A DNA stretch of 64,000 nucleotides, taken from the NCBI RefSeq assembly GCF_016907695.1, contig NZ_JAFBCK010000001.1, positions 3,316,001-3,380,000 of the forward strand. The letters are read 5' to 3'. Positions 1 to 64,000 of this stretch are shown here, one piece after another. Both the position numbers and the translations under genes were made by a program. Every line of letters starts with the position of its first letter. The first letter of the stretch is position 1. Under the pieces are notes generated by a model. The model was given only the letters and a program-made list of their open reading frames with translations, was not told the origin of the DNA and did no database searches. Origin of the DNA: Actinokineospora baliensis (GTDB lineage: Bacteria; Actinomycetota; Actinomycetes; Mycobacteriales; Pseudonocardiaceae).

Positions 1-273
1 TGGTTGGGCTCTCTGGGGCTGCCTGGTGAACCCGCGATTGCCGACGAACTCGCGCTTGAGTTCGACGATGGTTACCGGTTGTTGCCCCAATTCATTGCGA
101 ATGGATGGCTCCAGGCTGATGTGCGGGAACTGCTCGATGCAATCGATGCAGCTCTCTCCACTATGAGCGAAAAGGAGAACCACGATGTTTGGGCGGTGGA
201 GGCCTTGGCCACGGACGAGCGCTGGGAGGATGTCCGTCGCCTAGCTCGGAGCTTCCTGAATCTGTTGACGTAG
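1..273 (+). CDS. Small hypothetical protein, 5' end cut by window edge
   Basis: The frame is open from base 1 and ends at a TGA at 271-273, so the start may lie outside the window; a TTG at 4 is the first possible in-window start. The visible part (about 90 residues) is acidic, soluble and helical, with a run of Leu/Asp/Ala around residues 40-60 and no membrane segment. I recognise no domain by name. It resembles small actinobacterial proteins encoded beside polymorphic-toxin genes, and the SUKH gene that follows on the same strand makes an immunity role possible. That role is inference from context only. Confidence 0.55.
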   Translation, partial: WLGSLGLPGEPAIADELALEFDDGYRLLPQFIANGWLQADVRELLDAIDAALSTMSEKENHDVWAVEALATDERWEDVRRLARSFLNLLT

Positions 274-330
274 TCGGCCTCGGTGTTGGGTGCAGTCGGT
301 AATCGGAAGGCCAGGAGGTGAGTGCGCGCA

Positions 331-789
331 ATGGATGCAGGCGACTTCTTTGACTTCTTTGAGTCCCAAGTCAGGCTGTGGCAGCCTGACGCGGCGTTTT
401 CCGGGCTTTCCGATGAGAAGATCGATGAGATCCGTGCCGACCAGGGGGTCGGCCGCCTTCCGTCGTACTACATGGAGTTCCTTCGGAGAATGGGCGGCGG
501 CGCTGGAGGTTTTCTTCAGGGGACTGACGTGTTCTATCCCGAGGTTATAGGTGTTCCTGCGGACACGCGTGAACTGCTGGCTGAGAACGGTGCGGGTCAC
601 CTTTTGTCGAGTGATGCTGTGGTCTTCGCAATACATGGAGGCTATCTGGCATACTGGTTTGACGTTGGCTCGGAAAACCCTCCAGTCATCCTCTATCGCG
701 AAGGTAGCTCCGAAATATTGCGAACGTGGGAATCCTTCAGTGTTTTCCTATTGGATGAGCTGGCTCGATGTCTCCGCAGGATTACCTAG
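331..789 (+). CDS. SMI1/KNR4 (SUKH) family protein, probable immunity protein
   Basis: A protein of 152 aa. The N-terminal pattern fits the SUKH/SMI1-KNR4 fold: a helix followed by 'GLSDEKIDEIRADQGVGRLP', then 'YYMEFLRRMGG', and later 'VFAIHGGYLAYWFDVG' with a proline-rich turn. SUKH proteins often neutralise secreted nuclease or deaminase toxins in bacteria (family knowledge). The ATG at 331 is chosen because AGGAGG lies at 313-318, 12 nt upstream; a GTG at 322 would leave only 3 nt. No toxin gene is visible in the window, so if it is an immunity protein its partner is to the left or lost. Confidence 0.75.
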   Translation: MDAGDFFDFFESQVRLWQPDAAFSGLSDEKIDEIRADQGVGRLPSYYMEFLRRMGGGAGGFLQGTDVFYPEVIGVPADTRELLAENGAGHLLSSDAVVFAIHGGYLAYWFDVGSENPPVILYREGSSEILRTWESFSVFLLDELARCLRRIT

Positions 790-826
790 CCGGTGGTCTC
801 TGCAGGGTGGCCCTGAGGAAGTAATT

Positions 827-1660
827 TTACTCAGTCGTGCTAGGGGAGAACGGCCGGATCTCTTCCACGCCACCCTGTGTGGTCAGGTAGGTCGATTCAG
901 GTACTTCCCGCCAAGCGCCCCGCAAACTGCCCAGTGGCTCAGAGACGACAAGTCGCGCGTCGTCAGAAAGCAGCTGTAGTTCCCGACTGTCCGGATATTG
1001 CTCACGCAGTGTCGAGATGTCGGCACTGTGGAACAGGGAGCGGGAACGGCCCTCGCTGGAGTGGCGAAAAGCCCACGTGGCGTCCCCGTCAGTCGTCGCG
1101 ACTGTGAGTTGGATCGGGTAGGCGATGCCGTGGCGCTGGCCGACCTGCTCGACGAAACCGATCGCCTGGGCCATGGCGGCGGGCGGGTCGTGTTCCAGGC
1201 CCATGGTCAGCGCGAGGTAGAACAGCACCTCCGAGTCCGTCGACCCCTCGATCGCGGGATAGAGATCCGGGTCGACAGCGAGGACCAGGTCGCGTTTGAT
1301 CTCCGAGAACCCCGCGATCGCCCCGTTGTGCATCCACAGCCAGCGGCCGCGGCGGAACGGGTGGCAGTTGGTCTCCTGCACCGGCGTGCCGGTAGTGGCC
1401 CGCACGTGCGCGAACACCCGGCCCGAGGTGACTTGAGCGGCCAGTTCGAGCAGGTTGCTGTCCTGCCAGGCGGGCTGGATGTTGTGGTAGACCCCGGGAA
1501 TCTCCCGGTCGCCGTACCAACCGATGCCGAAGCCGTCACCATTGGTGGTTTCGACACCGAGTTGTGCCCGTTTGCTTTGCACGATAAGAGAATTCTCAGG
1601 TTTGTAGAGCAGGTCCTCCAGCCGCACGGGTGAGCCTGAGTACGCGATCCATCGACACAT
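827..1660 (-). CDS. Class II glutamine amidotransferase (YafJ/EgtC-like)
   Basis: A protein of 277 aa that starts MCRW, so the N-terminal nucleophile Cys2 of the Ntn-type glutamine amidotransferase domain is exposed after Met removal. Other family marks are 'NGDGFGIGWY', 'HVRATTGTPVQETNCHPF' and 'MHNGAI', which form the glutamine pocket. The start at 1660 is set by GGAGG 6 nt upstream; a longer reading with 50 more residues has no ribosome-binding site and would bury the catalytic Cys. EgtC of ergothioneine biosynthesis belongs to this family, but no other egt gene is nearby, so the substrate is unknown. It is transcribed opposite to its neighbours on both sides. Confidence 0.85.
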   Translation of the reverse strand: MCRWIAYSGSPVRLEDLLYKPENSLIVQSKRAQLGVETTNGDGFGIGWYGDREIPGVYHNIQPAWQDSNLLELAAQVTSGRVFAHVRATTGTPVQETNCHPFRRGRWLWMHNGAIAGFSEIKRDLVLAVDPDLYPAIEGSTDSEVLFYLALTMGLEHDPPAAMAQAIGFVEQVGQRHGIAYPIQLTVATTDGDATWAFRHSSEGRSRSLFHSADISTLREQYPDSRELQLLSDDARLVVSEPLGSLRGAWREVPESTYLTTQGGVEEIRPFSPSTTE

Positions 1661-1830
1661 GCCGACCTCCTTGCGGCCAAGCCCACCACCGCTGTCGCCC
1701 CTGGGGCATCGCACACTCTGGATGAGTCCCGGTGGCCGCGCGACAACGGACCACCGTCCGTATACCCTCTCCCTGGTTGTGAGATCGGGGCCTATTTCCG
1801 CGCCGAGCATCGGCGACAGAGGGTGATTCT

Positions 1831-2253
1831 GTGTACTACAAGCTGGACCCGGAGGTTCCGGGTGGAATCGGCGAGCTGAGTGAGCTCGACACCGGGGTTG
1901 CGCCTCTCGTGGTCCGTAGACTGCACTACGAGTTCGATTCCTGGTTCGGAGACTGCCTGGGTCAATCCTCCCCCATCTACATCCTGGCCAAGTACGCTGC
2001 TGTCGATCTCGAAAGGCACGGATTCAGCGGCTTCAACCTGCGAGAGGTATTGGTCACCAGATCCGAGGTGTGGGAGCAGTTGGACTTGAAGATCACCCTC
2101 CCGCAGTTCGTTTGGCTCGATGTCGTAGGGGTGGGTGGCCAACACGATATTGGGCGGGTTGACAAAGCGGGGTTGGTGGTGTCGTCGACGGTGCTGGATG
2201 TTCTGAAGTCGCACCGGCTCGATCACTGCAAGATTGTCGAGTTCCCCGGCTGA
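1831..2253 (+). CDS. MYYKL-type small protein, possible immunity protein
   Basis: A protein of 140 aa with a GTG start. It begins MYYKLDPEVPGGIGE and contains 'RRLHYEFDSWFGD' and 'LPQFVWLDVVGVGGQHDIG'. This pattern is shared by a family of uncharacterised proteins that I recall being encoded next to toxin genes in several phyla; I cannot name the family with certainty. It is soluble, with no signal or membrane segment. Together with the SUKH gene at 331 and the partial gene at 1 it suggests a leftover immunity array. The stop is 1 nt from the end of the convergent PstS-like gene. Confidence 0.6.
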   Translation: MYYKLDPEVPGGIGELSELDTGVAPLVVRRLHYEFDSWFGDCLGQSSPIYILAKYAAVDLERHGFSGFNLREVLVTRSEVWEQLDLKITLPQFVWLDVVGVGGQHDIGRVDKAGLVVSSTVLDVLKSHRLDHCKIVEFPG

Positions 2254-2254
2254 T

Positions 2255-3742
2255 CTACTTCACCGGCTGGCACAGCACTGGATTCGCCAGGTCCGCGCAC
2301 GGCTGGTGCCCCTCCACCCGGATGACGTCCCGCCCCACCTCATTCGTCAGGTACCGCAAGAACGCCGCGCCCAGTGAATCTGCGGGCAATTCGTCGAATG
2401 TGTACGCGTATTCCGTCTCCCAGAACGGGTACGCGTGGTGGTCGGCTTTCACCAGCTCCGCCTCGTTCCCATCGATCCGTACCGGCACGACTTCTGCCAC
2501 GTCTGCCGCCGCGTGGGCTTCGCTGTAGCCGATGGCGCCGGGGACGTCCGCGACCGCGCTCAGCACGCTTTCGGTGCTGGGGCGTTCGCACCGGGTGATC
2601 TGGTCGGTGGCGAGTTTGTCCAGGGTGCGGCAGTTGGTCGAGTTCGGCGCCGACTCCAGCCGCTGCAGGACGCGGGTTTCCAGGGCGCGGCGGGTGCCGG
2701 AGTTGCTCTGCCTGCTGACCAGGTGCACGTCGACGTCGTTGCCGCCCACCTCGGACCAGTTCGCCACCTCGCCCGCGTACAGCGCGCGGATCTGCTCGGT
2801 GGACAGGTCCCTGATCCCGGCGTCCGCGTGCACCACCAGGGTGAACAGCGAGAACGCGATCGGGCGACCGATGAGCCTCGGGTACCCATCCGCCTTCGGC
2901 CCGTCGGAGAACGCGATGACCGCGGTGGTGCCGCCGGTGCGGTTGAGCCGCTCTATGCCGTCGGCGCTGCCCCCGGTCTCGACCGCGATCCTGGTGTCCC
3001 CACAGGTGCGCTCGTACTGCTGGGCCGCGCTGCGCAGCACTGGCGTAAAGGCGGTTGACCCGACCACTACGAGTTGCCCGTGCCCGCAGTCGAGCGGGTC
3101 GGGATCACCGAGCAGGCTGCCCACCCCCAACGACGCGATGACGAGCACTAGGAACGCGGTCACCCACCGCGCCCGCCGCGACGGCCCTGTCCGGCTGGCT
3201 GTCTCTAGGACCCTCCCGTCACGCACCCCACCCTTGATGGCGCCGACTACGACCGGGTCTGGGTACTGCTCGATCCCGATCCCCTCTAGGACCGCCAACA
3301 CCTTGTAGTGCGCTTTGCGATTAAGAGGCACCCGCGGCAGATCGATCGTGCTGTCGGCGTAGTCGAGCCCGGACTCTGCGCCGAAGAACTGCTCCAGGTG
3401 CGCGTCGCTCAACTCTGTTATGGCCATGTCCACCACGCGCCGCTGCGGGAAGGTGACCCGCAGCCCCACCTTGTCGTCGTCAGGCGCGGCATAGTCACCG
3501 CGGTCGACGTTGGTGGCCCCCGCGTTCTCCACCCGCAGCAGCACCAGGGTCGGGTCGGCGAGCACGGTGTCGCTGTCGCCCACCCGCAGCCGCAGCGGTC
3601 CTCCGGGGCGTTCGCCCACCCGGATCCTGGTGTCCAGCTGCACCCGGTACCCGAGCCGCTTGCGCCCGACGACCAGCGACTCCCACAGGAAGGTCACGAT
3701 CGGCACCGCCACACCGATGGCCGCGATGAGCAGCTCCCACAT
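2255..3742 (-). CDS. Membrane-anchored PstS-like substrate-binding domain protein
   Basis: A protein of 495 aa. An N-terminal hydrophobic segment (about residues 3-25) is followed by a soluble beta-rich region (30-185), a second membrane segment (about 192-212) and a C-terminal type 2 periplasmic-binding domain (about 220-490). The last carries 'VVVGSTAFTPVLRSAA', 'GSADGIERL' and 'RQSNSGTRRALE', which match the phosphate-binding (PstS) fold. No pst permease or ATPase gene is adjacent, so it is not an ordinary transporter receptor; a sensor or scaffold role is possible. The start at 3742 follows GGAGG by 5 nt. Four cysteines in the binding domain could form disulfides outside the cell (inference). 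Confidence 0.75.
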   Translation of the reverse strand: MWELLIAAIGVAVPIVTFLWESLVVGRKRLGYRVQLDTRIRVGERPGGPLRLRVGDSDTVLADPTLVLLRVENAGATNVDRGDYAAPDDDKVGLRVTFPQRRVVDMAITELSDAHLEQFFGAESGLDYADSTIDLPRVPLNRKAHYKVLAVLEGIGIEQYPDPVVVGAIKGGVRDGRVLETASRTGPSRRARWVTAFLVLVIASLGVGSLLGDPDPLDCGHGQLVVVGSTAFTPVLRSAAQQYERTCGDTRIAVETGGSADGIERLNRTGGTTAVIAFSDGPKADGYPRLIGRPIAFSLFTLVVHADAGIRDLSTEQIRALYAGEVANWSEVGGNDVDVHLVSRQSNSGTRRALETRVLQRLESAPNSTNCRTLDKLATDQITRCERPSTESVLSAVADVPGAIGYSEAHAAADVAEVVPVRIDGNEAELVKADHHAYPFWETEYAYTFDELPADSLGAAFLRYLTNEVGRDVIRVEGHQPCADLANPVLCQPVK

Positions 3743-3925
3743 GGCTCCTCCGGGGGTGAGACAGCGCGACCGTACCGATCGTCGAGGTCCGTCCACCCTG
3801 GACGCGCGAGCGTGTCGGCCAGTGTTAACCCGGAGTTTGACCCGTTCGTGGTAGGCGCGGGAACACCACGCGGGTCGCGTGCGTTGGACGGGGACCCACC
3901 CGCACCCTTCCTGGGAGGCTCGCGC

Positions 3926-4534
3926 GTGCTTGCGTCTCTTCCGTCACTCGACAAGCAGGTCCAACGGCTCTGGGACCTCGGTATCCCCGAGTTGGCCGGA
4001 CTCTCTGAGCAGGACTTGGCCATAGAGGGTCCCGACAACGCGTTGCTGGTCGTCCACCCCGAACGCCTTAAGGCGTCAGCGCTGGCTCCCTTGTTGCGGC
4101 ACAAGGACAAGCCGGGCTTCGTAGTGGTCGACATGGTGGACTTGGACGACTTCGCGCCGACGGTGGAGTTGCCCGACAAGCCCGTCTACCTGGTGACCGA
4201 CATAGACCGCGGCGATGACATGGCCAACTGGACGCCAGATGAGGCGCTGCCAGCGATCGGCGGTAAGAGCCGCTCGCCGCTGACAGTGGGGGAGGGCATC
4301 CAGTGGCTTCTCCACGAGCCCGAGGCGCTCGAGCGCAACCTGTGCTTCATGACCATCGCGTCGCGCCTACGCAAACCGAGCGGCAAGTTCGACACCCGCA
4401 CCCCCGCGATCTGGATCAGCAACGGCACCGGCCGCGACGGCAGAGCGAACAAGGACGCCCCCAAGGTCGGCTGGTGCTGGTGGGGTAACCGCCACACCTG
4501 GCTCGGTTTCGCCTCCGCCGCGAGCCGGGTCTGA
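3926..4534 (+). CDS. DUF5701 family protein
   Basis: A protein of 202 aa, soluble. It fits the actinobacterial DUF5701 family: an N-terminal 'QVQRLWDLGIPELAGLSEQDL' helix pair, a central beta/acidic region with 'FVVVDMVDLDDFAP', and a C-terminal basic, aromatic stretch with 'WISNGTGRDGRANKDAPKVGWCWWGNRHTWLGFASA'-like order (residues about 165-195). Function unknown. The GTG at 3926 is chosen for GGGAGG at 3913-3918, 7 nt upstream; the frame stays open much further upstream but overlaps the divergent PstS-like gene. A perfect palindrome begins 6 nt after its stop. Confidence 0.75.
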   Translation: MLASLPSLDKQVQRLWDLGIPELAGLSEQDLAIEGPDNALLVVHPERLKASALAPLLRHKDKPGFVVVDMVDLDDFAPTVELPDKPVYLVTDIDRGDDMANWTPDEALPAIGGKSRSPLTVGEGIQWLLHEPEALERNLCFMTIASRLRKPSGKFDTRTPAIWISNGTGRDGRANKDAPKVGWCWWGNRHTWLGFASAASRV

Positions 4535-4558
4535 CCCCGAGGTGGACATCCGTACATT
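4531..4558 (+). promoter_or_regulatory. Candidate promoter of the SMR efflux gene
   Basis: CTGACC (4531-4536), 16 nt, TACATT (4553-4558) fits a sigma-70-type promoter read toward the SMR gene. The predicted start is near 4565, leaving a leader of about 28 nt. The -10 element lies inside the palindrome at 4541-4577. This is a pattern match only. Confidence 0.4.
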
Positions 4559-4577
4559 CGACGTACGGATGTCCACC
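4541..4577. promoter_or_regulatory. Perfect 15-7-15 palindrome, probable repressor operator
   Basis: Arms GGTGGACATCCGTAC (4541-4555) and GTACGGATGTCCACC (4563-4577) are exact reverse complements with a 7-nt centre. It lies between the DUF5701 stop and the SMR start and covers the candidate -10 element. The half-site style resembles TetR-family operators that control SMR/Qac pumps (family knowledge), but no regulator gene is adjacent. It has no T-tract, so a terminator is less likely. Confidence 0.6.
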
Positions 4578-4592
4578 CCTCGGGAGTGCGAG

Positions 4593-4919
4593 ATGCTGGC
4601 GTGGGTCTACCTCGGCTTGGCCATCACCTTCGAGGTGGTCGCCACCAGCCTGATGAAGTCGACGCAGGGCTTCACCCAGCTCTGGCCGACCGTGGCCGTG
4701 CTCGCGGGCTACGCGGTCGCGTTTTTCATGCTGGCCAAAGCATTGCAACAGGGCATGGCCATCGGCGTCGGCTACGCCATCTGGTCCGCGCTCGGTACCA
4801 CGGTCATCGTGATCATCGGCGCCCTGTTCCTCAACGAGGCGATCACCCCGGTCAAGGTCATCGGTGTGGTCTTGGTCGTCGCGGGCGTTGTCACCCTCAA
4901 CCTCGGCGGCGCCCACTGA
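4593..4919 (+). CDS. Small multidrug resistance (SMR) efflux protein
   Basis: A protein of 108 aa with four transmembrane helices. Glu14 in the first helix ('GLAITFEVVATSLMK') matches the essential proton/substrate-coupling Glu14 of EmrE. 'AYAIWSALGTTVIVIIG' carries the conserved Trp of helix 3, and 'VLVVAGVVTLNL' closes helix 4. SMR proteins work as antiparallel dimers that exchange protons for quaternary cations or guanidinium. The start at 4593 gives the normal family length; a longer reading would run back through the palindrome. It stands alone, without the second SMR subunit seen in paired systems. Confidence 0.9.
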   Translation: MLAWVYLGLAITFEVVATSLMKSTQGFTQLWPTVAVLAGYAVAFFMLAKALQQGMAIGVGYAIWSALGTTVIVIIGALFLNEAITPVKVIGVVLVVAGVVTLNLGGAH

Positions 4920-4966
4920 CCCACTACCGCCGCCGTACGGCGCCTGGCGGTTGCTGATAGTTTCCC

Positions 4967-5170
4967 CTAGCTCAACTGGCTGATCGCCGAGTTGGCCAGG
5001 TCGACCAGTTGCGCGAGGTTGTTCCTGCTCATGGTCATCGTGTACTCGCCTGCCTGCCCGAACTGCAGCGTCGCCTGCCCGTTCTCGACGGACTCCAGCC
5101 GCATCGGGACGTCGTGCGCGAGGTCGATCCAGGCCTCGACAGAAACGCCCGGTTGGGTGAACAGTGCCAT
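4967..5170 (-). CDS. 67-aa protein divergent from an Scr1-type regulator
   Basis: Starts MALFTQPGVSVEAWIDL and ends in a helical 'NNLAQLVDLANSAISQLS'. It is soluble and compact, with no known domain that I can name. The start at 5170 is preferred because the residues upstream of it in the longer frame are Arg/Ser/Cys-rich and look non-coding. A good promoter (5227-5255) sits inside the palindrome upstream. Divergent placement from an HTH gene suggests that regulator controls it; it may be a third member of the Scr1/DUF397 locus (inference). Confidence 0.7.
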   Translation of the reverse strand: MALFTQPGVSVEAWIDLAHDVPMRLESVENGQATLQFGQAGEYTMTMSRNNLAQLVDLANSAISQLS

Positions 5171-5209
5171 GGGGAACCGCCTTGTGTCGTAGAGTGATCG
5201 GGACTTAAG

Positions 5210-5246
5210 CCCGACTGTCGCCCTGAAGATTAGGGCGACAGTCGGG
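5210..5246. promoter_or_regulatory. Perfect 15-7-15 palindrome in divergent promoter region
   Basis: CCCGACTGTCGCCCT (5210-5224) and AGGGCGACAGTCGGG (5232-5246) are exact reverse complements with 7 nt between. It lies between the 67-aa gene and the HTH gene and overlaps the -10 region of the leftward promoter. The natural reading is an operator for the adjacent HTH regulator. Confidence 0.65.
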
Positions 5247-5255
5247 CATCGACAA
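5227..5255 (-). promoter_or_regulatory. Candidate promoter of the 67-aa gene
   Basis: Read on the minus strand: TTGTCG (5255-5250), 17 nt, TAATCT (5232-5227). Both hexamers and the spacing are close to the sigma-70 consensus. The palindrome at 5210-5246 covers the -10 element and the predicted start, as expected for repression by occlusion. Confidence 0.5.
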
Positions 5256-5288
5256 GACGCACAATCGGGTGAACCGAAGGGGTCGGCC

Positions 5289-6152
5289 ATGGGCCACGCG
5301 CGGCCTACATTCGAACGCAGGCAACTGGGCCTGGTCCTGCGCCGGTTGCGGGAACGCTCCGGCATGACCCAACAGGCCAGCGCCGAGGTCCTCGGCAAGG
5401 TCCGCTCCCGGATCGTCCAGTTGGAGGACGGCAGCGCCACCGCCAGCATGGAAGACCTGGACAAACTCCTGGACTGCTACGCCGTCACCGGCGACGAACG
5501 CGCCACGGTCGTAGAACTAGGCCAACAAGCCCGCCGCCGCCAAAAGCGCCGCGTCCATGTAGACAATCTGCCAGACGCCTACCGCCGCTTCGCCGACTTG
5601 GAAGCCAGCGCGTCGGAAATCAACTGCTTCGAGACCGGGGTCATCCCTGGTCTGCTCCAGTCCGAGGGCTACATCCAAGCTTTGCTTGCCGAAGCGGACG
5701 GCGTGCTGTGGTCCGCAGATGACTCCCAAGGCGAAGATCGTTCGGTCTACCGCCTGGATCGCCAGTCTCGGCTGCTGGGCGAAGGGGATCGGCGCATCAT
5801 GCGTTTCGTCGTTACCGAGGACGCCTTGCGCGCCAACATGGGTGCGCCCGAAGTGATGCGCGAACAGTTGACGCACCTGCTCGCGCTGATCGACAAGATG
5901 CCAGACCTGAACATCCGTGTCCTGCAAGCAGACTCCTACGGCAACCCGTTGCGAGGATCTGGCTTGACGATCTTCGGCTTCGGTGAGCGTGGGACATCGA
6001 TCGGCTACTCATCACCCGTTTTCGGTCCGTCAACTTATTACGACGGTGAACCAGAAGCCACGGCTATGCTTCGAGCGTTCTACCGGTCTTGGGAGGCGGC
6101 CTTGAGCCGCGAAGCGTCCCGCCGGTTGATTCAGCACATCGCGAAGGAGTAG
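5289..6152 (+). CDS. Scr1-family HTH regulator (DUF5753), antitoxin-like
   Basis: A protein of 287 aa. Residues about 12-70 form an XRE helix-turn-helix ('LGLVLRRLRERSGMTQQASAEVLG', then 'SRIVQLEDGSA'). The rest is the DUF5753 domain, with 'ASEINCFETGVIPGLLQSEGY' and a later 'TEDALRANMGAPEVMREQL'. In Streptomyces such proteins are encoded with a DUF397 partner, the Scr1/Scr2 toxin-antitoxin-like pairs (family knowledge). Here the DUF397 gene follows after 5 nt, so they are very likely co-transcribed. The palindrome at 5210-5246 is the likely binding site. Confidence 0.9.
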   Translation: MGHARPTFERRQLGLVLRRLRERSGMTQQASAEVLGKVRSRIVQLEDGSATASMEDLDKLLDCYAVTGDERATVVELGQQARRRQKRRVHVDNLPDAYRRFADLEASASEINCFETGVIPGLLQSEGYIQALLAEADGVLWSADDSQGEDRSVYRLDRQSRLLGEGDRRIMRFVVTEDALRANMGAPEVMREQLTHLLALIDKMPDLNIRVLQADSYGNPLRGSGLTIFGFGERGTSIGYSSPVFGPSTYYDGEPEATAMLRAFYRSWEAALSREASRRLIQHIAKE

Positions 6153-6157
6153 CTCCC

Positions 6158-6349
6158 ATGGTTGCCCAGGTCTGGGACACAGGTTGGTTCAAGAGCAGTC
6201 GTAGTACGGCGGCTACTGAGAACTGTGTCGAGGTCCGTCTGACCACCACCACCGTCGGCATCCGCGACACCAAGAACCGCGCGGCAGGCGCCCTCTCCGT
6301 TCGCCCGGCCACCTGGTCCGCCCTGCTCGCCGACCTCAAGAACGCCTAG
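6158..6349 (+). CDS. DUF397 domain protein (Scr2-like partner)
   Basis: A protein of 63 aa made of one DUF397 domain: 'WFKSSRSTAATENCVEVRL', then 'VGIRDTKNRAAGALSVRPATWSALLADLK'. The key pattern W-x-KSS..S...NCVEV and the RD-(T/S)K motif are intact. AAGGAG at 6144-6149, inside the end of the regulator gene, serves the ATG at 6158. It pairs with the upstream HTH protein. The 3' end overlaps the end of the convergent kinase gene by 14 nt. Confidence 0.9.
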   Translation: MVAQVWDTGWFKSSRSTAATENCVEVRLTTTTVGIRDTKNRAAGALSVRPATWSALLADLKNA

Positions 6350-7214
6350 CCAACCGCCAGCTCACGTAGTCCCGCGCCAACCCCGCCCGCCGAGACGACC
6401 CCTGGCCACTGACTGCGATGTGGGTCCAGAGCCCCGCGACATAAGCCGCCCACGCCGTGAGCACCCGCTCGTCAACCCCGACGAACGTGCCGCGGGCTCT
6501 GGCCCATCCCTCAGCGTTCTCCGGCCCGTGCCCCGCCTCGATCAACCGCAAGATCATGAATGCCGTGTCGACCCACCGCGCCCCGGCACCGGGAAACCCC
6601 CAGTCCACCACGCGGACGTCCCCACCAGCCCCGATGACGAACTGGTCCCCGTGCAAGTCGGTGTGCAGCAGCCGGTCACCCTCGACCATCGCGGGCACCT
6701 CCGCGCTGAGCCGGCTCATCTCCTCGACATCAACGTCGGCGACCACCTCGGGCGCAACCCCCGCAACCCTCTCCCACCAGTCCGTCGGCGCCCACCGATC
6801 CCGCAGCGGCCGCATCCCACCGGCCCCCAGCCCGGCGATCCGCTCGACCACCTCAGCCACCACAGGAAGGTCCGGCGACCCCGGCGCCAGACTGGCAGAC
6901 CGCCCCGGCACGAACTCGAACCCCACGACCAGCCAGTCCTCACCCACCTCGGTCGCGGTGAGGTCAGCGTGGAACAACACCTCTGGCGCCACCCCCACCG
7001 CCGCCCCGCTCCCCGCGATCTCGTTCCGCAACCACCGCATCCGCCGACTGATCCCAGCGACCGCCTTCACGAACGCCCGCTCCCCACCCGCGCCCCGCAC
7101 AACGGTCGCCACATCGCTGGCACTGCCCCCGTCGACTTCCAGCGCCTCGACCACCACACCAACGTGCTGCTCAGCGATGTCCTGAATGGGTCTCGGCAGG
7201 TCCTCCCACTTCAC
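6336..7214 (-). CDS. Aminoglycoside phosphotransferase (APH) family kinase-like protein
   Basis: A protein of 292 aa with the protein-kinase-like APH fold. 'RAFVKAVAG' fits the ATP-binding Lys strand, 'LLHTDLHGDQFVI' (about residue 200) the catalytic loop, and 'VRVVDWGFPGAG' the metal-binding Asp. In the catalytic loop the usual HxDxxxxN reads H-T-D-L-H-G-D-Q, so Asn is replaced by Gln. Substrate unknown; most actinobacterial members are not proven resistance enzymes. The GTG at 7214 is chosen by fit to family length, but its ribosome-binding site (GGAG) is weak. It lies 19 nt downstream of a broken gene on the same strand. Confidence 0.8.
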   Translation of the reverse strand: MKWEDLPRPIQDIAEQHVGVVVEALEVDGGSASDVATVVRGAGGERAFVKAVAGISRRMRWLRNEIAGSGAAVGVAPEVLFHADLTATEVGEDWLVVGFEFVPGRSASLAPGSPDLPVVAEVVERIAGLGAGGMRPLRDRWAPTDWWERVAGVAPEVVADVDVEEMSRLSAEVPAMVEGDRLLHTDLHGDQFVIGAGGDVRVVDWGFPGAGARWVDTAFMILRLIEAGHGPENAEGWARARGTFVGVDERVLTAWAAYVAGLWTHIAVSGQGSSRRAGLARDYVSWRLARRS

Positions 7215-7233
7215 TCCAGAGGTCCTTCCACAG

Positions 7234-7629
7234 TCAGTCCTTCTTGCGGGTGTCTGAGTTCTCGTTGCCGTCCTTGCCCGAGTTGCTGCAGTTGCCATCC
7301 TCGTGGCATTGGCCGCACTGGGCGCGTAGTGGCCACAGGGTCATCAGGCACGTGGTGGAGGAACCCACCCCCCGGTCGCCCGCACAGCGTCGCGTACGCC
7401 TTGGTGTCCAAGATCAGTTGATCCACCCCAAGTCGACCATCTCACTCGGCACCAACCCGCCACCGGACTCTTGTGCTGCCGCCGCCAGGAACGCCAACGC
7501 CCGATCAACGATTCGTTCGGCGAGGTGGGAGACGTGCGGGAGGGATGCGGCCACCCGCACTGCCACTCGGCTGAACAGGTCTGGAGCGACCAGTTCGGTG
7601 CTCGAACCGTGGATTCGGACGCTACGCAC
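7234..7629 (-). pseudogene. Broken small gene (GRDP-like family), two frame changes
   Basis: Three pieces belong together. The first frame (7629-7414) reads MRSVRIHGSSTEL ... MVDLGW and then meets TGA. A second frame continues at once with 'LILDTKAYATLCGR...FLHHVPDD' (to about 7335). The original frame then resumes with 'LWPLRAQCGQCHEDGNCSNS' and ends at 7234. In relatives as I recall them, 'MVDLGWH.F(I/L)L.T..Y..FC....G.FIHHVP', a helix, 'LWPL.A.C.QCH' run in one frame. This copy therefore seems to have lost one base near 7417, and a segment with compensating frame near 7330. The family assignment is from memory; the frame changes are directly visible. Confidence 0.65.
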
Positions 7630-7742
7630 CTTGGCGGGCTTGTGCTGTGCCCGTCGGGGTGTTCCTGCCCTGGAGCCGTTGAGGTGGCGCCAACCAGCGG
7701 GCGAACACGTCGATCAGCCCACACCAGGTAGCGTCGACTCCT

Positions 7743-9086
7743 GTGGAACAGGAGTTCGATCTCTTCGGCGCCCCCGCCTCCAACGATGCTGTCCGCAGAG
7801 CGCAGGCCAACACCCCGCTAGCGGTCCGGATGCGTCCCGCCAGCCTCGACGAGGTTCTAGGCCAGGACCACCTCCTAGGCCCCGGCGCCCCACTACGCCG
7901 CCTAGTCGAAGGCGCCGCCCCAGCGTCGATCCTGCTCTATGGCCCACCCGGCACCGGTAAGACCACCCTCGCCACCCTCGTCTCCAGCGCTATTGGCCGT
8001 CGCTTTGTGGCCCTGTCCGCGCTCTCCGCAGGCGTCAAGGAAGTCCGCGCGGTCATCGAGGAGGCCCGCCGACGCCTTACGCACTCGGGGGAGTCGACGG
8101 TTCTATTCATTGATGAGGTGCACCGCTTCTCCCGCACGCAACAAGACGCACTCCTCGGCGCCGTAGAGGACCGCATCGTTCTCCTAGTGGCCGCTACCAC
8201 CGAGAACCCGTTCTTCTCCGTCGTCTCCCCGCTGCTCTCTCGCTCGCTCGTCCTCCAACTCCAGCCTCTTACCGACGCAGACGTCCAAGCGCTGGTCCGG
8301 CGAGCAGTGGCCGACGAGCGTGGGCTCAACGCCAAGGTCACTCTCGACGACGACGCCGAAGCGCACATCGTGCGTCTAGCGGGGGGTGACGCTCGCAGGG
8401 CTCTTACCGCCCTCGAAGCCGCGGCCGACTCGGCTCTCGCCACCCGCGAAGGCTCTATAGACCTCGCCACGGTCGAGGCCACTGTCGACAAGGCCGCCGT
8501 GAGGTACGACCGTCAGGGCGACCAGCACTACGACGTCACCTCCGCGTTCATCAAATCCATCCGAGGCTCCGACGTCGACGCAGCTTTGCACTACCTCGCC
8601 CGCATGATCGAGGCAGGCGAGGACCCCCGGTTCATCGCGCGCCGCCTGGTCGTGCACGCCAGCGAAGACGTGGGCATGGCCGATCCGACCGCCCTCCAGG
8701 TCGCCGTCGCCGCGTCGCAGGCCGTCCAGCTGATCGGCATGCCTGAAGGCAGGCTCGCCCTGGCTCAGGCGACCATCCACCTGGCCACCGCGCCCAAGTC
8801 CAACGCCGTCTACACGGCCATCGACTCCGCGCTCGCCGACGTCCGCGCCGGGGGAGCCGGGCAGGTACCACCCCACCTGCGCGACGGCCACTACGCCGGG
8901 GCCAAGAAGCTCGGCAACGCCACCGGCTACCGCTACCCCCACGACGTCCCCGAAGGGGTGCTCAGCCAGCAGTACCCGCCGGACGACCTGCGCGGACGTG
9001 ACTACTACGAGCCCACCCAGCGCGGCGCCGAACGGCACCTGGCCGACCGGGTACCCAAGCTGCGGCGGGTCATCAGGGACGAGTAA
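7743..9086 (+). CDS. rarA: Replication-associated recombination protein A (MgsA/YcaJ)
   Basis: A protein of 447 aa, a AAA+ ATPase. Walker A is GPPGTGKT (67-74) and the DEVHRF Walker B is at 124-129, followed by sensor-1 'TTENPFF'. The C-terminal half has '[17 protein letters not shown]'-like and 'SEDVGMADP' blocks of the MgsA/RarA tetramerisation region. The protein acts at stalled replication forks. A GTG start opens VEQEFDLFG, the usual N-terminus. Codon usage in the first half is clearly looser at third positions than in the second half (see findings). Confidence 0.95.
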
Positions 9087-9186
9087 CCGAGTCGCCCGAC
9101 ACCGCCTCGACCGCTCACACTGGTATGGGAACCGGCACGGTAGCCTGGCGCCGATCAATTCGTGGTCAGGCCAATGAGGAGGGCTC

Positions 9187-9600
9187 GTGACAGCAGGGCA
9201 GATCGCCGCGCTGGTGGCCGCAGGCGCGTTCGTACTGCTGGTAGTGCTGCTGGGCATCGTGCTCGCCAAGCTCGGCCGCACGCTCGACGAGGCCACCATC
9301 GCCATCCGCAAGGCCCACGAGAACAGCGACCCGCTGTTCACCGGCGCCAACACCACGCTCAACCACGTCAACACCCAGCTCGAGCGGGTCGACGGCATCA
9401 CGGCCAACGCGCAGGCCGTCACGGGCAACGTCTCGGCGTTGACCTCGGTGTTCACCGCCACCCTCGGTGGTCCGTTGGTGAAGGTCGCCGCGTTGTCCTA
9501 CGGCGTCAGCAAGGCCGTCCGCGCTCGGCGTAAGGCCAAGGGCGACGAAGGCAAGCACTCCCGCTCCGGCCGCCGCGCGCGTAAGGGAGCTCGGTCGTGA
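9187..9600 (+). CDS. DUF948 family membrane-anchored protein
   Basis: A protein of 137 aa. One N-terminal transmembrane helix (about 6-27) is followed by a coiled-coil-like helical region with many Asn/Thr/Val ('NTTLNHVNTQLERVDGITANAQAV'), and a strongly basic tail (Arg/Lys/Gly, about 110-137). This matches DUF948 proteins, which sit just upstream of alaS in many actinobacteria. The GTG start at 9187 follows GGAGG by 5 nt. The stop overlaps the next GTG start (GTGA), so the two are translationally coupled. Function unknown. Confidence 0.85.
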   Translation: MTAGQIAALVAAGAFVLLVVLLGIVLAKLGRTLDEATIAIRKAHENSDPLFTGANTTLNHVNTQLERVDGITANAQAVTGNVSALTSVFTATLGGPLVKVAALSYGVSKAVRARRKAKGDEGKHSRSGRRARKGARS

Positions 9601-9863
9601 TCCGCCGCGTCTTCTGGCTAGGCGTCGGGATCGCTGCTGGGGTCGCTCTGAGCCGTAAGGCGAAGCAGACCGCCCACGCCATCACCCCCGCGGGGATCGC
9701 GGGCAACCTCGGCGACGCCATGCACGAGCTCGCCGGGGCTATAGGCGCGTTCGGTGCCGACGTCCGCGCGGGCATGGTTGAGCGCGAGGAAGAGCTGTCC
9801 GACGCCGTTGAGCGCCGCTCCGGTGTCACACCCGGCGCGCGAGCGCGCAGGGCGAACGGCTGA
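9597..9863 (+). CDS. DUF6167 family small membrane protein
   Basis: A protein of 88 aa starting MIRRVFWLGVGIAAGVALSRK, a short membrane-anchoring helix with a basic flank. It continues with an amphipathic helical region and an Arg-rich end. It overlaps the DUF948 gene by 4 nt and precedes alaS by 59 nt, an arrangement common in actinobacteria and taken here as the main support for the family call. Function unknown; probably a partner of the DUF948 protein at the membrane (inference). Confidence 0.75.
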   Translation: MIRRVFWLGVGIAAGVALSRKAKQTAHAITPAGIAGNLGDAMHELAGAIGAFGADVRAGMVEREEELSDAVERRSGVTPGARARRANG

Positions 9864-9922
9864 CCCAGGCCGTTCGCCGCGCCCAGCCCGCCGAACCCCT
9901 CGACCACTAGAGGACGACTCCA

Positions 9923-12582
<2,660 letters not shown>

Positions 12583-12586
<4 letters not shown>

Positions 12587-13077
12587 ACCCCAAACCCGAT
12601 CGGCCGGGAGCCGACGACCCGGGGCGTGGCCGCAGGCTCGCCGTGGACGTCGGCTCCGTCCGCGTCGGCGTCGCCGTGAGCGATCCGACTCCCATCTTGG
12701 CCTCCCCGCTCGTTACGCTGTCCCGCGACGAGCGGTCGGGCAGTGACCTCGACCGGCTCACCGAGCTCGTCACCGAGCACGAGGTGGTCGAAGTGGTGGT
12801 CGGTTTGCCCAGGACGCTCGCCGCGCGGCACGGTGCGGCCGCGGAGGCCGCGCGCGCCTACGCGGACGCCCTCGCCGCCCGGGTCGCCCCGGTGCCGGTC
12901 CGGCTCGCCGACGAGCGGCTGACCACCGTGACGGCGACCAGGATGCTCAGCGACCGGGGAGTCAAGGGCAAGCGGCAGCGGGCGGTAGTCGACCAGGCCG
13001 CCGCTGTGGCGATCCTGCAGTCGTGGCTCGACGAACGCTCGGCAGCGCTCGCACGATCTGCGGAGGCGGACTCATGA
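12583..13077 (+). CDS. ruvX: Putative pre-16S rRNA nuclease / Holliday junction resolvase-like (YqgF)
   Basis: A protein of 164 aa with the RNase H-like YqgF fold: '[17 protein letters not shown]' (first catalytic Asp), 'VVVGLPRTL', '[16 protein letters not shown]' and '[17 protein letters not shown]' (last Asp). Family members trim the 5' end of 16S rRNA; a recombination role is also proposed. The N-terminus has about 15 extra Pro/Asp/Arg residues before the fold. GTG start overlapping alaS by 4 nt, and ATGA overlap with mltG, so alaS-ruvX-mltG-aroE reads as one operon. Confidence 0.92.
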
Positions 13078-14261
13078 CCGACGATCTCGACTTCTTCGAG
13101 GAACGGGCGGACGACACCGCCAAGCGCAAGCCGCGCCGCGACCGCAGGCGCGTCAAGCTCGCGGTGTTCGGCCTGGTCGTGCTCGCCATCATCGGCGGCG
13201 GCGTCTGGTTCGGCCTACGCACCCTCGCGGGGATCGGCGACTACGACGACTACGCGGGCGCGGGCGAGACCGACGTCGTCGTCGAGGTCAAGGGTGGCGA
13301 CAGCACAGGTGTCATCGCCAACCGCCTTAAAGACGACGGCGTTGTCGCTAGCGCGCGTGCCTTCACCGAGGCGGCCGAGTCCGAGTCCAAGGTCCGTTCC
13401 ATCCAGCCGGGCTACTACGTCATGCGCACCAAGGTGTCCGGTGCCGACGCCGTCGCTAAGATCGTCGACCCCGCCTCGCGGGTCGGGAACCTCCAGATCA
13501 AGGCGGGCACCCAGTTCGACGACGTGACCAATGGCGCGAACGTGACACCGGGTGTGTACTCCCTGTTGTCGAAGGCGTCGTGCGCGCAGCTCAACGGCAA
13601 AAGCACATGTGTGCCCGTCGAGGAACTACGCAAGGTCGTGGAAACAGCTGATCTGACCACTCTTGGCGTGCCTGACTGGGCAGTGCCGGACGCGTCGAAG
13701 TCCCCAGAGCCCAAGCGCAAGCTCGAAGGTCTGATCATGCCGGACGTCTACGAGGTCCGGCCGGGCTCCACCGCCGAGGAGCTCTGGAAGAAGCTGATCG
13801 CCGACTCCTCCGCGGTGCTGCAGAGCGTCGGCATGCCCACGTTGGCCGACGCGACAGGCTTCACCCCGTACCAGCTGCTGGTGATGGGATCGCTGGTCCA
13901 GCGAGAGGCCATCGCCGCCGACTTCTCCAAGGTCTCCCGAGTCACCTACAACCGCCTCGCGAAGACCATGAAGCTGGAGTACGACTCGACGGTCAACTAC
14001 GTCCTCGACCGGCCCGCGATCCGCACCAGGCCCGAGGACCGAGCCAAGTCGGGGCCGTACAACACCTACGCGAACACCGGTTTACCCCCCACCCCGATCG
14101 CGGCAGTGAGCCGGGAGGCCATAGAGGCCGCGGCCAAGCCCGCGGACGGAACCTGGGTGTTCTTCGTGCGCTGCCAGAAGGACGGCACGTCGTGCTTCGC
14201 GAACACGCTCGAGGAGCACAACGAGAACATCGCATTGGCGCAGCGCAATGAGGCCTACTGA
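13074..14261 (+). CDS. mltG: Endolytic murein transglycosylase MltG
   Basis: A protein of 395 aa. A basic cytoplasmic N-terminus with 'RKPRRDRRR'-type residues (about 18-27) is followed by one membrane helix (about 28-48) and the extracytoplasmic YceG-like domain. The catalytic Glu lies in '[16 protein letters not shown]' and substrate-contact residues in 'YDSTVNYVL' and '[14 protein letters not shown]'. It cleaves nascent glycan strands and so sets their length. The ATG at 13074 overlaps the ruvX stop and gives a sensible topology. aroE starts inside its last codons. Confidence 0.93.
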
Positions 14262-15093
14262 CGTTCGAAAGGCCGCCGTTCTCGGCTCGCCTGTCGCACA
14301 CTCCCTGTCACCGGTTCTGCACGGGGCGGCTTTCGAGGCCCTAGGTTTGCCGTGGACCTACGAACGCCTGGAGTGCGATGAAGCGCGCCTGCCGGGGCTT
14401 GTGGCCGGGTTGGGCGACGAATGGGTCGGCTTCTCGGTGACCATGCCCGGCAAGCGTGCCGCGTTGTCCTTCGCCTCTAGTGCCACCCCACGCGCTATAG
14501 CGGTCGGCGCCGCGAACACTCTCGTCCGCGACGGCGACGGTTGGCTTGCCGACTGCACAGACGTCGATGGCGTAGTGGGGGCGTTGCGTGCCTCTGGGTT
14601 CGCTGGCGGGCCTCTTGGCGTCATCTTGGGGGCGGGTGGGACCGCGTGCGCCGCTCTGGCGGCCTTCGTAGACCTAGGCATCACCTCGGCTGTCGTTGTA
14701 GTCCGGGACCTCGCCAGAGCGGCCGACGCAGTCGAGTCCGCCGAGCGGCTCGGACTTTCGCTGGAGCTCGCCCGCTTGGCCGACACCGACTTCGCCGCCC
14801 TGGCTTCCTCGGCCGCGGTCTTGGTGAACACCGTCCCGCCCGCCGCGACCGAGCCGCTGACCGCGGCCTTGGCGCGCGCCCCCCACCTCCTCGACGTCAT
14901 CTACCACCCGTGGCCGACCCCCTTGGCCACGGCGGTCACCGACGCCGGGGGAGTGGTCGCGACCGGCCTCGACATGCTGCTGCACCAGGCATTCGGCCAG
15001 TTCACCCACTTCACCGGCCGCGAAGCCCCGCGCCAGGCGATGCGGGACGCCCTGTTCTCGGCGACCGGCGGGATCCTCCCGTTGCCGCTATAA
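14248..15093 (+). CDS. aroE: Shikimate dehydrogenase
   Basis: A protein of 281 aa. The N-terminal substrate domain has 'AVLGSPVAHSLSPVLHGAAF' (shikimate-binding Ser pair) and 'FSVTMPGKRAAL' (catalytic Lys). The Rossmann domain has 'VILGAGGTACAALAAF', and 'GLDMLLHQAFGQFTHFTG' closes the active site. It reduces 3-dehydroshikimate with NADPH. The ATG at 14248 lies within the end of mltG (14-nt overlap). The rest of the shikimate genes (aroC-K-B-Q) are 1.7 kb downstream, split off by the prepilin peptidase and a hypothetical gene. Confidence 0.95.
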   Translation: MRPTDVRKAAVLGSPVAHSLSPVLHGAAFEALGLPWTYERLECDEARLPGLVAGLGDEWVGFSVTMPGKRAALSFASSATPRAIAVGAANTLVRDGDGWLADCTDVDGVVGALRASGFAGGPLGVILGAGGTACAALAAFVDLGITSAVVVVRDLARAADAVESAERLGLSLELARLADTDFAALASSAAVLVNTVPPAATEPLTAALARAPHLLDVIYHPWPTPLATAVTDAGGVVATGLDMLLHQAFGQFTHFTGREAPRQAMRDALFSATGGILPLPL

Positions 15094-15152
15094 CGCTATT
15101 CTCGAATTCTGTCAAAAAGTTGTCCCCACCGTATTGAGCGACTGCCGGATCG

Positions 15153-15189
15153 GCTCCTTTCTCGCTACCTTGGAAAGCGAGAAAGGAGC
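15153..15189 (+). promoter_or_regulatory. Perfect 14-bp hairpin enclosing the Shine-Dalgarno of the prepilin peptidase
   Basis: GCTCCTTTCTCGCT (15153-15166) pairs exactly with AGCGAGAAAGGAGC (15176-15189) around a 9-nt loop. The 3' arm contains AAAGGAG, the ribosome-binding site for the ATG at 15195. In the mRNA this stem would hide the site completely, so translation should need an opening event such as a protein, a small RNA, coupling or temperature. As DNA it could also be an operator. Confidence 0.65.
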
Positions 15190-15194
15190 ACATC

Positions 15195-15905
15195 ATGTCA
15201 ATCCACTCCCCGGTCAGACTTCTCATCGCGCCCGGCGGATCGCCGCCAACACGCCTTGCCGCTGCTGCGCTCTGCCTACCACTGATCGCGTTCCCCGCCG
15301 CGGTAATGCCGTCCCTGGGCGCTGCCGCCGGTTACCTGGCCGGTTCCGCCATACGCCGACTGGTGCCGCAGTACGACGTGCCACCCCGGTGGTATGAGAT
15401 CCCCACGGCCTGCCTCTGGTCCGTGGTCGCCGTCGCCTGGCAAGCCGGTGCTCTTCCCTGGTGGTGGACCCCCGCAATCGCTTTCCTGGCCTGGCTGCTC
15501 GTCCCCCTGACCATCATCGACCTCCACCACCGACGACTCCCCGACCGGCTCACTCTGCCCGCTGCCCCCCTCAGCCTCGCCCTACTCACCTTCGCCGCAG
15601 CGGCTTCCGATGCCAACCTGCTCCTCGACGCCCTCTTAGGCGCGATAGCGCTTACCGCCTTCTATGGCCTAGTTAGAGTCGCGAACCCTGAAGCTATAGG
15701 CCTGGGCGACGTCAAGCTGGCGCCAACCCTGGGTCTCTTCCTGGGAGTCGGCGGACCCAATCTCATCCTCTTAGGCCCTCTTATCGCGTCTTCTCTGACC
15801 CTGGTTCTGCATTGTGTCCGGCACCCCAGTTGGCGAAACCGCATTCCCTATGGGCCTGGACTGCTTGTCAGCACCTTCGCCCTCGCCCTACCGGCTTTCG
15901 CCTAA
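15195..15905 (+). CDS. Prepilin peptidase (A24 family), short form
   Basis: A protein of 236 aa with about six hydrophobic segments. The two catalytic aspartates of the TFPP family are present: D109 in 'VPLTIIDLHHRRLPD' and D172 in 'IGLGDVKLAP'. The N-terminal zinc/methyltransferase domain of the classic PilD is missing, as in archaeal-type and many actinobacterial members (family knowledge). It would process prepilins or Flp/Tad pilins at the membrane. No tad or pil gene lies in the window, so it is an orphan. Its start codon is preceded by a perfect hairpin over the ribosome-binding site. Confidence 0.85.
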   Translation: MSIHSPVRLLIAPGGSPPTRLAAAALCLPLIAFPAAVMPSLGAAAGYLAGSAIRRLVPQYDVPPRWYEIPTACLWSVVAVAWQAGALPWWWTPAIAFLAWLLVPLTIIDLHHRRLPDRLTLPAAPLSLALLTFAAAASDANLLLDALLGAIALTAFYGLVRVANPEAIGLGDVKLAPTLGLFLGVGGPNLILLGPLIASSLTLVLHCVRHPSWRNRIPYGPGLLVSTFALALPAFA

Positions 15906-15914
15906 GCCTCGGTA

Positions 15915-16475
15915 TCAGCGGTGGACCGGTACCAGGTTGGTGAGGGGGTTGATCCAGGGGACGCGGTCGACGTCGGCGGGGTTGGTGAAGACCAGCACGC
16001 ATTCGTCGAGCCTGGCGATGGACAGGGTGCCGTTCATGCGCTCCTGCACCTCGCCGGAGACCAAGGAAAGGGGAGTGCCACCGATGACCATGCGCAGTTC
16101 GGCGAGGAGTCCGGTCTCACCATCGGCGAGTACGACGACCTCGTCGACGTCGCCGACCGGGAGTTCGGGAAGGGGGCGTCTGCGGTAGATCCTGTCCTTG
16201 GGCTGGTACTCGAAGTGGGCTCCGGGCCACGGGAACAGGCCCCAGCCCTCGTCTGCTTGGTAGTCACTGATGCTCAGCGCGTCGCCGTGGTCGAGGTTGG
16301 CTTGGAGCCCGTTCATCTGCAGGAAGGGCACCTCTGGGTCGTCGAACTGCGGGCCGAGGCCCTGGAAGTCTTCGCGCAGGGCGAGCTCTTCCCCGACCCA
16401 CGACTCGATTCGCCTGCCGCGCAGTGCCGCGAACTCCCTAGCCCGCTCGACTTCCCACGGTCTCAGTGTCGTCAT
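15915..16475 (-). CDS. Hypothetical protein, 186 aa
   Basis: Soluble and acidic, starting MTTLRPWEVERAREFAALRGRRIESWVG. Later parts include 'PFLQMNGLQANLDHGDALSISDYQADEGWGLFP' (residues about 50-82) and 'DVDEVVVLADGETGLLAELRMVIGG'. The second half looks like a beta-rich domain. I recognise no named family. The ATG at 16475 is chosen because upstream residues in the longer frame are Arg/Pro-rich and non-coding in style. It is convergent with the prepilin peptidase (9 nt apart) and transcribed away from the aro operon. Confidence 0.65.
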   Translation of the reverse strand: MTTLRPWEVERAREFAALRGRRIESWVGEELALREDFQGLGPQFDDPEVPFLQMNGLQANLDHGDALSISDYQADEGWGLFPWPGAHFEYQPKDRIYRRRPLPELPVGDVDEVVVLADGETGLLAELRMVIGGTPLSLVSGEVQERMNGTLSIARLDECVLVFTNPADVDRVPWINPLTNLVPVHR

Positions 16476-16800
16476 CGGCGCAGTATCACCGCGGCACGAT
16501 CCCCGACGCGATCGCATTTGACGATCACCGGCGAAGGCGGGTGGAGTCCTCTTCGGACCTCGCGGCACGGGAGGTCGGCGGAGGTGCCCGGGGTGCTGAC
16601 TCGGTGAGTACCCGTGCGGGTGTTGGTTGTCGAACGCGCCGATGGTGGTCGCGGTGTCGAGGCGAGTGGCGGGGCGGTCGAACTACCGGGCGGACAAGGT
16701 GTTTCGAGGAGCGAACGCGGGGGGAGTGGGCGGTCTCACGTGGAGGTTGGGCGATTGGCCGGACGCGAGGTGAAGGGGGTGTCATGACAGGATCTGGGAT
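16476..16800. other. 325-nt intergenic region before the aro operon
   Basis: No convincing gene, RNA or repeat. The strand is rich in G-runs, and the palindrome TGTCATGACA lies just upstream of the aroC start, so an operator there is possible. Short open frames on both strands have no family resemblance. It must carry the divergent promoters for the hypothetical gene and the aro operon, but no clear -35/-10 pair stands out. Confidence 0.4.
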
Positions 16801-17987
16801 GTGCTGCGTTGGATAACCGCTGGAGAGTCACACGGGCCCGCGCTGGTCGCCGTGCTGGAAGGCATGGTGGCGGGCGTGGAGGTCACCACGAGCGACCTCG
16901 CGGGGCAGTTGGCCCGCCGCAGGTTGGGGTTCGGGCGGAGCCCGCGGATGGGCTTCGAGACCGACGAGTTCGAGATCCTGGGTGGGGTCCGGCACGGGCT
17001 CACCCAGGGCGGGCCGATCGCGGTGCGGATCGACAACGCCGAGTGGCCCAAGTGGGAGAAGGTCATGGCGGCCGATCCCGTGGACCCGGCCGAGCTGGCC
17101 GAGCTCGGGCGCAACGAGCCGCTGACCCGGCCGCGGCCGGGGCACGCCGACCTGCCGGGGATGCAGAAGTACGACTTCGACGAGGCCCGGCCGGTGCTCG
17201 AGCGGGCCAGCGCCCGGGAGACCGCCGGGCGGACCGCCCTGGGCACCGTGGCGCGGGCGTTCCTGCGGCAGCTGCTGGGGGTCGAGGTGGTCAGCCACGT
17301 CATCTCCATCGGCAAGGCGGTGGCCCCGGACGGGCCCGCGCCGGGGCCGGGCGACCTCGCCGCCGTGGACGAGAGCCCGGTGCGGGCGTTCAGCCAGGCG
17401 GGGACCGACGCCATGGTCGCCGAGGTGGAGGCGGTCAAGAAGGCCGGGGACACCGTCGGCGGGGTCATCGAGGTGATCGCCTACGGGCTGCCGCCGGGGC
17501 TGGGGTCGCACGTGCACTGGGACCGCAGGCTCGACGCGCGGCTGGCGGGCGCCCTGATGGGCGTGCAGGCCATGAAGGGCGTCGAGATCGGCGACGGCTT
17601 CACCACCGCCCAGCGGTGGGGCAGCGAAGCGCACGACGAGATCGACCGGGCCGAGGGCACCGTCACCGGTGTCACCCGGCGCACCAACCGAGCGGGCGGA
17701 CTGGAAGGGGGGATCACCAACGGTGAGCCGCTGCGGGTGCGGGTCGCCATGAAGCCGATCTCCACCGTCCCCCGCGCCCTGTCCACAGTGGACGTCGTGA
17801 CCGGTGAGCCCGCCGTGGCCATCCACCAGCGCTCCGACGTGTGCGCGGTGCCCAGGGCCGGGGTGGTCCTGGAGTCCGTGGTGGCGCTCGTGCTGGCCGA
17901 GGCGGCGCTGGAGAAGTTCGGCGGGGACTCGCTGGGCGAGAGCAAGCGCAACGTCGAGGGCTACCTCGAAGCGCTGCGCGGGCGCTG

Positions 17988-17991
<4 letters not shown>
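16801..17991 (+). CDS. aroC: Chorismate synthase
   Basis: A protein of 396 aa. The family signatures are present: '[18 protein letters not shown]' near the N-terminus, '[17 protein letters not shown]', and '[17 protein letters not shown]'. The C-terminal block has '[27 protein letters not shown]'. It converts EPSP to chorismate using reduced FMN. GTG start. It opens the operon aroC-aroK-aroB-aroQ, whose genes overlap one another by 4 nt. Confidence 0.97.
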
Positions 17992-20067
<2,076 letters not shown>

Positions 20068-20122
20068 CCCGGGGACACGCCCGTGGGGGTGTCTGGGAAG
20101 TTCTCGTTTGGCCGTACCGCGA

Positions 20123-20590
20123 CTACTCCGTTCGGGCTCGGCGCGGCCGCGGCGAGGGCTTCGGAGTCGACGCCACCGGCGGGCTGTCGGGCTCCTGTGC
20201 GCGCTTGTCCAGGCGCGGGCCGACAACGAGGCCCACGGCCGCGGGGACCAGGACCAACAGGGCCGTGAAGGCCGCGCCGCCGGTCAACGCCTGCCCCAGC
20301 GCGCTGGATCCGGTCTGGTCGACGAACAGGCCCCGGCCGACCACGCCGAGCACCGCCGATCCCCAGCCCGCGACCAGGGCAGCGAACACCCAGGTCCGCC
20401 CCCGGTCCAGCAGGCCGAGCCACCCGTCCACCGCCGCCCACACCGCCGCCACGGCGACCAGGACACCCAGCGCCAGGGCCTCCAGCGCCGTCCAGCCGGT
20501 CGGGTCCGTGGCCTTGAGAGCGGCGACGGTCACCGCCGCGGCCGCGTGCACCGCGGCGAGGGCGGCGCCTCGGGTCAGCCAGGTTCGCAT
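20123..20590 (-). CDS. Four-helix membrane protein (B-4DMT-like)
   Basis: A protein of 155 aa with about four hydrophobic helices and a basic, Pro-rich C-terminal tail. Similar proteins between aroQ and the M24 peptidase gene in actinobacteria are annotated as B-4DMT family transporters; the name rests on memory of that arrangement. Either the ATG at 20590 or a GTG just before it could be the start; neither has a clear ribosome-binding site. Function unknown. Confidence 0.7.
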   Translation of the reverse strand: MRTWLTRGAALAAVHAAAAVTVAALKATDPTGWTALEALALGVLVAVAAVWAAVDGWLGLLDRGRTWVFAALVAGWGSAVLGVVGRGLFVDQTGSSALGQALTGGAAFTALLVLVPAAVGLVVGPRLDKRAQEPDSPPVASTPKPSPRPRRARTE

Positions 20591-20628
20591 CACCCAAGGG
20601 TAGGCGGCGGCGCTCTAAGCTCAAGGTC

Positions 20629-21720
20629 ATGTCCGACCCGCACGAGCGGCGACGCGCCGCGTTGCGCAGCACCCTGCGCGACCGCGGCCTCACCGCCCTC
20701 CTCATCGGTGACCTGCGCAACCTGCGCTACCTCACCGGGTTCACCGGCTCCAACGGAGCCCTCCTCGTCCACGCCGACGGCGACGACCGCACGGTCTTCT
20801 GCACCGACGGGCGCTACCAGGAGCAGTCCGCCGAGCAGGTGCCCGGCCTGGAGCGGCTCATCGACCGCGCCAGCGCCGGTGCGCTGGCCGCTCGGGCCGC
20901 CGCCGACCGGATGGCGGTGGTCGGCTTCGAGAGCCAGCACGTCACCGTCGACGGCCTCGAAGCGCTGCGCCACGCCGCCGAGGGGGTGGAGCTGGTCCGG
21001 GCGCCGCTGTTGGTCGAGGCGCTGCGGTTGGTCAAGGACGACACCGAGGTCGAGGCGCTGCGGCAGGCGTGTGCGATCGGTGACGCCGCGCTCGCCGAGT
21101 TGATCTCCGAAGGCGGCGTCCGGCCGGGTCGCACCGAGCGGGAAGTGGCCCGTGACCTGGAGGATCGCATGCGCGATCACGGTGCGGCCGCCCCCGCGTT
21201 CGACACGATCGTCGCAACCGGCGCGCACTCGGCGATCCCGCACCACCGACCCACGGACGGGGTCCTCCGAACAGGTGACTTCGTCAAGCTCGACTTCGGC
21301 GCCCAACTGCACGGCTACCACTCCGACATGACCCGCACCCTCGTCCTGGGCACCCCGGCCGACTGGCAGCGCGAGATCTACGACCTGGTGGCCGAAGCCC
21401 AGTCCGCCGGGACCGCCGCCCTCCTGCCGGGAACCCCGGTGTCCGCTGTGGACGCAGCAGCGCGGCAGGTCATCGAGGACGCGGGCCGGGGCGCGCAATT
21501 CCTGCACGGCCTCGGGCACGGTGTCGGCCTGCAGATCCATGAGGCACCGAGCCTGGCGAAATCCGGCGAAGGTACACTTTCGGCCGCAATGGCGGTCACC
21601 GTCGAGCCGGGTGTGTACCTGTCCGGGCTCGGTGGCGTCCGCATCGAGGACACGCTCATCGTGCGGGACACCCAGCCCGAGCTCCTCACGCAGACCACCA
21701 AGCAACTCATGGTCGTCTAG
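20629..21720 (+). CDS. Xaa-Pro aminopeptidase-like M24 peptidase
   Basis: A protein of 363 aa. An N-terminal creatinase-type domain (1-125, '[20 protein letters not shown]') is followed by the pita-bread fold. The metal ligands are visible: Asp in '[19 protein letters not shown]' (two), His in '[13 protein letters not shown]', Glu in 'TVEPGVY' and Glu in 'GVRIEDTL'. It removes N-terminal residues ahead of proline. It lies directly upstream of efp, as in many bacteria, with a 40-nt gap. Confidence 0.92.
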
Positions 21721-21760
21721 ACCGGCGGACGGCCACGCGCGGACAACAGGAGATCCTCCA

Positions 21761-22324
21761 GTGGCCTCGACCAACGACCTGAAGAACGGCCTGGTGCTCA
21801 ACCTCGAGGGCCAGCTGTGGACCGTCACCGAGTTCCAGCACGTCAAGCCGGGCAAGGGCCCCGCGTTCGTGCGGACCAAGCTCAAGCACGTGCTCTCCGG
21901 CAAGGTCGTCGACAAGACGTTCAACGCGGGCGTCAAGGTCGAGACCGCCACCGTGGACCGCCGCGAGATGACCTACCTGTACAACGACGGCGCCGAGTAC
22001 TACTTCATGGACGGCGACACCTTCGAGCAGATCGGCATCAGCTCCGAGGTCGTCGCCGAGCAGGCGAAGTTCCTGCTGGAGAACGGCACCGCGGTGGTCT
22101 CCTCGCACGAGGGCGCGCCGCTGTTCATCGAGCTGCCGACCTCGGTGGAGCTGGTCATCGAGCACACCGACCCCGGCCTGCAGGGCGACCGCTCCACCGG
22201 CGGCACCAAGCCGGCGCGGCTGGAGACCGGTGCCGAGATCCAGGTGCCGCTGTTCGTCACCACCGGCGAGAAGGTCAAGGTCGACACGCGCGACGGCCGC
22301 TACCTCGGCCGCGTCAACAGCTGA
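21761..22324 (+). CDS. efp: Translation elongation factor P
   Basis: A protein of 187 aa with three beta domains (KOW-like, OB, OB). Domain 1 carries '[12 protein letters not shown]', with the loop Lys that reaches the peptidyl-transferase centre; actinobacterial EF-P keeps this Pro-Gly-Lys-Gly-Pro loop. '[20 protein letters not shown]' is the EF-P signature of domain 3. It rescues ribosomes stalled at polyproline. GTG start with AGGAGA upstream. No epmA/epmB gene is nearby. Confidence 0.97.
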
Positions 22325-22325
22325 C

Positions 22326-22745
22326 GTGGGCGCACGCAGCAAAGCACGCAAGCGGGCGGTGGACCTGCTGTTCGAGGCCGCCGTGCGCGGGGAGGACCCG
22401 GTCAGCCTGCTGGCCGACCGGGTCGGCTCACCCGATGTCCCCCCGGTCAACGACTACACGGTGACCCTGGTCGAGGGCGTGACCGCGCACCGGGCCCGGA
22501 TCGACGAACTGCTCACCGAGCACGCCGAGGGCTGGTCGCTCAACCGCATGCCCGCCGTCGACCTGGCCGTACTGCGCCTGGGCCTCTACGAACTCCTGTG
22601 GGCCCAAGACGTCCCCGACGCCGTCGCCATCGACGAGGCCGTCCAACTGGCCAAGTCCCTGTCCACCGACGATTCCCCCCGCTTCGTCAACGGCGTCCTC
22701 GGCCGCATCGGCGGCATCGCCGACCGCCTCCGCGCCACCCTCTGA
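22326..22745 (+). CDS. nusB: Transcription antitermination factor NusB
   Basis: A protein of 139 aa, all-helical, starting with the Arg-rich 'ARSKARKRAVDLLFEA' that binds boxA RNA. Later come 'LNRMPAVDLAVLRLGLYELLW' and 'DEAVQLAKSLSTDDSPRFVNGVLGRI', both family signatures. It works with NusE on rRNA antitermination. The GTG is 1 nt after the efp stop, so M24 peptidase-efp-nusB form one unit. Confidence 0.95.
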   Translation: MGARSKARKRAVDLLFEAAVRGEDPVSLLADRVGSPDVPPVNDYTVTLVEGVTAHRARIDELLTEHAEGWSLNRMPAVDLAVLRLGLYELLWAQDVPDAVAIDEAVQLAKSLSTDDSPRFVNGVLGRIGGIADRLRATL

Positions 22746-22910
22746 CCAGTCCCCGCCCCCGCCCTGCTCCGCCAACCCCACTCTTTCCGGAGACCGCCCC
22801 CGCCGGACACCAGCCCCCCACCACACCACGGGGGGCGTCCCCGAGGCCAGTCTACCGGGGTGGTGGGGGCGGGTGGGGGTGTGCGAAAAGTGGTGGATGG
22901 GGCGGGGGGT

Positions 22911-22919
22911 TGTGGATAA
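22911..22919 (-). other. Isolated DnaA-box match
   Basis: On the minus strand the 9-mer TTATCCACA matches the classic DnaA box exactly. It is in the gap between nusB and bldD. A single box is weak evidence; it may be a chance match or a DnaA-titration or regulatory site. Confidence 0.35.
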
Positions 22920-22954
22920 CCGCGAGCTGGGGGAACGCGGGGGCGGGCACGAAA

Positions 22955-22997
22955 AACACCCGACCGAGCAGTATCCCCGTCTGCGCGGTCGGGTGTT
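22955..22997 (-). terminator. Intrinsic terminator of bldD
   Basis: AACACCCGACCG (22955-22966) pairs with CGGTCGGGTGTT (22986-22997). An inner GCAG/CTGC pairing extends the stem. On the minus strand the stem runs into a T-tract (TTTTT at 22956-22952), as expected for rho-independent termination of bldD, whose stop is about 40 nt away. Confidence 0.75.
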
Positions 22998-23036
22998 GGC
23001 CTGGGCGGGAGTCCAGGCGGCAAGGGGGAGGGCGGG

Positions 23037-23525
23037 TTAGTCCTCCTTGGAGGGGCGCGCCTCGGGGGGCAGCACGCCCCAGTCGATCAGCTGCTCGGTG
23101 AGCTCGCCGGGGGTCATGTCGTAGATGATCGCCAGGGAGCGCAGGTCCTCGGTGCGGATCGACAGCACCTTGCCGTTGTAGTCGCCGCGCTGGCTCTGGA
23201 TGGTCGCGGCGTAGCGGGCCAGCGGGCCGACCTTCTCCGCGGGCAGCTGCTGCAGCCGCTCCAGGTTGATCACGATCTTGGTGGCGGGCTCGGCACCGGA
23301 GGGGACCCGGCCCTCGGGGAGGAGTTCCACCACCGGCACGCCGTAGAAGTCGGCCAGCTCGGCGAGCTTCTGGACGGTGACGGCGCGGTCTCCCCGCTCG
23401 TACGAGCCGACCACGACGGCCTTCCAGCGGCCACCGGACTTCTGCTCGACGCCGTGCAACGACAGCCCCTGCTGCTGGCGGATGGCGCGGAGCTTGGCCC
23501 CTAGCGCCTTGGCGTAGTCGCCCAT
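23037..23525 (-). CDS. bldD: Developmental master regulator BldD
   Basis: A protein of 162 aa. The N-terminal XRE-type domain ('LGAKLRAIRQQQGLSLHGVEQKS', 'VVVGSYERGDRAVTVQKLAELADFYGVPV') is nearly the Streptomyces sequence as I recall it. The C-terminal domain keeps the c-di-GMP signature RxD-x8-RxxD, here RGD then eight residues then RTED. In Streptomyces a tetramer of c-di-GMP joins two BldD molecules so that they repress sporulation genes. The ATG at 23525 is chosen because GGAGAA lies 7 nt upstream; an ATG at 23540 is also in frame. A BldD-box match lies over its own promoter. Confidence 0.93.
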   Translation of the reverse strand: MGDYAKALGAKLRAIRQQQGLSLHGVEQKSGGRWKAVVVGSYERGDRAVTVQKLAELADFYGVPVVELLPEGRVPSGAEPATKIVINLERLQQLPAEKVGPLARYAATIQSQRGDYNGKVLSIRTEDLRSLAIIYDMTPGELTEQLIDWGVLPPEARPSKED

Positions 23526-23600
23526 GCGGCGGTTCTCCATTCGTTCGCCCCGTCGGCGCTAAGAACTGCCGCGGGTAGCTTCAAATCAACACGCAGAGTA

Positions 23601-23629
23601 ATGGTTACCCAGAGTTGTCACCAGGTCAA
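23601..23629 (-). promoter_or_regulatory. Candidate bldD promoter
   Basis: Minus strand: TTGACC (23629-23624), 17 nt, AACCAT (23606-23601). The -35 is good and the -10 weak. The transcript would start about 70 nt upstream of the bldD start codon. The BldD-box match lies between and over these elements. Confidence 0.4.
23604..23618. promoter_or_regulatory. BldD-box match upstream of bldD
   Basis: GTTACCCAGAGTTGT fits the published Streptomyces consensus NTNACNC(A/T)GNGTNAN at every fixed position but one (G instead of A near the end). It lies 79-93 nt upstream of the bldD start and overlaps the candidate promoter. BldD autoregulation is known in Streptomyces; its conservation here is inferred. 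Confidence 0.6.
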
Positions 23630-23735
23630 GCCGGTTCGCCAAGGACACAGTTCCCACCCCGCCCCGACCACCCGGTCAGTGGCCGAAGTCATGCTGGTAC
23701 GGTCGGGGCGATCCCAGGTCAGAGGGGTCGCTAGA

Positions 23736-23773
23736 CACCTTTAACGACCCGTCCCGTGAGGCGGGGAAGGAGT
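23736..23773 (+). promoter_or_regulatory. PyrR-binding RNA element overlapping the pyrR ribosome-binding site
   Basis: The leader shows the PyrR site order: CCTTTAACGA (23738-23747), a stem CCCG/CGGG, the loop CCGTGAGGC, and the closing AAGG (23767-23770) that pairs with CCTT. AAGGAG (23767-23772), the ribosome-binding site for the GTG at 23779, is part of the lower stem. PyrR bound to UMP would stabilise the stem and block translation, as described for Mycobacterium, rather than cause attenuation. Based on remembered consensus. Confidence 0.75.
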
Positions 23774-23778
23774 CCCCC

Positions 23779-24369
23779 GTGCCGCCACGGCCCCGTGGCG
23801 CGCCGGAACCGGCCGAGCGGCGCGAGCTGCTCTCCGCCGGTGACGTCGCGCGCACCATCGCCCGAATGGCCCATCAGGTCATCGAGAAGACCTCGCTCGG
23901 CGCGTCCGGCGCCCGGCCGGTCGTGTTGCTCGGGATCCCCACCAGGGGCGCGCCGCTGGCCACCAGGCTGGCCACCAGGATCGCCGACTTCAGCGAGGTC
24001 CAGGTCCCCGTCGGCACCCTCGACGTGACCCTCTACCGCGACGACCTGCGCCGCAAGCCGACCCGCCCGCTCGGGCAGACCGCGCTGCCGCCGGGCGGCA
24101 TCGAGGACGCCCTGGTCATCCTGGTCGACGACGTCCTGTTCTCCGGTCGCACCATCCGCGCCGCGCTCGACGCGCTGCGCGACGTGGGCCGCCCGCGCGC
24201 GGTGCAGCTGGCCGTGCTGGTCGACCGCGGTCACCGCGAACTGCCCATCCGCGCCGACTACGTGGGCAAGAACGTGCCCACCGCGCGCTCCGAGGAGGTC
24301 CACGCCCTGTTCACCGAGACCGATGGCCGCGACGCGGTCCTGCTGCACCGGACCGGTGAGGGCGCGTGA
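23779..24369 (+). CDS. pyrR: Bifunctional pyr operon regulator / uracil phosphoribosyltransferase PyrR
   Basis: A protein of 196 aa. The PRPP-binding motif '[20 protein letters not shown]' and the basic RNA-binding loop region ('[14 protein letters not shown]') are present; the N-terminus has a short Pro/Arg extension. It senses UMP and binds the pyr leader RNA. GTG start; the pyrB GTG overlaps its stop by 4 nt. First gene of the pyrimidine operon and divergent from bldD. Confidence 0.95.
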
Positions 24370-25316
24370 AGCACCTGCTGGGCACCGAGGGCCTGGACCC
24401 GGCGACCGCGCTGGCGATCCTCGACACCGCAGACGGCCTCAAGCGCACGCTGCTGGGCCGCGAGGTCAAGAAGCTGCCCACCCTGCGCGGCCGGACCGTG
24501 ATCACCTGCTTCTACGAGGACTCCACCCGCACCAGGGTCTCCTTCGAGATCGCCGGGAAGTGGATGAGCGCCGATGTGGTGAACGTCTCCGCCGGTAGTT
24601 CTTCGGCGAAGAAGGGCGAGTCCCTGCGCGACACCGCGTTGACGTTGGCCGCCGCGGGCGCCGACTGCGTCGTGGTGCGCCACCCCGCCTCCGGTGCCGC
24701 GCACCGGCTGGCGTCCTGGCTCGCGCACACCAACACCAGCGTCGTGAACGCGGGCGACGGCACCCACGAGCACCCGACGCAGGCGCTGCTGGACATGGCC
24801 ACCCTGCGCGAGCGGCTCGGCAGCGTCGAAGGCCGCCGGATCGCGGTCGTCGGCGACGTCCTGCACAGCCGGGTCGCGCGGTCCAACGTGCACCTGCTCA
24901 CCTCGTTCGGTGCCGACGTCGTGCTGGTCGCCCCGCCGACGTTGCTGCCGACCGGTGTGGCCGACTGGCCGGTGGGCTCCGCCGGGTCGCTGCGCGTGTC
25001 GCACCACCTCGACGCCGAACTGCCCACGGCCGACGCGGTGATGATGCTGCGCGTGCAGGCCGAGCGGATGCACGGCGGGTTCTTCCCGTCGGCCCGCGAG
25101 TACTCGATCGCCTACGGCCTCAGCGAGGCGCGCGCGGCGATGCTGCCCGACCACGCGGTGGTGCTGCACCCGGGTCCGATGCTGCGCGGCATGGAGATCT
25201 CCGCCGCCGTGGCCGACTCGCCGCGCGCCGCGATCACCCAGCAGGTCGCCAACGGCGTGCACGTGCGCATGGCGGTCCTGTACCACCTGCTGGCCGGAGA
25301 GGAGGACGCCGCGTGA
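24366..25316 (+). CDS. pyrB: Aspartate carbamoyltransferase catalytic chain
   Basis: A protein of 316 aa. '[19 protein letters not shown]' binds carbamoyl phosphate, '[18 protein letters not shown]' is the His134-type region, and '[10 protein letters not shown]' contributes to aspartate binding. It forms carbamoyl-aspartate. There is no pyrI regulatory chain nearby, as expected for actinobacteria. GTG start, overlaps on both sides. Confidence 0.97.
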
Positions 25317-26596
25317 GCACCTTCATCGTCAAGGGCGCGCGCCCGTACGGCGAGGACGCCGTCGACATCGAGGTCACCGACGGTGTGATCACCGCGATCG
25401 GCCAGGGCCTGACCGGGGACGAGACGGTCGACGCCGCGGGCCTCGTGGCGCTGCCCGGTTTCGTCGACCTGCACACCCACCTGCGCGAACCGGGCCGCGA
25501 GGACACCGAGACCATCGAGACCGGCTCCCGCGCGGCCGCCCTCGGTGGCTACACGGCGGTGTTCGCCATGGCCAACACCGACCCGGTCGCCGACAACGCC
25601 GTGGTCGTCGAGCACGTGTGGCGCCGCGGCCAGGAGATCGGGCTGGTCGACGTGCACCCGGTCGGCGCGGTGACCGTGGGTCTCAAGGGCGAGAAGCTCG
25701 CCGAGTTGGGCACCATGGCGCGTTCCACCGCCCGGGTCCGGCTGTTCTCCGACGACGGACTGTGCGTGGCGGATCCGCTGATCATGCGCCGGGCGCTGGA
25801 GTACACCAAGGCGCTGGACGCGGTGATCGCCCAGCACGCCGAGGAACCCCGGCTGACCGTCGGCGCCCAGGCGCACGAGGGCGACCTGGCCGCGCGGTTG
25901 GGCCTGGCGGGGTGGCCGTCGGTCGCCGAGGAGGCCATCGTCGCCCGCGACTGCCTGCTGGCCAAGCACGTCGGCGCCCGGCTGCACGTCTGCCACGTCT
26001 CCACCGAGGGCACAGCCGACGTGCTGCGGTGGGCGAAGGCGCGCGGCACCAGGGTCTCCGCGGAGGTCACCCCGCACCACCTGCTGCTCGACGACGAGCG
26101 GCTGAACACCTATGACCCGGTCAACAAGGTCAACCCGCCGCTGCGCACGACCACTGACGCGGCGGCGCTGCGCCAGGCGTTGGCCGACGGCACGGTCGAC
26201 TGCGTCGCCACCGACCACGCCCCGCACGCGGCCCAGGACAAGGACTGCGAGTGGTCTGCGGCGCGCCCCGGCATGCTCGGGCTGCAGACGGCGCTGTCCA
26301 TCGTGGTGGCGACCATGGTCGAGCCTGGTCTGCTGGACTGGCGCGGCGTCGCGCGGGTGATGAGCGAGCGGCCCGCCGAGATCGCCGGGCTGACCGACCA
26401 GGGTCGTCCGATCGCGGTGGGGGAGCCCGCCACGTTCACCTTGGTCGACCCGGCCGCGCGCTGGACGGTGCGCGGCGCGGAGTTGGCCAGCATCGCCGCG
26501 AACACGCCCTACGAGGGCATGGAGTTGCCGGGCGCGGTCGTGGCCACCTTCCTGCGCGGCAAGCTGACCGCGCGCGACGGGAAGGCCACGGCGTGA
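25313..26596 (+). CDS. pyrC: Dihydroorotase
   Basis: A protein of 427 aa, class I type. The metal-binding '[13 protein letters not shown]' (HxH) is followed by the nearby '[15 protein letters not shown]', the carbamylated-Lys/His region of the amidohydrolase fold ('[14 protein letters not shown]') and '[10 protein letters not shown]' with the last Asp. It closes carbamoyl-aspartate to dihydroorotate. GTG start; 4-nt overlaps with pyrB and the next gene. Confidence 0.96.
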
Positions 26597-27168
26597 ACCG
26601 GTTCACCCTGACCCTGCTGTTCCTCGCGGTGCTCGCGTTGCTGGTCCTGCTGATGTGGTGGGGCTACCGCAACCGGGCCCGCAGGCAGGCCAAGGTCCTC
26701 CCACCGTTCCCCGTCGCGCCCGCCGCCCTCGTCACCGCCATCGGTGAGGGCACGGCCGTGACGCTGCTGCCGCCCAGCACCGGCGTCTACGCGAGCACGG
26801 TCACCACCGCCAGCTGGCAGGACCGGGTCGCCGTCGGTGACATCGGCTACCGCGCCGACGCCACCGCGTACCTGGTCACCGACGGTCTCCTGATCGACCG
26901 CGTCGGTGCCACCCCCGTGTGGGTCCCCGCCACCTCGGTCCGCGAGGCGCGCACCGAGGCCGGGATCGCCGGGAAGGTCATGGGCGGCGACGGGCTGCTC
27001 GTCGTGCGCTGGGCGGTCGACGGCCACGAGTTCGACACCGGCTTCCGGGCCGACGACAAAGACGACTACGACCGGTGGGTGCCCGCTCTGCGCGCGCTGA
27101 CGTCCAGCAGGACGGGCACCGCCGGGTTGACCCCCACCGACGCACCGGAGGTACGAGACGGTGAGTGA
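26593..27168 (+). CDS. Membrane protein of the pyr operon (PH-like domain)
   Basis: A protein of 191 aa. One N-terminal membrane helix (about 4-24) with a basic flank is followed by a soluble beta-rich domain (about 50-170). It looks PH-like, with '[25 protein letters not shown]' and '[21 protein letters not shown]'. The same position between pyrC and carA holds a membrane protein gene in mycobacteria (Rv1382-type). The reason for its conservation in the operon is unknown. GTG start; 8-nt overlap with carA. Confidence 0.8.
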
Positions 27169-28290
27169 GACGAGCACACGGACCGCGGCCGCGTTGGTCC
27201 TCGAAGACGGCAGGGTGTTCCGCGGCGAGGCGTTCGGCGCCGCCGGGACCACCTTCGGCGAGATCGTCTTCTGCACCGCGATGACCGGGTACCAGGAGAC
27301 CTTGACCGACCCCTCCTACCACCGCCAGATCGTGGTGGCGACCGCCCCGCAGATCGGCAACACCGGCTGGAACGACGAGGACGACGAGTCCGGCCGCATC
27401 TGGGTGTCCGGCTACGTCGTGCGCGACCCGGCCCGCGTCCCCTCCAACTGGCGCGCCACCCGCTCCCTCGACGACGCCCTCGTCGACCAGGGCGTCGTGG
27501 GCATCAGCGGCATCGACACCCGCTCGTTGACCCGGCACCTGCGCGAGCGCGGTGCCATGCGCGCGGGCGTGTTCTCCGGCGGCGACGTCGCTGCCCCCGA
27601 GGCGATGCTGCAGCGCGTGCTGGAGAGCCCGCGCATGCTCGGCGCCGAACTCGCCAGCGAGGTCAGCACCGACAAGACCTACGTCGTGCCCGCTGTGGGC
27701 GAGCGTCGTTTCCGCGTGGCCGCGTTGGACCTGGGCATCAAGTCCAACACGCCTCGCATGCTCGCTGCGCGCGGCATCGAGACACATGTGCTGCCCGCGA
27801 AGAGCACTCTCGACGACCTCTTGGCCATAGAGGCAGACGGCGTGTTCCTCTCCAACGGTCCCGGCGACCCGGCCACCGCCGACCACGCGGTCGCGCTCAC
27901 CCAGGGCATCCTGGAGCGCCGCATCCCGCTGTTCGGCATCTGCTTCGGCAACCAGATCTTGGGCCGCGCGCTGGGTCTGGGCACCTACAAGCTGCGGTAC
28001 GGCCACCGCGGCATCAACATCCCCGTCATCGATGTGGCCACCGGCACAGTCGCCATCACCGCGCAGAACCACGGGTTCGCGCTGGAAGGCGAGCCCGGCA
28101 AGGACTTCGACACCCCGTACGGCAAGGCCACCGTCAGCCACTACTGCCCCAACGACGGCTGCGTCGAAGGCGTGCGAGCCCTTGAGGCGCCCGCCTTCTC
28201 CGTGCAGTACCACCCCGAGGCCGCCGCGGGCCCGCACGACGCCGCGAACCTCTTCGACCAGTTCGTGACCCTGATGGAGGGCGGCAAGTA

Positions 28291-28291
<1 letters not shown>
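27161..28291 (+). CDS. carA: Carbamoyl-phosphate synthase small subunit
   Basis: A protein of 376 aa. The N-terminal domain ('[16 protein letters not shown]', '[12 protein letters not shown]') is followed by a class I glutamine amidotransferase with the nucleophile in '[17 protein letters not shown]', and His/Glu in '[11 protein letters not shown]'. It supplies ammonia to CarB. GTG start inside the end of the previous gene. A patch of looser codon usage covers about 27.66-27.84 kb. Confidence 0.97.
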
Positions 28292-31601
<3,310 letters not shown>

Positions 31602-31605
<4 letters not shown>

Positions 31606-32453
31606 CTCGGGCGCCGTTCGGGACCCGGCTGACCGAGGCCGTCGCCGCCCGCGGGTCGCTGTGCGTGGGCATCGACCCGCACCCCGGTCTGCTCGACCAG
31701 TGGGGCCTGCCCCGCGACGCGAGCGGCCTGGAGCGGTTCGCGCTGACCTGCGTGGAGGCGTTCGCGGGCGACATCTCGGTGATCAAGCCGCAGTCGGCGT
31801 TCTTCGAGTCGTACGGCTCGCGCGGGGTCGCCGTGCTGGAGCGCGTCATCGCCGAGGTCCAGTCCGCGGGCGCGCTGGTGCTGCTCGACGTCAAGCGCGG
31901 CGACATCGGCTCGACCATGGCCGCCTACGCCCAGGCGTACCTGGCCGACGGCTCGCCGCTGGCCGCGGACGCGGTGACCGTTTCGCCCTACCTCGGGTTC
32001 GGCTCGCTCGACCCGGCCGTCGAGGAGGCCGAGCGCACCGGGCGCGGCCTGTTCGTGCTCGCGCTGACCTCCAACCCCGAGGGCGTGGGCGTGCAGCGCG
32101 CTGTCGGGGCCGACGGGGTGAGCGTGGCCCAGTCGATCGTCGACCAGGCCGCCGCCCGCAACGCCGCCCAGCGCGCCGCCACCGGCGCCCCGCTCGGCTC
32201 CCTGGGGCTCGTGGTGGGCGCCACCGTGGGCAGCACGGGTCTGGACCTTTCCGAGCTCGGTGGGCCGGTCCTGGCCCCCGGGCTGGGTGCTCAGGGCGCC
32301 GGTGCGGCCGAGTTGGCCGAGGTGTTCGGCCCGACCCTGCCGCACGTGCTGCCCGCCAGCGCCCGCGACGTCCTGCGGCACGGTCCCGACGCCGCCGCGC
32401 TGCGCACCGCCGCGCTGCGGGTACGCGACGAACTGGCGGCCGCCGCGCGCTAG
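31602..32453 (+). CDS. pyrF: Orotidine 5'-phosphate decarboxylase, type 2
   Basis: A protein of 283 aa of the longer mycobacterial type 2. The catalytic Lys/Asp set is in '[18 protein letters not shown]'; '[13 protein letters not shown]' and '[16 protein letters not shown]' are upstream family blocks. It makes UMP. GTG start overlapping carB by 4 nt. Last gene of the operon; pyrD and pyrE are not in the window. Confidence 0.96.
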
Positions 32454-32467
32454 CACAACCCCCTCGC

Positions 32468-32511
32468 GAACCCCTCCGGACGCCCGAAACGGGCCGTCCG
32501 GGGGGTTTTCG
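32468..32511 (+). terminator. Rho-independent terminator of the pyr operon
   Basis: GAACCCCTCCGGACG pairs with CGTCCGGGGGGTTTTC around an inner CCCGAAACGGG hairpin, and ends in TTTT (32506-32509). It starts 15 nt after the pyrF stop. A near-symmetrical A-run on the other side means it could act in both directions. Confidence 0.85.
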
Positions 32512-32747
32512 CGCGCCCGCGAGGTGTTCACGCAGGTAGACGGCTATGGGCTGACCGGGTGTGTTCGGGGGGTTCCCGGGAGTGGCGGAGGCGACACTTT
32601 CGCGAACCACCGGTGTCGCCATCGCACTGCGTGACCGCGTCTGTGACGGTGGACACGACGGTGTTCGCCCAGGTCAGCCCGGTTCAGATCACGCGTTGTT
32701 GATCAACTTCGGCCCGGCTGTCACGGACCGCACATGCTGGACCCGCG

Positions 32748-32777
32748 TTGTCCCCGCAGGCCAGGGGTCGGTAACGT
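32748..32777 (+). promoter_or_regulatory. Candidate mihF promoter
   Basis: TTGTCC (32748-32753), 18 nt, TAACGT (32772-32777). The predicted start gives a leader of about 40 nt with GGAGG before the GTG at 32822. Pattern match only. Confidence 0.4.
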
Positions 32778-32821
32778 CGCGGCACCGATCCGGAAGAAAT
32801 CCCACCCCCACGGAGGAAATC

Positions 32822-33139
32822 GTGGCCCTTCCCCAGCTGACCGAGGAGCAGCGGGCCGCAGCGCTGGAGAAGGCGGCTGCCGCCCGTCGCGCCCGAGCCG
32901 AGCTCAAGGAGCGCCTGAAGCGAGGCGGAACCACCCTCAAGGACGTGCTGGCCCAGTCTGACAACGACGAGGTCCTGGGCAAGATGAAGGTCACCGCGCT
33001 GCTCGAGGCCCTCCCGGGCGTCGGCAAGGTGCGTGCCCAGCAGATCATCGAGCGCCTGGAGATCGCGCCGAGCAGGCGCCTGCGCGGCCTCGGTGACCGC
33101 CAGCGCAAGGCGTTGCTGGCCGAGTTCAGCGGCGAGTGA
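32822..33139 (+). CDS. mihF: Integration host factor, actinobacterial type (mIHF/sIHF)
   Basis: A protein of 105 aa. A charged N-terminal helix ('[24 protein letters not shown]') is followed by the H2TH DNA-binding part '[21 protein letters not shown]' and a basic end. It is a nucleoid protein essential in mycobacteria and unrelated to the HU/IHF fold. The GTG at 32822 follows GGAGG and gives the family length. gmk starts 4 nt before its stop; mihF-gmk-rpoZ-coaBC-metK is the usual actinobacterial order. Confidence 0.95.
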
Positions 33140-33756
33140 CCAAGCAGTCGCTAGGCAGTGAGCCGGGACCGGGCACCGCGCCCCGGGCTCGGCTCACTGT
33201 CGTATCCGGCCCGTCCGGGGTCGGCAAGTCGAGCGTGGTCGCCGAGCTGCGCAGGCTGCACCCGGACGTCTACTTCAGCGTGTCGGCCACCACCCGGGCC
33301 CCCCGGCCCGGCGAGGTGCCCGGCGCGCACTACCACTTCGTCGACCGCGCGGAGTTCGCGCGGATGGTGGGCTCGGGCGAGCTGCTCGAGCACGCCGAGT
33401 ACGCGGGCAACTGCTACGGCACCCCGCGCGGCCCGGTCGAGGCCGCGCTGGCCGAGGGCAGGCCCGCGGTGCTGGAGATCGAGCTCCAGGGGGCCCGCCA
33501 GGTGCGCGTGGCCATGCCCGAGGCCTTGCTAGTGATGCTGGTGCCGCCGTCGTGGGACGCGCTGGTGTCGCGGCTGACCGGCCGGGGCACCGAGGACCCC
33601 GAGGTCGTGGCGCGCCGGTTGGCGGTGGCCAAGGACGAGTTGGCCGCCGAGTCCGAGTTCGACGTGGTCCTGGTGAACGCCGATGTGCCGACCGCCGCCG
33701 GGGAGTTGCTAACCTTGGTGCTTCCGGACCCCTCGAACCAGGAGTGCACCGAGTGA
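33136..33756 (+). CDS. gmk: Guanylate kinase
   Basis: A protein of 206 aa. P-loop '[14 protein letters not shown]', the GMP-binding '[22 protein letters not shown]' and '[14 protein letters not shown]', and the lid '[18 protein letters not shown]' are all present. It phosphorylates GMP to GDP. The N-terminus is about 18 residues longer than in E. coli, Gly/Pro/Thr-rich. GTG start overlapping mihF. Confidence 0.96.
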
Positions 33757-34040
33757 TCACCCCTACCGAGCTTGGCGCTCTCGGCGAGCCGACGACGCAG
33801 CTCGAAGGCATCACCAACCCGCCGATCGACGACCTGCTCGACAAGGTCAGCTCCAAGTACGCGCTGGTCATCTACGCCGCCAAGCGCGCACGGCAGATCA
33901 ACGACTACTACGCCCAGCTCGGCGAGGGCCTGCTGGAGTACGTCGGTCCGCTGGTGGAGCCCGGTCCCCGGGAGAAGCCGCTGTCCATCGCCCTGCGCGA
34001 GATCCACTCCGGTCTGCTTGAGCACACCGAGGGCGAGTGA
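33753..34040 (+). CDS. rpoZ: RNA polymerase omega subunit
   Basis: A protein of 95 aa. The omega core '[34 protein letters not shown]' binds the beta' C-terminal region; the tail '[13 protein letters not shown]' is typical of actinobacteria. GTG start overlapping gmk by 4 nt, and the next GTG overlaps its stop. Confidence 0.95.
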
Positions 34041-35284
34041 CGCACCGCCCCAGGGTCGTCCTCGGCGTCGGTGGCGGGATCGCCGCCTACAAGGCCTGTG
34101 AGGTCCTGCGCAGGCTGACCGAGTCCGGTCACGACGTGCGGGTGGTGCCCACCGAGGCCGCGTTGCGGTTCGTGGGTACCGCCACCTTCGAGGCGCTCTC
34201 GGGCAACAAGGTGCACACCGGCGTGTTCTCCGACGTGCCGGAGGTGCCGCACGTCCGGTTGGGCCAAGAGGCCGACCTGGTCGTCGTGGTGCCCGCGACC
34301 GCGGACCTGCTCGCCAGGGCCGCGCACGGGCTCGCCGACGACCTGCTCACCAACACGCTGCTCACCGCTCGGTGCCCGGTGCTGATGGTCCCGGCGATGC
34401 ACACCGAGATGTGGGAGCACCCGGCCACCCAGGCCAACGTGGCCACTCTGCGCTCGCGGGGCACCGTGGTGACCGAGCCCGCCAGCGGCAGGCTCACCGG
34501 CGCCGACACGGGCAAGGGGCGGCTGGCGGACCCGGCCGAGATCGTCGACCTCGCCCGGCTGCTCCTGCACCGGGCCGACGCGCTGCCGCGCGACCTGGAA
34601 GGTCTGCGGGTCGTCGTCTCCGCGGGCGGCACCCGCGAACCGCTCGACCCGGTCCGCTACCTGGGCAACCGGTCGTCGGGCAAGCAGGGGTACGCCCTGG
34701 CCCGCACCGCCGCCCAGCGGGGCGCCCAGGTGACCCTGGTGTCGGCGCACACGCTGCCGCTGCCGGAGCCCGCCGGGGTGGACACCGTCCGGGTCGGCAC
34801 CGCCGCGCAGTTGCGCGACGCCGTGCACGCCGCCGCCGGTACCGCCGACGTGGTGGTGATGGCCGCCGCGGTGGCCGATTTCCGGCCGGTCGCCACGGCC
34901 GAATTCAAGATCAAGAAGACCGGGCGGGACCCGGATCCGGTGGCGCTGACCCGCACCGCGGACGTGCTCGCGGAGCTGGTCGAGGCCCGTTCCGCGGGGC
35001 AACTCCCAAAATGGCAGGTTATTGTCGGCTTCGCGGCGGAAACCGGCGACTCCGGGTCCGACGTCCTCGACCACGCCCGCGCCAAGCTCAAGCGCAAGGG
35101 CTGTGACCTGCTCGTGGTCAACGCCGTCGGCGAAGGGCGGGCGTTCGAGACCGAGGACAACTCGGGGTGGTTGCTTTCGGCCACCGGCGCCGAACGCCCG
35201 ATCGCACTGGGCTCGAAGGCGCAACTCGCGAGTGAAGTCTGGGACGCCGTTGTGGAATTGGTCCAGTCTTCAAGCAGCCCCTGA
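34037..35284 (+). CDS. coaBC: Bifunctional phosphopantothenoylcysteine decarboxylase / synthetase
   Basis: A protein of 415 aa. N-terminal CoaC flavoprotein (1-180): '[19 protein letters not shown]', catalytic His in '[15 protein letters not shown]', Cys in '[17 protein letters not shown]'. C-terminal CoaB (about 190-405): '[19 protein letters not shown]', '[14 protein letters not shown]' and the Lys motif near 'KIKKTGRDP'. It makes 4'-phosphopantetheine for CoA. GTG start overlapping rpoZ by 4 nt. Confidence 0.97.
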
Positions 35285-35336
35285 TTCTGCTTCAGTACAG
35301 TTGCCCCGACACAGGGCGGACGATGTGGGGTAACTC

Positions 35337-36542
35337 GTGAGCGAGAACGGCAGCCGTAGGCTCTTTACTTCCGAGTCGGTCACCGAAGGCCACCCGGACA
35401 AGATCTGCGACGCGATCAGCGACTCGGTGTTGGACGCGCTCCTGGCCAAGGACCCGCGGTCGCGGGTCGCGGTGGAGACGCTGGTGACCACGGGCCAGGT
35501 GCACGTGGCCGGTGAGGTGACCACCGAGGCGTACGCGGACATCCCGTCGATCGTGCGGGACGTGATCCTGCGGATCGGGTACGACTCGTCGGCCAAGGGG
35601 TTCGACGGGAACTCCTGTGGTGTGAACGTGGCGATCGGGGCGCAGTCGCCCGACATCGCGCAGGGTGTGGACACCGCGCACGAGACGCGGGTGGAGCAGG
35701 CTTCGGACGAGATCGACCGCCAGGGTGCTGGCGACCAGGGGTTGATGTTCGGGTACGCGACGACCGACACCCCCGAGTTGATGCCGTTGCCGATCGCGTT
35801 GGCGCACCGGCTGTCCAAGCGGCTGACGAAGGTCCGCAAGGACGGTGTGCTGCCGTACCTGCGCCCGGACGGCAAGACCCAGGTGACGATCGAGTACGAC
35901 GGCGACCGGGCGATCCGGTTGGACACCGTGGTGGTCTCCTCCCAGCACGCCGAGGGCGTCGACCTGGAGAAGCTGCTCGGGGTGGACGTGCGCGAGCAGG
36001 TGGTGCTGCCCGAGATCGGCGAGTTGGACATCGACACCTCCGACGTGCGGTTGCTGGTCAACCCGACGGGTCGGTTCGTGATCGGTGGGCCGATGGGTGA
36101 CGCCGGGTTGACGGGTCGGAAGATCATCGTGGACACCTACGGCGGGATGGCCCGGCACGGTGGTGGCGCGTTCTCGGGCAAGGACCCGTCGAAGGTCGAC
36201 CGTTCCGCCGCGTACGCGATGCGCTGGGTGGCCAAGAACGCCGTCGCCGCGGGTCTGGCGGACCGGATCGAGGTGCAGGTGGCATACGCCATCGGCAAGG
36301 CCGCTCCCGTGGGCCTGTTCGTGGAGACCTTCGGCACCGAGAAGGTGGACCCGGCGAAGATCCAGACCGCCGTGCGCGAGGTGTTCGACCTGCGCCCGGC
36401 CGCGATCATCCGCGACCTGGACCTGCTGCGCCCGATCTACGCCCAGACGGCCGCCTACGGGCACTTCGGTCGCCCGGAGCTGGACCTGCCGTGGGAGCGC
36501 ACCGACCGCGTCGACGACCTGCGGACCGCCGCGGGCGCCTAA
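35337..36542 (+). CDS. metK: S-adenosylmethionine synthetase
   Basis: A protein of 401 aa. '[19 protein letters not shown]' holds the ATP-site His/Asp, then '[12 protein letters not shown]' and '[20 protein letters not shown]' (the P-loop-like motif). It makes SAM for the methyltransferases of this region (rsmB, the O-methyltransferase at 43.5 kb). GTG start at 35337. The 52-nt gap before it is too short for a SAM riboswitch. Confidence 0.98.
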
Positions 36543-36553
36543 GAGCACGTGTG

Positions 36554-36591
36554 TCACCTCTCCTCCGCGGGTAGCCGTGGGGGAGAGGTGA
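36554..36591 (+). promoter_or_regulatory. Hairpin between metK and DUF5313 gene, covering its ribosome-binding site
   Basis: TCACCTCTCC (36554-36563) pairs exactly with GGAGAGGTGA (36582-36591) around an 18-nt GC-rich loop. The 3' arm contains the likely ribosome-binding site for the ATG at 36598. There is no T-tract, so it is either a weak metK terminator or a translational control element. Confidence 0.45.
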
Positions 36592-36597
36592 TGCTTT

Positions 36598-37014
36598 ATG
36601 AGGGCACCTACGATCCACGGCGTGCACTTCCAGCGACCCGGCCCGCTGCGGTGGCTTTGGTACGCCGTCGGCGGCACACTCCCCGACCGCTACCGGCCTT
36701 GGGTGCTGTGGGACCTCACCGCCCGCACTTGGGTCTGGCGCCACTTCGCGCGCGTAGTGATGTTGTTCCTGCCGCTGTGGCTGCTGTTGCTGGTGCCTGG
36801 GCCGCTCTCATTGCGGTTCTCCATGGTGGCCGCCGGGTACGTCACCGGCCTGTACTTCTCGCTGTCGTTCATGGAGGACGCGTGCGAGAGGCGCCTCATC
36901 AAGCACGGCTACCCGCTGGGTCTCAACCGCCGCATACGCGAAGAGGCCGAGACGGGGGACCGTTCCGAGATCGTGGCCCTCTATGCCGCCTACCACCAGG
37001 ACCGTTCGGACTAG
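36598..37014 (+). CDS. DUF5313 family membrane protein
   Basis: A protein of 138 aa. 'RPGPLRWLWYAVGGTLPDRYRPWVLWDLTARTW' (residues about 13-45) is the family pattern, followed by two membrane helices (about 50-68 and 72-92) and a cytoplasmic tail with several charged residues. Function unknown. GGGAGAGG lies 7 nt upstream of the ATG inside a hairpin arm. Placed between metK and priA on the same strand. Confidence 0.8.
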   Translation: MRAPTIHGVHFQRPGPLRWLWYAVGGTLPDRYRPWVLWDLTARTWVWRHFARVVMLFLPLWLLLLVPGPLSLRFSMVAAGYVTGLYFSLSFMEDACERRLIKHGYPLGLNRRIREEAETGDRSEIVALYAAYHQDRSD

Positions 37015-37035
37015 GCGTCTGGTAGACCAGCCCCT

Positions 37036-39084
37036 ATGCCCGAACCCGACCCCGACGCCCTGTTCGACGTCGCGGTGTCGAAGCCCGCACCCGCCCCGGC
37101 CAAGGGCAAGCAGGTGGCGGCCACCGTTCTCCCGGTCGCGAAGGTGTGGGTGGACGCCCCCCTCGCGCACCTGGACCGCACCTTCGACTACCTCGTGCCC
37201 GACAAACTCGACGCCGACGTGGTGCCGGGGTGCCGGGTCAGGGTCCGGTTCAACCGGCAGCTGACGGACGGGTTCGTCGCCGAGCGGGTCGCTGAGTCCG
37301 ATTTCGACGCGAACCGGTTGCTGTTCCTCGACAAGGTCGTCTCACCGGAGCCGGTTCTCTGCCCTGAGGTCGCGGGGCTCTGCCGGGCCGTGGCGGACCG
37401 CTACGGCGGCACGATGATCGACGTCCTGCGGTTGGCGGTCCCGCCGCGTCATGCGCGGGTGGAAGCCGAAGAGGCACGCGAGCCCGCCGCAGCGCCCGCA
37501 ACGCCGGACCTAGAGGGGTGGGCGCGCTACCCGCGAGGGGCCGCGTTCCTAGAGGCGTTGAAAACCGGACGTCAGGCGCACGCGGTGTGGCAGGCGCTTC
37601 CGGGCGAGGACTGGCCTAAGCGGTTGGCCGAGGTGGCCGCTGCTGCGGCGTCGTCGGGACGTGGGGCCGTGATCGTGGTGCCTGATCACCGCGACGTGAC
37701 CCGGGTGAACGCAGCCTGCGTCGCGTTGGCGGGCGAGGACGCGGTAGTCGCGTTGTCGGCGGACCTAGGGCCTGCGAAGCGGTACCGCGGTTGGCTGACT
37801 GTCCGCCGCGGAGTCGCGCGGATCGTCGTTGGCACCCGCGCGACCGCCTACGCGCCCGTCGCGGACCCCGGTGTGTTGATCGTGTGGGACGACGGGGACG
37901 ACCAGCACTCCGACCCGAGATCGCCCTATCCGCACGTGCGGGATGTGTTGATCCAGCGGGCGACCCGCACCGGAGCGGCCATGGTCGTCGCGGGTTTCGC
38001 CCGCACCGCCGAGGCTCAACTCCTGGTCGACACGGGTTGGGCGCCGGAGATCGTCGCCACTCGCACCGAGGTTCGCGCCGCCGCGCCCCGGGTGACCGCG
38101 ATCGGCGAACACGACTCGCAGTTGGCCCGCGACCCGGCCGCCAGGACCGCCCGCGTGCCCTCTGTCGCCTTCGACGCGGCCCGTGCCGCGCTGACGGCTG
38201 GGCACCCGGTTCTGGTACAGGTGCCTCGGCGGGGTTACGTGCCCGCGTTGACGTGTCAGGACTGCCGGGCTCCGGCGCGGTGCCGCCGTTGCGCGGGGCC
38301 GTTGGGCATTCCGCCTGCGGGCAGCGAGGCCCGTCCGCCCGCGTGCCGGTGGTGTGCGGCTACGGAGGCCAACTTCCGTTGCCAGAACTGCGGTTCTCGC
38401 CGCCTACGTGCTGCCGTCATCGGTGCTAAGAGGACAGCGGAAGAGCTAGGCCGCGCTTTCACCGGCTTCCCCGTACGGACTTCAGGAGCGCAAGAGGTCC
38501 TGGCGACGGTCGATGCCAAGCCCGCACTCGTAGTGGCCACTCCTGGAGCAGAGCCTGTCGCCGAGGCCGGGTACGGCGCCGCACTCCTACTGGACGGCTG
38601 GGCGCTTCTAGGTCGTGCGGACCTCCGCGCGACAGAAGAAGCCCTACGCCGGTGGATGACCGCCGCTGCTCTAGTCCGCCCAGCCGACCAAGGCGGCCGC
38701 GTCGTGGTCCTCGCCGACTCGTCGATCCAGCCGGTCCAGGCCCTGGTCCGCTGGGATCCCGCTTGGCACGCGAGCATCGAACTCGCCTCGCGTACCGAGC
38801 TGGGTTTCCCCCCCGCTGTCCGCATGGCCTCCGCTGATGGCAGCCCAAGCGCTATCGCCCGGCTCCTGGAAGACCTCCCGCTCCCGCCCACCGGTGAGAT
38901 CCTCGGCCCGGTCCCTCTAGGCGACCCCGACGCCCCAGACGCCCGCGAGCGGGTTCTCATCCGGGTCGCTCGCCCCCATGGCCGGGAGCTGGCAGCGGTG
39001 CTGGCGAAGGCCCAAGCCGTGCGGACAGCGCGTAAGGACCCCGACCCGCTGCGGGTCCAGCTCGACCCCCTCGACCTGATCTGA
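37036..39084 (+). CDS. priA: Primosomal protein N' (PriA), actinobacterial non-helicase form
   Basis: A protein of 682 aa. The N-terminal 3'-DNA-binding domain ('[19 protein letters not shown]', '[17 protein letters not shown]') and the zinc-binding cysteines ('[15 protein letters not shown]', '[20 protein letters not shown]') are intact. Where PriA helicases have Walker A (GxTGSGKT), this protein reads '[15 protein letters not shown]'; the DEEH box reads '[12 protein letters not shown]'. Actinobacterial PriA proteins are known to lack both, so it should load the replisome without ATP-driven unwinding. Codon usage in the middle and end is looser than in flanking genes. Confidence 0.92.
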
Positions 39085-39147
39085 CGGGTGGTCGGGCGGG
39101 TCCGACCGGGCGAATAGACTGGCCGGACCTGTACCGAGGGGAGACGT

Positions 39148-39693
39148 GTGACCGTCCAGCAGATCCGGCTCTTTGGCGACCCCGTGCTGCGCACTCCGGC
39201 CGCCGAGGTCGTCGACTTCGACCGGGAGTTGCGCAACCTCGTGCGCGACCTGTGGGACACCATGCGCGACGAGGGCGGGGCCGGGCTGGCCGCGCCGCAG
39301 CTCGGTGTCGGCCTGCGCGTGTTCACCTACGCGTGCGACGGGGAAGAGGGGCACCTGGTCAACCCGGTGTGGACCTCTGTGGACGAAGAGGTCCAGGAGG
39401 GCCCCGAGGGCTGCCTGTCCATCCCCGGCTTCTCCTGGGACTGCCGCAGGCACCGCAACGTGGTCGCGCGCGGGTTCAACGAGCACGGGGAGCCCATCGA
39501 GGTCCAGGGCAGCGACCTGCTTGCCCGCTGCATCCAGCACGAGACCGACCACCTCGACGGCGTGCTGTTCCTCGACCGCCTCGACGACGACACGCGCAAG
39601 GCGGCGATGAAGGAGATTCGGCAGGCCACCTGGTTCGACGGTGCCGTGCCGAACCTCAAGCAGAGCCCGCACCCGCTGTTCGGGGCCCGCTGA
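39148..39693 (+). CDS. def: Peptide deformylase
   Basis: A protein of 181 aa with all three motifs: '[13 protein letters not shown]', 'EGCLSIPGF' (Cys ligand) and '[12 protein letters not shown]' (HExxH metal site). It removes the formyl group from nascent N-termini. GTG start. fmt, which adds the formyl group, follows with a 1-nt overlap. Confidence 0.97.
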
Positions 39694-40619
39694 TGCGCTT
39701 GGTGTTCGCGGGCACGCCCGAGGTGGCGCTGCCCTCGCTGCGGGCGCTCATCGCGTCCCGGCACGAGGTGGCCGCCGTCGTCACCCGCCCTGACGCGCCC
39801 GCCGGACGGGGTCGCCACACCTCCCGTTCCCCCGTCGGCGCGCTGGCCGACGAGCACGGCATCGAGGTGCTCACCCCGCACAAGGCGTCCGACCCGGCCT
39901 TCCTCGAGCGGCTGCGCGAGATCGGCCCTGACCTGTGCCCGGTCGTCGCCTACGGCGCGCTGCTGCGGCAGGCCGCGCTCGACATCCCGCCACACGGTTG
40001 GGTGAACCTGCACTTCTCCGTGCTGCCCGCCTGGCGCGGCGCCGCCCCGGTGCAGGCCGCGATCCGGCACGGCGACGAGATCACCGGCGCCAGCACGTTC
40101 CGCATCGTCCGCGAGCTCGACGCGGGCCCGGTCTTCGGCGTGCTCACCGAGCCGATCCGCCCCGACGACACCGCGGGTGTGCTGCTCGACCGGCTCGCCG
40201 AGGCGGGCGCCGGACTCCTCACGTCCACTGTGGACGGCATCGAGGCCGGAGCGGTCACCGCCGTCGAGCAGTCCGCCGACGGTGTCAGCCACGCCGCGAA
40301 GATCTCCGTGGACGACGCGCGGGTCGACTTCGCCCTCCCTGGGCTGGCCGTCGACCGCCTGGTGCGGGCCGTCACCCCCGACCCGGGGGCGTGGACGGGG
40401 TTCCGGGGCGAACGCCTCAAGCTCGGCCCGGTCACCCGAGCCGAGTCCGACACGGCGTTGGCACCCGGCGAGGTGCTGGTGGAGCGCAAACGCGTTCTCG
40501 TGGGCACCGCCACCTGGCCGGTGCGCCTCGGCGAGGTCCAAGCACAGGGGAAGAAGCGCATGCAGGCCACCGATTGGGCCCGCGGTAGCCGTATCGAGTC
40601 GGGGGAGCGAGTCGGATGA
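39693..40619 (+). CDS. fmt: Methionyl-tRNA formyltransferase
   Basis: A protein of 308 aa. '[20 protein letters not shown]' opens the formyltransferase fold; the catalytic Asn/His/Asp set lies in '[22 protein letters not shown]' and the following '[19 protein letters not shown]'. The C-terminal OB-like domain recognises tRNA. The ATG at 39693 overlaps the def stop. The longer reading upstream is in the wrong frame over def. Confidence 0.97.
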
Positions 40620-42046
40620 CCCAGCCAGGAAAGCGGTCGCACCGCCCGTCGCGCCCGAACCGCGCGCACCCGCCGCGCAGGCCCGCCACGCCGGAGCGCC
40701 CGCCGGTCGACGACCCGGCCCGCCGCGCCGCGCTCGACGTGCTGCAGGCAGTGCGCCACGACGACGCCTACGCCAACCTCGTGCTGCCCAAGCTGCTGCG
40801 CGAGCGCCGCATCTCCGGTCGCGACGCGGCACTGGCCACTGAACTCGCCTATGGCACCTGCCGTGCCTGGGGTCTGCTCGACGAGGTCCTCGCCGAGTGC
40901 GTGGACCGGCCGCTGGGCAAGGTCGAGCCGGTGTTGCTCGACGCGCTGCGGCTGGGCGCCTACCAACTGCTGCGCACCCGAATCCCCGCGCACGCCGCCG
41001 TCGCGTCCACCGTGGACCTGGTGCGCCGCGACCTCGGCCCCCGGGTCACCGGGTTCGCCAACGCCGTGCTGCGCAAGGTCACCGAGCGCGACGAGGCTGG
41101 CTGGCTGGAGGTCATCGCCCCCTCGCGGGAAGAGGACCCGATCGGGCACCTCGCCGCGCACACCAGCCACCCCCGCTGGATCGCCCGCGCCTTCGCCGAC
41201 GCACTCGGCGACACCGGCGACGAGCTGGCCGACGCCCTGCGCGCCGACGACGAGCGCCCGGCCGTGCACCTGGCCGCCCGCCCGGGTGAGGTCACCGCGG
41301 AGGAACTGGCCGCGATGACCGGCGGCGACCCCGCGCCGTACTCGCCCTACGGGGTCCGCCTGGAGCCCGGCTCGGGAGACCCGGGCGACCTGGACGCGAT
41401 CCGCGAACGCCTCGCTGGCGTGCAGGACGAAGGCAGCCAGCTGTGCGCGGTCGCCCTGACCAGGGTCCCCGTCGAGGGGGCTGACAGCCGCTGGCTGGAC
41501 CTGTGCGCCGGTCCCGGTGGCAAGGCGGCGATGCTGGGCGCGCTGACCGCGATCAACGGCGGCACCCTCGACGCCGTCGAGATCGCCCCGCACCGGGCCA
41601 GGCTGGTCGAGCAGATCACCACCGGGCTGCCGGTCACCGTGCACGTCGCCGACGGCAGGGAACCCGGGTTGGCGGGCACCTTCGACCGGGTCCTGGTCGA
41701 CGCCCCGTGCACCGGCCTCGGCGCGCTCCGACGCAGGCCGGAGGCCCGCTGGCGCCGCCACCCCGAGGACGTCGGCGACCTCACCAAGACCCAGCGGGAG
41801 CTGCTGACCAGCGCGCTCACCCTGGTGCGCCCCGGCGGGGTCGTGGCCTACGTGGTGTGCTCGCCGCACCTGTCGGAGACCGAGGGCGTGGTGTCGTCGG
41901 TGGCCAGGGCGACCGGCGCGACCGTGCTCGACGCGCGACCCAGCTTCCCCGAGGGGATGCCCGGTCTCGGCGACGGCCCGTTCGTGCAGTTGTGGCCGCA
42001 CCGGCACGGCACCGACGCCATGTTCTGCGCCCTGCTCCGGCGATGA
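40616..42046 (+). CDS. rsmB: 16S rRNA (cytosine(967)-C(5))-methyltransferase
   Basis: A protein of 476 aa. A basic Pro/Arg N-terminus (1-35) is followed by a NusB-like domain ('[26 protein letters not shown]', to about 175) and the SAM methyltransferase domain: '[18 protein letters not shown]' binds SAM, '[23 protein letters not shown]' holds one Cys and '[14 protein letters not shown]' the other. ATGA overlap with fmt. Confidence 0.95.
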
Positions 42047-42543
42047 TCCTCGGGGTGGTGGCCGCCGCGGGTGGTGGCCTCGACCAGCGGTTGCGGGTCG
42101 AAGTGGCGGAGCCCGCCGCCGCGCGCGGCTGGCGGTTGGCGATCACGTTCACCCCGACCGCGGGCCAGTGGATGGACGCGGCGGGGGAGACGACGCGGTT
42201 GCGGGCGCTGACCGACCTGCCGGTGCGCAGCCTGCCGAGGCTGCCGAGCGAACCGAAGCCGTACCCGGTGCCCGACGCGTTCCTGTTCGTCCCGGCCACG
42301 GCCAACTCGCTGGCCAAGCTGGCCCTGGGGATCGCCGACAACCAGGCGCTGACCGCGCTCGGCGAGGCCGTCGGCACGCCGGGGCTGCCGGTGGTGATCC
42401 GCCCGCAGGCCAACGCCGCGCAGCGGGCGCACCCGATGTTCACCGCGCACCTGGAGACTCTGCGGTCGGCGGGGTGCGTCGTGTCCGACGCCGACCCCGC
42501 CGAACCGTGGCAGCCGCTACTCGACCTGCTGGAGGGACCATGA
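42043..42543 (+). CDS. Flavoprotein (phosphopantothenoylcysteine decarboxylase-like)
   Basis: A protein of 166 aa with the HFCD flavodoxin-like fold: 'GVVAAAGGGLDQRLRVEVAEPAAARGWRLAITFTPTA' (residues about 3-40), 'PVPDAFLFVPATANSLAKLALGIADN' and 'LPVVIRPQANAAQRAHP'. Family members bind FMN and decarboxylate Cys-peptides, but the substrate here is unknown and the true CoaC is at 34 kb. ATG overlaps on both sides tie it to rsmB and the asparaginase gene. Confidence 0.8.
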   Translation: MILGVVAAAGGGLDQRLRVEVAEPAAARGWRLAITFTPTAGQWMDAAGETTRLRALTDLPVRSLPRLPSEPKPYPVPDAFLFVPATANSLAKLALGIADNQALTALGEAVGTPGLPVVIRPQANAAQRAHPMFTAHLETLRSAGCVVSDADPAEPWQPLLDLLEGP

Positions 42544-43520
42544 CCCGCGTCGCCGTGATCGGGATGGGCGGGACCATCGCCATGGCACCCAGTGCCGCGG
42601 GCGGGGTCGTGCCCGCGCTCGACGCCGCCGACCTGATCGCCGCCGTGCCCGGTCTCGCCGAGCTCGGCCTGGAGATCACCGCGCGCGGGCTGCGGTCGCT
42701 GCCCAGCCCGTCGTTGGGGTTCGCCGACCTGGTGGCGCTCTCGGCGGCCGTGCGGGCCGAGATCGACGCGGGCGCGGCGGGGGTGGTGGTCACCCACGGC
42801 ACCGACACCATCGAGGAAACCGCCCTGTTCCTGGACCTGACGGTCGATTCGGACGTCCCGGTCGTGGTCACCGGCGCCATGCGGCACCCCACCTCGGCGG
42901 GCGCCGACGGGCCCGCGAACCTGTTCGCCGCGATCCGGGTGGCGGTGTCGGCCGCAGCGCGCGGCCTGGGCACCCTGGTCGTGATGTCCGACGAGGTGCA
43001 CGGCGCCCGGTTCGTCCGAAAAGGACACACGAGCAGCACGGCCGCGTTCGTCTCGCCCGGCTTCGGCCCGCTCGGCCTGGTCGTGGAGGGCGAGCCCCGC
43101 CTTCGCGGCACCCCGAGGGTCCCGCTGCACCTGCCCGCCGCCGACGCGGTCTCCCGGTTGCGCGTCGGCCTGGTGACCGTGGCCCTGGGCGACGACGGCG
43201 AACTGCTGCGCCTGGGCGGGCCCGCCTTCGACGGCATCGTGCTCGCCGGGTTGGGCGCCGGGCACGTGCCCGCCGAGATGGTGCCGGTGGTCGCCGACCT
43301 CGCTGCCCGGATCCCGGTGGTGCTGGCCTCGCGCACCGGTTCGGGACCTGTGCTGCGGCACACCTACGGCTACCCGGGTTCGGAACGGGACCTCTTGGAC
43401 CGAGGACTTCTGCACGCGGGCTTCCTTGACCCGGCCAAGGCCCGCGTCCTGTTGCTCTTGCTGCTAGCGGATGGCGCGGACCGGGCTCGGATCGAGAGTG
43501 CCTTCGACCACTACCGGTGA
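42540..43520 (+). CDS. Asparaginase (type I/II fold)
   Basis: A protein of 326 aa. Both catalytic threonine sites are present: 'IGMGGTIAMAPS' near the N-terminus and 'VVTHGTDTIEETALFLDL' (residues about 82-99, with the Thr-Asp pair). It hydrolyses asparagine to aspartate, which could feed the pyrimidine and arginine genes in this window (inference). There is no signal peptide, so it is cytoplasmic. ATG overlaps the flavoprotein gene by 4 nt. Confidence 0.9.
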   Translation: MTRVAVIGMGGTIAMAPSAAGGVVPALDAADLIAAVPGLAELGLEITARGLRSLPSPSLGFADLVALSAAVRAEIDAGAAGVVVTHGTDTIEETALFLDLTVDSDVPVVVTGAMRHPTSAGADGPANLFAAIRVAVSAAARGLGTLVVMSDEVHGARFVRKGHTSSTAAFVSPGFGPLGLVVEGEPRLRGTPRVPLHLPAADAVSRLRVGLVTVALGDDGELLRLGGPAFDGIVLAGLGAGHVPAEMVPVVADLAARIPVVLASRTGSGPVLRHTYGYPGSERDLLDRGLLHAGFLDPAKARVLLLLLLADGADRARIESAFDHYR

Positions 43521-43543
43521 CCTGACGACCGCGTTCGGCTTAG

Positions 43544-44200
43544 ATGGCGCTCATGGACATAGTCTCCCCGGCGCTGAGCGACTACCTGCTCGCCCACTCC
43601 TCCCAGCCGGACGACCTGCTGCGCGAACTGGCCGCCGAGACAGCCGCGGAGTTCCCCGACTCCGCCCAGATGCAGATCAGCCATGACGAGGGCGAACTCC
43701 TCACCATGCTGGTCCGCTTGGTCGGCGCCAAGAACGCCGTGGAGGTGGGGGTCTTCACCGGGTACTCGTCGCTGTGCATCGCCAGGGGCCTGCCCGCTGA
43801 CGGCACGCTGGTGGCCTGCGACGTCAGCGAGGAGTGGACCAAGATCGCGCGCAAGTACTGGGACCGCGCGGGGGTCGCGAACCGGATCGACCTGCGGATC
43901 GCCCCGGCGCTGGAGACCCTGCGCGACCTGCCCGAGGCGCCGACGATCGACTTCGCGTTCGTCGACGCGGACAAGACCGGATACCTGTCCTACTACACCG
44001 AATTGGTGCCGCGGTTGCGCCCTGGCGGGTTGCTCGTGCTGGACAACGTGCTGCAGGGCGGCCGCGTGGTCGACCCGGCGGCGACCGACCGGAACACGGT
44101 GGCCATCCGGGAGATCAACGCGCACGTCGCGGCCGACCCGCGGGTCGAGGTCGCGATGCTGCCGGTGCGGGACGGGGTCACGCTCGCGCGCAAGCGGTAG
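43544..44200 (+). CDS. Class I SAM-dependent O-methyltransferase
   Basis: A protein of 218 aa of the caffeoyl-CoA O-methyltransferase (AdoMet_MTase_3) type. 'NAVEVGVFTGYSSLCIARGL' is the SAM motif I, 'IDFAFVDADKTGYLSYY' holds the metal-binding Asp, and 'GLLVLDNVLQGGRVVDP' the second metal site (Asp-Asn). Substrate unknown; close relatives act on catechol-like compounds. Two ATGs (43544 and 43553) are possible starts and neither has a clear ribosome-binding site. Confidence 0.88.
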   Translation: MALMDIVSPALSDYLLAHSSQPDDLLRELAAETAAEFPDSAQMQISHDEGELLTMLVRLVGAKNAVEVGVFTGYSSLCIARGLPADGTLVACDVSEEWTKIARKYWDRAGVANRIDLRIAPALETLRDLPEAPTIDFAFVDADKTGYLSYYTELVPRLRPGGLLVLDNVLQGGRVVDPAATDRNTVAIREINAHVAADPRVEVAMLPVRDGVTLARKR

Positions 44201-44203
44201 CGC

Positions 44204-44944
44204 TCACGGGGAGGTGAGCTGGGCCCGCAGTCCCGGCCGGAGCAGGACCGCGAGCAGATCGGGCTGATCCGAGAAGATCGCCTCCGCGCCGGGGCGCGTG
44301 CTGTAGCGGACCATCGCCTGCACCACGTCCGCGAACGGCTGCTCGCGCACCGTCCGGACCACCTGCCGCATCGTCGCCTCGTCGTCCTCCAGGTGCGCGG
44401 TTTCCCAGCGCTCAAAGAGGAACCCCAGCGTCAACCGAGCCTCTTGCCGCCCCCGCGTCAAGATGTCCCGGTTGAGCCCGCACACCTGCGCGGTCACTTC
44501 ACCTCTTTCCGTAAGAGGCCGATACCGCCCCAGGGTCAGCGACAGCGCCAAGTGCTCGAAGGGGTCGTCGACGGTGGGGTCCAACAGCAGGGCGCGGCCA
44601 CGGGAGTCGCGGGGGAACAGGTCGCGCTTGTGGTGGCTGTTGCACACAGAGCACGCCAGCAGGTGGTTGGTCCACGCGAAGGTCAGCAGCGGAGTCAGTG
44701 CCACCGGCGAGAAGTGGTCGATGTCGGTGCCTTGGTTGTCGCCGCAGTACATGCAGCGTTCCCGGCCTGGCGCGAACTCGCGTAATCGGCCACCGATCGC
44801 GGCGCGCAGTGTCGCGCGGGAACGCCAAGAGGTGCGTGCCTTGGCGGGCAATTCCTTGCGCGGGGTCGCCCGCAGCACGTCGGTCGCGCGCTGCAGCGAC
44901 TCCGCCAGCTCATCGGCGAGCGGCGGCCGGACCAGGCGGATCAT
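44204..44944 (-). CDS. ptuB: HNH endonuclease, PtuB-like subunit of a Septu system
   Basis: A protein of 246 aa. The HNH module runs from about residue 62 to 110: zinc ligands C64/C67 ('RCMYCGDN'), catalytic D76-H77 ('DIDHFSP'), N93 ('WTNHLLAC'), C98/C101 with N102 and K106 ('CSVCNSHHK'). The rest is helical. Septu systems pair an SMC/ABC-like ATPase (PtuA) with an HNH nuclease (PtuB) and degrade DNA in infected cells. Its ATG overlaps the stop of the upstream ATPase gene by 4 nt, so the two are translationally coupled. No reverse transcriptase gene is near, so this is not a retron version. Confidence 0.82.
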   Translation of the reverse strand: MIRLVRPPLADELAESLQRATDVLRATPRKELPAKARTSWRSRATLRAAIGGRLREFAPGRERCMYCGDNQGTDIDHFSPVALTPLLTFAWTNHLLACSVCNSHHKRDLFPRDSRGRALLLDPTVDDPFEHLALSLTLGRYRPLTERGEVTAQVCGLNRDILTRGRQEARLTLGFLFERWETAHLEDDEATMRQVVRTVREQPFADVVQAMVRYSTRPGAEAIFSDQPDLLAVLLRPGLRAQLTSP

Positions 44945-46299
44945 CGGTGGTCGTCACCGGCGATGAGGCGGGCGGCCACCTCGGTGACCCGCGCGGACGG
45001 CGAGCTGGTGAGGGTCTGCTTGAGCTGGTGGTAGCTGGCCCGCTCCTGCTCGTCGGCCACGCCGTCGAGGACCTTGAGCTCCAACTCGACCAGCAGGTGC
45101 CGCAGCTCGATGGCGCGGTTGGAGTACGCGGTGTCGAGGCCGAACAGGTCCGAGAGCACCGCGTCGTCGCCGGTGCCGTAGACGATGCGCTCCCACAGGT
45201 CCGGGTCCACCGTCTGCGGGCTGGTGTCCTGGTCGGGGCCGGGCAGGCGGATCAGGCCAGCCGGGTCGGCCGACTGGCAGATGTAGGGGCTGTGCGTCGT
45301 CACGAGGAACTGGACCTGCGGGAAGTGCTGCTTGAGCCACTCGCCGATGCGCTTCTGCCACGACACGTGCAGGTGCGCGTCGATCTCGTCGATGATCACC
45401 ACGCCCGGCACGCCGACCACCGTGCCCCCGGCGTCGAGGTGTAGGTCCCCGTAGCTCTCGTAGAGCTGCTTGAGCAGGTCTACGACCAGGGCGACCACCG
45501 TGCGATAGCCGTCGCTCATCTCCCGCAGCGGGAAGCGGTGGCCGCCGTCGGAGACCCACAGGCCCTCGGAGTCGACCTCGTCGATGCTGTAGTCGTCGGG
45601 CAGCAGGCCATCGCCGAGGATGCGCAGCGCGGACTCCTTGAGGTACTTCGCGCCCTCCCGCCGCTCCAGCGCCCGCAGGTGCTGCTCGATCAGCCAGGCC
45701 ACGCCCTCGGCCAGCGAGGCGTCCTCGTGGAACAGGCTCGCCATCCGCGCCACGCTGCCCGCGCCCAGCATCAGCCGCTGCACGTCGCCCGTGCCGCCGA
45801 TCAGCCGCCGGAACGGGCCGTACGCGGCGCAGAACCAGCCCGAGGGGTTGTCGTGCCACGGGCCGTTGCGCGGCGCGGTCTTGGCCCGGCCGTCCTCGCT
45901 GTGCTCCTCCAGCGACGGTTGGACCGGCCGCCGCGCCCAGGCGGTGTCCTCGGCGTCGGCCGCCGTCCAGCGCAGGCCCGCCCAGAACGGCCGCTCCGGG
46001 GGCCGCCCCTTCTTGAACCGCTCGAAGTTGAGGTCGAAGGTGAGCTGCACGGCGGCCGTCGCGTCCGACTTGCCCACCGAGATCCAGTTGTCGAAGTCGG
46101 CGACCAGCGTCCGCGCCGCCGCCGGTCCGCCGACCGCCAGGGCGATCCCGCGCAGCAGCGACGTCTTGCCCGACCCGTTGCGGCCCGCCAGGACGGTCCA
46201 CCCCGCGTAGGTGTTGTCCGGCCTGCGCAGGTCCAGGTCGACGATGCGCCCGTCGTGGAATCCCCGGACGTTGACCAGCCGGACCCGCGAGACGTACAT
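44941..46299 (-). CDS. ptuA: AAA/ABC-type ATPase, PtuA-like subunit of a Septu system
   Basis: A protein of 452 aa with an SMC/RecF-like ATPase head. It starts 'VRLVNVRGFHDG', then Walker A GRNGSGKT (39-46), an insertion with helical arms (about 100-250), the signature-like 'LREMSDGYRTVVAL' (258-271), Walker B 'VVIIDEIDAHLH' (300-311) and the H-loop 'TTHSPYI' (334-340). All catalytic motifs are intact. With the overlapping HNH gene it forms a complete PtuAB pair. A -10 box TAGAAT ends 6 nt before the ATG, so the mRNA is probably leaderless. An OLD-family or generic RecF-like ATPase is the alternative, but those do not come with this HNH partner. Confidence 0.82.
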   Translation of the reverse strand: MYVSRVRLVNVRGFHDGRIVDLDLRRPDNTYAGWTVLAGRNGSGKTSLLRGIALAVGGPAAARTLVADFDNWISVGKSDATAAVQLTFDLNFERFKKGRPPERPFWAGLRWTAADAEDTAWARRPVQPSLEEHSEDGRAKTAPRNGPWHDNPSGWFCAAYGPFRRLIGGTGDVQRLMLGAGSVARMASLFHEDASLAEGVAWLIEQHLRALERREGAKYLKESALRILGDGLLPDDYSIDEVDSEGLWVSDGGHRFPLREMSDGYRTVVALVVDLLKQLYESYGDLHLDAGGTVVGVPGVVIIDEIDAHLHVSWQKRIGEWLKQHFPQVQFLVTTHSPYICQSADPAGLIRLPGPDQDTSPQTVDPDLWERIVYGTGDDAVLSDLFGLDTAYSNRAIELRHLLVELELKVLDGVADEQERASYHQLKQTLTSSPSARVTEVAARLIAGDDHR

Positions 46300-46305
46300 A
46301 CCCCG

Positions 46306-46311
46306 ATTCTA
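46306..46311 (-). promoter_or_regulatory. -10 element of ptuA, predicted leaderless
   Basis: TAGAAT on the minus strand ends 6 nt before the ptuA ATG, so transcription should start at or next to the A of ATG. No good -35 is visible at 16-18 nt. Leaderless mRNAs are common in actinobacteria. Confidence 0.5.
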
Positions 46312-46475
46312 CCGCCTCGCACCGACAAACACCCCCGGTGACCTGGCCGTTCCCCGCGCGGGGACGGCCCATCGGTGGGAACCTCCCGCTGACCGCTCCG
46401 GGAATCGCCATCCAGGAGAAGTCCATAATGGACCACGGGGGTATTTCCGCCCGGTTTCCGAATGCGCGCCGCACC

Positions 46476-46484
46476 TTGTCCACA
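46476..46484 (+). other. Isolated DnaA-box match between ptuA and the ABC permease gene
   Basis: TTGTCCACA is the preferred Streptomyces DnaA box. It lies in a 283-nt divergent gap that otherwise shows no gene or clear promoter for the ABC operon. Single-site evidence only. Confidence 0.35.
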
Positions 46485-46582
46485 GGGCGATCTCGGCTCT
46501 CACATGGTGAACAGCGGCCCTCCCACGTGGCGCGGAGATCTAGCATCGCCGCGTCAACCACGCGCCAATCCGTGGAGTTCCC

Positions 46583-47551
46583 GTGACCGCCTCCCCGCCG
46601 AAACCGCCGCCGGAAGCCGAATTAGCGAAACCCCTGCAAGAAACGACCGACGAGCTGGTCGCGAAACTCGCCTCCCGCGAAGTCGTGCCGTTGCGCCACC
46701 CGTGGCGGTGGGCGGCGGCCGCTGTCGCGCTGGTGCTGCTCGCGCAGGCGGCGCACGCCCTGGTCACCAACGACGCCTTCCAGTGGGACGTGTTCTTCTA
46801 CTGGTTCTTCCGCCCGGTCGTCCTCGAGGGTCTGCTGCTCACCTTGCAGCTCACCGGTTTGGCGGCGGTGTTCGGGCTGCTCGGCGGTATCGCGCTCGCG
46901 TTGATGCGCCTGTCGCGCAACCCGGTTCTGCAGTCGGTCGCCTGGGGCTACATCTGGTTGTTCCGATCGATCCCGCTGATCGTGCTGTTGCTGTTCCTGG
47001 CCAACGTCACCGCGCTGTACCACACGCTCAGCCTCGGAATCCCGTTCGGTCCGTCGTTTGTGGAGTTCAGCGCCAACGACCTGCTCAGCTTCTACTTCGT
47101 CGCCGTTCTGGGGCTGAGCCTCAATGAAGCCGCCTACGCCGCCGAGGTCGTGCGGTCCGGCATCATCTCCGTAGACCAGAGCCAATTGGAGGCCGCCGCC
47201 GCTCTCGGTCTGCCGAAGTCGCGGCAATACCGGCGGATCATCCTCCCGCAAGCCACCAGAGCGATCATCCCCGCTTACGCCAACCAGCTCATCGGCCTGC
47301 TCAAGGGGACGTCGGTCGTCTACATCACCTCGCTGCTGGAGCTGTTCGGTGTGGTGCAGAGCCAAGCCAGCGTGAACAGCGGGCAGATCATCCCGCTGCT
47401 GATGGTCGGCACGATCTGGTACATCGTCCTGACCAGCGTTCTGTCGATCATCCAGTACTACCTGGAGCGCTACTTCTCCCGCGGCGCGCTGCGAGTCCTG
47501 CCCCTCACTCCGTTCCAGAAGTTCCTACGCGCGACGGGAGTGGCGCGATGA
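46583..47551 (+). CDS. Amino acid ABC transporter permease (HisM/TcyB type)
   Basis: A protein of 322 aa. A hydrophilic N-terminus (1-35) is followed by about six membrane helices. The polar amino acid permease signature is in 'VVLEGLLLTLQLTGLAAVFGLLGG' (residues about 73-97), and the EAA loop reads 'QLEAAAALGLPKSRQYRRIILPQATRAIIP'. It forms the membrane channel together with the following ATPase. Family members import His, Gln, cystine or related compounds. GTG start with a modest GGAG upstream. First gene of the transporter operon. Confidence 0.92.
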   Translation: MTASPPKPPPEAELAKPLQETTDELVAKLASREVVPLRHPWRWAAAAVALVLLAQAAHALVTNDAFQWDVFFYWFFRPVVLEGLLLTLQLTGLAAVFGLLGGIALALMRLSRNPVLQSVAWGYIWLFRSIPLIVLLLFLANVTALYHTLSLGIPFGPSFVEFSANDLLSFYFVAVLGLSLNEAAYAAEVVRSGIISVDQSQLEAAAALGLPKSRQYRRIILPQATRAIIPAYANQLIGLLKGTSVVYITSLLELFGVVQSQASVNSGQIIPLLMVGTIWYIVLTSVLSIIQYYLERYFSRGALRVLPLTPFQKFLRATGVAR

Positions 47552-48309
47552 CTGCGGCGGTCACGGTAAGAGGCGCGGTCAAGACCTACGGGCCGCACCG
47601 CGTGCTAGACGAGGTCGACTTCACTGCGCGGGCAGGCGAAGTCACCGCCATCATCGGGCCGTCTGGCTCAGGCAAGTCCACCTTGCTGCGGGCCGTCAAC
47701 CACCTGGAGCCGTTGGACAGCGGTTTCGTCACCGTCCACGACGAGCTCATCGGCGTACGGATCCACCGGGGCAGGCTCCGCGAACTCAGCGAGCGAGCCA
47801 TCTTGCGCCAGCGGTCCCGTATCGGCTTCGTGTTCCAGAGCCTCAACCTGTTCCCCCACCTGTCCGTGGTGGAGAACGTCATAGAGGCTCCTGTTGTCAC
47901 CCAAGGTGTGCCGAGGCGGGAAGCCATAGCGCGCGCCAAGGAGCTGCTCGCCAAGGTCGGCCTATCGGACAAGTTCGACGCGTACCCGCGCCAACTCTCC
48001 GGCGGCCAGCAACAACGGGTCGCCATCGCCCGCGCGCTCGCGTTGGAACCCAAGCTCATCCTGTTCGACGAGCCCACCTCGGCGCTCGACCCCGAGCTCG
48101 TCGGCGAGGTGCTCACGGTCATCCGCGATCTGGCCGCCGCGGGCACGACGATGGTCGTGGTGACGCACGAGATCGGGTTCGCGCGCGAAGTCGCCGACCA
48201 CGTCGTGTTCCTCGACGCCGGTCGCGTAGTCGAAGAGGGGCCGCCCAGCGCGGTGTTGTCCGCCCCGCGCGAGAGCCGGACTCGGGAGTTCCTCGGCAAG
48301 CTCGTCTGA
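47548..48309 (+). CDS. Amino acid ABC transporter ATP-binding protein
   Basis: A protein of 253 aa. Walker A 'IGPSGSGKSTLL', Q-loop 'GFVFQSLNLFPHLSV', signature 'LSGGQQQRVAIARALAL', Walker B 'LILFDEPTSALDPE' and H-loop 'VVTHEIGFA' are all intact. Matches the GlnQ/HisP/TcyC group. ATG overlaps the permease stop by 4 nt. Confidence 0.95.
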   Translation: MTAAVTVRGAVKTYGPHRVLDEVDFTARAGEVTAIIGPSGSGKSTLLRAVNHLEPLDSGFVTVHDELIGVRIHRGRLRELSERAILRQRSRIGFVFQSLNLFPHLSVVENVIEAPVVTQGVPRREAIARAKELLAKVGLSDKFDAYPRQLSGGQQQRVAIARALALEPKLILFDEPTSALDPELVGEVLTVIRDLAAAGTTMVVVTHEIGFAREVADHVVFLDAGRVVEEGPPSAVLSAPRESRTREFLGKLV

Positions 48310-48366
48310 CCCGTTGTGCCGAACGGGTTTCCCATCATTGTGAACCAAAGGAAGAAGAGGACAGCC

Positions 48367-49377
48367 ATGCCCAGATCCGCCCGGTCAGCCTTAACCGCCA
48401 CTGCTGCCGCTGTGGCACTCGCGAGCCTCAGCGCTTGCGGGTCGTCGGAGGCCCCACCAGCCGCAGCAGTGGACGCCAGCGGGAACACCGTGGTCACCGT
48501 CGCCGCCAACACCGACTTCACCACCCCCGTCCAGCTGACCGTGCCGAAGGTCGAGGCGATCCGGGCGAAGGTGCCCAAGGCGATCCTCGACCGGGGCACC
48601 CTCGTCATCGGGGTCGGCGGTCTGCCCAACAGCACCCCGCCGCTGGACCTGATCGGGTCGGACCAGAAGACCCTCACCGGCAGTGAGCCGGACCTGGGCC
48701 GCCTCGTCGCCGCCGTGCTCGGGCTGACCCCGGACGTGCAGAACGCCTCTTGGCAGAACCTGTTCGTGCGGCTGAAGTCCGGCCAGTTCGACGCGGGGTT
48801 CTCCAACATCACGGTCACCGAGGAGCGCAAGACCCAAGGGCTGGACTTCGCCTCTTACCGCAAGGACAACCTCGGGTTCGAGGTGAACAAGAACAGCACC
48901 TGGAACTTCGACGGTACCTACCAGAGCCTCGCGGGTAAGACGGTCGCGGTGAACACCGGCACCAACCAGGAGAAGATCCTGCTGGAGTGGCGCAACAAGC
49001 TCCAAGCCGAGGGCAAGACGCTGGAGATCCGGAACTTCGCCGACATCACCAGCACCTACCTGGCGCTGTCCTCTGGTCGCATCGACGCGTACTTCTACCC
49101 GAGCCCCACCGTCGCTTATCACGCGGCCAAGACCGCCTCAACGCCCAACCCCACCCGTAGCGCGGGCTCTTACTCCGGTGCGGGCGCAACGCTGCAGGGC
49201 CTGATCGCCGCTACCACCAAGAAGGACAGCGGCCTGGTCGAGCCTCTTGCAGAGGCGCTCAACTACCTCATCGAGAACGGCCAGTACGCCAAGCTCCTCG
49301 CCGCCTACGGCCTCTCCGACGAGGCTCTTCCGCGCGCAGAGGTCAACCCGCCGGGTCTCCCCATCAACAACACCTGA
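48367..49377 (+). CDS. Amino acid ABC transporter substrate-binding lipoprotein
   Basis: A protein of 336 aa. Lipoprotein signal peptide with lipobox LSAC (Cys24 after cleavage). The SBP-bac-3 domain follows: 'GTLVIGVGGLPNSTPPLDLIG', 'DVQNASWQNLFVRLKSGQFDAGFSNITVTEER' (residues about 120-150), 'LAGKTVAVNTGTNQEK'. The binding pocket looks polar amino acid-like. The ATG at 48367 is chosen for the signal peptide and the purine-rich AAGGAAGAAGAGG upstream. Looser codon usage from about 48.8 kb on. Confidence 0.93.
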   Translation: MPRSARSALTATAAAVALASLSACGSSEAPPAAAVDASGNTVVTVAANTDFTTPVQLTVPKVEAIRAKVPKAILDRGTLVIGVGGLPNSTPPLDLIGSDQKTLTGSEPDLGRLVAAVLGLTPDVQNASWQNLFVRLKSGQFDAGFSNITVTEERKTQGLDFASYRKDNLGFEVNKNSTWNFDGTYQSLAGKTVAVNTGTNQEKILLEWRNKLQAEGKTLEIRNFADITSTYLALSSGRIDAYFYPSPTVAYHAAKTASTPNPTRSAGSYSGAGATLQGLIAATTKKDSGLVEPLAEALNYLIENGQYAKLLAAYGLSDEALPRAEVNPPGLPINNT

Positions 49378-49383
49378 CATGAG

Positions 49384-49415
49384 AAGGCCCTGGCTCCTAT
49401 AGGAGCCAGGGCCTT
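49384..49415 (+). terminator. Bidirectional rho-independent terminator
   Basis: AAGGCCCTGGCTCC (49384-49397) and GGAGCCAGGGCCTT (49402-49415) are exact reverse complements around TATA. It lies between the convergent substrate-binding protein and GNAT genes. The AA...TT ends allow termination in both directions. Confidence 0.88.
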
Positions 49416-49420
49416 TGCTC

Positions 49421-50119
49421 TTAAGCCGGTTGGGTTGCTGGCACCTGTACGCCGGTGAAGCGCACATGCCTCCGGAGCCGGAACCCGAGTGCTTCATAGA
49501 GGCGGATGGCGTTGGTGTTGGCCGCACCGGTGTGGAGGAACGGCACGTCGCCTCGCGCACGAATCCCCGCCGCGACAGTGAGGACCAAGCGGGTCGCCAG
49601 ACCCTGCCCCCGGTACGCGGGGTCGGTGCACACGGCGCTGATCTCGGTCCAGCCCGGCGGGTGCATCCGCTCGCCCGCCATCGCGACCAACGCGCCTTCG
49701 CGCCGGAAACCGAAGTAGTCGCCCAACAGGATCGTCCTGGGCAGGAACGGCCCCGGCTGGGTCCGCTCGACGAGCTCGATCATCTCCGGGACGTCGGCGT
49801 GGGTCAGCCGGATGGCCTCCACGTCCACCTCCGGCTCCAGGTGGTCGTCGACCAGTTGCACACCCGCGAGGTCGAAGGTCGTGTCCCAGGCCTCCTCCGG
49901 GCGCGGCAGCCCAGGGGAGACGACGACCTGCGCGCCCGGCCCGGCGGCGGCGGCGATGTCCGACCAGATCTGGGGGCCCGGCTCGTCGGCCGCCCCCAGG
50001 AAGGGCGCCACGTCCTCCGGGTACCTGGCCGCGTCACCGTGGCGCACGGCCAGGTGCGCGTGCGCGCCGGTCAGCGACGCCCACACCACGTTGTCCAGGA
50101 CAGACTCGTCAGCGCTCAC
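49421..50119 (-). CDS. GNAT family N-acetyltransferase
   Basis: A protein of 232 aa with two parts: an N-terminal region of about 100 residues and a C-terminal GNAT domain with acetyl-CoA motif A 'SAVCTDPAYRGQGLATRLVLTVAAGI' and 'NTNAIRLYEALGFRLRR' (motif B). The GTG at 50119 follows GAGGAG by 5 nt; a longer reading has no ribosome-binding site. Its place between an amino acid transporter and two flavin monooxygenases resembles the Bacillus yxe and ytm sulfur operons, where a GNAT acetylates S-substituted cysteine before oxidation (family knowledge; substrate here inferred). Confidence 0.85.
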   Translation of the reverse strand: MSADESVLDNVVWASLTGAHAHLAVRHGDAARYPEDVAPFLGAADEPGPQIWSDIAAAAGPGAQVVVSPGLPRPEEAWDTTFDLAGVQLVDDHLEPEVDVEAIRLTHADVPEMIELVERTQPGPFLPRTILLGDYFGFRREGALVAMAGERMHPPGWTEISAVCTDPAYRGQGLATRLVLTVAAGIRARGDVPFLHTGAANTNAIRLYEALGFRLRRHVRFTGVQVPATQPA

Positions 50120-50261
50120 ACCTGCTCCTCGATCGGCCGGGGAATCCAAACACAGCAGGCGTCCTGACCGCCGCGGATATTCCACCACCGGGGCGGCTTC
50201 CCACATGCTGGGTGCGCCTCCCGGCGCTCTCTAGCCTCGAAATCGAGGACTGGGAGGGAAC

Positions 50262-51290
50262 ATGGCGTTGTTCTTGGCGGTCGAACTCGACGGTGCGGGC
50301 GCGCACCCGGCCGCGTGGCGGGCCAGTGGGGCGGACCCTGCCGCGGTGATCCAACCCGGCCCGCTCCGCCAGATCATCGCGGCAGCCGAAGAGGGCGGTT
50401 TCACCCTCGCCACCTTCGCCGACTCACCTGTGCCGCCGAGCATCGGGGTCGACGTCGCGGGCAGGCTGGAAGCCGTCGGCCGCGCCGCGTTCGCGAGCAC
50501 TACGACCACGCGGATCGGCCTAGCGCCGTCGGTGCCGACCGCGACAACCGAGCCGTTCCACGTTGCGGCGCAGATCGCGAGCCTCGACCACGCCACCCAC
50601 GGTCGTGCCGCCTGGGTCGTCGAGGGCTCCGACTCCGCCGAGCTCGCGACGGTCGGCACCGATGGACCGCCGGGTGAAGCCGCCGAGGTGGTCGCGGCCG
50701 TGCGCGCGCTGTGGGACTCCTGGGAAGACGACGCGGTCATCAAGGACGTCGCCACGGGCCGCTACCTCGACCCGGACAAGGTCCACCACGTCGACTTCGC
50801 CGGGTCCTCCTTCAGCGTGAAGGGCCCGTTGATCACGCCGCGGCCGCCGCAGGGCCAACCGGTCGTGCTCGCCGCCGACACCCTGGGCGTGGCGGCCGAC
50901 ATCGCGCTGGTCGGCGGGCAGGATCGGCTGCGGGAACGGGCGGCAGCGGCACGGGACACCGGGGCCGGGCTGGTGTTCGCCGAGGTCGAGGTGGTCCTCG
51001 ACGCGCACCGACCCGCCGCGTCGCGGCTGGCCGACCTGAACCGGGCGACCCCGTGGACCACGCGCCGCACCCGCTACACCGGGTCCGCCGAGGGGCTGGT
51101 GGCGCTGCTGTCGGACCTCGCGGACACCTTCGACGGCGTGCGGCTGCACCCCGCTGTGCTCGCCGTCGACCTGCCGCTGCTGGTCGAGCACGTGGTCCCC
51201 GCCCTGGACCGGCCCGCCCCCGGCGACACGCTGCGGGCGAGCCTCGGGCTGGTCAAGCCCACCAACCGCTTCGAGGGGAGCACCCGATGA
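50262..51290 (+). CDS. LLM-class flavin-dependent oxidoreductase
   Basis: A protein of 342 aa with the luciferase-like TIM-barrel. 'GPLRQIIAAAEEGGFTLATFAD' fits the FMN-site strand, 'TRIGLAPSVPTATTEPFHVAAQIASLDHATHGRAAW' (residues about 86-121) the bacterial luciferase signature region. It needs a flavin reductase partner, not seen here. GGGAGGG before the ATG. It overlaps the next LLM gene by 4 nt, so the two work together. Confidence 0.88.
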   Translation: MALFLAVELDGAGAHPAAWRASGADPAAVIQPGPLRQIIAAAEEGGFTLATFADSPVPPSIGVDVAGRLEAVGRAAFASTTTTRIGLAPSVPTATTEPFHVAAQIASLDHATHGRAAWVVEGSDSAELATVGTDGPPGEAAEVVAAVRALWDSWEDDAVIKDVATGRYLDPDKVHHVDFAGSSFSVKGPLITPRPPQGQPVVLAADTLGVAADIALVGGQDRLRERAAAARDTGAGLVFAEVEVVLDAHRPAASRLADLNRATPWTTRRTRYTGSAEGLVALLSDLADTFDGVRLHPAVLAVDLPLLVEHVVPALDRPAPGDTLRASLGLVKPTNRFEGSTR

Positions 51291-52621
51291 CCGGGCCACG
51301 CCTGCACCTCGGCGTCTTCTACACCGGCGTTGGCCAGCAGTACGCCTGGTCGGACCCGGGCAACGCCGACCACACGTCCATCGACACCGTGGTCCAGATC
51401 GCCCGCACGCTCGAGCGCGGCCTGTTCGACGCCTTCTTCCTCGGCGAGGGGCTGCGGGTGCGGGAGAACCGCGGCCGCGTCCTGGCCACCGACGTGGCCG
51501 GTCGACCCGACGCGATCACCCAGCTCGCCGCGCTCGCGGGCGCCACCACCCACATCGGCCTGGTCGCGACCCAGAACGCGACCTACAACTTCCCCGCCGA
51601 CCTGGCGCGCCGACTGGCCACCCTCGACCTGCTCTCCGACGGCAGGGCGGGCTGGAACGTCGTCACCACCGACAACGCCTGGACCGGCGAGAACTTCCGC
51701 CGCGGCGGCTGGCTCGCCCACGACCGCCGCTACGACCGCGCCGCCCAGTTCGTCGAGGCCGCCAAGGCGATCTGGTCCTCCTGGGCCGATGACGCCATCG
51801 ACGGCACCGACTCCTGGGCCCGACCCGGATCCATCCGAGCGGTCGAACGGCACACGGATCTCGTCGAGTTGGCTGTGGTGCCGACCTTGCCGCGCAGCCG
51901 CCAGGGTCGCCCGGTGCTCTTCCAGTCAGGTGATTCACCTGGCGGTCGCGACCTCGCCGCCCAGCACGCCGATGTCGTGTTCTCCGCCAACACCGAGTAC
52001 GACAAGGCGGTCGCGTACGCCGAAGACCTACGCCGCCGCCTTGCCTCTTACGGCCGCTCCCCGGATTCCCTGCGCATCCTCCCCGGCGCTGGCGTGGTTC
52101 TAGGCGCCACCGACGCCGAAGCGACCGAACGAGCGGAGTGGCTTCGCCGGGAGCAGCTCAACCCACAACGCGCTATTGGCTTCCTGGAGCAGTACTGGGG
52201 CAAAGACCTGTCCGCCTACGACCCCGACGGCCCACTACCCGACATCGATCCTGAAGAGGGCGAACTCGATCCTTCGCGCGGCACGATCTCCATAGCCAAC
52301 CGCACCGGCAAGCTCGACCGCATCCGCGAGTGGCGCCAACTCGCCGAGGACAAGAACCTGTCCATCCGCGAGCTCGTCCTGGCCATCCACCCCCGCGAGC
52401 GTGTCTTCGTGGGGACCCCAACCCGCGTCGCCGACGAATGGGCCCACTACGTCCGCACTCGCGCGGTCGACGGCTTCAACCTCACCCCGCACCGCCTCCC
52501 GGGCACCATCGACGACGTCGTCACCCACCTGGTCCCCGAACTCCAGGAACGCGGGATCTACCGGACCCACTACGAGGGCACGACGCTGCGCGAGCACCTG
52601 GACCTCCCGCCGGTCGCCTGA
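51287..52621 (+). CDS. NtaA/SnaA/DmoA family FMN-dependent monooxygenase
   Basis: A protein of 444 aa, the usual length for this group. 'ARTLERGLFDAFFLGEGLRVRE', 'TTHIGLVATQNATYNFPADLARRLATLDLLSDGRAGWNVVT' (residues about 85-125) and 'PVLFQSGDSPGGRDLAAQHADVVFS' are group signatures. Members use reduced FMN to cleave C-S or C-N bonds (dibenzothiophene, nitrilotriacetate, S-succinocysteine). With the upstream LLM gene, the GNAT and the ABC transporter it suggests use of an S- or N-substituted amino acid. The second half has looser codon usage. Confidence 0.9.
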   Translation: MTGPRLHLGVFYTGVGQQYAWSDPGNADHTSIDTVVQIARTLERGLFDAFFLGEGLRVRENRGRVLATDVAGRPDAITQLAALAGATTHIGLVATQNATYNFPADLARRLATLDLLSDGRAGWNVVTTDNAWTGENFRRGGWLAHDRRYDRAAQFVEAAKAIWSSWADDAIDGTDSWARPGSIRAVERHTDLVELAVVPTLPRSRQGRPVLFQSGDSPGGRDLAAQHADVVFSANTEYDKAVAYAEDLRRRLASYGRSPDSLRILPGAGVVLGATDAEATERAEWLRREQLNPQRAIGFLEQYWGKDLSAYDPDGPLPDIDPEEGELDPSRGTISIANRTGKLDRIREWRQLAEDKNLSIRELVLAIHPRERVFVGTPTRVADEWAHYVRTRAVDGFNLTPHRLPGTIDDVVTHLVPELQERGIYRTHYEGTTLREHLDLPPVA

Positions 52622-52670
52622 CGCCGCGTGGCCCCCGATGTGGCGGCGTTCACGATCGGGGGATAGTGGA

Positions 52671-54903
<2,233 letters not shown>

Positions 54904-54907
<4 letters not shown>

Positions 54908-55782
54908 CCACCCCAGCCGAAAAAGCACGCGTCCTCATTGAGGCCCTGCCATGGCTGAGGCGCCTACACGGCGCACTGGTCGTAGTGAAGTACGGCGGCA
55001 ACGCCATGGTGGACGACGAACTCAAGCGCGCCTTCGCCGAGGACATGGTCTTCCTCCGCCTGGCGGGCCTACGCCCGGTCGTCGTGCACGGTGGCGGCCC
55101 GCAGATCGGTGCCATGCTCAATACGATGGGCATCGCCAGCGAGTTCCGCGCGGGACTGCGGGTCACCACCCCGGAAGCGATGGACGTCGTCCGGATGGTT
55201 CTCACCGGGCAGGTCAGCCGTGAACTGGTGAGCCTGCTCAACCAGCACGGCCCCTACGCCGTAGGCATCTCCGGCGAGGACGCCCACCTCTTCACCGCGG
55301 AACGGCGCACCGCGGTCATCAACGGCGAAGAAGTGGACCTCGGCCTCGTAGGCGACGTCGTCGAAGTCAACCCTGCCGCCGTCCTCGACATCGTCGACGC
55401 GGGCAGGATCCCGGTGGTGTCCACTGTGGCCGCCGACCGCGATGGCGTGACCCACAACGTGAACGCCGACACCGCGGCCGCCGCCCTGGCGATCGCACTG
55501 CGCGCGGAGAAGCTCGTAGTGCTCACCGACGTCGAGGGCCTCTACGCGAACTGGCCCGACCGCTCGTCCCTGCTGCACGAGATCCGCGCGAGCGAATTGG
55601 CCACTCTGCTGCCGGGGCTCGAAAGCGGCATGGTCCCCAAGATGGAGGCCTGCCTGCGCGCGGTCACCGGCGGCGTCCCGCGCGCGCACGTCATCGACGG
55701 CAGGCTCGCGCATTCGGTTCTGCTCGAAGTGTTCACCAGCGGCGGCGTCGGCACCATGGTGCTGCCGGACGAGGGGGAGTAG
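54904..55782 (+). CDS. argB: Acetylglutamate kinase
   Basis: A protein of 292 aa. '[23 protein letters not shown]' holds the phosphate-binding Lys-Gly-Gly, '[15 protein letters not shown]' the substrate loop, and '[17 protein letters not shown]' the ATP site. The N-terminal helix ('[13 protein letters not shown]') is of the kind found in arginine-inhibited hexameric forms. ATG overlaps argJ by 4 nt. Confidence 0.97.
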
Positions 55783-55784
55783 CG

Positions 55785-61814
<6,030 letters not shown>

Positions 61815-61821
<7 letters not shown>

Positions 61822-62441
61822 CCCGCGAAGACCTCGCCGTCGACCCCGTCGACGCCTCGAAGCTCCTCCTCAACGCCACTCTTAGAGCCGACAGCGCCGA
61901 AGGCACGGTCGAAGTCCGCATCGTCGAGGTCGAGGCGTACCGCGGCGGAGACGATCCGGCCTCCCACTGCTACCGCGGTAAGACCCCGCGCAACGAGGTC
62001 ATGTTCGGTCCCGCCGGGCACCTCTACGTGTACTTCGTCTACGGCATGCACTTCTGCGCCAACGTGGTGTCCCTGACCGATGGCGTGCCCGGTGCGGTTC
62101 TACTACGCGCGGGTGAGGTCATCAGCGGCCTAGAGCTCGCCCGCGCCCGGAGACCCGCTTCCCGCTCGGATGCCGAACTCGCCAAGGGACCCGCCCGCCT
62201 CACCTCCGTGCTCGGCCTCAAGGCGGACCACAACGGCATAGACCTGACCGACCCGAGCTCTCCCGTTCGCCTCTATAGGGGCGACCCCGTCCAACCCGAC
62301 CAGATCCGCGTCGGCCCACGCGTAGGTGTTGCCGTGGCCATCGACGTCCCCTGGCGGTTCTGGGTCGACGGCTCCAAGGCCGTGAGCTCCTACCGCCGCG
62401 GCGGTAAGAGGGGCGTTGTGCGGGTGGTACCCACCCGGTAG
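61815..62441 (+). CDS. 3-Methyladenine DNA glycosylase (AAG/MPG family)
   Basis: A protein of 208 aa. The catalytic Glu is in 'VRIVEVEAYRGGDDPASHCYRGKTPRNEVMFGPAGHLYVYFVYGMHFCANVV' (residues about 35-86), which also holds the intercalating Tyr and the DNA-contact residues; 'GPARLTSVLGL' and 'RVGVAVAIDVPWRF' follow. It removes alkylated purines. A GTG at 61815 is used, overlapping the previous gene by 7 nt. Confidence 0.93.
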
Positions 62442-62489
62442 CGCAAACCCGGTGGTCGGCGACCGTAAGCGGCAGGGAAGATAGCGGCC

Positions 62490-63764
62490 GTGAGTGAACA
62501 CATCCTCGACGAGCTGACCTGGCGCGGTCTGATCGCGCAGTCCACCGACCTCGACGCACTGCGCAAGGACCTCGACGCGGGCCCACTCACCCTCTATGCG
62601 GGTTTCGACCCCACCGCGCCCAGCCTGCACGCGGGCAACCTGGTGCCCCTGCTGATGCTGCGCCGCTTCCAACGCGCGGGGCACCGGCCGATCGTGCTCG
62701 CGGGCGGGGCCACCGGCATGATCGGGGACCCCCGCGACACCGGTGAGCGGACCCTCAACACCCTCGACGTGGTCGCTGAGTGGGCCGACCGCATCCGCGG
62801 CCAGCTCGAGCGGTTCGTCGACTTCGACGACTCGCCCACCGGTGCCGTCGTGGTCAACAACCTCGACTGGACCCGCGACGTGTCCGTCCTCGACTTCCTA
62901 CGAGACACCGGCAAGCACTTCTCGGTGAACGTGATGCTCGCCAGGGAGACGGTCAAGCGCCGCCTCGAGTCCGACGGCATGTCCTACACCGAGTTCAGCT
63001 ACCTGCTCTTGCAGTCCCACGACTACCTGCGCCTGCACGAGGCATACGGCTGCAAGCTCCAAGTAGGCGGCTCCGACCAGTGGGGCAACATCATCGGCGG
63101 CGTGGAACTGACCCGGCGGGTGGCGGGCACCTCCGTGCACGCGCTGACCGCGCCTCTTGTCACCGACGCCGAAGGTCGCAAGTTCGGCAAGTCCACCGGC
63201 GGTGGCAACGTGTGGCTCGACCCCGCACTGACCTCCCCGTACGCGTGGTACCAGTACTTCGTGAACGTGGGCGACGCCGACGTCTTGCGCTACCTGCGGC
63301 TGTTCACCTTCTTGAGCCAAGAGGAGATCCAGGCCCTCGAACAGGACACCGCGGAACGCCCCCACCTGCGAGCCGCCCAGAAGCGGCTCGCGGAGGAGTT
63401 CACGACCCTCGTGCACGGGGCGCGTGAGACGACCCAGGTGATCGCTGCGAGCCAGGCCCTCTTCGGCAGGGGCGAACTCGCCGAGCTGGACCTCTCGACG
63501 CTCGACGCCGCGATGGCGGAAGCGCCTAGTGGCACGGTCCGGCTCGCTGACGGGCCAACGATCGTTGACCTGCTGATCGCCTCTGGGCTGGCCGACAGCA
63601 GGGGAGCGGCCAGGCGCACAGTCAACGAGGGTGGCGCCTACGTGAACAACGCGAAGGTGACCGACGAGGCCTGGGTACCCGCCAAGGAGGACCTGCTGCA
63701 CGACAAGTGGCTGGTCCTGCGGCGGGGCAAGCGCAACACCGCAGGGGTGCAGGTCCACGCCTGA
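62490..63764 (+). CDS. tyrS: Tyrosine--tRNA ligase
   Basis: A protein of 424 aa, TyrRS class I. The HIGH-like motif is '[17 protein letters not shown]', the tyrosine site '[15 protein letters not shown]', the KMSKS-like loop '[10 protein letters not shown]', and a C-terminal S4 domain ('[20 protein letters not shown]') binds tRNA. GTG start. No T-box leader fits in the 48-nt gap before it. Confidence 0.97.
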
Positions 63765-63792
63765 GCCCATCCGAGTGGTCCTCCAGTGACCC

Positions 63793-63835
63793 GCAGTGGC
63801 CGTCGTCCTCTCCTGGGCGGCGGCCACTGCTGTTT
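63793..63835 (+). terminator. Terminator-like hairpin after tyrS
   Basis: GCAGTGGCCG (63793-63802) pairs exactly with CGGCCACTGC (63821-63830), followed by TGTTT. It begins 28 nt after the tyrS stop. Confidence 0.65.
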
Positions 63836-64000
63836 CCGCAGCTCAGCGGGGTGTGCGCCGGGGCGGACGGGCAACCTTCGAGAAAGTTCGAGTGACGGCG
63901 GTCACATACACAGGCGTTGGAGGGTGGGTTACGGTGGTTTTGCGGCCCGACACAGGGGTGGTGACCTGCGGTTTCACCCTGTGGTGGGTAACTGGGGGTG
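63836..64000. other. Right-edge intergenic region
   Basis: No start of a gene or RNA can be identified before the window ends. It contains a CRP-like palindrome (63891-63906), then G- and T-rich sequence. It is probably the upstream region of a gene or rRNA operon outside the window. Confidence 0.4.
63891..63906. promoter_or_regulatory. CRP/GlxR-like palindrome
   Basis: AGTGACGGCGGTCACA fits TGTGA-N6-TCACA with one mismatch (A for the first T). CRP/GlxR regulators of actinobacteria use this site. The target would be the gene to the right, outside the window. Confidence 0.4.

Follow-up and report, generated by a model that had tools for sequence, protein, structure and literature searches.

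A probable stand-alone Septu type I (PtuAB) gene pair at a housekeeping site of Actinokineospora baliensis

Introduction

In the genome of Actinokineospora baliensis (7.68 Mb, single contig), a gene for an ABC/SMC-type ATPase overlaps a gene for an HNH nuclease. The original prediction, made on a stretch of 64,000 nucleotides (hereafter the window), took the two for a complete Septu (PtuAB) anti-phage module in a core-genome setting. The locus raises the question of whether these genes form a Septu unit of their own or the effector part of a retron, and of which nucleic acid they would cut. In the part of PMC12948488 at hand, a table gives Septu as a complex of PtuA and PtuB in a 6:2 ratio. 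According to the excerpts of PMC13096335 and PMC11555353, tRNA-Tyr is the target of Septu EcB88 and of retron-Eco7, and the targets vary within PtuAB.

Results

Organization of the gene pair

Both genes were found intact on the minus strand (Table 1). Their overlap suggests translational coupling, and the divergent region upstream of ptuA is the likely site of the ptuAB promoter. The GC3 value is 0.978 in ptuA versus 0.878 in ptuB. All the ATPase motifs named in the original prediction could be located, as could the HNH residues of the second gene (CMYC at 64-67, DH at 76-77, N at 93 and CSVCN at 98-102). The segment MSDGYRTV occupies a position like that of the ABC signature, and is so called by analogy.

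Table 1. Positions in the window of the two genes, their motifs and the adjoining intergenic region
Feature	Position	Strand	Description	Basis
ptuA	44941..46299	-	predicted ABC/SMC-type ATPase of Septu, 452 aa	ORF list, PADLOC, Pfam AAA_21, Foldseek
ptuB	44204..44944	-	predicted HNH nuclease of Septu, 246 aa	ORF list, PADLOC, AF2, Foldseek
ptuA/ptuB overlap	44941..44944	-	4 nt	ORF coordinates
Walker A	46162..46185	-	GRNGSGKT, PtuA residues 39-46	sequence and alignment
ABC-signature-like position	45496..45519	-	MSDGYRTV, PtuA residues 261-268	alignment
Walker B / D-loop region	45367..45399	-	VIIDEIDAHLH, PtuA residues 301-311	alignment
H-loop	45289..45300	-	TTHS, PtuA residues 334-337	alignment
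HNH core	44627..44755	-	CMYC...DH...N...CSVCN...K, PtuB residues 64-106	alignment
Divergent intergenic region	46300..46582		283 bp between ptuA and the ABC permease gene	ORF coordinates

Profile and fold matches of the two proteins

The PADLOC profile search that had been proposed as a check gave near end-to-end matches for both proteins. The ATPase aligned with the PtuA model PDLC00269 at 592 bits (E 2.2e-178, residues 1-445 on positions 1-444 of 446), and the HNH protein with the PtuB model PDLC00317 at 301 bits (E 1.4e-90, residues 1-243), values well outside what chance would produce. In Pfam, PtuA matched AAA_21 and also SMC_N (42.9 bits, cut-off 40) and AAA_15 (42.5 bits, cut-off 32.1), the latter two being common to other ATPases, while the generic HNH model reached 18.5 bits on PtuB, under its cut-off of 21.4. 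The NCBIfam models of the retron Ec78 proteins stayed far below their cut-offs (104 bits versus 500 for PtuA and 14 versus 150 for PtuB). This places the pair far from the best-studied systems, and its substrate may differ from theirs.

By sequence, the top match of PtuA in the Protein Data Bank was the PtuA of entry 8ee4 (E 6.3e-18), followed by retron PtuAs. The same search with PtuB returned nine matches, comprising weak ones to retron PtuBs (E 0.004-0.09) and designed proteins at E 0.08-0.27. Both proteins were modelled as single chains. The AF2 model of PtuB was of high confidence (pLDDT 94.5), and all nine of its Foldseek matches at E <= 0.001 came from retron I-A or E. coli Septu complexes, the chains being assigned to PtuB by the names in the sequence search and by their lengths; the next match came at E 2.5. 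The PtuA model was moderate, with a mean pLDDT of 72, and its 50 Foldseek matches listed (of 189 at E <= 0.001) were all chains of PtuA-bearing entries. These data uphold the Septu label. Neither grouping that would have pointed elsewhere appeared. No Pfam Toprim model matched PtuA at E <= 0.1, and the NCBIfam RecF model gave 18 bits versus a cut-off of 172, with a RecN match that was weak as well, so that a place among OLD/RecF proteins is not indicated. No McrA family was listed for PtuB, whose structural matches at E <= 0.001 came solely from PtuAB complexes.

One element of the original prediction had to be given up. A long helical insertion at about residues 100-250 of PtuA had been proposed as the mark of a divergent subgroup. 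The segment is an ordinary PtuA middle with no extra insertion, because PDLC00269 aligns throughout without a break and because 259 residues separate the Walker A lysine from the Walker B aspartate (45 to 304), fewer than the 273 of Septu EcB88 (K43 to D316; excerpt of PMC13096335). The AF2 model is too weak to describe the structure of residues 100-250, the ten-residue blocks within 141-200 averaging 42-64 in pLDDT.

Conservation of the catalytic residues and of the pairing

The key residues of the ATPase and the nuclease are nearly all invariant among relatives. In a 39-row alignment of PtuA this holds for G39, N41, G42, G44 and K45 of Walker A, for M261, S262, D263, G264, R266, T267 and V268, for V301-E305 and D307-H311 of the Walker B/D-loop region, and for all four residues of the H-loop. 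In a 45-row alignment of PtuB, C64, C67, H77, N93, C98, C101, N102 and K106 are invariant and D76 is conserved at 90% or more. Septu EcB88 needs K43 and D316 of PtuA and H75 and N91 of PtuB (PMC13096335, in the part available). These correspond to K45, D304, H77 and N93 of the window pair, and the spacing of 16 between the histidine and the asparagine is the same in both.

The two genes also stay together. Among loci from named genomes, the 80 best of 172 confirmed were taken; in 77 of them a ptuB match comes after ptuA, eight of the 77 being partial or late-starting (L121, cut by the contig end, and L127, L141, L145, L150, L154, L165 and L166). The three loci with no ptuB match are L149, L156 and L164; in L156 the contig stops just after ptuA. 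L149 and L164 carry a close ptuA with no detectable ptuB adjoining, and may be orphan, broken or mis-assembled. The 4-nt overlap is present in 64 of the 67 loci that passed a start and completeness filter, the remaining three having spacings of -1, 7 and 8. Across seven of the eight Actinokineospora loci of the window's clade (clade A, described below), the window included, dN/dS ranged from 0.04 to 0.20 for ptuA and from 0.06 to 0.29 for ptuB (21 pairs each). Both genes are under purifying selection and are co-inherited. Synonymous divergence among these loci is about half as large for ptuA as for ptuB, which probably reflects codon bias, in view of the GC3 values given above.

At E <= 1e-60, a ptuA relative is present in 68 of the 390 genomes searched within the taxonomic family. 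The PtuA of L104, a record under the name Rhodococcus rhodnii NRRL B-16535, groups with Kibdelosporangium in the tree, and the record may be misnamed.

Genomic setting in the window

According to Pfam, ptuAB is flanked on one side by rsmB, asparaginase and O-methyltransferase genes and on the other by an ABC uptake operon. A reverse transcriptase gene beside ptuAB, which marks Septu type II and retron I-A, was not found: the eight flanking proteins, scanned with Pfam alone, hold no reverse transcriptase domain, and Rfam gave no match at E <= 0.1 between positions 42000 and 49500. Since, in addition, the retron Ec78 models stay below their cut-offs, ptuAB is not a retron. Of the 60 ORFs called in the window besides ptuA and ptuB, 37 were scanned with PADLOC, and no family was matched at E <= 1e-20; the Pfam families of the other window ORFs, among the 25 of 59 matches listed, are biosynthetic and housekeeping. 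These results agree with a complete two-gene module.

Two core sites in Actinokineospora

A search of 61 related genomes gave a match at E <= 0.001 in 15, and 14 of these hold a close homologue; 12 of the 14 belong to the 16 genomes of the genus Actinokineospora. Eight genomes including the window (clade A, 91-98% identity) carry ptuAB beside the asparaginase/O-methyltransferase block, the O-methyltransferase gene being absent from the site in G008. The core-genome setting first proposed holds, and it recurs at a second site (below), with the limit that among clade-A relatives one side (rsmB, asparaginase and usually the O-methyltransferase gene) is stable and the opposite flank varies. In G012 (L073:10720-12776), the order and orientation of ptuAB and the O-methyltransferase gene differ from those in the other clade-A genomes.

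Four further genomes (G006, G010, G013 and G014; 64-66% identity) carry the pair at a second site, co-oriented between ispG and an acetyltransferase gene (L074:6921-13716, L075:6850-13556, L076:4140-11351 and L077:6960-11137). The order there, from a Pfam scan of L075, is DXP reductoisomerase, M50 peptidase, GcpE/ispG, ptuA, ptuB and acetyltransferase. In all 12 genomes of the genus that lack an insert at this place, the ispG and acetyltransferase matches lie 49-153 bp apart, with only the ispG end aligned for G001. A single clade for the two Actinokineospora sets is rejected (AU p = 0.0007, from a quick tree of 48 rows that carries long-branch warnings). The pair therefore reads as a bare two-gene unit that made two separate entries into core sites. 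No target duplication was visible by eye at the three occupied and six empty junctions inspected. The genus offers a clean picture, with a defence pair placed in a housekeeping run, the empty site kept in relatives and no mobile element adjoining.

In three relatives a FAD-dependent oxidoreductase gene (362-380 aa) separates ptuA from the ABC permease gene (G015, L067:8150-9292; G011, L069:8422-9558; G005, L070:10865-11953). No tblastn match to it was obtained in the window at E <= 1e-3. Its absence there is likely a local loss, the PtuA of the window being nearest to that of G015. We considered it as a third Septu component and rejected it, because it is a FAD-dependent oxidoreductase (PF01266, one copy scanned); it is also absent from the window.

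Relation to a methyl-directed restriction pair

For both window genes the runner-up in PADLOC was mREase_IV ('Type IV methyl-directed restriction enzyme'), with 363 bits for ptuA and 176 bits for ptuB. All 10 further PtuAs scanned had it in second place too, and so, at E <= 1e-30, did 18 of 20 further PtuBs, P0235 and P0237 having no mREase_IV match at that limit. Loenen and Raleigh (2013; PMC3874153, available in part) enter ScoA3II+III (Sco3261-62) in their Table 1 as a system that restricts m5C DNA in vivo but not m6A DNA, and cite Gonzalez-Ceron 2009 for it. The PtuB relative P0146 (51% identity, 245 aa) is annotated as 'SCE39.12 ... len: 249aa', a length shared by the PADLOC model PDLC03661 (249). 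From the cosmid numbering, SCE39.12 would be Sco3262, and the mREase_IV models probably derive from the ScoA3II+III pair of S. coelicolor. The PtuB of L175, the highest on mREase_IV (260 bits), served as query in a protein search for Sco3261/Sco3262; neither this search nor the mREase_IV scans of 296, 15 and 341 genomes yielded a near-self match, the best score in the scans being 244 bits. Among 14 control genomes, PDLC03661 matched none and PDLC03660 matched one, Bacteroides ihuae. We found no link between Septu and ScoA3II+III in the literature searched, and none is made in the available parts of PMC10952713 and PMC12926258.

A depletion of methyltransferase genes was considered as a sign of methyl-dependence and set aside, the association being positive. 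A C5-methyltransferase match (PF00145) was present in 56 of 68 carriers versus 178 of 322 non-carriers (odds ratio 3.8, p = 2e-5), a comparison that has no positive control, is uncorrected for genome size and genus and is blind to site specificity. Within genus g16, assumed to comprise the genomes with handles 127-204 and G030, the counts were 20 of 25 carriers versus 37 of 54 (p = 0.42). The source genome of the window has four PF00145 matches. This gene-content test, which is indirect, does not favour a general dependence on m5C.

Discussion

We conclude that the window pair is very probably a stand-alone Septu type I (PtuA-PtuB) anti-phage module that lacks a retron part and falls in a large PtuAB lineage of actinobacteria. 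In the literature searched we found no member of the lineage that had been tested against phage. By analogy with solved and tested relatives, PtuA would bind ATP and oligomerize, and PtuB would dock on the oligomer in an assembly kept inactive in healthy cells. An infection or a foreign-DNA cue would then free the HNH nuclease, and the freed PtuB may cut nucleic acid, by nicking DNA or by cleaving a tRNA, so that the phage is stopped. As to the substrate, we lean slightly towards DNA, with incoming DNA rather than tRNA-Tyr as the best guess, a preference that comes from the runner-up model of both genes, that of a methyl-directed DNA restriction pair.

That the locus might be no defence unit at all, but a repair ATPase of the OLD/RecF/SMC type with an HNH gene next to it that has no relation to it, is very improbable. 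The SMC_N and AAA_15 matches above cut-off and the weak RecN and RecF matches go in that direction; against them, the rival families reach 18-43 bits versus 592 for PtuA, no Toprim domain is present at the limit used, and both the linkage to ptuB and the heads of the two fold searches lead to PtuAB. An abortive system that cuts tRNA, as in retron-Eco7 and Septu EcB88, where tRNA-Tyr is cleaved in the variable loop after infection, is an unlikely though more serious reading. The residues that EcB88 needs are conserved in the window pair (PMC13096335 and PMC11555353, in the excerpts cited above), but the variation of targets within PtuAB weakens the comparison and nothing ties the pair to a tRNA; the window does contain a tRNA-synt_1b (Trp/Tyr) gene away from the pair, which looks like a housekeeping gene.

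Somewhat less doubtful, yet still on the weaker side, is the view that the pair acts mainly as a Type IV (modification-dependent) restriction system corresponding to ScoA3II+III. PtuA might recognize or move along methylated foreign DNA and PtuB might cut it, and Septu and the Type IV pair would perhaps be a single family with two names. The recurrence of mREase_IV as second-best model across the family, the SCE39.12 label with its matching length and the in vivo restriction of m5C DNA by ScoA3II+III speak for it. Against it, orthology to Sco3261/Sco3262 is putative, being suggested by models and a label, the part of PMC3874153 at hand gives no domain description of the pair, and carriers are not poor in PF00145, within the limits of the comparison given above. 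The wider proposal, that the actinobacterial PtuAB is a methylation-triggered restriction system and that 'Septu' of genome surveys and 'ScoA3II+III' of the Streptomyces restriction study of 2009 name one family, we put forward as a tentative lead only. If it were true, the cue that sets off Septu in nature would, in these bacteria, be modified foreign DNA, and the two genes would enter housekeeping operons as a bare insert with no mobility genes adjoining. The value of this lead is that it makes the trigger of Septu in actinomycetes simple to test.

Returning to the preferred reading of a Septu type I module, the pair is ordinary as such, since 68 of 390 family genomes carry a ptuA relative; it is a well-supported addition to type I, of a known family. 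Among known systems, the PtuAB effectors of retron I-A (Ec78/Eco7, Ec83) give the best Foldseek matches of both window proteins, but the window pair differs from them in having no reverse transcriptase domain in the eight flanking proteins and no Rfam match, and in falling short of the NCBIfam cut-offs. ScoA3II+III of S. coelicolor is probably the same kind of gene pair, judging from the mREase_IV models and the SCE39.12 label, but the mREase_IV scores of the window pair are well below its PtuA and PtuB model scores. The E. coli Septu chains share only 15-19% identity with the window pair in structural alignments, and EcB88 differs in its longer Walker A-B spacing, the window pair being of the actinobacterial lineage. 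Nevertheless, like Septu type I (8eea/8ee4, EcB88), the window pair consists of two genes, an ATPase and an HNH nuclease, and it resembles this type in full-length profiles, strong structural matches and catalytic residues.
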